From Bacteroidaceae bacterium (GTDB taxonomy: Bacteria; Bacteroidota; Bacteroidia; Bacteroidales; Bacteroidaceae): a stretch of DNA of 41,284 nucleotides. Location: positions 1 to 41,284 of the forward strand of contig JAGCGS010000036.1 in assembly GCA_017649485.1 (NCBI GenBank). Direction: 5' to 3'. The notes below the pieces were generated by a model. The model had not been told where the DNA came from, did not search any database, and saw only the letters and a program-made list of their open reading frames with translations. Positions 1-41,284 of this stretch are shown one piece after another; positions within the stretch are counted from its first letter, which is position 1, and every line of letters begins with the position of its first letter. A program made the translations under genes and the position numbers.

Positions 1-1
1 T

Positions 2-1081
2 ATTTGGCATGGCAGTATTACAGACGTTTCCTCAGTGCCAAATGGACATTTCTATTCCACAGCAGATAACCCTACGCAGTACTGGTTTAAGGTATCAAAT
101 AATACATTTACTGCACCTGGAGGTTATCGCTTTGCCGGGTGGAAGTATGGTAACGCCACATACCTGCCTGGCGAATCCATACAAATGCCAAGTAGTGGTT
201 CCATAACCCTCACTGCGCAATGGAATGACGTTCCTTATTATTCTCTTTCTCCCACAGCATACACCCTGGAAGGAGGTGGATACACGGATATCCCTTGTAC
301 CCTGACCGAGTTTGCAAATGGGATAATCAATAATATGGAAACAAGAGGGGTTAATTTCTACATGAACGGCGGAACGCTGACTGACGGGAAGGGTCATTCC
401 ATTTCTTTCTTAGTGGATGATCCGTTTCATTTGGGTGCAGCAGAAAGAAAAGGCCAAGGGAATGAACACAGCTCAGCGGGCGAAACCTTTATCATGGCAA
501 TCTATATCAATCCCAATGATTACAACCAGGCTGTGCCCGGCACCTATACGGAGACATTTACTTACGATAGTGAATGGCGGGTAGGTCTAGGTTTCCACAC
601 AGACAACTCAGGTGAGTCAGGTACCATAGCACTCACGCTGGTGGTGCCGGAGTCACCAGACAAGATAGACCTTGAAGCCCATGCAGCCACGCTGAATGGC
701 GTGAGCAGGTACTGGACCACATTCTATCATGGAAAGTCAGCCTATCAGCTGCCCGCAGGTGCGCAGGCTTTCTATATGAAGGATGATAAGTCGCTGTATC
801 TGCTGGGAACAGACGGTTCTGTGATTCCTGCAGATTGTGCGGTGATTATCATGAGTGACACTAAGGACATCAAGCTCACCAAGCTCAACAGCACCACCGT
901 GACTAAACCAGGCAACAACAAGTTGGAGGGTAAAGCTGCACAAACAGCAGTATCATCTCTTGGCCTGAATGAAGGTGAGAATGTGTATGTGATGAACATG
1001 AGTGATGGTGGCGAATTGGGATTTTATAAATTCTCAGAAACCACCATTCCTGCGAAGAAGGCGTACTTTATCAGTGAATAA
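2..1081 (+). CDS. Large cell-surface protein with InlB-type repeat, 3' part only
   Basis: The reading frame is open to the left edge, so only the C-terminal 359 residues are present. A Listeria/Bacteroides (InlB B) repeat is visible early: an aromatic-GW core (YRFAGW), then a Y-x-x-G turn and the ending ITLTAQW. A middle segment follows with alternating polar beta-like sequence. The last ~130 residues (from about base 660, with WTTFYHG and QLPAGAQAF) look like the C-terminal domain common on Prevotella surface and leucine-rich proteins. I infer an exported adhesin-like or glycan-contact protein; no enzymatic motif is visible. Heptanucleotide repeats begin on the last base of its stop codon. 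Confidence 0.75.
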   Translation: MWHGSITDVSSVPNGHFYSTADNPTQYWFKVSNNTFTAPGGYRFAGWKYGNATYLPGESIQMPSSGSITLTAQWNDVPYYSLSPTAYTLEGGGYTDIPCTLTEFANGIINNMETRGVNFYMNGGTLTDGKGHSISFLVDDPFHLGAAERKGQGNEHSSAGETFIMAIYINPNDYNQAVPGTYTETFTYDSEWRVGLGFHTDNSGESGTIALTLVVPESPDKIDLEAHAATLNGVSRYWTTFYHGKSAYQLPAGAQAFYMKDDKSLYLLGTDGSVIPADCAVIIMSDTKDIKLTKLNSTTVTKPGNNKLEGKAAQTAVSSLGLNEGENVYVMNMSDGGELGFYKFSETTIPAKKAYFISE

Positions 1082-1101
1082 TGAAGAATGAATAATGAAT
1101 A
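1081..1101 (+). repeat. Three ATGAAKA-type heptamers directly after a stop codon
   Basis: Units of seven bases (ATGAAGA, ATGAATA, ATGAATA) run from the last base of the TAA stop. The arrangement resembles the heptamer tracts at 11627, 19580 and 25569. Confidence 0.6.
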
Positions 1102-1158
1102 ATTTCCCTGCGGAATTAGACATTAAACATTGGGTATTGGATAAATACTTTTACAAAG

Positions 1159-1195
1159 CAAAAAAAAGAAGAGGATGTGCCTTTGACACACCCTC
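1159..1195 (-). terminator. Rho-independent terminator of the small barrel gene
   Basis: On the minus strand GAGGGTGTG (1195-1187) pairs with CACATCCTC (1179-1171) with one G-T wobble and a 7-base loop. A run of T follows (complement of 1159-1168). It lies 27 bases past the stop of the 1222-1683 gene. Confidence 0.8.
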
Positions 1196-1221
1196 TCCTA
1201 TTATCTTTATTATCACTCTCC

Positions 1222-1683
1222 TTAGAACAGGAAAGTAACACCAATAGTGGCACCGAAACGACTAAAGCCATTATCAGAAACGATATATTTAGCCTCACCA
1301 CCTATCTTTACCGCATCAGTGATAAAGTATTCAAGACCACCACCTAAGTTTACACCAAGTCTGGTAGGAATATCATGGTTGAAGAAAGCAATATTAAGAC
1401 CAGCTAAAGGATAGATATTGAACTTATCTGCTACTGGAACTACATAATGCAAGTTACCATTAACATCAACCATAGAAATATCATACTTCTTGAAGAATAA
1501 ATCAGTAGAAAGGTCACCACGAAGCTGATCAATGAAGCCATACTGGAGTTTAACACCAATACCGAATTGTCCATTCCAATCATCATAAGCTCCGTTAATA
1601 CCAAAACCTGTTACACCCTTTTGAGCAAATGCAGCAGTACTCATTGTAAGTAATGCTACCAACATAAACAAATACTTTTTCAT
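1222..1683 (-). CDS. Small outer-membrane beta-barrel protein
   Basis: 153 residues with a clear signal peptide ending at AFA-Q (about residue 20). The rest alternates hydrophobic and polar residues in short strands with Gly/Asn turns, and it ends in the aromatic terminus VTFLF expected for BAM-dependent insertion. Length fits an 8-strand porin-family (OmpW/OmpA-barrel-like) protein. No peptidoglycan-binding domain is present. A TATCTTTG -7 box lies at 1723-1716, about 33 bases before the ATG, without an obvious TTG at the normal distance. The gene stands alone and has its own terminator. The ligand or role is unknown. Confidence 0.8.
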   Translation of the reverse strand: MKKYLFMLVALLTMSTAAFAQKGVTGFGINGAYDDWNGQFGIGVKLQYGFIDQLRGDLSTDLFFKKYDISMVDVNGNLHYVVPVADKFNIYPLAGLNIAFFNHDIPTRLGVNLGGGLEYFITDAVKIGGEAKYIVSDNGFSRFGATIGVTFLF

Positions 1684-1754
1684 ACGCTATTCATTTTAGT
1701 GTTAATAAATCTATGCAAAGATAATATATTATTTTCAATTACTCGTCATCTCCA

Positions 1755-4511
1755 TCAAAAAAGTTTGAGCTTATTCTCTCTGGCTTTCTCTAAAGAGAGT
1801 AATTCTGATTGTTTATCTGTCACTTCATCGCGCAAATGAGCATATTCCTTGCTAAGATTGTCCACCAATTCGTGCTTGAGTGATGGATTCATCAGCCTGG
1901 CAGCCACCACTGGATTCTGCGAAGCATCCTTGAGGTGTACCACAGGAGCATGATAGACAGGCGCAATTTTCAGGGCGGTATGCAACTGCGATGTGGTGGC
2001 ACCACCTATGAGCAATGGAATGTCTAATCCTGCCAGCTCCAACTCTCTTGCCACATGCACCATCTCATCAAGCGAAGGAGTAATCAGTCCACTTAAGCCT
2101 ATCATATCCACCTGCTCACGGATGGCAGTGTGCACAATCTCTTCAGCGGGAACCATCGTACCCAAGTCGATAATCTCATAACCATTACAAGCCATCACTA
2201 CAGATACAATATTCTTGCCAATGTCATGCACATCGCCTTTCACGGTGGCAAGCAACACCTTACCAGCTGATGGCATACCAGCTTGTTTCTCTGCCTCAAT
2301 ATAAGGCTGAAGGATGCTCACAGCCTTCTTCATGGTACGCGCAGTCTTCACTACTTGAGGCAAGAACATTTTGCCTGCACCAAAGAGGTCGCCTACCAGA
2401 TTCATGGCAGACATCAAGGGACCTTCGATAATGTCCACAGCTTTAGGATAATGCTGTAATGCCTCCATAAGATCAGTCTCCAGATAATCAACAACACCTT
2501 TGGTAAGTGCATATTGCAAGCGTTCATCTACAGAGGTATTGCGCCAGGACTGAGCCACTTGAGATTGACCATTATTCTCTACCCTCTTTCCATCCTCCTT
2601 AGCCTTCATGATTTCCTCTGCTAATGCAATGAGCCTTTCAGCAGCATCTTTTTTGCGGTTTAACACCACATCTTCAATACCTTCCAACACATCAGCAGGA
2701 ATATCGGAGTACAATACAGAAGTGGATGGGTTCACGATGCCCATGTCCATACCCGCCTTGATAGCATGATAGAGAAACACGGCATGCATCGCCTCACGTA
2801 TATAATTGTTACCACGGAAAGAGAACGACAGATTACTCACACCTCCACTGACATGGCTACCCTTCAGATGCTCACGTATCCATGCTGCGGCACGAATAAA
2901 ATCTATGGCGTAAGCGTCGTGTTCAGGCATACCTGTTGCCACAGCCAAAATATTGGGGTCGAAGATAATATCTTGTGGAGGGAAACCCACTTGTTCTGTA
3001 AGCAGCCTAAAAGCTCTCTCACAAACGGCTATCTTGCGTTCAAAAGTATCAGCCTGACCTTGTTCATCGAATGCCATCACCACCACAGCAGCTCCATATT
3101 GCCTCAGTCTATGGGCATGGGTCAGGAAACTTTCCTCACCCTCTTTCAATGAAATGGAGTTTACCACACATTTCCCTTGAAGACATTGCAAACCCGCCTC
3201 TATTACCTCCCATTTCGAAGAGTCAATCATCACAGGCACACGTGCTATTTCAGGCTCAGAAGACAACAGGTTCAAGAAATGTGTCATCTCTTGGCGAGCA
3301 TCCAGCAATCCGTCATCCATATTGATATCCAGCATCTGAGCACCATCTTCCACTTGTTTGCGAGCTATGCCCAATGCCTCATCATAGTTTTTCTCTTTGA
3401 TGAGACGCAAGAACTTACGGGAACCTGCCACATTGCATCGCTCACCGATATTCACAAAGTTAATCGCTGGTTTCACCTCCAATAGTTCCAAGCCTGAAAG
3501 CTGCAGATAAGGAGACGGCTGCACAGGCACATGAGGTTTGGCATCTTTCACAAATGGCTGATAGGCTTTGATATATGCATCTGTAGTGCCACAGCATCCA
3601 CCCACGATATTTACCAACCCCTCATCAAGATAGGTCTTGATCACTGATGCCATGTGTTCTGGCGACTCATCATACTGACCCAAACTATTGGGCAATCCGG
3701 CATTCGGATAAGCACTGATATAATATGGTGCATGTTCCGCCAGCTGACGAAGGAAAGGTTTCATCTGCTCAGCACCAAACGAACAGTTCAGCCCTATGGA
3801 AAATATATCTGCATGAGCCACAGATGCCAAAAAAGCATCGAGTGTCTGACCTGAGAGTGTACGTCCTGCCACATCTGACACCGTAACAGACAACATCAGC
3901 GGCACTTTCCTTTCCATAAGCCTCATCGACTCCTCTGCCGCATAAATAGCAGCTTTGGCATTGAGTGTATCGAAAATGGTTTCCACCAACAAAGCATCCA
4001 CCCCGCCCTCTAACAAGGCACACATCTGCTCTATATAAGCCTGTGTTAGTTCGCTGAACGTCAGAGAACGTAAAGCAGGATCATTTACGTCAGGACTCAT
4101 CGAGCAAGTCTTGTTGGTTGGTCCAACAGAGCCAGCCACAAAACGAGGTTTATCGGGAGTGGAATAACGGTCTGCCAACGAGCGTGCCAAACGGGCACCC
4201 GCCAAGTTCATAGCACGAACCTGAGCTTCCATACCATAATCAGCCTGGCTCACTGAAGTAGCATTAAATGTATTAGTCTCAATGATATCAGCCCCCGCCT
4301 GAAGATACTTCTCATGAATCTCGCCAATGACATCAGGCCTTGTAAGATTAAGCAAATCGTTGTCGCCTTTCAACTGACGGTCAGCATTGGCAAACAACTC
4401 CCCACGGAAGTCATTCTCTGTCAAGTTGTATTGCTGAATCATGGTTCCCAGTGCACCATCGAGCACCAAGACCTTAGTGTTTAAACATTCTTGCCATTTC
4501 TCGTTTGTCAT
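1755..4511 (-). CDS. metH: Cobalamin-dependent methionine synthase lacking the reactivation domain
   Basis: 918 residues. It transfers the methyl group of methyltetrahydrofolate to homocysteine through methylcobalamin. The N-terminal homocysteine domain carries the zinc cysteines C243 (GLNCSFG) and C306/C307 (GGCCGTT). A pterin-binding domain follows ([24 protein letters not shown]), then the helical cap, then the B12 domain with D-x-H-x-x-G; the axial histidine is H762. The protein ends just after the B12 domain, whereas the E. coli enzyme (about 1,227 residues) continues with an AdoMet-binding reactivation domain. Bacteroidetes MetH proteins are often of this short type. The start overlaps the end of smpB by 38 bases, implying coupled translation. 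No cobalamin riboswitch precedes this operon. Confidence 0.95.
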
Positions 4512-4926
4512 CTTTCTCCTTCAGTGTTTGACGTTTATCGTATTCCTTCTTACCCTTAGCCAAAGCTATCACCAACTTTGCCAATCCCTTCTCATTGAGG
4601 AACAGACGCACAGGCACGATGGTAAAGCCAGGATTCAATGCATCACGTTGCAACTTATTCAATTCCTTACGGTTTAATAATAACTTACGATCGCGGGTTG
4701 CGGCATGATTATTATAAGTACCATAAGTATATTGAGCGATGTGCATGTTTTTCACCCACAGTTCACGCTTGTCGAAGAAGCAATAGGTATCAACCAGGCT
4801 CGCCTTACCCTGACGGATAGACTTTATTTCGGTGCCAGTGAGAACCATACCAGCCGTATAAGTCTCAATGAACTCATAATCATGGGAGGCACGTTTGTTC
4901 TTGATATTGATTGGAGCCTGTTTCAT
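4474..4926 (-). CDS. smpB: SsrA-binding protein SmpB
   Basis: 150 residues, the family's usual length. SmpB binds tmRNA and brings it to stalled ribosomes for trans-translation. Typical motifs are present: an N-terminal [10 protein letters not shown] segment, [14 protein letters not shown], the [13 protein letters not shown] loop, and the basic C-terminal tail ([16 protein letters not shown]) that mimics mRNA in the ribosome. It begins 2 bases after the Yip1-like gene ends and overlaps metH by 38 bases, so it sits inside a minus-strand run. The link with metH is probably only operon sharing. Confidence 0.96.
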
Positions 4927-4928
4927 AA

Positions 4929-5504
4929 TCAGTTTAAAATAATATTAAGTTTTTCGAAAACAAAATGCAGTAATGAAGGGCAAATCAACAGGATAGCAGA
5001 GGCTATGACCGTAAGAGTGGCACGTTTATCTACAGCCACATCCAACAGTTTGTCTGTACCCTCCCACACCAGATAAACGGTATAGAACTGCAGCATCATC
5101 GAAATGATACCCAAGTCGGGCAATAGTCCTGTGAGAATCTGCAACAAAAAAATCACAGTCATACCATAGCCGGCAAACTGCTGAGAAAGCAACATATCGT
5201 CACGCTGTCCTATCATCCTCACCCTCACCCGATTGATGAGGAAAGCCGAAAGGAAATAAGCGCCAAAGAGTGACACCACCACACCTGCACACTGCATCAT
5301 GGCATACTGGTAGTCCTCCGCACTGCTCCATCCTCGCTCCCAGATGGAGCCTATGAAAACGGATAAGCCTGCAAAGCCTATCATGGGATAGACATACTCG
5401 AAAGAAACCGCACGGATATCAGTACGCAAACGAATTTCCTCCCATGCACGTGCAGGAGAGGAAATCAGTAACATCACAATATGTATGAGAAACTTATAGT
5501 CCAA
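4929..5504 (-). CDS. Yip1-family integral membrane protein
   Basis: 191 residues with about five hydrophobic segments. The N-terminal phrase [11 protein letters not shown] before the first long hydrophobic stretch is typical of bacterial Yip1/DUF1282 proteins, in which it lies at the membrane surface. No catalytic motif is seen. The gene is packed between the lipoprotein gene (5 bases) and smpB (2 bases). The molecular role of bacterial Yip1 proteins is not established, and I infer only inner-membrane location. Confidence 0.75.
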
Positions 5505-5509
5505 TGTTA

Positions 5510-6247
5510 TTATTGAAATGGCTTTAAGTCGATATCTACATACCTCTTAACTGTCCTTTCTTCCGCAGGATCGTAAGAGTTACGGTTGGTATTACCCCAG
5601 ATACGGATAGTATTGATCTTACCATTAATTGACTTAAAACCAGTGATAATACTCTGCAAATTGAATGCCTGATACTGCCAAGAGTTGCTATAGCGATCCA
5701 ACTCAGGATCAGTCACCTCGTCAATCAAGGTAAGGTTCAATATACCTTCACTGTTGTGCAAATCTTCAGGAACCAGCAGGCTGAACTTATGCTTATCAAA
5801 CTCTCTTACATAACTTGCTTCATCCACATTATCCATCCAGAACATGCAAGGTACCAACAAATAGTTTTGGTTAAACATTTCAGGTTTCAAACCGCTGTAT
5901 TCCAGTTCATAAAGATTGATATTACCTGTAGCCTCGCCAACTCTTATGTTCGGGTTATCCAAACTTATTGGCTTGGAAGTAATGGTTACATTCAGTTTGT
6001 TATCACTCCATCCCGTAGGGTCATACTCAATAGTAAAGGAATAAATACCTGGTAAAGAAGGTAAATTGGAAGAACTTGAGGGTACCAATATACCACCTCC
6101 AATCTGTTCAAAAGTACCATTCTGATATAGCGCAATAACATCCTGCGTTGATTTATTATCGCCTTCACTGCTACCAAAACAGGAAGTCATCGTAACACCC
6201 ATTATTAGGGTCATAGCCGCAAAGGCCATCAGTCTTAATTGTTTCAT
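5510..6247 (-). CDS. Secreted lipoprotein of unknown function (NigD-like in style)
   Basis: 245 residues. A lipoprotein signal peptide is present with lipobox TSC near residue 23, followed by an acidic/Ser/Gly spacer typical of surface-exposed Bacteroidetes lipoproteins. The remainder is beta-rich, with a final segment of alternating charged residues (ERTVKRYVDIDL). It resembles NigD-like lipoproteins in length and layout, but I cannot assign the family securely. It is first in the run that continues with the Yip1-like protein, smpB and metH. A TAAATTTG -7 box lies at 6279-6272, 25 bases upstream of the ATG. Confidence 0.65.
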   Translation of the reverse strand: MKQLRLMAFAAMTLIMGVTMTSCFGSSEGDNKSTQDVIALYQNGTFEQIGGGILVPSSSSNLPSLPGIYSFTIEYDPTGWSDNKLNVTITSKPISLDNPNIRVGEATGNINLYELEYSGLKPEMFNQNYLLVPCMFWMDNVDEASYVREFDKHKFSLLVPEDLHNSEGILNLTLIDEVTDPELDRYSNSWQYQAFNLQSIITGFKSINGKINTIRIWGNTNRNSYDPAEERTVKRYVDIDLKPFQ

Positions 6248-6334
6248 TGTCGTAAATTTTTATTTTCGGCGCAAATTTAGGCAAAAGATTTCAGTTATCA
6301 TCCATCCTATCGTTAAAAAATTTCAAATTAAGTA

Positions 6335-6832
6335 TTATTCAATCATTGCGAATTGTGTCAGGTGTTCATCCACATAGTTTGCCACTAAAGCAGTATATTC
6401 CTCTTCGTTCTCAATAAACGCCTCTTCCAGTGGGTCAAACGCCTCGTAGTCTTCATACATAGCCATGAACTCATCATCAGTGCGTTCTTTCTCCAAATCC
6501 TCGCGATGCAAGTCATAAATCCTTCGGGCATCATAGATAATCCTTGCTAACTCAGGTAGTCCCCACTGCTTCATCACCTTGGCAAAGGGGTTATGAAAGA
6601 TATAAGCTCCATAGCCATTCTGTATCAACTGACAGAATCCTCCCTCCATCAGTTCGTCACGCAGAATCTTGTAAGCCAACAAAGTATGTTGCACCCCATT
6701 GAGCTTTGCCATCGACTCAGCCGTCAGTTCACCACCCATAGCTTGCAAATAGGCATCGGTAAACACTTGTATGAAACCATCCATACCTTCAGCAGCTCCT
6801 TTTCTCAGATCCGTATCTTTTATCTTAATCAT
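6335..6832 (-). CDS. DUF4375 (DMP19-like) protein
   Basis: 165 residues when started at the ATG at 6832, which begins 10 bases after the mnmA stop; the longer frame would overlap mnmA. The protein is helical and strongly acidic towards the C-terminus. It has the DUF4375 pattern: an N-terminal helix pair, then GGFCQLIQNGYG, then the late acidic region. The family includes the Neisseria DNA mimic DMP19, but most members are uncharacterised, so DNA mimicry here is only a possibility. Co-transcription with mnmA is likely from spacing. Confidence 0.7.
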   Translation of the reverse strand: MIKIKDTDLRKGAAEGMDGFIQVFTDAYLQAMGGELTAESMAKLNGVQHTLLAYKILRDELMEGGFCQLIQNGYGAYIFHNPFAKVMKQWGLPELARIIYDARRIYDLHREDLEKERTDDEFMAMYEDYEAFDPLEEAFIENEEEYTALVANYVDEHLTQFAMIE

Positions 6833-6842
6833 AACGTCAACT

Positions 6843-7901
6843 TTAAATACAGATTTCGCCGCTACCAATTACCAGCTTTTTGTCTTTGCTATAGATGACG
6901 CCAAATTGTCCTGGTGCAATGCCTTGCAGCATTTGGTTAGATTGCACCAGGAAATCATTTCCATCACGCACGATGCGACCAATGGTAAAATCTGGCGTAT
7001 GGCGAATTTTGAAATTAATCTCTTGCTCCTGATCTTGCCAAGGGTCTTCTGTGATGAAGTGGAAATCTTTTAACCTGAAATGATCTCCATATTGCTTGGT
7101 ACAATCATAGCCATGCGAAACATACACAATGTTCTGTTCCACATCTTTTTGAATGACGAACCAAGGGCCACCACTTAGTCCCAAACCCTTGCGCTGACCA
7201 ATGGTATGGAACCAAAAACCTTTGTGCTTTCCCAGTTTCTTACCCGTTTCCAACTCAATGATATCACCTTCCTGCTCACCCAAGAATCTGCGCACAAAGT
7301 CGTTATAGTTTATATTATTGAGGAAACAAATGCCCTGACTGTCCTTACGTTTTGCACTGGGCAATCCTGCTCTGGAAGCAATCTCTCTCACCTCACTCTT
7401 CATTAAACCACCCAAAGGGAACATTAGCTTCTTCACTTGCAGATAAGTAATCTGAGCCAAAAAATCAGTCTGGTCTTTCACAGGGTCAACAGCTGTACCT
7501 AACCACACCTTGCCGTCAATCACATGGGTAGTTGCATAGTGGCCAGTAGCCGTAATGTCAAATTCTTTACCCACCTGTTCTTCGAAACAGCCAAACTTTA
7601 TCAAGCGATTACACATTACATCAGGATTGGGGGTGAAGCCATGACGGATCTTCTCAATCGCGTATGCAGCCACTTTGTCCCAATACTCACGATGAAGGTC
7701 AATCAACTCTAAGGACAAGCCATACTTATGAGCTACAGCGGTGCAAATCTCCATATCTTCTTCGGCATTGCAATCCATATAATCCACATCGTCACGACCA
7801 ATGCGAATGTAAAAAAGTGCAGGCTTGTAACCCTGCTCGCACAACTGATGTACCACCACGGAGCTATCTACTCCACCCGAAATCAAAACTGCTATATTCA
7901 T
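6843..7901 (-). CDS. mnmA: tRNA-specific 2-thiouridylase MnmA
   Basis: 352 residues. The enzyme adenylates and then thiolates U34 of Lys, Glu and Gln tRNAs. The PP-loop SGGVDSS is at residues 8-14. The catalytic cysteine pair is C97 (NPDVMCN) and C192 (GICFL), matching the E. coli pair C102/C199. The tRNA-recognition part ([16 protein letters not shown]) and the C-terminal barrel are present. The start lies 86 bases from the divergent S41-family gene at 7987, with interlocked promoters between them. Bacteroidetes often carry more than one mnmA paralog, so this may not be the only copy. Confidence 0.93.
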
Positions 7902-7931
7902 GTCAAATCGGTAGTTTCACTCTGTTACAAT

Positions 7932-7962
7932 TTGCAAATATACGGAAAATTTATTTTCTTTG
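7932..7962 (+). promoter_or_regulatory. Promoter of the 7987 gene, interlocked with the mnmA promoter
   Basis: TTG at 7932-7934, 20 bases, then TTTCTTTG at 7955-7962 (one mismatch to TAnnTTTG). The minus-strand -7 box for mnmA, TATATTTG, lies at 7942-7935, directly against the plus-strand TTG. Its own -33 triplet is GTG, the complement of the CAC just after 7962. The ATG at 7987 is therefore preferred over the in-frame ATG at 7960, which falls inside the promoter. Confidence 0.6.
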
Positions 7963-7986
7963 CACTCGCATACGAAGAATAAAAAG

Positions 7987-9228
7987 ATGAAAAGCAAATA
8001 TAGTGTCATATTACTCTTTTTTATCGTCTCGCTGACGGGTATTTTTGCTTCTTGTGGCAAGGATCGCTGGGAGTTGTATTACCCTCAAACACGTCATAGT
8101 ATCTGGATAGACAGCGTAATGCGAGAAAACTATCTGTGGAACGATGAGCTATTGGATGAAGACGATCTTACATCATCCTATTTCTTGCAATCAATTAATT
8201 TCTTGGCGAAGGTGAGAAGTGCTGACGACAAAGTAAGTTATGTAGATACTGCTTGCTCAGTGCCTATCATGAACCCCGGCTTTGAGTTGGCATTAAACCA
8301 GATTACCGACTCATCCTATATTGCCCTTGTGACCTATGTGGAGCCTCGTTCTTCAGCTGCTACAGCTGGCATACAAAGAGGTGAATGGATTATAGCAATG
8401 GATGGCAATGAACTTACATCCACCATTTTAGAAGAGTTAGTTAAAGGAGAATCTCACATACTTTCCATTGGTTCACACATGACGATAATAACTGAAGAAG
8501 AGGAGGAACAGGATGTGGTGGTTTACAACCGAGATGTTGAATTGCCTGCTTCCACCGGTTTTTTCCCCGATGCCCTCCCTGTTGTGAATGTGGTGAACGA
8601 TCACGTGGGTTACATGCTTTATAACGATATCGCTGACGAAAACCGTCAAAAGGTGGCAGCTGCTTCCCGTTCATTAGCTAACAGCGGTATAACCGACATG
8701 GTACTTGATCTGCGATTTGCCGCTACTGGCGATTTGCAGGGCTTGCAGTACCTGGCTTCCATCATGGCACCAGCCAGTGCTTTAGGTACAAAAATGGCAA
8801 CGACGCAATATGCCGAATCACGTCAAGCTGAGAATAGCATGCCATTCCTGTCAGCCAATGAATTGTCCGATGGCGTGAACTTAAACCTTGAAACACTCTA
8901 TGTGTTGACATCATCAGAGACAGCTGGCCCAGCCGAGATGCTTATCAATTGCCTGAAAACGGTAATGAATGTAGTGATAATCGGTCAACGGACCAAAGGC
9001 ATCACGTTAGCTTGTGAGAGTTTCAGAGATTATACCAGTGATCAGCTGCTCCGCCTTGCAGTTTGCGAGTTGTCCGATGCCAACGGCGAAGCTTCTTATG
9101 CTGGATCAGGCTTCACTCCTGATTACTCAGCTGATTCCCTCTCTCCCGTTGAGGGCATCCAACCCTTTGGCTCGCCACAAGAAAATTTGTTTGCTATAGC
9201 ATTAGAACTGATTGAGAATGAACAATAA
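7987..9228 (+). CDS. S41/C-terminal processing peptidase-like lipoprotein, catalytic dyad absent
   Basis: 413 residues. Lipoprotein signal peptide with lipobox ASC near residue 24, then the N-terminal helical segment of Bacteroidetes S41 lipoproteins (RENYLWNDEL), a PDZ-like stretch (RSSAATAGIQRGEWI), and the S41 core (VGYMLYND, LDLRF). In active members the second Ser of S-A-S-A-S-E is the nucleophile and a Lys 25 residues later is the base. Here the aligned segment reads TAGPAE, with Gly314 in the Ser position, and position 339 is Ile, so both catalytic residues are missing. The glycine-rich strand after LDLR is also changed. I predict a non-catalytic binding protein. The paralog at 14015 keeps both residues. 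Confidence 0.8.
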   Translation: MKSKYSVILLFFIVSLTGIFASCGKDRWELYYPQTRHSIWIDSVMRENYLWNDELLDEDDLTSSYFLQSINFLAKVRSADDKVSYVDTACSVPIMNPGFELALNQITDSSYIALVTYVEPRSSAATAGIQRGEWIIAMDGNELTSTILEELVKGESHILSIGSHMTIITEEEEEQDVVVYNRDVELPASTGFFPDALPVVNVVNDHVGYMLYNDIADENRQKVAAASRSLANSGITDMVLDLRFAATGDLQGLQYLASIMAPASALGTKMATTQYAESRQAENSMPFLSANELSDGVNLNLETLYVLTSSETAGPAEMLINCLKTVMNVVIIGQRTKGITLACESFRDYTSDQLLRLAVCELSDANGEASYAGSGFTPDYSADSLSPVEGIQPFGSPQENLFAIALELIENEQ

Positions 9229-9254
9229 AGGCTGCAGATTTTGCAGCCTTTATT
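9224..9254. terminator. Bidirectional terminator between convergent genes
   Basis: Perfect 13-bp arms AATAAAGGCTGCA (9224-9236) and TGCAGCCTTTATT (9242-9254) with a 5-base loop. The left arm includes the TAA stop of the S41-like gene; on the other strand it ends the OmpH-like gene. Confidence 0.85.
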
Positions 9255-9273
9255 ATATGATATGTTCAATGAT

Positions 9274-9864
9274 TTATTTCGAATAACGAGCATTCAAGCC
9301 ATCCAATACCTCTTGGGTAATGTCTAATGCCTTATCGGCATACAGCAGGTTATCCATACCTGTATTACTGATAATCAGCGTGAAACCTTTAGTCTTATTA
9401 TACTCCTTCAGGAAATTCTTAATAGAGTCAGAGAGCTGAATGTTATTCTTCTCACTTTCTGCAGCCAATTCGCTCTGCAGTTTGTCGCTCAGTGTCTGCA
9501 AATCCTCGCTCAACTTGTTGATTCGGTTATACTCCTGCTGCGCACGCTCTGCTGAAAGGAAAGCATTGTTCTGGTACTTTGTCTGGAACTCTTGCTGCTG
9601 CTTCTGCAGATCCTGTGCTTTCTGGTTCAACTGGAGGCGCACATTCTCGCTCTTCTTCACCATTGCCTCGTTAAGGTCGATGCAGAAGTTATACTTTGAC
9701 AGTAGCGTGTCGATTTCAACGTAAGCCACCTTGATATCAGTCAAAACGCCTGGCACAGCAGCGTCTTCAGTGTTTTGGCCATTCTGATTTCCTGCACATT
9801 GTGCGAACATCATGATGCAGCTCAATGCTGCCAAACCCATGATAAGGTTTCTCATTTTCTTCAT
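9274..9864 (-). CDS. OmpH/Skp-family periplasmic chaperone-like lipoprotein
   Basis: 196 residues from the ATG at 9864; an in-frame ATG at 9897 would overlap the upstream gene. Lipoprotein-type signal sequence (MMFAQC) and a Gln/Asn-rich spacer are followed by IKVAYVEIDTLLSKY, the strand typical of OmpH. Next comes a long Gln/Lys/Glu-rich coiled coil (about residues 70-150), then a short C-terminal globular part. Skp-family proteins hold outer-membrane proteins unfolded in the periplasm as trimers. Most Skp proteins are soluble; lipid anchoring is frequent in Bacteroidetes relatives. The gene lies 13 bases after the 71-residue membrane protein gene. Confidence 0.85.
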   Translation of the reverse strand: MKKMRNLIMGLAALSCIMMFAQCAGNQNGQNTEDAAVPGVLTDIKVAYVEIDTLLSKYNFCIDLNEAMVKKSENVRLQLNQKAQDLQKQQQEFQTKYQNNAFLSAERAQQEYNRINKLSEDLQTLSDKLQSELAAESEKNNIQLSDSIKNFLKEYNKTKGFTLIISNTGMDNLLYADKALDITQEVLDGLNARYSK

Positions 9865-9877
9865 AATTACTTTTATT

Positions 9878-10093
9878 TTATCTTTTATTTTGTTCATTTA
9901 TAGCAAGCCTCGAAGACTTGCGAGCGTTTCGGTCTTGTGACTCCACGCAATCGATGCCCCTTTTAATCATCTCTTTGTTGCCACTGATATGGAAATGGGG
10001 AAACTTGCCAAGCTTGGTGAAAAAAACCTTCACCCCCAAAAGCAGCACACAAATGCCAACAATCGCCAAAGTAATGAGCATCGTATATAACAT
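9878..10093 (-). CDS. Small single-span membrane protein with Cys/His-rich tail
   Basis: 71 residues: one N-terminal transmembrane helix (about residues 3-27), then a cytoplasmic-looking tail with GKFPHFHISGNKEM, an internal Cys in GIDCVESQDR, and a basic end. I recall similar tails (KFP..HI..NK...GI.C..SQDR) in short Bacteroidales membrane proteins of unknown role, which supports a real gene. It is the first gene of a pair with the OmpH-like gene, 13 bases apart, so a function near the envelope is plausible. Confidence 0.7.
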   Translation of the reverse strand: MLYTMLITLAIVGICVLLLGVKVFFTKLGKFPHFHISGNKEMIKRGIDCVESQDRNARKSSRLAINEQNKR

Positions 10094-10166
10094 ATCTCAA
10101 ATATTCTTCTTATATTTGCAAAGCAGTTGCAAAAAATCGCTGCAAAGATACAATATAAAATTGAAT

Positions 10167-11627
10167 ATGGAAAAAAAAGAACTAAAACCTGCTGGAGTTT
10201 TCAGATTTTTTGAGGAAATTTGTCAGATTCCTAGACCCTCAAAGCATGAGGAGAAGATTATTGCATACTTGCAAGAGTTTGGAAAGAGTCACGGATTGAA
10301 AACCACAACAGACGCTTGTGGCAATGTGTTGATAGAAAAACCTGCCACCAAAGGCATGGAAAATCGCAAGACAGTGGTACTACAGGCTCACATGGACATG
10401 GTGCCGGACAAACGCAAGGATGTGAAACATGATTTCTTGAAAGACCCTATCGAGACATGGATCGACGGTGAGTGGCTCAAAGCCAAAGGCACCACATTGG
10501 GTGCTGACAACGGAATAGGCGTTGCCACAGGCTTGGCAGTGTTGGCAGACGACAGCATCGAGCACGGACCATTGGAATGTCTGTTCACCCGCGATGAGGA
10601 AACCGGTCTGACAGGTGCCTTCGAGATTCAGGACGGATTCATGCACGGCGACATCCTGCTGAACCTTGACTCTGAAGACGAGGGTGAAATCTTTATCGGC
10701 TGCGCTGGTGGTGTGGATTCTGTAGGTAAGTTCACCTACCAGGAGGTAGAAGTGCCATCCGGCTACTATGCTTGCCGCATAGAAGTGAAGGGCTTATTAG
10801 GCGGACACTCAGGTGATGACATTATCCGTGGTCGTGCCAATGCCATTAAGGTGCTGAACCGATTCCTGGTGAAAGCTGCCAAGCAGTACCATCTTTATCT
10901 GTGTGAGATAGGGGGTGGCAGTCTGCACAACGCCATCCCTGCAGTGGCACACGCTGTAGTTGCATTACCAGAAGCAGATAAGCACAACCTGCGCGCCTTA
11001 CTGAATGTGTTTACAGCAGCTGTTCAAGCTGAGTATTATGTTACTGACCCAGGCTTGCAGATTCTCATGGAGACTGTTGATACCCCCAAGACTGCCATTG
11101 ACTGCGACTCAGCCAAGAACCTGTGCCAGACGCTCTATGCTATGCCTCACGGAGTGTATTGCATGAGCCAGGATGTGCCAGGTCTGGTGGAAACCAGCAC
11201 GAACCTCGCCACTCTGAAAATGAATACTGATGAACACCTTATTATATTAGGCACAAGCCAACGTAGCTCTACAGAGTCTTCTAAGGAAGATATAGCCACG
11301 ATGGTACGAACAGTCTTGGAGATGGGTGGTGCGGAAGTAAGTCACGGTGATGGCTATCCCGGTTGGAAACCCAACCCACACTCTGATATCCTGCAGGTAG
11401 CTGTTGATAGCTACAAGCGTCTGTTTGACAAGGAGCCGAAGGTAAAGGCTATTCATGCAGGTTTGGAATGTGGTCTGTTCTTGGAGAAATATCCTAACTT
11501 GGATATGATTTCATTCGGTCCTACGCTGCGAGGAGTACATACCCCCGATGAGCGTATGCTGATTCCAACTGTAAGTTTGTTCTGGCAGCATTTGCTCGAC
11601 ATCTTAAAGAATGTTCCGAATAAATGA
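10167..11627 (+). CDS. pepD: Aminoacyl-histidine dipeptidase (M20 metallopeptidase, PepD)
   Basis: 486 residues from the ATG at 10167 (sequence upstream in frame has no homology-like content). Cytosolic di-zinc dipeptidase with broad specificity including Xaa-His dipeptides. Visible metal ligands and catalytic residues: H75 and D77 (AHMDMVP), D114 (GADNGIG), E144/E145 (RDEETGLTGA) and D168 (NLDSEDEGE). A lid domain with GGHSGDDI and the late HAGLECGLF follow. Length matches PepD (about 485). Its TGA stop is the start of a heptamer tract that reaches the next gene's TTG start. Confidence 0.95.
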   Translation: MEKKELKPAGVFRFFEEICQIPRPSKHEEKIIAYLQEFGKSHGLKTTTDACGNVLIEKPATKGMENRKTVVLQAHMDMVPDKRKDVKHDFLKDPIETWIDGEWLKAKGTTLGADNGIGVATGLAVLADDSIEHGPLECLFTRDEETGLTGAFEIQDGFMHGDILLNLDSEDEGEIFIGCAGGVDSVGKFTYQEVEVPSGYYACRIEVKGLLGGHSGDDIIRGRANAIKVLNRFLVKAAKQYHLYLCEIGGGSLHNAIPAVAHAVVALPEADKHNLRALLNVFTAAVQAEYYVTDPGLQILMETVDTPKTAIDCDSAKNLCQTLYAMPHGVYCMSQDVPGLVETSTNLATLKMNTDEHLIILGTSQRSSTESSKEDIATMVRTVLEMGGAEVSHGDGYPGWKPNPHSDILQVAVDSYKRLFDKEPKVKAIHAGLECGLFLEKYPNLDMISFGPTLRGVHTPDERMLIPTVSLFWQHLLDILKNVPNK

Positions 11628-11668
11628 TTGACCGTTGAACATTGACCATTGACCATTGACCGTTGAGA
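11627..11668 (+). repeat. Six tandem heptamers bridging stop and start codons
   Basis: Six units near ATTGACC follow without gap, starting on the last base of the pepD TGA and ending inside the next gene, whose TTG start (11663) is in the sixth unit. Confidence 0.8.
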
Positions 11669-12715
11669 AAAGTTAGATTAATATTCGTTTTTTTGTTGGT
11701 TGCGTGTAGCTGTCTGGGACAAGACAGCTACCGCTTCCGCATTGTCAGCTATAATGTAGAGAACCTGTTTGACTATCAACACGATTCGCTGAAAAACGAT
11801 CACGAATTTCTGCCTGATGCCACCCGCCATTGGGACCAACAGAAATACAGGAAGAAGCTTGACGACCTGGGACGAGCTATCATTGCCGTAGGTGAATGGA
11901 CACCCCCTGCCCTGGTGGGACTCTGTGAGGTGGAGAACGAGCATTGCCTCACTGACCTTACGGAGCATTCTCTGCTAAAAGAAGCTGGTTATCGCTATGC
12001 TATGACGGAATCGCCCGACCAGCGAGGTATTGATGTGGCTTTGCTCTACCAACGTGAGGTGTTCAGGCCTGTAAGCATCAAGACCTACCGAGTACCACCC
12101 TTGTCGAAGGAAAAGAATGCCACACGAGACATCCTGCATGTAACAGGTGAGTTGCCCAATCGCTCACTGCTCGATGTGTTCGTGTGCCACCTACCCTCAC
12201 GTACAGGTGGTGAGAAAGAGTCTGAGCCTTATCGTCTGTTGGCAGCAGGAGTACTGAAACAGGCAGTGGATAGTCTGATACAAGACCGCAAGAAAGCACA
12301 GGTGGTGATTATGGGAGACTTCAACGATTATTACAACAACCGTTCTGTGGCAGAGGTAGTTGGTGCCAAGCCAGTGACCACCCTCAAGGCTAACAAAATG
12401 TCATTCTTTCACCTGCTTGCAGCGAAAGAAAAAGCATTGAAAGATTATGGAAGTTATCGTTATCGAGGCGAATGGAACTCCCTCGACCACTTGATTGTCA
12501 ACGGTCGCCTGCTTCGTCAGAAAGGTTCCTTCCACATCGTCCCCTCTAACGACAAGTTCTTAGTCAAGGCAGATGTATTCAAAGCTGACTTCCTGCTTGA
12601 AGACGATGACCGCTATGGTGGCAAGCTACCATTCCGCACCTATTCAGGTATGAAGTACATAGGCGGTTACAGCGACCACCTACCTGTTTACGCAGACTTT
12701 ATTCTTTACTATTAA
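11663..12715 (+). CDS. Secreted endonuclease/exonuclease/phosphatase-fold protein
   Basis: 350 residues. A signal peptide (about residues 1-20, ending CLG-Q) leads into the EEP fold: IVSYNVENLFD, the metal Glu in LCEVENEH, HLPSRTGG, GDFNDYYNNR and the final SDHLPVYAD. The family hydrolyses phosphodiesters (nucleic acid, lipid or sugar phosphates), so the substrate is open. The start must be TTG at 11663: an in-frame TGA lies 6 bases upstream, and there is no later Met that would keep the signal peptide. The stop codon overlaps the stop of the convergent MscS gene. Confidence 0.88.
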   Translation: MRKVRLIFVFLLVACSCLGQDSYRFRIVSYNVENLFDYQHDSLKNDHEFLPDATRHWDQQKYRKKLDDLGRAIIAVGEWTPPALVGLCEVENEHCLTDLTEHSLLKEAGYRYAMTESPDQRGIDVALLYQREVFRPVSIKTYRVPPLSKEKNATRDILHVTGELPNRSLLDVFVCHLPSRTGGEKESEPYRLLAAGVLKQAVDSLIQDRKKAQVVIMGDFNDYYNNRSVAEVVGAKPVTTLKANKMSFFHLLAAKEKALKDYGSYRYRGEWNSLDHLIVNGRLLRQKGSFHIVPSNDKFLVKADVFKADFLLEDDDRYGGKLPFRTYSGMKYIGGYSDHLPVYADFILYY

Positions 12716-13878
12716 TGGTATTGGTACAGTTTTAAGTCAAACTGCTGTACCATCACCAGGAAATGGTCAAAGATATCCGACTGAATACGCTCATATTCTC
12801 TCCATACTTTATTGTGCAAGAAGAAATAAATCTGGATTGGCACGCCAAACTGTGTTGCCTCCTTCTGTGCCACAATAATCTGCATATCCTGGTTCACCAG
12901 TGGCGAGGTTTCCAGATAACGTTCCACATACACGCGGAACAGCTGAGCATTCGTTGGTTTTACACCCTCAGGCACCTCATAGTCAGCCATCAGAGGAATC
13001 TCTTTCTTTATCTGTTCAACAAATTCTGGTGTACAGAACTTCAGCGTATTCAAATCTAAGTGTACCAACTTGTTCACCCTTCGTCCCCCACTCTCTTGCA
13101 TTCCTCGCCAATTCTGGAATGTTGAATTCACCAGTGTATAAGGTGGAATAGTTGTAATCGTTTTGTCCCAATTCTGAATCTTCACCGTATTCAGTGTAAT
13201 TTCTGTAACAATACCATTGGCAGCTCCGTTAGATAGCTGAATCCAATCACCCACCCTCAGCATATCATTACCAGAAAGCTGAATGCCAGCCACAAAACCC
13301 AAGATACTATCCTTGAATACCAACATCAGCACAGCTGCAGATGCGCCCAAACCTGCAAACAGTGTGGCGGGAGACTTATCAATTAGTACTGCCACGATCA
13401 AGATACCTCCAATGAAGAACAATGCCACCTGAATCACCTGAACCAAGCTTTTGATGGGTCGTCCCTTCACCAAATAGGTCTCGTCATACCAGTCATTGGC
13501 AGCCCTTAGCAAACTGTTCAGTGTCGCCATCACGGTGCCAATCATATACACAAACACCAGCTTTTGGCAGAACGCCAAAGCATCCGTATGTACCACAAAA
13601 GCCAGTGGCAGTCCCAACTGCATCAGAACTCCAGGGAACAGATGTAACACATGATGTATCACCTTGTGGTTCACCATGTGTCGTAAGAAAGCGATGGGCC
13701 TCTTCTTCAGGAACCTCGAGATGCTTACGGCTATAATCTCTTGCAGCACATAATTCAATGCCAGAGCTATCAGCACAATCATCAGTGCAGTGCAATATTC
13801 ATCCATCATGTTCGCAGTCTCAGCCGAGAAGCCCAGACTTAGTAGCAAGTCATTCATCCAATGGCTTAATGTTTCCAT
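12712..13878 (-). CDS. MscS-family mechanosensitive channel
   Basis: 388 residues. Three or four hydrophobic segments fill residues 20-170. Next come the pore-helix/beta-domain region (GLGASAAVLMLVFKDSILGFVAGIQL) and the beta domain (VGDWIQL, GIVTEITLNTVKI, IPPYTLVNSTFQNW). A cytosolic alpha/beta part ends the protein. These releases of solutes under hypo-osmotic stress occur in the inner membrane. It converges with the EEP gene; the two stop codons share the bases TTAA. A TATTTTTG -7 box lies at 13922-13915 with a TTG 22 bases beyond. Confidence 0.92.
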   Translation of the reverse strand: METLSHWMNDLLLSLGFSAETANMMDEYCTALMIVLIALALNYVLQEIIAVSISRFLKKRPIAFLRHMVNHKVIHHVLHLFPGVLMQLGLPLAFVVHTDALAFCQKLVFVYMIGTVMATLNSLLRAANDWYDETYLVKGRPIKSLVQVIQVALFFIGGILIVAVLIDKSPATLFAGLGASAAVLMLVFKDSILGFVAGIQLSGNDMLRVGDWIQLSNGAANGIVTEITLNTVKIQNWDKTITTIPPYTLVNSTFQNWRGMQESGGRRVNKLVHLDLNTLKFCTPEFVEQIKKEIPLMADYEVPEGVKPTNAQLFRVYVERYLETSPLVNQDMQIIVAQKEATQFGVPIQIYFFLHNKVWREYERIQSDIFDHFLVMVQQFDLKLYQYH

Positions 13879-14014
13879 ACACCTTATTTATAAGTACAAT
13901 TACGTTTCGGATTGCAAAAATAGGCATAAATCGAAAGATTTTGGCAAAAAACGCACAAAATGTCGCAAATAATTGCTTTATTTGTAGTTTGTAAACATAT
14001 TAAAACAAGAAGAT

Positions 14015-15556
14015 ATGAAGAAAATATCAAACTTATTAGGCTTACTCCTGATGGTGCTGGTTATCGCAGTAGCTTGTAGCAAAGACAGTTACGAACCTGC
14101 CTCACCAACTCCTACACCTACGCCGACTCCCACTCCTACGCCGACGCCATCCATCAGCGAAGAAATTCAGCTGGCTGACCAGTTCGCACAGGATGCGTTG
14201 GACACTTATTATTTGTGGAGAAAAGAGATAGCATCAGCTATCAGCACACAGCTCGACCCCAATTCATGCAAGGATCCCGTCGGCACAGTGCAGAAGATCC
14301 GCTATAAGAAAGGAGGCGGATATGAGAATAAGGAAGACGAGGATCGATGGACAGAGTTGTTTGATGATATCACACCCTTCAGAGAATCCGTTCAAGGTGT
14401 CAACACCACCAATGGCATGAACCTGAGTGTGGGTAAGTTCACAGGTTCCTCACCACAAACCTACTTCTTCATCGTGAACTTTACGTATGAAGACAGTCCT
14501 GCAGCTAAAGCAGGTATCAAACGTGGTGATATTATCATCTCTTATAATGGCAGCGACATCGACGACAATAATTTGGAAGATGCATACTATGGCACCTCAT
14601 CTGCTCAATATGGGATGGGCAGTTGGGAAGACGATGGCATCCACGATATAGACAAGTCTATCACTTTAAACCCTGTAAAGATGTATTGCAACCCTATTCT
14701 GGTGAGCAAGACCTTTAACGTGAACGGGAAAAAAGTGGGCTATCTGATGTATGAAAGCTTCGATATTGAATCAGCTGACAAACTCGTTCAGATCTCTAAA
14801 CAATTCAAGAGCGAAGGCGTGAAAGAGCTTATCTTGGATTTACGCTACAACGGTGGTGGCTATGTCTTTTCTGAAGAGGTGCTGGCTTCCATGCTCGCTC
14901 CTGAAAGTGCTGTTAATGCCAAGCAACTCTACCAGCAGGAATTATATAACGACGTGCTGACAGATGCTTTCAGCGAACAAGAAGGTAATGACTTCAACAA
15001 GACCTTTTTATCTACAGAGCATGAGTTTAGCACAAAAGGAAGTCAGGATTATAAGAAGATCTCCACTAAAGGTGCCAACATGGGTTTGGATAAGATCTAC
15101 GCCATCGTGACGGGCAACTCAGCATCTGCATCCGAGTCGTTGCTTGTAGGCTTGAATCCTTTCTTAAAGATCGAAACCATTGGCCAGCAGAGTTATGGAA
15201 AATATTGCACAGGTTACATTTTGGGCGTAGATGATATTTATCGTTCCGCTCCTGCTGCCATCAGCAAGTGGGGTATCTATGTGATGGTTTCCACTTATGC
15301 TGACCGCGACAACAACAACATGGCTCGTCCTGTAGGCATCATTCCTAACATCGAATCAGCCGACACTCCTTGGGATGGCTACGGCTTGGGTAATGAGAAC
15401 GAAACCATGTTGAAAGCAGCCCTCAAAGCAGCAGGCATGAACTTTGCCGGCACCCGTTCTTTAGAGATCCTGCCTCAGGTTAAGATCAAGCAAATGCATG
15501 ACAAACACAAGTTTGCCCGACGCATCAAAGAGGCTCCTTCAGAGCTGATGAAATAA
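14015..15556 (+). CDS. S41-family peptidase lipoprotein with Pro-Thr linker
   Basis: 513 residues. Lipoprotein signal with lipobox AC at about residue 21, then a Pro-Thr dipeptide tract (about residues 28-45, a tandem repeat in the DNA at 14101-14150), an N-terminal helical domain (YYLWRKEI), a PDZ domain (SPAAKAGIKRGDIIISYNG) and the S41 core (GYLMYESF, LDLRYNGGGYV). The catalytic Ser is S371 (second Ser of SASASE) and the Lys base is K396 (QSYGK), 25 residues apart as in Tsp/CtpA. I predict an active surface or periplasmic protease of unknown target. The linker suggests it stands off the membrane. It is the intact paralog of the 7987 gene. Confidence 0.9.
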   Translation: MKKISNLLGLLLMVLVIAVACSKDSYEPASPTPTPTPTPTPTPTPSISEEIQLADQFAQDALDTYYLWRKEIASAISTQLDPNSCKDPVGTVQKIRYKKGGGYENKEDEDRWTELFDDITPFRESVQGVNTTNGMNLSVGKFTGSSPQTYFFIVNFTYEDSPAAKAGIKRGDIIISYNGSDIDDNNLEDAYYGTSSAQYGMGSWEDDGIHDIDKSITLNPVKMYCNPILVSKTFNVNGKKVGYLMYESFDIESADKLVQISKQFKSEGVKELILDLRYNGGGYVFSEEVLASMLAPESAVNAKQLYQQELYNDVLTDAFSEQEGNDFNKTFLSTEHEFSTKGSQDYKKISTKGANMGLDKIYAIVTGNSASASESLLVGLNPFLKIETIGQQSYGKYCTGYILGVDDIYRSAPAAISKWGIYVMVSTYADRDNNNMARPVGIIPNIESADTPWDGYGLGNENETMLKAALKAAGMNFAGTRSLEILPQVKIKQMHDKHKFARRIKEAPSELMK

Positions 15557-15579
15557 AGTCTGATTACGATATATCCTAC

Positions 15580-15626
15580 ACTACCCTTCTGGAACGCTCA
15601 TCACCGCCGCGTTTCCGAAGGGTAGT
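15580..15626 (+). terminator. Hairpin terminator after the S41 peptidase gene
   Basis: Arms ACTACCCTTC (15580-15589) and GAAGGGTAGT (15617-15626) pair perfectly over 10 bp, with a further inner stem (GGAACG with CGTTTCC, one bulge). The sequence after it is T-rich but interrupted, so termination strength is uncertain. Confidence 0.6.
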
Positions 15627-15847
15627 TTAGGTTTTACTGAAAATATTGAAAATCAGTCATTCAATTGGCAATATCGATTCTTACGGCTGCAATGACAGCT
15701 ATCAGCAATACAAGCTACATGGGACACGGTTCCATCTATAACATGAATAATATCCCCCTACTCGGGGAATTGTCTATTTATGGGACACGCATAAAGCAAA
15801 CTGAAAAGAAAGCAACTTTTTTTTCGCGAAATAAGCACGAAATTGTT

Positions 15848-15877
15848 TTGATATATCTACCGATTGATATAAATTTG
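15848..15877 (+). promoter_or_regulatory. Promoter of the riboswitch-transporter transcript
   Basis: TTG at 15848-15850, 19 bases, TAAATTTG at 15870-15877. Transcription would start near 15884, where the riboswitch begins. The interval 15627-15847 otherwise shows only a small CCCC/GGGG hairpin near 15754 and no gene. Confidence 0.7.
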
Positions 15878-15882
15878 CACCC

Positions 15883-16069
15883 AGAATTGGTTCCGTTGGG
15901 GCATTTCGCCGCTTCGGATTAAAAGGGAATCAGGTGAGAGTCCTGGACAGTCCCGCTGCTGTGAAGCTCGTTAATGCTCTCTGGCACATGCTAATTGCCA
16001 CTAACAAATCTAGCCATGAAAAAGTTGGGAAGGCGTCAGAGGGTGAGTCAGTCAGAAGACCTGCCGTTC
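15883..16069 (+). ncRNA. Cobalamin (B12) riboswitch
   Basis: Conserved core elements are in order: AAAGGGAA, a GGTGAGAGTCC stem-loop, ACAGTCCCGCTGCTGTGA, a variable arm, GCCACTAACAAA, GGGAAGGCGTCAGAGGG, GAGTCAGTCAGAAGACCTGCC. A closing stem can form between GAAT/GGT near 15884-15892 and ACC/GTTC near 16059-16069. Downstream, GCCT at 16084-16087 can pair either with AGGC at 16075-16078 or with AGGC at 16096-16099, which would suit a ligand-dependent switch. It is expected to lower expression of the transporter at 16145 when adenosyl- or methylcobalamin is abundant. Confidence 0.92.
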
Positions 16070-16144
16070 ATTAAAGGCTATCCGCCTCGTGGGTTAGGCG
16101 CGTAGTACGAAAGCATTGTTTTTCTATTTACATGTACTGTTTTT

Positions 16145-17668
16145 ATGTTTAAAAACTTTCATGGCTTCAGCATGTTTGAGCAATATCAGGCATGGAAGCG
16201 GGAACGTAGAGAGCGTAAGAGCTTTAAGTATCGCCTCTCTGTAACTACTATCAAACTGATTATCATTATCAGTTGTACTTTCTTGATGTTGTTCATTCCA
16301 ACTGAAATGCTCGGCATACCGGACCTCACCCTGGTGGAACAACGAGTAATTGCTATCTTCGTATTTGCTACCTTGATGTGGCTTTTGGAGCCTGTGCCGG
16401 CATGGACCACCTCGATGGGCATTGTGGTGCTGCTTTTGCTGACTTGCAGTGACAGTTCGCTTTGGTTCATGCGAGACGAACTGCCTAACCAGTCGCTGGG
16501 TGAATTCATCCACTACAAGTCAATACTCAACAGTTTCTCCGACCCTATCATCATGCTGTTTATCGGTGGTTTCATCATGGCCATCGCTACTTCTAAAAGT
16601 GGACTGGATGCTACATTGGCCAAGGTGATGCTGAAGCCTTTCGGTACACAGAGCCGTTTTGTGCTGCTGGGTTTCATACTGCTTACGGCTTGGTTCTCGA
16701 TGTTCATCAGCAACACTGCCACTGCTGCCATGATGCTGACATTCCTCACCCCTGTGATGAAGTCGCTTCCTGCCGACGGCAAAGGTAAGATTGCCTTGGC
16801 TATGTCAATTCCTATAGCTGCCAACCTTGGTGGCATAGGTACCCCTATCGGCACACCTCCCAACGCAATAGCATTGCGCTACCTGAACAATCCTGACGGT
16901 TTGAACCTTAATATTGGTTTCGGCGAATGGATGATGGTGATGTTCCCCTTTGTGATTGTGATATTGCTCATTGCCTGGGTACTGCTCCTGAATATTTTCC
17001 CTTTCAAGCAGAAGAAGATTGTGCTGAACATACAACATGAGCACAAGCAGAGCTGGCGCGACTGGGTGGTGTATATCACTTTCTGCGTAACTGTGAGCAT
17101 GTGGGTGCTCGACAAATATACTGGCGTGAATGCCAACGCAGTGGCCATGATACCTGTGGGTGTGTTTGCCCTTACGGGCATCATTGGCAAGCGCGACTTG
17201 GAAGAGCTGAACTGGAGCGTGCTGTGGATGGTGGCTGGTGGTTTTGCCTTGGGTGTGGCACTCGAGGAGTCGGGTTTGGCTATGCACCTGATTAATGCTA
17301 TCCCATTCGACACATGGCCGGCACTGGCCATCATCATTGGCTCTGGCTTGCTTTGTTACATCCTGTCGAACTTTATCAGCAACACGGCTACAGCTACCTT
17401 GCTGGTGCCGATACTGGCGATTGTGGGTACGAGCATGGGCGACCAACTGGATCACCTGGGTGGCATCTCTACCTTGCTGATTGGTATTGCCCTCAGTTCA
17501 TCTATGGCGATGCTGTTGCCTATCAGTACACCTCCTAACGCTATGGCGCATTCAACTGGCTTTATCAGTCAGAAAGACATGATGAAGGCTGGATTGATTA
17601 TGGGTATCATCGGCCTAGTACTAGGTTACCTGATGCTGATAGTATTGGGAAGTCATGGACTATTGTAA
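16145..17668 (+). CDS. DASS/SLC13-family dicarboxylate-type transporter under B12 riboswitch control
   Basis: 507 residues with about 11-12 hydrophobic segments. The divalent anion:sodium symporter hallmarks are present: SNTATA at residue 189 and again at 412 (two SNT motifs), with GTPIGTPPN and STPPNAMA as the paired Na+/substrate loops, giving the inverted-repeat architecture of VcINDY. Members move succinate, fumarate, citrate or sulfate; two SNT motifs favour carboxylates. A second ATG at 16172 is also possible. The 5' leader is about 260 bases and carries the cobalamin riboswitch. No B12 transport motif is seen, so B12 uptake by this protein is unlikely. The gene ends in its own strong terminator. 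Confidence 0.88.
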   Translation: MFKNFHGFSMFEQYQAWKRERRERKSFKYRLSVTTIKLIIIISCTFLMLFIPTEMLGIPDLTLVEQRVIAIFVFATLMWLLEPVPAWTTSMGIVVLLLLTCSDSSLWFMRDELPNQSLGEFIHYKSILNSFSDPIIMLFIGGFIMAIATSKSGLDATLAKVMLKPFGTQSRFVLLGFILLTAWFSMFISNTATAAMMLTFLTPVMKSLPADGKGKIALAMSIPIAANLGGIGTPIGTPPNAIALRYLNNPDGLNLNIGFGEWMMVMFPFVIVILLIAWVLLLNIFPFKQKKIVLNIQHEHKQSWRDWVVYITFCVTVSMWVLDKYTGVNANAVAMIPVGVFALTGIIGKRDLEELNWSVLWMVAGGFALGVALEESGLAMHLINAIPFDTWPALAIIIGSGLLCYILSNFISNTATATLLVPILAIVGTSMGDQLDHLGGISTLLIGIALSSSMAMLLPISTPPNAMAHSTGFISQKDMMKAGLIMGIIGLVLGYLMLIVLGSHGLL

Positions 17669-17712
17669 GTAATATTTTTCTTTTCTACCATTGTACACTC
17701 ATGTGTGAATAA

Positions 17713-17745
17713 GGCGGCTATTGTCTGAGACAGATAATAGCCGCC
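17713..17745 (+). terminator. Strong terminator after the DASS transporter
   Basis: GGCGGCTATT (17713-17722) pairs perfectly with AATAGCCGCC (17736-17745); TCTG/CAGA extends the stem inside. AACTTTT follows. The rest of the gap 17669-17968 shows no gene. Confidence 0.75.
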
Positions 17746-17968
17746 AACTTTTAGAGGATGTGGCAGCAAATAGGCTCTTGATAATCGTAGCTGAAACTTT
17801 GCGAATGAAAATAAAGATCTGCCTACGAAGCACAACGATGAGTCCACTTACCTAACTATACAATTCCGTGAGAATATATATCTTCCCGTATTCCAGATTC
17901 TTAGATAAGACAGAATGCTCTTGTGGTTGCCTGTTTGTCATAGTAGTCTCTGTTAGGATGAAAATAAA

Positions 17969-18577
17969 CTATAACCGCTTTAATGCCAGTTTAATGACTT
18001 TTTCCACGGGAGCTGTGGGTTCTTCTTTCAGAATGGTATAGACCACCTTCTGGGATGGAGCAGTTGGGAAGCCAAGCATGGTGAGGGCAGCAACGGCTTC
18101 TTGCTGTACCTCACGGTTCACGTTCTCAGCCTTAGGCATATCCACAACCTTAGAGGAACCGCCCATAGCCAAACCATCGGATTGGATCTTGTCCTTCAGC
18201 TCCACGATGATGCGCTGGGCAGTCTTGAGACCTATGCCCTTGACAGACTTCAACAATTGAGTATTTTCCGTACTGATGACATTCACCAGTTCGCTGGGCG
18301 AGAGCGCAGAGAGTATCATACGGGCAGTATTACCGCCAATACCAGAAACGGTGATGAGTAACAGGAATAGTTCCCGCTCTTGTTTCGTAGCGAAGCCAAA
18401 AAGCACATAGGCATCTTCGCGGATGGCTTCATAAACATACAATTTGCATGATTGCTTGCCCTGAATGGTACTATAGGTATTGAGTGAAATGTTGAGCATA
18501 TATCCCACTCCATGACAATCTATTACAGCATTGGCAGGTGCCAATTCTGCCACCTCGCCACTAACATAATCCAACAT
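17969..18577 (-). CDS. ruvA: Holliday junction DNA helicase subunit RuvA
   Basis: 202 residues, the usual length. It binds four-way junctions as a tetramer and loads RuvB. The N-terminal OB domain ([23 protein letters not shown], split here as in all members by a Gly-rich turn) covers residues 1-63. Two helix-hairpin-helix motifs follow ([23 protein letters not shown]). The C-terminal RuvB-contacting three-helix domain ends LKRL. It is transcribed divergently from ddh, with interlocked promoters. ruvB and ruvC are not in the window. Confidence 0.96.
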
Positions 18578-18602
18578 AAACCAATTATTTTTTGTATTTA
18601 TG

Positions 18603-18637
18603 TTGCGAAGTTACGGATAATTTATGTATTTTTGCAA
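18603..18637. promoter_or_regulatory. Interlocked divergent promoters of ddh and ruvA
   Basis: Plus strand: TTG 18603-18605, 21 bases, TATTTTTG 18627-18634 (for ddh). Minus strand: TTG 18637-18635, 21 bases, TAACTTCG 18613-18606 (for ruvA, one mismatch). Each -33 triplet touches the other promoter's -7 box, so the two holoenzymes could not bind together. Confidence 0.65.
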
Positions 18638-18674
18638 CCAAACTTGAGTTTTTTACAACAAATACACTAAAATT

Positions 18675-19574
18675 ATGAAGAAAATGAGAGCAGCCATAGT
18701 TGGTTATGGCAACATCGGACGCTTTACCTTGGAAGCATTACAGGCAGCGCCTGATTTTGAAGTTGCAGGTATTGTTCGCCGTGCAGGTGCGGAGAATTGC
18801 CCTGACGAGCTGAAAGGTTTGAAGGTTGTGAAAGACATCCGCGAACTGGACGATGTGGATGTGGCTATTCTGAGTACGCCGACAAGAAGCGTGGAGAGCT
18901 ATGCCAAGGATATCCTCGCATTGGGCATCAACACAGTTGACAGCTTCGACATCCACACGCAGATTCCTGCCCTGAGGAAGTCGCTTCAGGAAGTGGCGAA
19001 AGCGCACAACACGGTTTCCATCATTTCAGCAGGATGGGATCCAGGGTCGGATTCCATCGTTCGCACCATGTTACAGGCCATTGCCCCCAAGGGCATCAGT
19101 TACACAAACTTCGGTCCTGGCATGAGCATGGGTCACACTGTAGCAGTAAAGTCGAAAGAGGGCGTGAAGGCAGCTCTTTCAATGACAATCCCTGTGGGTA
19201 CAGGCATTCATCGCCGTATGGTGTATGTAGAACTGGAAGATGGTTACAAGTTCGAGGATGTGGAACGTGCTATCAAGACGGATCCTTATTTCGCCAGCGA
19301 TGAGACACATGTGATGCAAGTGTCTTGCGTGGACGACTTGAAGGATATGGGTCATGGAGTGAACCTGACGCGCAAGGGTGTTTCTGGCAAGACGCAGAAT
19401 CAGCTGTTTGAGTTCAATATGCATATCAATAATCCTGCATTAACTGGTCAGGTGTTGGTTTGTGCAGCTCGTGCTACCATGCGTCGTGAACCAGGATGCT
19501 ACACCATGATTGAGGTACCTGTAGTGGATTTACTGCCAGGAGATAAGGATGAATGGATTGGCAAGCTGGTGTAA
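18675..19574 (+). CDS. ddh: meso-Diaminopimelate dehydrogenase
   Basis: 299 residues. NADPH-dependent one-step formation of meso-diaminopimelate from tetrahydrodipicolinate for lysine and peptidoglycan. The N-terminal Rossmann motif GYGNIGR is at residues 10-16. The family segments SAGWDPGSDS, GPGMSMGHTVAVK and the C-terminal FNMHINNPALT are present. Length is close to the Corynebacterium enzyme (320). Ddh is widespread in Bacteroidales. It is preceded by a well-matched promoter and followed by a terminator. Confidence 0.95.
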   Translation: MKKMRAAIVGYGNIGRFTLEALQAAPDFEVAGIVRRAGAENCPDELKGLKVVKDIRELDDVDVAILSTPTRSVESYAKDILALGINTVDSFDIHTQIPALRKSLQEVAKAHNTVSIISAGWDPGSDSIVRTMLQAIAPKGISYTNFGPGMSMGHTVAVKSKEGVKAALSMTIPVGTGIHRRMVYVELEDGYKFEDVERAIKTDPYFASDETHVMQVSCVDDLKDMGHGVNLTRKGVSGKTQNQLFEFNMHINNPALTGQVLVCAARATMRREPGCYTMIEVPVVDLLPGDKDEWIGKLV

Positions 19575-19579
19575 ATCTT

Positions 19580-19742
19580 ATTGAAGATTGAAGATTGAAA
19601 ATTGAAGATAAAAAAGACGGAATAACTCCGTCTTTTTTTAGTTATCTATACTCCCCCAGCGCTTTGCGCCACCCCCTCTATATCAAAGGGGGAGTTAGAA
19701 GTTCAATCGTTAATTTTCAATCTTCAATCTTCAATATTCAAT
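19580..19742. repeat. Nested inverted repeat with heptamer arms and a GC-rich core
   Basis: The left arm is four ATTGAAG-type heptamers (19580-19607). The right arm is four of their complements (19715-19742). Between them lie a terminator (19610-19638) and a second inverted repeat, ACTCCCCC (19650-19657) with GGGGGAGT (19688-19695), holding a smaller AGCGC-ttt-GCGC hairpin. The core looks like a dispersed intergenic repeat; copies elsewhere cannot be checked here. Confidence 0.7.
19610..19638 (+). terminator. Terminator of ddh
   Basis: AAAGACGGA (19613-19621) pairs with TCCGTCTTT (19626-19634) with a short AATAAC-type loop and is followed by T residues; its leading A run also allows use from the minus strand. 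Confidence 0.85.
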
Positions 19743-19747
19743 AAAAA

Positions 19748-19783
19748 AAAGCTGCCCACTATCTTCACAGACTGTAAGCAGCA
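19748..19783 (-). terminator. Probable terminator of gdhA
   Basis: On the minus strand GCTGC pairs with GCAGC across a loop of about 25 bases, followed by eight T. It lies about 80 bases beyond the gdhA stop. The short stem makes this less certain. Confidence 0.5.
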
Positions 19784-19864
19784 CAAACCACAAATACAAA
19801 TACAACTAAACAAAGTTCCTTTTTATAGAATACTGTCTATCATTTTCAAATTAAAAAACATGTA

Positions 19865-21202
19865 TCAGATAACTCCCTGAGCCATCATGGCATGAGCCAC
19901 CTTCATAAAGCCAGCCACGTTAGCACCCTTCACATAGTTGATGTAACCATCTGGTTGAGTGCCGTACTTGATGCACTGCTCATGAATGTTGTGCATCACA
20001 GTGTGCAGCTTCTCATCAACCTCGGCAGCACTCCAGCTCAGGTGCATAGCGTTTTGTGACATCTCGAGACCTGAAGTAGCAACACCACCAGCGTTAACAG
20101 CCTTGCCTGGAGCAAAGAGCACCTTATGCTCAATGAACTTGTCGATAGCCTCTGGAGTACAACCCATATTGGATACCTCAGCCACACACAAGGTCTCATT
20201 GTCAATCAGCATCTGGGCATCATCACCGTTCAGCTCGTTCTGGGTAGCACAGCACAGTGCCACATCCACTTTACGTTCCCAAGGCTTCTTGTTTGGGAAG
20301 AACTGAGCGTTAGGATACTGCTCTACATAAGGTTCAACCACATCATTGCCTGAAGCACGCAACTCCAGCATGTAGTCGATCTTGTCACCACTGATACCAT
20401 CGGGATCATATACATAGCCGTCAGGACCGGAAATGGTAACCACCTTAGCTCCTAACTCGGTAGCCTTCGTAACAGCACCCCAAGCCACATTGCCGAAACC
20501 TGACACAGCCACTGTCTTACCCTGCAAGTCGAGGCCACGAGTAGCCATCATTTGCTTGGTGAAGTAGAGGGCACCAAAACCTGTTGCTTCAGGACGGATC
20601 AATGAACCGCCATACTCCAAGCCCTTGCCGGTGAAAGTTCCGTTGAACTCACGGGTGAGCTTTTTGTACATGCCGAACACATAACCTATCTCTCGACCAC
20701 CTACACCAATATCGCCAGCAGGCACATCCATCTCAGGACCAACATGACGCCACAACTCCAGCATGAAAGCCTGGCAGAAACGCATGATCTCAGCATCGCT
20801 CTTGCCTCGTGGAGAGAAGTCGGAACCGCCCTTGCCACCACCCATAGGCAATGTGGTAAGCGCATTCTTAAACGTCTGCTCGAAACCTAAGAACTTCAGA
20901 ATTGACAGATTAACGGAAGCATGGAAACGCAAGCCACCTTTGTACGGGCCAATCGCATTGTTGAACTGAACGCGGTAACCCAAATTGGTCTGCACCTCAC
21001 CTTTGTCATCAACCCATGTAACACGGAAAGTGAAGATGCGATCTGGCTCTACAAGCCTCTCAATAATCTTCGCTTTTTCAAATTCCGGATGCTGGTTGTA
21101 AACATCTTCGATAGAAAGAAGAACCTCTTTCACTGCCTGGAGGTATTCAGACTCGCCTGGGTGCTTTGCCTCCAAATTAGACATAATTCTATCAATATTC
21201 AT
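19865..21202 (-). CDS. gdhA: Glutamate dehydrogenase (hexameric, GdhA type)
   Basis: 445 residues, the normal length for the hexameric family. It interconverts 2-oxoglutarate plus ammonium with glutamate, the chief ammonia-assimilation step in Bacteroidales. Substrate-binding segments KGGLRFH and LPMGGGKGGSDF (with the catalytic Lys), PAGDIGVGGREIGY, the dinucleotide fold VSGFGNVAWGA, and CNVAG-type AVNAGGVATSG are present. The SDFSPRGKS form points to an NADP(H)-preferring enzyme. A palindrome lies over the predicted transcription start. Confidence 0.96.
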   Translation of the reverse strand: MNIDRIMSNLEAKHPGESEYLQAVKEVLLSIEDVYNQHPEFEKAKIIERLVEPDRIFTFRVTWVDDKGEVQTNLGYRVQFNNAIGPYKGGLRFHASVNLSILKFLGFEQTFKNALTTLPMGGGKGGSDFSPRGKSDAEIMRFCQAFMLELWRHVGPEMDVPAGDIGVGGREIGYVFGMYKKLTREFNGTFTGKGLEYGGSLIRPEATGFGALYFTKQMMATRGLDLQGKTVAVSGFGNVAWGAVTKATELGAKVVTISGPDGYVYDPDGISGDKIDYMLELRASGNDVVEPYVEQYPNAQFFPNKKPWERKVDVALCCATQNELNGDDAQMLIDNETLCVAEVSNMGCTPEAIDKFIEHKVLFAPGKAVNAGGVATSGLEMSQNAMHLSWSAAEVDEKLHTVMHNIHEQCIKYGTQPDGYINYVKGANVAGFMKVAHAMMAQGVI

Positions 21203-21253
21203 AGCGTAGGATTTTAAAAGTTATTTTTCAAATTAAATCAATCATTCAACAAT

Positions 21254-21301
21254 TTGCCATCAAATGGCAATGCAAATATACGAATAATTTCTTTACTCCA
21301 A
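21254..21301 (-). promoter_or_regulatory. gdhA promoter with palindrome at the start site
   Basis: Minus-strand TATATTTG at 21280-21273, with TTG 18 bases upstream (21301-21299), slightly short. TTGCCAT (21254-21260) and ATGGCAA (21264-21270) form a perfect 7-bp inverted repeat with a 3-base loop exactly where transcription should begin. Confidence 0.55.
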
Positions 21302-21426
21302 TCTTTTTGCCCAAATATTTAGAACTATTAACATTAATCTGTCAGGTTCAGGTTAAAATATCAAAGACCTCTTTACATGTTTTACTCTGCAAATATAAGG
21401 ATATTTTTTTGAATTCACGAAAAAAA

Positions 21427-21457
21427 TTGTCAGAAATGTTGAAAAATATTATTTTTG
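21427..21457 (+). promoter_or_regulatory. Promoter of the YARHG/receiver-PPDK operon
   Basis: TTG 21427-21429, 20 bases, TATTTTTG 21450-21457, a full consensus match 33 bases before the ATG at 21491. Confidence 0.7.
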
Positions 21458-21490
21458 CATCGTAATTTGTTTTTCTAACCGATAGTGTTT

Positions 21491-22606
21491 ATGAAACGAT
21501 TTTTAATAACATTGACGATGATATGCTCTGTATTATACGGATTCTGTCAGCAATATCCTGTCCAGGAGTTGCAAGCATGGCGCAGACAGATAGCACAACA
21601 GGAAGGCAAGGCAATGGTAAACCTGCCGCTGTCCACACTGAAACAAAAGACTATAAACTGGTGGGATGGTAACCGCGTCATGGTTCTGCTGGACATGAAT
21701 GACGGCAGTGATGAGTTAGGCCTTTATGATGTTTGGGCTGGTGCCATCGTAAATACGATTCAGGTGAAAGGGGCATCAGGTACTATCAAAGATACAGACA
21801 TGGTGCTTTCACTGCATCAAATAGGCGATATGATGCTGATGGTGATGACGGAGAAAGGTAAAATATTCGACATCTTGATGGAGGTGAAGAACAATCAGCC
21901 TGTTTGGGCGTTCATCGACCTGCACGATGTGTTGGACGGAGTATATCAATCCACCGACAATAAGCAGTATGTGTTTGGAATGCCAGATATGTATGTAGGG
22001 GTGGACAGATACACACGAGATCCCGGCATCTTTGACCTGACTCGTGAGGAACGTGATGATGCCAACGAATGGAGCTATATTATAGAATATGGTGCAGGAA
22101 GAGTAAGTCACGGCAGACCTGTGGATGACCCTGCAAAGATAAATGTTCCTGGTGCAGGAGGCGCAGGAGCCCTGATGGGACCGATGATGTGGGGTCTTAA
22201 CATGACTGAAGAGGGATTGGCTGGTGAGGTGCTGCACGATGAGCCTACTGTGGATCACGAACCTGCAATTACTGAAAGATTTGAGTTAAAGAAAACACAA
22301 ACCCCATTCAAGGGCGTTAATGGCAGATGGCCCTTCACCTCGTTGAGACCGTTGAACCGCCAGATGCTGGTGCATTTTCCTAAAGAAGTATTGAGGTTGA
22401 TGAGGAATGAGATTTATGCACGTCATGGGGTAAAGTTCCGGAGCGATGCTGCCATCCAAGCATACTTCGACCGTCAACCATGGTATCAGGCAACCAATAA
22501 GACCACGGCACTGACAGGTTTGGAGAAGCTGAACGTGAGCTTGATCAAGGCTGTGGAAGACAGAATAACCGAAATGGAAAAGGAATTATCTAAATATAAC
22601 TTATAA
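21491..22606 (+). CDS. Secreted YARHG-domain protein
   Basis: 371 residues from the ATG at 21491 (a GTG two codons earlier is less likely). Signal peptide ends near GFC-QQ. The central part has repeated beta-like segments with no motif I recognise. The C-terminal ~80 residues hold a YARHG domain (RNEIYARHGVKF, then YFDRQPWYQ), an extracellular module of unknown role often found in envelope proteins. Its stop and the next gene's start share one base (TAATG), so the two proteins are probably made in fixed proportion. Confidence 0.8.
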   Translation: MKRFLITLTMICSVLYGFCQQYPVQELQAWRRQIAQQEGKAMVNLPLSTLKQKTINWWDGNRVMVLLDMNDGSDELGLYDVWAGAIVNTIQVKGASGTIKDTDMVLSLHQIGDMMLMVMTEKGKIFDILMEVKNNQPVWAFIDLHDVLDGVYQSTDNKQYVFGMPDMYVGVDRYTRDPGIFDLTREERDDANEWSYIIEYGAGRVSHGRPVDDPAKINVPGAGGAGALMGPMMWGLNMTEEGLAGEVLHDEPTVDHEPAITERFELKKTQTPFKGVNGRWPFTSLRPLNRQMLVHFPKEVLRLMRNEIYARHGVKFRSDAAIQAYFDRQPWYQATNKTTALTGLEKLNVSLIKAVEDRITEMEKELSKYNL

Positions 22607-25569
22607 TGCTAAGTAAGCAGAATATTAACCGATTATACTTGCGCGACACACAGTTTGCGAAACTGATGACCAAGCGCATCTACAACGTATTGCTCATCGC
22701 AAATCCTTATGATGCTTTCATGCTGGAGGACGACGGACGCATCGAGGAGAAGATTTTCATTGAATATTCATCGCTCTCGCTGCGCTATCCGCCTCGCTTC
22801 ACACAGGTTACCACCTATGAGGAGGCCATCGAGCAGTTGGCGATGCTGGAATACGACTTGGTAATCTGTATGCCTGGTACGGGCGACAATGAGACCTTCG
22901 GCGTAGCGCGTAGCATTAAGATTCAATATCCCAACATCCCCATGGTGATTCTGACACCATTCAGTCACGGCATCACGAAACGCATGGCGAACGAGGATTT
23001 GAGTGCATTCGACTATATGTTCTGCTGGTTAGGCAACACCGACCTGATCGTGTCGATCCTGAAGCTCTTAGAGGATAAGATGAACCTGGAGCACGATGTG
23101 CAGGAGGTAGGTGTACAGGTCATCCTGTTGGTAGAGGACGGCATCCGCTTCTATTCGTCCATCCTACCCAACTTATACAAGTTCATCCTACAACAGAGCC
23201 AGGAATTTGCCACAGAAGCGTTGAATGAGCACCAGCGTACCCTGCGACTGCGTGGGCGACCCAAGATTGCACTGGCACGTACTTATCAGGAGGCTGTAGA
23301 TATCTACGAGCAGTATAAGAATAATATATTAGGTGTAATTACCGATGTGCGCTTCCCACAAGAGAAAGGACAGGAGAAAGACCCGATGGCGGGAATCAAG
23401 TTCTGCCAATACGTGCGTAAGAACGACCCCTTCGTGCCTCTCATCATCCAGTCGGCTGAGCAGGAGAATACCTTGTATGCCAAGAAGTTCAGGGCTGCTT
23501 TTATCGACAAAAACTCGAAGCACATGGATCTTGACCTGCGCAAGATTCTGAGGGAAAAGGTGGGCTTTGGCGATTTCGTATTCCGCAATCCCGTCACCCA
23601 TGAGAAGATAGCCACAGTGAAGAATCTGAAGGAATTGCAGAACATTTTGTTTGCTATTCCTACCGAGTCGTTCCTCTACCACATCAGCCGCAACCACATG
23701 AGTCGCTGGCTGTACTCACGAGCCATCTTCCCCATTGCCGAGTTCCTGAAACCCATCACCTGGAACAGTCTGCAAGATGTGGATGCCCACCGCGAAATCA
23801 TCTTCGACGCCATCGTGAAATACCGCAAGATGAAGAACCAGGGCGTGGTGGCAATCTTTAAGCGCGACCGTTTCGACAGCTACTCTAATTTTGCCCGCAT
23901 CGGCGAAGGCTCATTAGGTGGCAAGGGACGTGGCTTGGCATTTATCGACAACTTCCTGAAAAGACATGCCGAGTTCGACGAGTTCGAGGATGCTCGCATC
24001 ATGGTGCCCAAGACAGTAGTGCTGTGTACGGATGTGTTCGACGAGTTCATGGCTACCAACAATCTCTATCAGATTGCATTGTCCGACGCTGATGATGAGA
24101 CCATCCTGAAGGTATTCCTCAAAGCAAGGTTGCCTGAAAGGTTAGTGGAGGACTTCTTCACCTTCTTCGATGCGGTGAAGTCGCCTATCGCCATCCGTTC
24201 GTCATCATTATTGGAGGACTCACACTACCAGCCGTTTGCAGGTATCTATAGTACTTACATGATTCCTAATCGTGATGATAAATACGAGATGCTGCGTATG
24301 CTGAGCGATGCCATCAAAGGTGTATATGCCTCAGTGTATTTCAAGGACTCGAAGGCGTATATGCAGGCTACGAGTAATGTGATCGACCAGGAGAAGATGG
24401 CTGTAATCCTGCAGGAAGTGGTGGGTACACAGTATGGCGACCATTATTATCCTTCGTTCTCTGGCGTTGGTCGTTCACTGAATTATTATCCGTTGGGTGA
24501 CGAGAAACCAGAGGAGGGTACGGTGAGTCTGGCATTGGGCTTGGGCAAGTATATCGTGGATGGTGGCTTGACACTGAGATTCTCACCTTATCATCCCAAC
24601 AAGGTACTACAAACCAGCGAACTGGATTTGGCATTGCGTGAGACACAGACGCGTTTCTATGCCTTAGACATGACTAATACAGGACAGAATTTCTCCATCA
24701 ACGACGGTTTTAATTTGCTAAAACTAAGTGTGAAAGATGCTGAGAAAGATGGCTCACTGAACTACATCGCCTCAACATTCGACCCATACGACCAGGTGAT
24801 TCGCGATGGCATCTATCCTGGTGGCAGGAAGGTGATTACTTTTGCGAATATCCTGCAACACGACATCTTCCCCCTAGCCCGCATTCTGCAACTCTCACTG
24901 AAATATGGTCAGGAGGAGATGCGCCGACCTGTGGAGATTGAATTTGCCGCCAGGTTAGCTAAAGAACAGAATGAGGTAAGCACATTCTACTTGCTGCAAA
25001 TCAGGCCTATCGTGGATGCCAAAGAGAATCTGGAGGAAGACCTGTCACTGATACCAGAGGATCAATTGTTGCTGAAGTCGGTGAACTCACTGGGGCATGG
25101 TATCATGAACGAGATACAGGATGTGGTGTATGTGAAAACGGACAACTATAACGCCCAGAATAACCAAGCGATAGCATGGGAGATTGAAAAGCTGAATCAG
25201 CAATTCCTGAATGAGGATAAGAATTATATCTTGATTGGTCCTGGACGCTGGGGAAGCAGTGACACCTGGTTAGGTATTCCTGTGAAATGGCCTCACATCA
25301 GTGCAGCTCGCATCATTGTGGAGGCTGGTCTCACCAACTACCGAGTGGATCCAAGTCAAGGAACGCATTTCTTCCAGAATCTGACTTCATTCGGTGTAGG
25401 TTATTTCACCATCAATGCCTATATGAACGATGGCATATATAACCAGGAGTTCCTGAATGCCCAACCTGCCGTACAGGAAACAACCTACCTCCGACATGTG
25501 CATTTCGACTCGCCACTTGTGGTGAAGATGGATGGCAAGAAGAAAACAGGTATTGTGATGATGCCGTAA
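22606..25569 (+). CDS. Two receiver-like domains fused to a PPDK-type ATP-binding domain
   Basis: 987 residues, no signal peptide. Residues ~26-150 form a receiver-like domain whose phospho-Asp position is Met (VICMPGTGD), so it is degenerate. Residues ~168-320 form a second receiver with an acidic pair (LVEDG), a phosphoacceptor at D247 (ITDVRFP) and a Lys (FIDKNS). Residues ~425-810 match the ATP-binding domain of pyruvate phosphate dikinase/PEP synthase (GSLGGKG 435-441; RSSSLLEDS 531-539; LQIRPIV). The swivelling phospho-His domain and the PEP/pyruvate barrel are absent. A C-terminal ~170-residue part (GPGRWGSSD, DPSQGTHFFQNL) is not one I can name. Likely a signalling or phosphotransfer enzyme, not a PEP synthase. 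Confidence 0.85.
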   Translation: MLSKQNINRLYLRDTQFAKLMTKRIYNVLLIANPYDAFMLEDDGRIEEKIFIEYSSLSLRYPPRFTQVTTYEEAIEQLAMLEYDLVICMPGTGDNETFGVARSIKIQYPNIPMVILTPFSHGITKRMANEDLSAFDYMFCWLGNTDLIVSILKLLEDKMNLEHDVQEVGVQVILLVEDGIRFYSSILPNLYKFILQQSQEFATEALNEHQRTLRLRGRPKIALARTYQEAVDIYEQYKNNILGVITDVRFPQEKGQEKDPMAGIKFCQYVRKNDPFVPLIIQSAEQENTLYAKKFRAAFIDKNSKHMDLDLRKILREKVGFGDFVFRNPVTHEKIATVKNLKELQNILFAIPTESFLYHISRNHMSRWLYSRAIFPIAEFLKPITWNSLQDVDAHREIIFDAIVKYRKMKNQGVVAIFKRDRFDSYSNFARIGEGSLGGKGRGLAFIDNFLKRHAEFDEFEDARIMVPKTVVLCTDVFDEFMATNNLYQIALSDADDETILKVFLKARLPERLVEDFFTFFDAVKSPIAIRSSSLLEDSHYQPFAGIYSTYMIPNRDDKYEMLRMLSDAIKGVYASVYFKDSKAYMQATSNVIDQEKMAVILQEVVGTQYGDHYYPSFSGVGRSLNYYPLGDEKPEEGTVSLALGLGKYIVDGGLTLRFSPYHPNKVLQTSELDLALRETQTRFYALDMTNTGQNFSINDGFNLLKLSVKDAEKDGSLNYIASTFDPYDQVIRDGIYPGGRKVITFANILQHDIFPLARILQLSLKYGQEEMRRPVEIEFAARLAKEQNEVSTFYLLQIRPIVDAKENLEEDLSLIPEDQLLLKSVNSLGHGIMNEIQDVVYVKTDNYNAQNNQAIAWEIEKLNQQFLNEDKNYILIGPGRWGSSDTWLGIPVKWPHISAARIIVEAGLTNYRVDPSQGTHFFQNLTSFGVGYFTINAYMNDGIYNQEFLNAQPAVQETTYLRHVHFDSPLVVKMDGKKKTGIVMMP

Positions 25570-25684
25570 TTGACTATTGACCATTGACCATTCATTCCAC
25601 TACCTTTTATCAGCGTTCAATGGTCAATGGTAAATGGTCAATGGTAAATGGTCAATAGTCAATGGTCAATGGTCAATGGTCAAC
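25569..25684. repeat. Convergent heptamer tracts between two stop codons
   Basis: Three ATTGACC-type units start on the last A of the plus-strand TAA (25569-25589). Ten complementary units (25615-25684) run into the 3' end of rfbB and supply its last codons and TGA stop. The two tracts can pair as a long hairpin that may act as a two-way terminator. Confidence 0.8.
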
Positions 25685-26773
25685 CACCTCCCCCACCCAA
25701 TCCTGGTGGTTGAGATACCACTCGATGGTCTTAACGATACCCACCTCGAAGCGAGTCTCTGGATACCAGCCAAGTTCATTCTTGATCTTCGTTGGGTCAA
25801 TGGCATAACGCTGGTCATGTCCGAGACGATCCTTCACGAAAGTTATCAGGTCGTCGTTAATCCAGCTGATGTCAATTTGTCCGTCGGCACCCACCACCTG
25901 CTTCTTCAACAGCTGACGGCAGGCAGGCTGATCCTCCATCATCTTGCGGATGGTTCTGATGGTCAGCTTCACAATCTCGATGTTGGTCTTTTCATTGTGA
26001 CCACCCACATTATACACCTCACCGGCACGTCCGTCAGTCAGCACCATATCGATAGCCTTGCAGTGATCCTCCACATACAGCCAGTCGCGCACATTACTGC
26101 CATCACCATATACAGGCAGTTGTTTGCCTTCCAAAATATTCTTGATAATCAAAGGAATCAGTTTCTCTGGGAATTGATAGGGACCATAGTTATTGCTACA
26201 GCGTGTAATAGATACAGGCATCTTGTAAGTATCACGATACGCCTGCACCACCATATCGGCTGACGCTTTCGAGGCACTATAGGGGCTATGTGGACTAATG
26301 GGTGTTGTTTCAACAAAGAAGCCTTCAGCTCCCAAAGCTCCATATACCTCATCGGTAGAAACCTGATGGAAGCGAACACCTTCACGCCATGTGGGATAAC
26401 CGCGTTCGTCTTTGCCTGTCACCCAAGCCTTACGAGCTGCATCGAGCAGGTTTTGCGTACCTAAAATATTGGTTTGCAGAAACAGCTGCGGATTCTCGAT
26501 ACTTCTGTCCACATGACTCTCTGCGGCAAAGTTCACCACATAGTCAAAGTCGAATTTAGTAAATAGCTCTCCTGCTAATGCACGGTCGCAGATGTCGCCT
26601 TTCACGAAGAAACAGCGTTCATCATCAACGTCAGCAGCGATGGTACCTAAATAGCCGGCGTATGTCAAAGCATCCAGTACCACGATTCTTGCATCATCGT
26701 GCTTCTGCAACATATATTTCACGAAGTTTGAACCGATAAAGCCTGCACCTCCAGTAACAAGATAATTCTTCAT
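25673..26773 (-). CDS. rfbB: dTDP-glucose 4,6-dehydratase
   Basis: 366 residues. Second step of dTDP-rhamnose synthesis: dTDP-glucose to the 4-keto-6-deoxy sugar, using bound NAD. Extended-SDR signatures: TGGAGFIG at residues 7-14, the STDEVYG active-site segment, YSASKASAD (Tyr and Lys of the catalytic set), NNYGPYQFPEKLIP and RDWLYVEDHC. It follows rfbA on the minus strand, separated by 52 bases containing five heptamers. Genes for the epimerase and reductase (rfbC, rfbD) are not here. The final residues (VDH) are encoded within the heptamer tract, suggesting the repeat has altered the C-terminus. Confidence 0.95.
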   Translation of the reverse strand: MKNYLVTGGAGFIGSNFVKYMLQKHDDARIVVLDALTYAGYLGTIAADVDDERCFFVKGDICDRALAGELFTKFDFDYVVNFAAESHVDRSIENPQLFLQTNILGTQNLLDAARKAWVTGKDERGYPTWREGVRFHQVSTDEVYGALGAEGFFVETTPISPHSPYSASKASADMVVQAYRDTYKMPVSITRCSNNYGPYQFPEKLIPLIIKNILEGKQLPVYGDGSNVRDWLYVEDHCKAIDMVLTDGRAGEVYNVGGHNEKTNIEIVKLTIRTIRKMMEDQPACRQLLKKQVVGADGQIDISWINDDLITFVKDRLGHDQRYAIDPTKIKNELGWYPETRFEVGIVKTIEWYLNHQDWVGEVVDH

Positions 26774-26784
26774 AATTAATTTAT

Positions 26785-26819
26785 ATTGACCATTGACGAT
26801 TGACCGTTGACCATTGACC
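26785..26819. repeat. Five heptamers between rfbA and rfbB
   Basis: Units ATTGACC, ATTGACG, ATTGACC, GTTGACC, ATTGACC in direct tandem. Unlike the other tracts, the TGA-bearing strand is opposite to the genes' sense strand. Confidence 0.75.
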
Positions 26820-26825
26820 GGTAAA

Positions 26826-27701
26826 TCAAACTTTATGATTTTCTGCCAAGTCTATTAGGTACTGACCGTAAGCAGTCTTGCTAAGGTTCTCGCCCAATGC
26901 CCTGAGCTGCTGCGTGCTGATCCAGCCATTACGCCAGGCAATCTCCTCGATACAACTCACATACATACCCTGACGTTTCTGGATGGTAGCCACGAAGTTG
27001 GAAGCATCTAACAGGCTGTCGCTATTGCCTGTATCCAACCAAGCGAAACCACGGCCAAACACCTCTACCTTCAGTGTACCCTCTTCCAGATATAACTTGT
27101 TGAGGTCGGTAATTTCATATTCACCACGAGCTGAAGGCTTGAGCGAGGCTGCCTTGGCTGTCACAGTGCTGTCGTAGAAATACAAACCTGGCACCGCATA
27201 ATTGCTTTTGGGCTTGGCAGGCTTCTCTTCCAGTGAAACGACCTTGCCATCGGCATCGAACTCCACCACGCCGTAAGCACGGGGATCTTTCACATAATAG
27301 CCGAAGATGCAGGCTCCTTTTTCCAACTTGACGGCACTCTTCAGTAGCTGACCGAAGCCTCGGCCATAGAACAGATTGTCACCCAAGATCAGACAGCCTG
27401 GTCCACCGTTCAGGAAATCAGCACCTAACACAAAAGCCTGAGCCAGCCCGTTGGGTTGTTCTTGGATTTTATATTCAAATTTCATGCCTAATTCCTCGCC
27501 AGTACCGAGCAACTCACGAAACATTGGTAAGTCACGAGGGGTAGAGATGACCAATACCTCACGGATGCCTGCCAGCATCAAGGCAGACAGGGGATAATAA
27601 ATCATGGGCTTGTCATACACAGGCATAATCTGTTTGGAGATAGCCTTTGAAAGCGGATAAAGACGGGTGGCACTGCCTCCTGCAAGAATGATACCTTTCA
27701 T
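26826..27701 (-). CDS. rfbA: Glucose-1-phosphate thymidylyltransferase
   Basis: 291 residues from the ATG at 27701, which places the nucleotide-binding motif LAGGSATRLYP at the N-terminus; a Met three codons earlier is possible. First step of dTDP-sugar synthesis: dTTP plus glucose-1-phosphate gives dTDP-glucose. KPMIYYPLSALMLAGI, ILGDNLFYG, EEKPAKPKSN and GFAWLDTGNSDSLLDAS are the family's substrate-site segments. A promoter lies 25 bases upstream. With rfbB it provides the dTDP-4-keto-6-deoxyglucose used for surface glycans. Confidence 0.95.
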   Translation of the reverse strand: MKGIILAGGSATRLYPLSKAISKQIMPVYDKPMIYYPLSALMLAGIREVLVISTPRDLPMFRELLGTGEELGMKFEYKIQEQPNGLAQAFVLGADFLNGGPGCLILGDNLFYGRGFGQLLKSAVKLEKGACIFGYYVKDPRAYGVVEFDADGKVVSLEEKPAKPKSNYAVPGLYFYDSTVTAKAASLKPSARGEYEITDLNKLYLEEGTLKVEVFGRGFAWLDTGNSDSLLDASNFVATIQKRQGMYVSCIEEIAWRNGWISTQQLRALGENLSKTAYGQYLIDLAENHKV

Positions 27702-27725
27702 GTCAATCAATTTCTTATTTGTTTA

Positions 27726-27755
27726 CAAAGAAATGGATTTTTTGCGACATGACAA
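27726..27755 (-). promoter_or_regulatory. Promoter of rfbA-rfbB
   Basis: Minus strand: TTG 27755-27753, 19 bases, TTTCTTTG 27733-27726 (one mismatch to TAnnTTTG). Confidence 0.5.
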
Positions 27756-27795
27756 AACTTTTGACTGGTTATTTACAGCCTATGCAATTACTCTC

Positions 27796-28554
27796 TTAAA
27801 TGACATACTCCACTGTTTCCTCAGTCAGCAGATGATCCATGAAATAAACAATCTGCTTGCGCCACCACGCCCAGTCATGGGCAGAGTCAAAACCCCAGTA
27901 GTCTATCCAGGCAGGAACATTGTTCTCGCTGAGCAGGGCATCCATCTGACGGGTACTGTCAAGCAGTTCGTCTTCCCAGGCTCCCTGTCCCACGCATAAC
28001 ACGATGCGGCGGTGACGATAGATATCCCAGTAGGGATGGTCGGCAGGCATCTGACGCAGAAAGTCATAAGGCGAGTTGTCATAGATGAGCGGATCGTTAT
28101 AATTGGGGAAGAAATAACCTGCGTAGTAGAGCCCGCTCAGTGCCAGCAATGTGTCGAAAAGATCGGGACGACGAAAGAAGAAGTTGCCAGCATGATAACC
28201 GCCCATCGAACAGCCCGTTACGATGAATGTCTCATCAGAGAAGTGACGCACCTCGGGGATGAGTTCATCCACGATGTAGTGGAACCACTGCTCATGTAGT
28301 TCTATGCGCCGATGATAGTCACCCTGGGTGTCAGACCACGTCTCACTGTCTATTGAATCTACACAGATAAGCCGTATCTTACCTTTGTCGATAAAGTTAG
28401 AGAGAACACCCACCATGTCGAAGTCCTGAAAATCATAAAAACGTCCGTTCTGTGATGGGAAAACGAGCACAGGATGCCCCTTGTCTCCGTAAGTTTTGTA
28501 TTCCATGTCGCGCCCGAGGGCATTACTGTACTTCTTTACGTAATTGATATTCAT
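27796..28554 (-). CDS. Alpha/beta-hydrolase esterase in cysK operon
   Basis: 252 residues from the ATG at 28554, whose ATGA overlaps the upstream stop; the longer frame would run deep into the ATP-grasp gene. The nucleophile elbow is GCSMGGYH with Ser116. A late His226 (SAHDWAWW) and an acidic residue near 194-195 complete a likely triad. No signal peptide, so cytosolic. It resembles esterase-D/COG4947-type hydrolases. Tight coupling to an ATP-grasp ligase and cysK suggests it acts on the same small molecule, for example by removing an ester or thioester; that is inference. Confidence 0.8.
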   Translation of the reverse strand: MNINYVKKYSNALGRDMEYKTYGDKGHPVLVFPSQNGRFYDFQDFDMVGVLSNFIDKGKIRLICVDSIDSETWSDTQGDYHRRIELHEQWFHYIVDELIPEVRHFSDETFIVTGCSMGGYHAGNFFFRRPDLFDTLLALSGLYYAGYFFPNYNDPLIYDNSPYDFLRQMPADHPYWDIYRHRRIVLCVGQGAWEDELLDSTRQMDALLSENNVPAWIDYWGFDSAHDWAWWRKQIVYFMDHLLTEETVEYVI

Positions 28555-29747
28555 TGTTCTTTCTCGTGTACAAATGTAACAAAATCGTTCACCTCCTCCA
28601 TACATTGCAGTCTGACGGTATACATCTGCTGTCCCATAGCGGCAGAGAACAGCTCCGGCATTCGCTCACACATCACGATGCGGTCTCCGTAGCGGCTTAG
28701 TACCTCCTCATGCGGATGTACATATTTATAGATGTCGCGCCTACTGGCAAAGGCACAGTATTGCTGCTTGCCAAGTGTCGTGCGACTCTCACCGAAGGCC
28801 ACCATGTCTGCCCAAATCTTATATACATCTGTAGAGTGTGCATAGTTGATCATGTCGGGAGTATAGCCTCCTGCAGGTCTCATGTTAACCTCCAGTGCCA
28901 CAAAGTCGCCCTTCTTGCCCAGTCCCTCCCTGTCGTTGTAAAGACGGAAGAACTCCAGATGCACAAACCTGTTCCAGATACCAAAAGCCTTCACCGTCCG
29001 TCGTCCTAACTCACGCAAGCTCTCTGGCATCTCCTTGTCCACATAATAAGACAAGTCGAGCTTGAGGTTCACGATATCCATGATGGATGGTGGCCATACT
29101 GTCATCGACTCAAAGAGTGCATTGCCTTCATCATTGATGATGGCATCGTAGCTGCATATCTCGCCTGTGATGAATTCCTCCACCACATAGTTCTGGTAGT
29201 CATTCACCGTCTTGAAGAACCCTTCCAGCTGCTCATCACCCTCAATCTTATGCGTACCACTGGCTCCCACGCCCACATCAGGCTTGGTAATGATGGGATA
29301 ACCCACCTGCCCTACAAAGCTGCGAAGGGCTTCTATTCCTTCAGCTGCCCTGATCTGGCGAGCCGTAGGAATATTGCCCTTTGCATAGTATTTTTTCATC
29401 TCTGACTTCTCCTTGATACTCTGTATGCGGTCGGACTTTATGCCTGTCGTTACATTGAAGTCAGTGCGCAGCCTGGCATCCTGCTCCAGCCAGTACTCAT
29501 TGTTCGACTCTATCCAGTCGATGGGTCCATAGCGGAAGGCAAAGAAGGCAACGGCACGATATACCTCGTCGTAGTTCTCCAGTGAGTCCACGCGATAGTA
29601 CTCTGTCAGTGATTCCTTCAGCTCCTCCGACAGGCTTTCGTAGGGAGCATCAGCAATGCCCAGCACCCTGACCCCATTTTGCTTCAGTCGACGACAGAAG
29701 TTCCAATAGGTATAGGGGAAATGAGGTGAAATAAATACAAAATTCAT
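28551..29747 (-). CDS. ATP-grasp carboxylate ligase
   Basis: 398 residues. N-terminal Rossmann-like part (FVFISPHFPYTYWNFCRRL), a central ATP-grasp domain (YPIITKPDVGVGASGTHKI, YVVEEFITGEICSYDAI) and the metal-binding strand ALEVNMRPAGGYTPDM. The family joins a carboxylate to an amine or thiol through an acyl-phosphate. It does not match biotin carboxylase, D-Ala ligase or the purine enzymes in detail, so the substrates are unknown. It starts 3 bases after cysK ends and its stop overlaps the esterase start, making a compact three-gene operon. Confidence 0.85.
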   Translation of the reverse strand: MNFVFISPHFPYTYWNFCRRLKQNGVRVLGIADAPYESLSEELKESLTEYYRVDSLENYDEVYRAVAFFAFRYGPIDWIESNNEYWLEQDARLRTDFNVTTGIKSDRIQSIKEKSEMKKYYAKGNIPTARQIRAAEGIEALRSFVGQVGYPIITKPDVGVGASGTHKIEGDEQLEGFFKTVNDYQNYVVEEFITGEICSYDAIINDEGNALFESMTVWPPSIMDIVNLKLDLSYYVDKEMPESLRELGRRTVKAFGIWNRFVHLEFFRLYNDREGLGKKGDFVALEVNMRPAGGYTPDMINYAHSTDVYKIWADMVAFGESRTTLGKQQYCAFASRRDIYKYVHPHEEVLSRYGDRIVMCERMPELFSAAMGQQMYTVRLQCMEEVNDFVTFVHEKEQ

Positions 29748-29750
29748 ATC

Positions 29751-30698
29751 TTATAGTGGATATTCATCAAAAGCGTAGAGCACGGTTGAGAGGTAACGCT
29801 CACCGGTATCAGGCAGCAGAACCACTATCTTCTTGCCCTTGTTTTCAGGACGTTTGGCAACCTCGATAGCAGCAAAAGCAGCTGCACCAGAAGAAATACC
29901 AACCAGCAGACCTTCCTGCTTAGCCAGTTCACGTCCCGTGCGAATAGCATCGTCATTCTCCACGTCAAACACTTCATCAATGATATCGGCATCGTATGTA
30001 TTAGGTACGAAGCCTGCTCCGATGCCCTGAATCTTGTGTGGTCCGCTCTGTCCACCATTCAGTACGGGTGAAGCCTTCGGCTCAACAGCAATAATCTTCA
30101 CATTGGGATTCTTCTCCTTCAGGTACTTGCCCGCGCCAGAGATAGTACCACCTGTCCCAACACCGCCTATGAAAATGTCAACCTGTCCTTCAGTGTCATT
30201 CCATATTTCGGGACCTGTGGTGGCATAGTGCTTGGCTGGGTTGGCAGGATTATCAAACTGTTGCAGGATGATTGCACCAGGAATCGAGTCGCGTAGTTCC
30301 TCAGCGGCACGGATAGCGCCCGGCATACCATCTTTGCCAGAGGTAAGGCGTACCTCTGCACCATAGGCTTTTACAAGGTTACGACGTTCTATGCTCATCG
30401 TCTCCGGCATCGTCAGGATAAGGTGATAGCCCTTAACGGCTGATATCAGTGCAAGTCCTACACCTGTGTTGCCACTGGTGGGTTCGATAATAGTGGCTCC
30501 CGGTTTCAGGATACCTCTTTGTTCGGCATCCTCAATCATTGCAAGGGCAATACGGTCTTTCACGCTGCCACCAGGATTAAAATACTCTACTTTGGCAATT
30601 ACTGGGGTCTCAAGCCCCTTAGCTTTTGAATACTTGTTCAGTTCCAACAGTGGGGTGCTACCCACAAGCTCAGTCAGTTGTTTTGCAATCTTTGTCAT
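29751..30698 (-). CDS. cysK: Cysteine synthase A (O-acetylserine sulfhydrylase)
   Basis: 315 residues. PLP enzyme making cysteine from O-acetylserine and sulfide. The PLP lysine is K47 (NPGGSVKDR). TSGNTG (74-79) binds the substrate carboxylate, [10 protein letters not shown] binds the PLP phosphate, and [14 protein letters not shown] is characteristic of CysK rather than cystathionine beta-synthase. Length matches the family. It is the first gene of the run with the ATP-grasp ligase and esterase, which suggests that its cysteine (or another beta-substituted alanine) may feed that pathway, although a housekeeping role is equally possible. Confidence 0.94.
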
Positions 30699-30727
30699 AA
30701 TTTTGTCTGTTTAATAAAACCCGGGTA

Positions 30728-30759
30728 CAAAGTTACGAAAGGTTGGAACGATTTTCCAA
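30728..30759 (-). promoter_or_regulatory. Promoter of the cysK/ATP-grasp/esterase operon
   Basis: Minus strand: TTG 30759-30757, 21 bases, TAACTTTG 30735-30728, a full match, 29 bases before the cysK ATG. Confidence 0.65.
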
Positions 30760-30905
30760 ACTTTCTTTTACATTTAGTGAATTATACTAAGAAACAGAGT
30801 CATTCCATGACTTTTATTCTAAATTGAAGCACATTTCCCAGTTCCTGTAGAATAATATTCTGATGACGCTTTTTAACTATCCTTTTCTTAAAAGAAGTAT
30901 AAACG

Positions 30906-32339
30906 CTATTGTATGGGCTTCAATCCCATAGTAGCTGCCTTTTCCACCAAGAAAGCAATCTCCGCCTCGCGATTATCGGGCAAGCCATAATCAAGAATGG
31001 CTTCCTTAAGAGCGTTCTTCAAATCCCCCACCATAGGGCCCTGAGACAAGCCAAACATCTGCATAATCTCATTACCGTCCACCAGAGGTTGGAAATTGCG
31101 GCGATGATCTTTCTCCTTCAGCTCTTCCATCTTTTGACGCACCAACTTAAAGTTTTGCAGGTAACGCTCTTTCTTCTCACGGTTCTTACTGGTAATGTCC
31201 GCTTCGCATAGCAGCATCAAGTCATCAATATCTTCTCCAGCCTCAAAAAGCAGACGGCGCACGGCTGAGTCTGTCACCACATCATCCACAATGGCAATGG
31301 GTCGCATGTGCAAACCCACTAATTTCTGCACATACTTCATCTTCTCATTCAGGGGCATCTTCATACGTTTGAATATCTGTGGCACCATCTTCTCGCCTAT
31401 ATAGTTATGGTTGTGGAATGTCCACCCCACACCAGGCTCCCACCGTTTGGTGGCAGGCTTGCCTATATCATGCAGCAATGCCGCCCAACGCAGCCACAGG
31501 TTATCGCTGTTACGGCTCACGTTGTCGAGCACTTCCAACGTATGGTAGAAATTGTCCTTATGTCCTCGTCCGTTGCGTGTCTCCACCCCTTGCAGCTTCA
31601 CCAGCTCGGGAAATATCAACTCTAACAGTCCACAGCGATCCAGCTCCACGAAGCCTTTCGAGGGAGTCTTTGCAAGGATAATCTTGTTCAGCTCATCGTT
31701 GATGCGTTCCTTAGAAATAATATTGATCCGTTCACGGTTACGTTCCAACGAGTAGAATGTTTCATCGTCGATAAAGAAATTCAACTGGGTAGCAAACCTC
31801 ACACAGCGCATCATACGCAAGGGATCGTCGCTGAAGGTCACATCAGGGTCAAGTGGTGTACGGATGGTACCTTCCTTCAGGTCTTCTAACCCGCCGAAAG
31901 GATCCACCAACTCGCCAAACCTGTCTGCATTGAGGCACACCGCCATCGCATTGATGGTGAAGTCGCGACGGTTCTGGTCGTCTTCCAACGTACCATCCTC
32001 TACAATGGGCTTACGGGAGTCACGGTTATAGGATTCTTTGCGTGCCCCCACGAACTCTATCTCCTGACCTTTATACTTCACCTGTGCCGTACCGAAATTG
32101 CGGAACACCGACACATGGGCTCCCCTACCCAACCGTTCGCCTAAGGCTTCAGCCATAGCAATGCCGCTACCCACCACCACTGCGTCTATATCTGTCGAGG
32201 GACGTTGCAGGAAGAGGTCACGCACATAACCGCCCACCACATAGCATTCCATGTGCAGTTCGTCGGCGGTCTGCTGTATCTGCTGGAATATCTTTCCAGC
32301 AAATTTATCCTTCAGTTCTTCGGTTGTCAGCTCAATCAT
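30906..32339 (-). CDS. CCA-adding/poly(A) polymerase-type nucleotidyltransferase with HD domain
   Basis: 477 residues. The class II nucleotidyltransferase head has VVGGYVRDL and the metal aspartates in STDIDAV, followed by the RRDFTINAM motif and the neck region DPDVTFSDDPLRMMRCVRFATQL (given by its parts FSDDPLRM and RCVRFA). The C-terminal HD domain has LLHDIGKP and an HNH-like HNHNYIG. In Bacteroidetes this family usually repairs or adds tRNA 3' CCA; bacterial poly(A) polymerases share the fold, so I leave the symbol empty. It is divergent from the lipoprotein at 32418. Confidence 0.9.
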   Translation of the reverse strand: MIELTTEELKDKFAGKIFQQIQQTADELHMECYVVGGYVRDLFLQRPSTDIDAVVVGSGIAMAEALGERLGRGAHVSVFRNFGTAQVKYKGQEIEFVGARKESYNRDSRKPIVEDGTLEDDQNRRDFTINAMAVCLNADRFGELVDPFGGLEDLKEGTIRTPLDPDVTFSDDPLRMMRCVRFATQLNFFIDDETFYSLERNRERINIISKERINDELNKIILAKTPSKGFVELDRCGLLELIFPELVKLQGVETRNGRGHKDNFYHTLEVLDNVSRNSDNLWLRWAALLHDIGKPATKRWEPGVGWTFHNHNYIGEKMVPQIFKRMKMPLNEKMKYVQKLVGLHMRPIAIVDDVVTDSAVRRLLFEAGEDIDDLMLLCEADITSKNREKKERYLQNFKLVRQKMEELKEKDHRRNFQPLVDGNEIMQMFGLSQGPMVGDLKNALKEAILDYGLPDNREAEIAFLVEKAATMGLKPIQ

Positions 32340-32361
32340 TATGCTAAAGTCCGTTAATAGC

Positions 32362-32395
32362 GTGCAAAGATAAGTATTTATTTCTATCTTTGCAA
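32362..32395. promoter_or_regulatory. Interlocked divergent promoters (nucleotidyltransferase and lipoprotein)
   Basis: Plus: GTG 32362-32364, 20 bases, TATCTTTG 32385-32392. Minus: TTG 32395-32393, 20 bases, TATCTTTG 32372-32365. The two promoters form a near-palindrome in which each -33 triplet abuts the opposite -7 box. Confidence 0.7.
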
Positions 32396-32417
32396 CATAA
32401 ACTTGAATACAACGATT

Positions 32418-33260
32418 ATGAGAAGAGCATTATTACCTTTTTTGGCAGGGATGGTGGCTGTCTGCAGTCTCATCGGTTGCAATGACATAGAAAAACAGGC
32501 AGATGTGAAGTTACAAGAAGCCAAGGCAGCTTACCAACAAGGAAATTTCGACATCGCGAAGCAGTTGATTGACAGCATAAAGATTCTTTTCCCAAAAGCT
32601 TTTGACACGCGTCGTGCCAGCCTGGCGTTACAGCGTGAGGTGGAACTGGCTGAGCAGAACAAGTTGCTGACCGACATCAATGCGGAACTGGAGCAGAAGC
32701 AACAGGAAATTGCTGATATACAGGATGTGTTTGTTTTGGAGAAGGATGCTGAGTATCAACGCATCGGCAATTACATGGATAAGACACAGACGGTAGAGAA
32801 GAACCTGCATCGCTCATTCTTGCGATTCCAGGTGAGTGAGGAGGGCAAGCTGAGTATGACCTCCATTTATTGCGGTGCCGGCAATATCCACCATACAGCC
32901 GTGAAGGTGACTGCCCCTGATGGTTCATCAGCCGAAACACCTAATTCGAAAGACAGTTACGAGACAACCGATCTGGAGGAACGTATAGAAAAAGCCGATT
33001 ATAAGTATGGCGAAGACGGTGGCGTTATTGATTTCATTGCTGCCCATCAGGATGAGAACCTGAAGGTTCAGTTCATCGGCGACAAGAATTTCAACACTAC
33101 GATGACCCCGCAAGACCGTAAAGCCGCCGCATCAGTAGCCCAGCTCGCCACTTTATTAAATAGAATTACTGAGCTGAACAAGGCAAGCGAAGAGGCTCAG
33201 CTCAAAATCAGATATATAGAGAAGCGCATCGCAGACAAGGCTGCAGAGGAAGTGGATTGA
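32418..33260 (+). CDS. Coiled-coil lipoprotein of unknown function
   Basis: 280 residues from the ATG at 32418; a TTG start at 32403 lies only about 10 bases after the -7 box and is less likely. Lipobox IGC near residue 21. Residues ~30-60 resemble a TPR-like helix pair (EAKAAYQQGNFDIAKQLID), then a Glu/Gln-rich coiled coil (~75-100). A beta-rich middle and a final coiled coil follow. No catalytic motif is visible. It is probably an envelope scaffold; no operon partner exists. Confidence 0.75.
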   Translation: MRRALLPFLAGMVAVCSLIGCNDIEKQADVKLQEAKAAYQQGNFDIAKQLIDSIKILFPKAFDTRRASLALQREVELAEQNKLLTDINAELEQKQQEIADIQDVFVLEKDAEYQRIGNYMDKTQTVEKNLHRSFLRFQVSEEGKLSMTSIYCGAGNIHHTAVKVTAPDGSSAETPNSKDSYETTDLEERIEKADYKYGEDGGVIDFIAAHQDENLKVQFIGDKNFNTTMTPQDRKAAASVAQLATLLNRITELNKASEEAQLKIRYIEKRIADKAAEEVD

Positions 33261-33264
33261 ATAT

Positions 33265-33283
33265 ATTACACATTTTGTGTAAT
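33265..33283. repeat. Perfect 8-bp inverted repeat
   Basis: ATTACACA (33265-33272) and TGTGTAAT (33276-33283) with a 3-base loop, just after the lipoprotein stop. No T run follows on either strand, so an operator or weak terminator is possible. Confidence 0.5.
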
Positions 33284-33352
33284 CAAAAATAACATCCGCT
33301 GTATTCCTTACCATCAGTGACGTGTTCCTCTCGCATTGGATGGAGCGGTTAT

Positions 33353-33489
33353 AAGTAACCAACCGTTACGGAGCCATGCTGTTAGGACGCAAGATTGACA
33401 GTTTGTGGAAGAAGCTCAAATATCCTGAGGAAGCATGCTATGAACAGCAAGCTAATCACGAATACGATGAGTTATGGATGGCAAAGTAT
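33353..33489 (+). other. Coding-like fragment, possible gene remnant
   Basis: A frame following the in-frame TAA at 33352 reads RYGAMLLGRKIDSLWKKLKY and then EEACYEQQANHEYDELW before merging into the antisense of the YbjN-like gene. The composition looks like real helical protein, but start, end and family are all missing. It may be a decayed gene or chance. Confidence 0.25.
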
Positions 33490-33867
33490 TTATTGCAATG
33501 CTTCATAAAAATTTCTGCGTCCATCTTCCAAAATACTGAAGGCGCGAGGCATGATGTCTTTCACATCAGGAGTCGTGTCGAGCAGGATCTCGAAAAGCAC
33601 CCATACAGAATCAGAGGTAACAATCAACTTAATCACTTTCATTGTCTGATTCACCTTATTGGTCGCTTCTAAGACCAGCTCACGATTATCCTCAGTCACA
33701 TCATAGATGCCGGGCATCGCCAGTTGGAAAAACTCATCATCGTCCTTATCAGAAAAGAACACATAAGTGGTCATCTGATACTTAAACACGATGTTCCCTC
33801 TTTCGTCCACCTCGGGACAGAACCCTTCCTTGCGCAGGAAATCAAGTACTAAATCTTTTGCGTTCAT
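33490..33867 (-). CDS. YbjN-like small protein paired with the kinase-AAA+ gene
   Basis: 125 residues. The pattern of a short N-terminal helix (DLVLDFLRKEGFCPEVDE), beta strands carrying NIVFKYQMTTYVFF, and a central helix with EDNRELVLEATNKVNQT matches the YbjN/type III secretion chaperone-like fold. It is acidic and soluble. It begins 24 bases after the kinase-AAA+ stop, so the two are almost certainly co-transcribed. It may act as an adaptor or substrate-binding partner of the ATPase; this is inference from context. Confidence 0.72.
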   Translation of the reverse strand: MNAKDLVLDFLRKEGFCPEVDERGNIVFKYQMTTYVFFSDKDDDEFFQLAMPGIYDVTEDNRELVLEATNKVNQTMKVIKLIVTSDSVWVLFEILLDTTPDVKDIMPRAFSILEDGRRNFYEALQ

Positions 33868-33891
33868 AACTCAACATGGTATTAATTTAAC

Positions 33892-35697
33892 TTATTTAAA
33901 TCCTATTCTCGGTCTTGTCAGGTTACTCCGTTCGGTATTCTCCATCTTGCGGCGTATATCCTCATAGATCTGCATGGTATCTTTTCGCAGTGAAGGTCGT
34001 GTACTCTTCACTGATGTCTCCAACAACTCCTCCGTAATGTCCTTATCGGTGAAGGCAGCCACCATAGCCGCATCATTTACCACGTAAGCAATGTCGCTGG
34101 CAATATAGCCATCCGACATTTCCGACAGCTTCTCCGCATCAATTTCGTTAGCGTTGTACGGCCTGCCTTTCAAGTGCATCAGAAACATCTCCTTACGCGC
34201 TTCTTTATCTGGCAATGGCACATACACCTGTTTGTCAATACGGCCCGTTCGCAACACGGCAGGGTCAATCTTGTCAGGTCTGTTCGTAGTGCCTACCACG
34301 AAGATGCCCCGCTGTGCACAGTTGTTCAGCTGTGTCAGGAACTCGTTTACCTCCCCTGAAGAATACTGTGCGGCTGGGTTCGAACGGTCTGGCACCAACG
34401 CATCGAACTCGTCGAAGCAAATCACCACAGGTGCATTGTCTGCAGCCTGCTTGAACAGTTGGGCAATCTTTTCCTGCGAACCGTGAACAAACGAGCTCGC
34501 CAAGTCGGACGACTTCACGAATATATAGTTAAAACCCGTTTCCTCGGCAAATTTCTCTGCCACAAACGACTTACCACAACCCGGAGGGCCATAGAGCAAC
34601 ATGCCGTTTGGCGTTGTCAGGCGATACTTCTCCGCTTTCTCCTTATTCTTAATCACAAAGATGATCCGTTGAGTCAGATAGTCCTTCAACTCCTGCATAC
34701 CCGCGATGTCCTTGAATCCTTGTCCGTTGCCCCGTTTGATCTCAAACTCCACCTTGTTCGGACTCTGATCCATATAACTGTCATCGTCATGCCTTGTCTG
34801 TCCCCCACCCTGCTGAGGTCTATCCTCCTGACGATGCTCCGTTTCCTTGGGCATCTCCTTTGAATCCAGGTCATTAAAAATCTGTTGAATATGATCATAT
34901 CTGTCAGCAGTAGGCAAAGCCATTCCCTTGGCGAGAATCACCTGCGTACGTTTCCCTACGTTCATGATGCTGAAATCAATGGGTTCCGACTTGCGTTTCT
35001 CCTTCAGCAGCATCCCCTTTCTGCCCCTGCTCATGCTCTCAGAAAGTTCCATCATCCATGGCTTATTGCCAGTCAGCATGGTATATAGCACCGCTGTAGC
35101 CGAAAAGATGTCGCTCTGCTCGTCATACAAGCCAGCGAACGTTTCGTTGGCACAGTAGAACACATCCAGATCCACCGTATCGAAAGGCACTGAACCTGAG
35201 CAGCGTTCTGAAGCATGACCGAGGTCGATAATCTCAGCCTCTCCTGTCAGCGCATTGATAAACACATTGCGGGGTGTAATGTCGTTATGTATGATGCCAT
35301 GCTGATGCATGAAAAACAAGCCTTCCAGCATCTGACGGTAGATGGCAAGAGCCTCCTCCTCTGGGAAAGCACCTTGCTGCAACTTCTCATTGATCAGTGT
35401 GCCATTGATGAAGTCTGTAATCAGGTAAGGGAAACGACCTTCGTCCGACTGATACTCACCCTCCTCCACAAAGCTCACGATACGCCTATGCTTCAGCTGT
35501 TTGCTATAACCTATTTCATGAACCTGTCCATCCTTCCCCACCAACTTTGCCGGCATCCTTTTGAGGGCAAACAATTTAAGGAAAAAACGGTTTCGCTCTT
35601 CATCGCGCACCTCGTATGTCTCAGTATAAAGATTCTCCTTGACCAACCTGATCACGGTATAACCACCAATCTTCTGTTCACTTGCAAGTGTTGCCAT
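33892..35697 (-). CDS. Ser/Thr protein kinase fused to an AAA+ ATPase
   Basis: 601 residues. Residues ~10-275 form a eukaryote-like kinase: ATP-site Lys K41 (FFLKLF), catalytic D139 in IHNDITPRNV (HND replaces HRD), N144, and metal D158 (DLG instead of DFG). The key residues are kept, so activity is likely. A polar linker (~285-325, Gln/Gly/Asp-rich) leads to a classic AAA domain: Walker A GPPGCGKS 370-377, Walker B D429/E430 (CFDEFD), sensor N472, and arginine-finger positions R483 and R486 (LRTGRID). The AAA part is close to the FtsH/p97 group in style but has no protease or membrane segment. I know no characterised protein with this order. Confidence 0.9.
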   Translation of the reverse strand: MATLASEQKIGGYTVIRLVKENLYTETYEVRDEERNRFFLKLFALKRMPAKLVGKDGQVHEIGYSKQLKHRRIVSFVEEGEYQSDEGRFPYLITDFINGTLINEKLQQGAFPEEEALAIYRQMLEGLFFMHQHGIIHNDITPRNVFINALTGEAEIIDLGHASERCSGSVPFDTVDLDVFYCANETFAGLYDEQSDIFSATAVLYTMLTGNKPWMMELSESMSRGRKGMLLKEKRKSEPIDFSIMNVGKRTQVILAKGMALPTADRYDHIQQIFNDLDSKEMPKETEHRQEDRPQQGGGQTRHDDDSYMDQSPNKVEFEIKRGNGQGFKDIAGMQELKDYLTQRIIFVIKNKEKAEKYRLTTPNGMLLYGPPGCGKSFVAEKFAEETGFNYIFVKSSDLASSFVHGSQEKIAQLFKQAADNAPVVICFDEFDALVPDRSNPAAQYSSGEVNEFLTQLNNCAQRGIFVVGTTNRPDKIDPAVLRTGRIDKQVYVPLPDKEARKEMFLMHLKGRPYNANEIDAEKLSEMSDGYIASDIAYVVNDAAMVAAFTDKDITEELLETSVKSTRPSLRKDTMQIYEDIRRKMENTERSNLTRPRIGFK

Positions 35698-35738
35698 AAT
35701 CTGTTACTCTATAATTATTGTGGTAAATATAGTAATTG

Positions 35739-35746
35739 CAAATATA
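35739..35746 (-). promoter_or_regulatory. -7 box of the kinase-AAA+/YbjN operon
   Basis: TATATTTG on the minus strand, 41 bases before the ATG. A clear TTG at 19-21 bases is not seen, and a second box (TATCTTTG) lies close upstream near 35766-35759. Confidence 0.4.
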
Positions 35747-35749
35747 CAT

Positions 35750-35890
35750 TATTTTTGGCAAAGATATAGATTTTGGCACAATTTTTTGAAAATTTCTTGA
35801 AAATAAGGTTGTTTCAATTAAGATATTATCTATTGACTCCTTCACAATCCTATGAAGGTCTGATTCGGTTAGTTTTATTCTTTGTTTCAT
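35750..35890 (-). pseudogene. Stub of a Bacteroidales LTESDLHRIVKES-type small protein
   Basis: The frame starting at 35890 opens with KLTESDLHRIVKESIDNI, a leader I recognise from many short Bacteroidales proteins of unknown role. After about 26 residues it turns into low-complexity, Tyr/Asn/Ile-rich sequence that overlaps the kinase promoter and runs to 35678, so only the 5' end of a gene seems to survive. A functional 70-residue protein cannot be excluded. Confidence 0.4.
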
Positions 35891-35942
35891 AATTAATATA
35901 CCATTTTTTCTATATAAATATCTTGTTGAGTTGTTTTGTTAC

Positions 35943-35973
35943 TTGTTATTCTCGTTATTTTTATATATCTTTG
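35943..35973 (+). promoter_or_regulatory. Promoter of the interrupted 36009 gene
   Basis: TTG 35943-35945, 20 bases, TATCTTTG 35966-35973: a full match 35 bases before the ATG. Confidence 0.6.
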
Positions 35974-36008
35974 CTTATTAGGATATTAATAATAAGAAAT
36001 GATAGAAT

Positions 36009-36218
36009 ATGGATAAAGTAGTATTAACAGAATCTGAACTGCGAGAAGTTGATAAGTTTACCTAAGAGTTTAAGGCAAGAGGTGGTATGGATGACGAAGA
36101 ACTAATATCTCGCCTTAGCACTATTCCATTTGAGGAATTTATAATACGTCTGAACGACGACCACATGATGCCGATGATAGACAGCTTGAGGAATGGTTTA
36201 GTTTATAAATATCCATAA
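36009..36218 (+). pseudogene. 70-codon gene broken by one in-frame TAA
   Basis: The frame reads MDKVVLTESELREVDKFT, then TAA at 36063-36065, then EFKARGGMDDEELISRLSTI and on to a final KYP stop. Both halves are charged, helical-looking and in one frame. A single C-to-T change (CAA to TAA) explains the break. Reinitiation at the ATG at 36087 could still give 43 residues. The TES motif near the N-terminus recalls the stub at 35890. Function unknown. The promoter upstream is intact. Confidence 0.55.
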
Positions 36219-36299
36219 CCTAAACTAAATTGTGTTCATTAAGAGCTCATCAGCTATCTTTCTTTTGGGCGGCATCATCATTATATGAAACATGCTGCA

Positions 36300-36389
36300 T
36301 TTGTGGGGATTTCCATATTTTAAGGGAGGTTTTTTGTGGGGATTGCCAAATTTTAATAAAATAAATTTGTGGGAAATGGAATGTTTAAT
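36300..36389 (+). repeat. Three direct repeats at 33-bp spacing in front of the DUF4143 ATPase
   Basis: TTTGTGGGG occurs at 36300 and 36333, and TTTGTGGG at 36366: two steps of exactly 33 bp. Copies 1 and 2 match over 24 bases with two differences (the second half reads near CCAAATTTTAA). Copy 3 is shorter and contains the promoter -33 TTG. This is the layout of an operator array read from one face of the helix. Confidence 0.8.
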
Positions 36390-36397
36390 TATCTTTG
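36367..36397 (+). promoter_or_regulatory. Promoter of the DUF4143 ATPase gene
   Basis: TTG 36367-36369, 20 bases, TATCTTTG 36390-36397, 21 bases before the ATG. The -33 element lies inside the third 33-bp repeat. Confidence 0.7.
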
Positions 36398-36418
36398 CAC
36401 CATAAATAAAGCGTTTTT

Positions 36419-37753
36419 ATGGCAGAAAGATTATTTAAAAGGAAAATCTACACGCAGCTTCTGAAGTGGAAACATGAGTCAAACGGCAAGAGTGCATTAC
36501 TTGTTGAAGGCGCAAGACGTGTCGGGAAATCAACAATTGTGGAGGCTTTCGCTAAGAACGAATATGAGTCTTATCTAATCATAGACTTCAACAAGGCTTC
36601 TAAAGCTATCAGGGATTTGTTTAACGACCTGATGGATCTTGATTACCTGTTTCTATATCTCCAGACGGTATATCATGTAACCCTGAAAGAAAGAAAATCG
36701 GTCATTATCTTCGATGAGGTCCAGAAGTGCCCGATGGCACGTCAGGCTATCAAATATCTGGTGGAAGACGGCCGTTATGACTACATTGAGACAGGCTCTC
36801 TGATTAGCATCAAGAAACATACTAAGGGAATCACAATACCCAGCGAAGAAGACAGGATTCAGATGAACCCCATGGATTTTGAAGAATTCCGCTGGGCTTT
36901 GGGAGACGAGGCTACTGTTCCGCTTTTGCACAAGTTTTGGGAACAACAACACGCACTTGGAGTTGCCCATAGGGAAATGGCACGTAATTTACGCCTTTAC
37001 ATGTTGGTAGGGGGAATGCCACAGGCCGTCAATGCATACCTTGACAGCAATAATTTCAGCAAAGTTGACCAAGTAAAGAGACGCATACTAAAGCTCTATG
37101 AAGATGACTTTCTGAAGATAGACCCATCTAGCCGTGCGTCTGTCATGTTCCGATCCATTCCAGGTCAGCTGAGTCGAAATGCCATCAGATATGTTCCATA
37201 TTCTGCTGTCGGAAAAGTGGACGAGGAGAAAATGACAGAACTATTGAAAGCACTTGAAGACAGCAAGACGGTAAACATGTCATATCATGTAAATGACCCG
37301 CAGGTCGGAATGGGACTGACAAAAAACAAAGACCAGTTCAAGATGTTCGTCTGCGATACGGGGCTATTCGTTACGCTGGCTTTCTGGGAAAAAAGTTTTA
37401 CGGAGAATATTATCTACGAGAAACTTCTGTCTGACAAACTCCCTGCAAATCTTGGCTATGTATATGAGAACCTGGTTGCCCAGATGCTGGTGGCAACAGG
37501 CAATGAGCTGTATTACCACACATGGCCACGCGACGAGAAGCATTATTATGAGATTGATTTCCTTTTGTCTCGTGGATCGAAGCTATGTCCTGTGGAAGTA
37601 AAATCGTCTGGTAGTAGGACTCACGCCTCACTTGATGAGTTCTGCCGTATCTATTCTTCCAGAATAACATGGCGCTATTTGGTTTACTCCAAAGACTTTG
37701 CCAAAGATCAGGAGACTATCATGATACCGGCTTATATGGTGCCGTTTATTTGA
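36419..37753 (+). CDS. AAA-family ATPase with C-terminal DUF4143 domain
   Basis: 444 residues. Walker A GARRVGKS at 31-38 (K37), Walker B IIFDEVQ with D99/E100, and YIETGSLI as the sensor-1 region. The C-terminal DUF4143 part contains YENLVAQMLVATG and a PVEVKSSG strand, which resembles the catalytic strand of PD-(D/E)XK nuclease folds (D in YYEIDFLL, E/K in VEVKS). Such proteins are abundant in Bacteroidales, often many paralogs per genome, with no established role. It stands alone, between remnants, behind a 33-bp repeat array. Confidence 0.9.
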   Translation: MAERLFKRKIYTQLLKWKHESNGKSALLVEGARRVGKSTIVEAFAKNEYESYLIIDFNKASKAIRDLFNDLMDLDYLFLYLQTVYHVTLKERKSVIIFDEVQKCPMARQAIKYLVEDGRYDYIETGSLISIKKHTKGITIPSEEDRIQMNPMDFEEFRWALGDEATVPLLHKFWEQQHALGVAHREMARNLRLYMLVGGMPQAVNAYLDSNNFSKVDQVKRRILKLYEDDFLKIDPSSRASVMFRSIPGQLSRNAIRYVPYSAVGKVDEEKMTELLKALEDSKTVNMSYHVNDPQVGMGLTKNKDQFKMFVCDTGLFVTLAFWEKSFTENIIYEKLLSDKLPANLGYVYENLVAQMLVATGNELYYHTWPRDEKHYYEIDFLLSRGSKLCPVEVKSSGSRTHASLDEFCRIYSSRITWRYLVYSKDFAKDQETIMIPAYMVPFI

Positions 37754-38078
37754 AATGAAAATAAAAGCATAAGAACTGCGTTAAATGACAAGAAACGAAA
37801 AATCGTATTTCCAATAGTTACTATTCTACAGGAAATCAAGGCAGTTAGGAATGTGGAAGTTATTACATTGATTTTCGTGTAAGTCGTTATAAATTAGCCA
37901 ATTTGCGCTAATTTGCATTATTCTTGAACTTGTGAACATGGACGAATGTTGAGGCTGTTCCGTTACCAAAGTGTTACCCGCGATTGTTTGGGTAATATGT
38001 GTAGAATCGGGTAGTCTGTACAAGATTCTTTGTGGCTCGGAATAATATACATATTCGACATATTTTGCATAGCCCGGG

Positions 38079-38121
38079 ATGCTCTGAGATTGATTAATTT
38101 TGCAACCCAAATTCAGAGCAT
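38079..38121. repeat. 9-bp inverted repeat over the integrase start
   Basis: ATGCTCTGA (38079-38087) and TCAGAGCAT (38113-38121) are perfect complements with 25 bases between. The right arm contains the first bases of the integrase ATG at 38120. It could be an integrase/excisionase site or an mRNA hairpin hiding the start. The rest of 37754-38078 shows a GTTACCC/GGGTAAT pair and no gene; an element end probably lies here. Confidence 0.5.
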
Positions 38122-38188
38122 GATGAAAGAAACAAAATTCAAGGTGCTGCTGTACCTGAAGAAAGGCAGCGGGAATTCCTTCTTGTAA
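38120..38188 (+). pseudogene. N-terminal stub of a tyrosine recombinase (integrase)
   Basis: The frame reads MMKETKFKVLLYLKK and then ends within 7 codons. This opening is typical of Bacteroidetes tyrosine-type integrases of conjugative and mobilizable elements (KVLLYLKK followed by a Pro/Met-rich strand). The homology-like part stops where the left arm of a terminator hairpin begins (about 38162), so the remainder was deleted or replaced. No catalytic R-H-R-Y residues remain. Confidence 0.55.
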
Positions 38189-38202
38189 TTCTCGTTGCCT
38201 TT
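38162..38202. terminator. Hairpin terminator of the HTH gene pair
   Basis: AAAGGCAGCGGGAATT pairs with AATTCTCGTTGCCTTT over 16 positions (two mismatches that can be G-T) with a 9-base loop. T-rich sequence follows on both strands, so it can work from either side. It lies 17 bases past the stop at 38219. Confidence 0.7.
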
Positions 38203-38218
38203 TCCTCATAAGGAAGGT

Positions 38219-38527
38219 TTACTTCAGTGCTGGTACATAGTTCCGTTGCAAAAGTTCTTCCAGATCCCGTTCGCGATAGAGCATCTTGCCACAGAGCAGC
38301 ACGTATGGCATCAGCCCTTTCTGCCGATATGTGAACAATGTATGCCTGCTGACCTTCAGAAAGTCTTCAGCTTCTCTGTCGCTAATCCACCTGTCACCAT
38401 TAAGCAAGGGGCGATAGTCCTTGAATGTTTCCTTTACTTTGTCTATAGCCTCGTCAATCTCGCTGATAAAGTCAAGGATTTGCTTATCTTCCACCATCAT
38501 GCCACTTTTCCATTTTTCTTTTTCCAT
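38219..38527 (-). CDS. Excisionase-like HTH protein
   Basis: 102 residues. Acidic N-terminal helices, then a MerR/excisionase-type winged helix (WISDREAEDFLKVSRHTLFT, YRQKGLMPYVLLCGKMLYRERDL given in parts as YRQKGLMPY and LYRERDLEEL). This DNA-binding module is standard near integrases of Bacteroidetes mobile elements, where it controls excision. It is the second gene of a pair with the 38536 HTH gene, 8 bases apart. With the integrase reduced to a stub, its original role may be lost. Confidence 0.8.
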   Translation of the reverse strand: MEKEKWKSGMMVEDKQILDFISEIDEAIDKVKETFKDYRPLLNGDRWISDREAEDFLKVSRHTLFTYRQKGLMPYVLLCGKMLYRERDLEELLQRNYVPALK

Positions 38528-38535
38528 AGCCGTTA

Positions 38536-38817
38536 TCAGTTTTTCGTCATTACTTCCATTATGCTGGCAATGTCCTCAACCCGATGATAAATCCTACCCT
38601 CTATCTTGGTATAAGGCAATTCGCCTCGTTCCCGCATACTCTGTACCGAACGTTTGCTGAGGTTGAGCATGGCACACACCTCACTCGTATCGATCCATGT
38701 TCCAAGACCTTTGTTCTTCATCTGCTGTTCCTGGCAATGCAGGACTCTCAGCAGTTCTTTCATTCGTTCCATCCACTTCGTGAATGTGCTCTCGTTGATG
38801 ATTACAATTCTTTCCAT
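38536..38817 (-). CDS. HTH (excisionase-family) DNA-binding protein
   Basis: 93 residues. An N-terminal helix with basic residues, then a winged-helix DNA-binding domain: WIDTSEVCAMLNLSKRSVQS, MRERGELPYTKIEG, RIYHRVEDI. Bacteroidetes mobile elements typically carry two such tandem genes next to integrase. A TAACTTTG -7 box sits at 38875-38868. Both proteins may bind the palindromic sequence at 38967 or the repeats at 38079, which is inference. Confidence 0.8.
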   Translation of the reverse strand: MERIVIINESTFTKWMERMKELLRVLHCQEQQMKNKGLGTWIDTSEVCAMLNLSKRSVQSMRERGELPYTKIEGRIYHRVEDIASIMEVMTKN

Positions 38818-38966
38818 TTGTCTTTATTTTATCGATTGTTACTACTTGTTTACGCTAATTTCGGTTGCAAAGTTAGCCTGAGAAAACAGACTGATTTGCA
38901 TATTATGTACATAGATTTATAAACTTTTTCCCAAAGAAATGAATAGCTGGATACTTATATGAGTGA

Positions 38967-38982
38967 ATAAGTATATACTTAT
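38967..38982. repeat. 16-bp perfect palindrome in an AT-rich region
   Basis: ATAAGTATATACTTAT is fully self-complementary, and ATACTTATA is repeated directly just upstream at 38951-38959. The region 38818-39328 carries no convincing gene. It may be a recombinase, initiator or regulator site. Confidence 0.55.
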
Positions 38983-39328
38983 ACAATTATTCATTCATCC
39001 AATCATCTGGCTATTGTAACATCAATGCATTGACGATTCGGCTCCTTGATGTTTTGACATTCCAGTGACCTGAAACTTTAGTGTCGCAAGTAGTGGAAAT
39101 ACTGATGATTCAATGCACTCATGAATTCATACATTCACTAAAACATGGTCTCTGACGGCATTTGGCTGTAAAGTGGCTGCAAGTGGCGGTAGATTGCTAT
39201 TGCCCAATCAGATTAGTCACAGTACCTTTGTACCCGAAAAAGATGCCAATGGCAATGGTATGGATATATTGACAGCCCCTATAAATAGCAACCGCTTCTT
39301 GAGCGGATTATTATGTTTGCCAGAACAT

Positions 39329-39384
39329 AGCAAGGTATGTTTTCTGCTGCACGAAACTTCGTTTGCAGCGCAAAACTCCTTGCT
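39329..39384. other. Oriented nested inverted repeat, candidate oriT
   Basis: Outer arms AGCAAGG (39329-39335) and CCTTGCT (39378-39384) enclose an inner hairpin, GCTGC..AAAC with GTTT.GCAGC (39346-39369, 3-base loop). It lies about 100 bases before a MobA-type gene, which is where transfer origins of Bacteroides mobilizable elements sit. The nick site cannot be read from this alone. Confidence 0.5.
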
Positions 39385-39482
39385 CTGCCGAGGGTTGTGG
39401 CTGTCCTCCGAAGTCAGTCTGCCAGTCTATACTTGCAGTAAGCATTGAGTGATAGCTATATGTCAAACCCAAAATAACAGAG

Positions 39483-39917
39483 ATGGACAACAAGAAGAAT
39501 AAAGGCGGGAGAAATCCCAAATTAGATCCAGCGACAAATCGCTATTCCGTAAACTTCAGCAGTGAGGAAGATATGCGTTTTCTGAAGATGTTTGACCGTT
39601 CAGGCATGACAAGTAAGTCCGCATTCATCAAGGCGCGAATCTTTGGTGAGCCATTCCATGTAGTGTCATTCGACAAAAGTCAACATGAATATTATACTAA
39701 GTTAAGCGACTTTCATGCTCAGTTTCGAATGGTTGGAAACAACTACAACCAGACATTGAAGGAACTGAAGAGCCACTTTTCAGAGCGCAGAACCGCAGTA
39801 TTGGTGTACAAGTTAGAGAAGTATATGATGCAGTTAGTGCAGATTATGCATAAAGTGATAGAACTGACAGACGAATATCAGAAAAGGATACAGAAAAGTG
39901 AGAATAAGGAAATATAA
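39483..39917 (+). CDS. MobA/MobC-type relaxosome accessory protein
   Basis: 144 residues. A basic N-terminus and a ribbon-helix-helix-like domain (NRYSVNFSSEEDMRFLKMFD, then GMTSKSAFIKARIFG) are followed by helices with NNYNQTLKELKSHF, the pattern of Bacteroides mobilization protein A / BmgB-like plasmid mobilization proteins that bind oriT. The relaxase that normally follows (MobB) is absent; the next gene is a controller-like HTH. I infer a mobilization module that has lost its relaxase and now borders a restriction-modification cluster. Confidence 0.8.
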   Translation: MDNKKNKGGRNPKLDPATNRYSVNFSSEEDMRFLKMFDRSGMTSKSAFIKARIFGEPFHVVSFDKSQHEYYTKLSDFHAQFRMVGNNYNQTLKELKSHFSERRTAVLVYKLEKYMMQLVQIMHKVIELTDEYQKRIQKSENKEI

Positions 39918-39947
39918 GTGAATATAATTGTTAAATATTGGAGAGAT

Positions 39948-39980
39948 TTGCGTGTTTGTGCTAAAAAGTTTGTATCTTTG
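39948..39980 (+). promoter_or_regulatory. Promoter of the HTH-methyltransferase pair
   Basis: TTG 39948-39950, 22 bases, TATCTTTG 39973-39980, 24 bases before the ATG at 40005. The spacing is one base longer than usual. Confidence 0.5.
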
Positions 39981-40004
39981 TCCCAAATAATAGATTCATC
40001 CGAT

Positions 40005-40214
40005 ATGGACAAAGACATCAATCGGCTAAAAGTTGTTTTGGCAGAAAAGAAGAGAACGAACAAATGGTTGGCAGAACAATTAGGAGTTGCACCCTCTACT
40101 GTTTCAAAGTGGTGTACAAATGTTTGCCAGCCAAGTCTTGAGACCCTTCTCCAAATTTCAGAGTGCTTGGGGGTGAAAGCCCAAAAGTTACTTAGGGAAG
40201 AATCCGATAATTAG
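40005..40214 (+). CDS. Xre-family HTH regulator, probable controller of a restriction-modification system
   Basis: 69 residues from the ATG at 40005, which sits just after a -7 box; the longer frame from 39918 crosses that promoter. A single HTH_3 domain fills it: NKWLAEQLGVAPSTVSKWCT, then QPSLETLLQISECLGV. Its size and its position 7 bases before a DNA methyltransferase match controller (C) proteins that delay endonuclease expression, although a simple autoregulator is possible. Confidence 0.8.
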   Translation: MDKDINRLKVVLAEKKRTNKWLAEQLGVAPSTVSKWCTNVCQPSLETLLQISECLGVKAQKLLREESDN

Positions 40215-40221
40215 TAAAGCT

Positions 40222-41284
40222 ATGCAGTACACAAATTTCGACAACATAGAGGTTAGCCATGAATGGGCATTTGAAAATGTCCGTTCCACTGAGCAGTGGA
40301 CACATGGTTACCACCGTTATCCTGCCAAGTTTTTACCTAATGTGGTCAAAAAGATTATAGAGGACTTTGCACCAGATAGTAATGTCATTGCCGATTTGTT
40401 TGCTGGCTGTGGTACGACCCTCGTTGAAGCGAAAGCACATGGGAAGAAGTCAATTGGAACTGACATCAACCCCGTTGCTCAGTTAATCACGAAAGTAAAG
40501 ACTACTCCTATAGAACCTGTAGGTCTTCAGCAAGCATACGACACTTTGATTGGATTGTTTGATGGTTATGTAGAGAATGACTATATCAATATTCAGAAGC
40601 ACGACAGAATTGATTACTGGTTCTTTCCGTCAGAAAAAGCAAAAGTTGCATTTCTGTTTGAAACGGTCAACAATGCTCCCTTTGATAACGCAACGAAAGA
40701 GTTTTTCTATGTCTGCATATCTCACATATTAAAGAATTGCTCTCGCTGGTTGCAATCAAGCACAAAGCCACAAATTGACCCAAGGAAAGGCGAAAAGATA
40801 CCAGACCCTTTCGAAGAATTCAAGCGTCATTGCCAGAAGATGATAAAAAGCAATCGTGCCTTTTACGAGGAACTGGTGACAAAAGGGAATCTAAATGTGG
40901 AATGTGACATTCTTTTGGAGGATGCTCGGCACACCTCTATCCAAAGCGGGAGTGTAGATGTCATCATCACTTCGCCACCATACGTCACCTCATACGAGTA
41001 TGCAGATATTCACCAACTGACTGGATATTGGATGGACTATATTCCCAATATGCAGGATTTCAGAAGGCTGTTTATTGGTACATCCTATTCTGGTAACACC
41101 TCTATGGATGTTCCTGGAAGCGCGTTGGGGCAGGAAATCGTCAATGAGTTGGCAAAGAAGAGTAAGCATATAGCCTGTGATGTCGCTCAGTATTTCAATG
41201 ATATGCAAGAAGTCTCAAAGGAAATGGTGCGCATCTTGGCACAAGACGGCCAAGCCTGCATCGTGATTGGCAACACAAAGATAA
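40222..41284 (+). CDS. DNA methyltransferase, 3' end beyond the window
   Basis: 354 codons are present and the frame is open at the right edge. Motif I (AdoMet binding) is DLFAGCGTT at residues 58-66, followed by GTDINPVA. The catalytic motif IV is TSPPY at 250-254, followed by TSYEYAD. HRYPAKFLP near residue 32 is found in amino-methyltransferases of restriction systems. TSPPY favours N4-cytosine or N6-adenine modification. A restriction endonuclease gene would be expected downstream, outside the window. Confidence 0.88.
   Translation, partial: MQYTNFDNIEVSHEWAFENVRSTEQWTHGYHRYPAKFLPNVVKKIIEDFAPDSNVIADLFAGCGTTLVEAKAHGKKSIGTDINPVAQLITKVKTTPIEPVGLQQAYDTLIGLFDGYVENDYINIQKHDRIDYWFFPSEKAKVAFLFETVNNAPFDNATKEFFYVCISHILKNCSRWLQSSTKPQIDPRKGEKIPDPFEEFKRHCQKMIKSNRAFYEELVTKGNLNVECDILLEDARHTSIQSGSVDVIITSPPYVTSYEYADIHQLTGYWMDYIPNMQDFRRLFIGTSYSGNTSMDVPGSALGQEIVNELAKKSKHIACDVAQYFNDMQEVSKEMVRILAQDGQACIVIGNTKI

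Follow-up and report, generated by a model that had tools for sequence, protein, structure and literature searches.

The ATPase partners of ClpP that are described in PMC9753991 are Hsp100 proteins with an IGF-type loop, and the Clp ATPases, as PMC8745299 sets out, dock on ClpP through a loop tripeptide of the form (L/I/V)-G-(F/L). ClpB, which does not carry the docking tripeptide, does not dock ClpP (PMC9753991 and PMC7966870). For the proteasomal ATPases, PMC6017811 assigns the docking to a C-terminal HbYX or GQYL motif. TY-Chap1 proteins are described, in PMC9503650, with ADP-ribose conflict systems. No description of a kinase-AAA fusion architecture or of a ClpP partner outside the Hsp100 family was found in searches of open-licence PMC papers.

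The window, the 41,284-nucleotide stretch of Bacteroidaceae DNA analyzed here (contig JAGCGS010000036.1), encodes such a fusion, termed KA, and a small protein, termed Y. Together they probably make up an unfoldase that depends on ClpP, is coupled to a kinase and does not belong to the Hsp100 family, equipped with a TY-chaperone-like adaptor. From sequence we infer its ClpP docking, degradation, hexamer formation, the adaptor role of Y and the kinase activity.

Architecture of KA and Y

KA (601 amino acids) is encoded on the minus strand at 33892..35697, as defined by the open reading frame and its translation, and matches the Pfam families Pkinase (E 1.3e-28) and AAA (E 3.4e-34). The kinase part comprises about residues 10-280 (34858..35670, minus strand), with approximate limits; the Pfam match covers residues 40-219 and the NCBIfam and PADLOC matches begin at residue 6. 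Residues 327-568 (33994..34719, minus strand), delimited by profile matches and motifs, form a classical AAA module of the Cdc48/FtsH type. The chain ends in ...RPRIGFK, within which I598-G599-F600 (33898..33906, minus strand) is the proposed ClpP-docking tail. Upstream of the gene, TATATTTGC (35738..35746, minus strand) was read from the sequence as a possible Bacteroidota -7 box, for which the consensus is TAnnTTTG.

Conservation was assessed in an alignment of 43 full-length KA-family proteins. The Hanks-type catalytic set K, E, D, N, D is complete in KA, and K41, E61 and N144 occur in 43/43 sequences, D139 in 42/43 and D158 in 41/43. H137 is also invariant, the KA motif reading HND in place of HRD. 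These intact residues suggest kinase activity. In the AAA module, the Walker A core (G370-K376), Walker B (D429/E430), sensor 1 (N472), R483 and R486 are each present in 43/43, and the pore loop, FVHG in KA, has F or Y at its aromatic position in 40/43. The first-pass annotation had described a kinase with its main catalytic residues on one chain with an intact AAA+ module. The fusion is real, as the Pkinase and AAA matches and the invariance or near invariance of K41, D139, N144 and D158 attest, and the AAA module is intact.

With Walker A and B, sensor 1, two arginines and an aromatic pore loop, KA has the features of a classical AAA unfoldase of the Cdc48/FtsH/PAN clade. The solved structures nearest to its AAA part are VCP-like or Cdc48-type. 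The AAA match is to PF00004, AAA_lid_3 stays under its cut-off, and no AAA_2 or Clp model is among the Pfam and NCBIfam matches listed; by its matches, KA is outside the Hsp100 family. By its NCBIfam scores, which are under both cut-offs, KA is neither an IetA nor a MAD6 protein.

Y (125 amino acids; 33490..33867, minus strand) lies 3' of KA on the same strand, with a spacing of 24 nt. The YbjN-like protein that had been noted at this position is present as an open reading frame of TY-Chap1/YbjN-like type: TY-Chap1 (PF22551) passes its Pfam cut-off of 27 with 28.5 bits, and YbjN itself, at 17.1 bits, is under its cut-off of 22. In the Y of locus L121 both families are under cut-off. A sequence comparison of Y with solved structures gave no homolog at E<0.4 (best E 0.49). 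The fold assignment is proposed from a single Pfam match that is barely above its cut-off.

KA is present in one copy in its own assembly (2.6 Mb, 83% complete), where the sole other match is a 698-amino-acid FtsH-like ORF; ClpP and ClpX are located together on contig C69, away from KA. The neighbors of the KA-Y pair are a 285-amino-acid ORF with no family above cut-off and a DUF4143 ATPase. The DNA upstream of KA (36419-40214) is of a mobile type, with the DUF4143 ATPase, two HTH_17 genes, a MobC-like gene and a Cro/CI-type HTH gene. The MobC-like gene (39483-39917) is 3.8 kb upstream of the KA start, with the DUF4143 ATPase and HTH genes between, and nothing connects it with the KA-Y pair. 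Elsewhere in the window (22606-25569), a 987-amino-acid protein combines a response-regulator-like domain, under cut-off, with a pyruvate phosphate dikinase N-terminal domain.

Relatives of KA and their gene neighborhoods

KA was found in 12 of 149 genomes of the genus at E<=1e-50 and in 8 of 396 genomes of the class at E<=1e-60, the window's genome being counted in both. Contigs of species genomes yielded 60 KA loci among 80 candidate stretches, all of them Bacteroidota by record title except for one Akkermansiaceae MAG (L067), and the relatives' genomes are mostly MAGs. The locus set comprises 72 KA loci, a 73rd (L002) having been left out as an FtsH-like ORF. In counting neighbors, KA and Y were imposed on the gene caller; ORFs called automatically are only approximate at some loci, and the ClpP genes of L050, L056 and L060 were placed by tblastn. 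The KA of L068 is divided over two frames.

A Y-family gene is adjacent to KA and co-oriented with it in 38 of the 72 loci, and the KA-Y pairing exceeds chance. Among the closest relatives of the window's pair (L014-L024) the pairing is found in 10 of 11 loci; in the other, L023, the contig stops ~60 nt past KA. Loci collected later have Y beside KA in L154-L157 (4/4), L164, L165, L167, L168 and L170, and Y was not found beside KA in L166 and L171-L174. The first-pass annotation would have given up its model if most homologs had no such partner. On this point the pairing holds within the window's own clade (10/11), but 34 of all 72 loci have no adjacent Y. With an intact fusion and a conserved partner in that clade, its general model of a remodeling machine with an adaptor is supported as a type.

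Three members, L010, L011 and L070, consist of the AAA part and have no kinase. At L049 (10001-17372, KA) and L070 (10779-15156, AAA-only), genes for a separate kinase, a vWA protein and a PP2C protein come next, the L049 set also including an Hsp70 gene; each of these sets reads as a phosphorylation switch with the same motor at its center. Such neighbors, and kinase residues that are conserved on a par with the AAA residues, would also be expected if KA served in kinase signaling, its AAA part merely oligomerizing and clustering the kinase and Y being a kinase substrate or inhibitor, with no unfolding involved. This explanation is very improbable, however, because L010 and L011, without a kinase, still keep both Y and the IGF tail and because the pore-loop position is aromatic in nearly all aligned sequences. 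One further AAA-only member with an IGF tail (L141, genome G129) has two dissimilar Y genes after it (217 and 132 amino acids); copies of Y thus seem to be diversifying as adaptors.

At L025-L029 the neighbor of KA is a protein of ~500 amino acids that matches TerB. An Hsp70-KA-TerB cassette occurs at L127 (plasmid pHALHY02 of Haliscomenobacter hydrossis, NC_015512.1:1753-27507), L128-L131 and L133-L136, mostly preceded by a CFI-box and a DivIC-like coiled-coil gene, and its fusions bear an IGF or VGF tail. On pHALHY02 the cassette abuts the BREX genes brxL, pglZ and brxC, so a conflict role is possible for this branch.

The BREX neighbors on that plasmid, the patchy spread over the genus and generic matches to defense kinase and AAA proteins, for example PD-T4-6 and IetA in PADLOC, would fit an anti-phage or conflict system in which KA detects infection and its kinase or unfoldase is the effector or the effector switch. 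As a reading of KA this is improbable. None of the 25 NCBIfam matches listed, of 45, attains its cut-off, no match was obtained at E<=1e-40 among 50,697 phage records, and 72,556 plasmid records gave a single match (37.6%) at E<=1e-50. No defense gene is among the scanned neighbors of the window's pair, and in 10 genomes KA adjoins the sole ClpP, which is of the housekeeping type. The anti-phage role that the first-pass annotation had entertained is thus not borne out at the window locus by the phage, plasmid and NCBIfam matches.

The KA tail and two linkages to ClpP

G599 is kept in 43/43 aligned proteins, inside a poorly conserved stretch. The motif [IVL]G[FY] falls within the last 15 residues of 58 of the 66 distinct stop-ended KAs (some of them 5'-truncated). 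Among the other ORFs at the same loci that reach 200 amino acids, 6 of 590 have it; the FtsH-like L002, two stop-less proteins and four duplicate tails were left out of this count. The eight KAs that do not have it are from L035-L039, L029, L066 and L067. In the later loci the motif is present in 17 of 23, two further tails are V-x-G-L, and L137, L138, L173 and L174 are without it. The loops of ClpX in KA genomes are VGY, VGF, IGY or IGF. KA has a tripeptide of the ClpP-docking type, but at the C-terminal tail and not in a loop. It is likely the ClpP-docking tripeptide of ClpX at the place that HbYX takes in proteasomal ATPases.

By tblastn, clpP is located directly 3' of KA, 10-14 nt past its stop, in ten loci of one clade (L050, L053, L056, L057, L058, L060, L061, L068, L072 and L073). 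No adjacent Y was seen in these ClpP-linked loci. The ten linked ClpPs form one clade nested among the ClpX-linked ClpPs of related genomes (98/98) in a tree that includes an E. coli row, and they are therefore native and not imported. The same ten genomes gave no ClpX hit (TIGR00382, E<=1e-15). The other 51 KA genomes divide into 46 with ClpP and ClpX; three with neither (L017, L030 and L040, set apart as having no strong ClpP and no ClpX); that of L054, where ClpX was not found and ClpP is present but unlinked to KA; and that of L023, doubtful on account of partial hits. With the three genomes and that of L023 treated in this way, simple gaps in the MAGs were rejected as the cause of the missing ClpX.

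Across the order, 5 of 392 genomes (at least 90% complete, save the window's own) gave no ClpX; those five match KA only through an AAA protein of 36-37% identity and FtsH-like length. The close relative L055 has ClpX beside ClpP and an unlinked KA. The absence of ClpX in the ten genomes probably reflects a single event, in one MAG clade. In the genus of this ClpX-less lineage KA is present in 17 of 121 genomes and is therefore not universal there; no new ClpP-linked case turned up among these 17.

Hits to PF07724 in 12 genomes were searched for a ClpX, ClpA or ClpC that might be hidden in the ClpX-less genomes. The readable hits are ClpB-type pieces with no IGF-like loop; L090, from the L073 genome, an atypical two-ring Hsp100 that has no such loop beyond its second Walker B motif; and the ClpX of L055. 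L091 and L092 offer no readable frame, and the weak hits are represented by L098, a sigma-54-type AAA protein. Among the readable sequences, the other Hsp100 proteins of these genomes include no candidate for ClpP docking. Position 44 of ClpP, which we take, in E. coli numbering, to be a pocket site, is Q in 16 ClpX-type rows (one a duplicate locus) and L, M or I in 10/10 KA-linked rows. The change is suggestive and, being confined to one clade, carries no weight.

A second, divergent kind of ClpP (ClpP2), 42-44% identical to the native kind, is beside KA in seven loci: L035-L039, L121 (ClpP2 at 3039-3665) and L170. In 7/7 of them Y, KA and ClpP2 form one co-oriented run. In the genomes of L035-L039, ClpP2 is the sole strong ClpP, yet ClpX is present; with those of the ten-locus clade, this makes 15 genomes that have no ClpP at E<1e-50 other than the linked one. 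Besides its run, the L121 genome has a canonical ClpP accompanied by ClpX, as well as another KA. Next to ClpP2, KA has the ending V-[QES]-G-L in 7/7 cases; the other KAs have it in 0/82, and in their fetched stretches, some of them short, no ClpP2 was found. V-x-G-L departs at its first residue from the published (L/I/V)-G-(F/L). The KA of L154, nearest to that of L121 (58% identity), keeps IGF, and its 14-kb stretch has no ClpP2. The type of tail thus apparently differs according to the kind of ClpP.

Two separate supported clades of the KA tree correspond to these linkages, the ClpP group (99/95; nine of the ten loci, L073 being a fragment, with L054 inside the group and unlabelled) and the Y-ClpP2 group (99/91; six loci, L170 not included). 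A ClpP gene therefore seems to have joined KA on two occasions, each time a different kind of ClpP. Each linkage is probably a single event, so the independent events are few. Fisher values for the tail and ClpX tallies disregard relatedness and carry no weight.

These linkages bear on a further explanation, that KA is a stand-alone remodeler, a Cdc48- or Vps4-like ring under kinase control that delivers nothing to a protease, with the IGF tail packing on the ring or binding Y and the ClpP neighbors being incidental. The VCP/Cdc48-type structures nearest to its AAA part agree with this, as do the retention of tail and Y by AAA-only members and the lack of a neighboring ClpP at most KA loci, the window's among them. 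Yet the tail type tracks the neighboring ClpP, linkage appeared in two distinct branches of the KA tree, and the ten genomes with a linked native ClpP gave no ClpX. A stand-alone remodeler is for these reasons unlikely. That the window's own ClpP is not adjacent to KA weighs against the ClpP-dependent reading. So do the probable single origin of the ClpX absence, the genomes of L054 and L055, the KAs that have no [IVL]G[FY] and the deviant first residue of V-x-G-L, the missing Y at the ten clpP-linked loci, the kinase-less members, the divided KA of L068 and the marginal Pfam match of Y. The first-pass annotation had noted that the AAA part has no protease. This is true at the window locus; it does not extend to the family, given the docking-type tail and the 17 related loci that encode ClpP beside the fusion.

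Proposed mechanism and comparison with known systems

KA with ClpP is best read as an AAA+ protease whose motor belongs to a new class. The AAA modules would assemble as a hexameric ring whose pore loops thread clients, and the IGF tail of each subunit would enter hydrophobic pockets of the cell's ClpP and hold the ring on it, a docking modeled on the IGF loops of ClpX and on the HbYX tails of proteasomal ATPases at the 20S core. Clients would be recruited by Y or by the kinase domain, and Y may bind their exposed segments and pass them to the ring. The fused kinase would phosphorylate clients, Y or the machine, and so select the proteins to be unfolded and destroyed, or tune the machine. Since ClpP and ClpX are together on another contig of the window's genome, KA and ClpX would there draw on one ClpP. 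A fuller version, in which a single chain and its partner do everything, the kinase marking, the TY-chaperone binding and the ring of the same subunit unfolding into ClpP through the IGF tail, with ClpX replaced in one clade, is tentative and somewhat doubtful; such a machine would be a Ser/Thr counterpart to phospho-degron systems.

If the ClpP-dependent reading is true, a partner with a classical AAA module and a fused kinase has captured the only ClpP in one clade of Bacteroidales, which would mean that ClpP also accepts motors of another class, by way of a single tripeptide convergently put to the same use. A Hanks-type kinase would then be placed inside a bacterial degradation machine.

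KA resembles the motors of ClpXP, ClpAP and ClpCP in its tripeptide of the (L/I/V)-G-(F/L) kind and in the ten loci where the fusion gene adjoins the sole ClpP and ClpX was not found. It differs from them in being a classical AAA protein and not an Hsp100, in bearing the motif on a C-terminal tail instead of a loop, and in having a kinase where the Hsp100s have a zinc-binding or other N-domain. The classical AAA module and the docking motif at the extreme C-terminus are shared with PAN, Mpa/ARC and Cdc48/VCP/VAT; unlike these, KA has one AAA ring and an N-terminal kinase. The KA family has IGF/IGY or V-x-G-L where PAN and Mpa/ARC have HbYX or GQYL, and its neighbor is ClpP, not a 20S core. Judged by its tail (IGFK, not HbYX or GQYL), KA is not a proteasomal ATPase.

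Y, which scores just above the TY-Chap1 cut-off, is a candidate relative of TY-Chap1/YbjN and differs from the described TY-Chap1 proteins in pairing with a kinase-AAA fusion. IetA of IetAS is, like the motor of KA, a small classical AAA ATPase; KA scores 97.7 bits against the IetA cut-off of 510 and has a fused kinase, and the gene adjacent to it is Y, with no protease gene beside KA in the window. The McsB-ClpCP system of Bacillus uses an arginine-phosphate degron, with a separate arginine kinase and an Hsp100 partner. KA likewise couples a protein kinase to a proposed ClpP machine, but its kinase is of the Hanks type and is fused to the motor.
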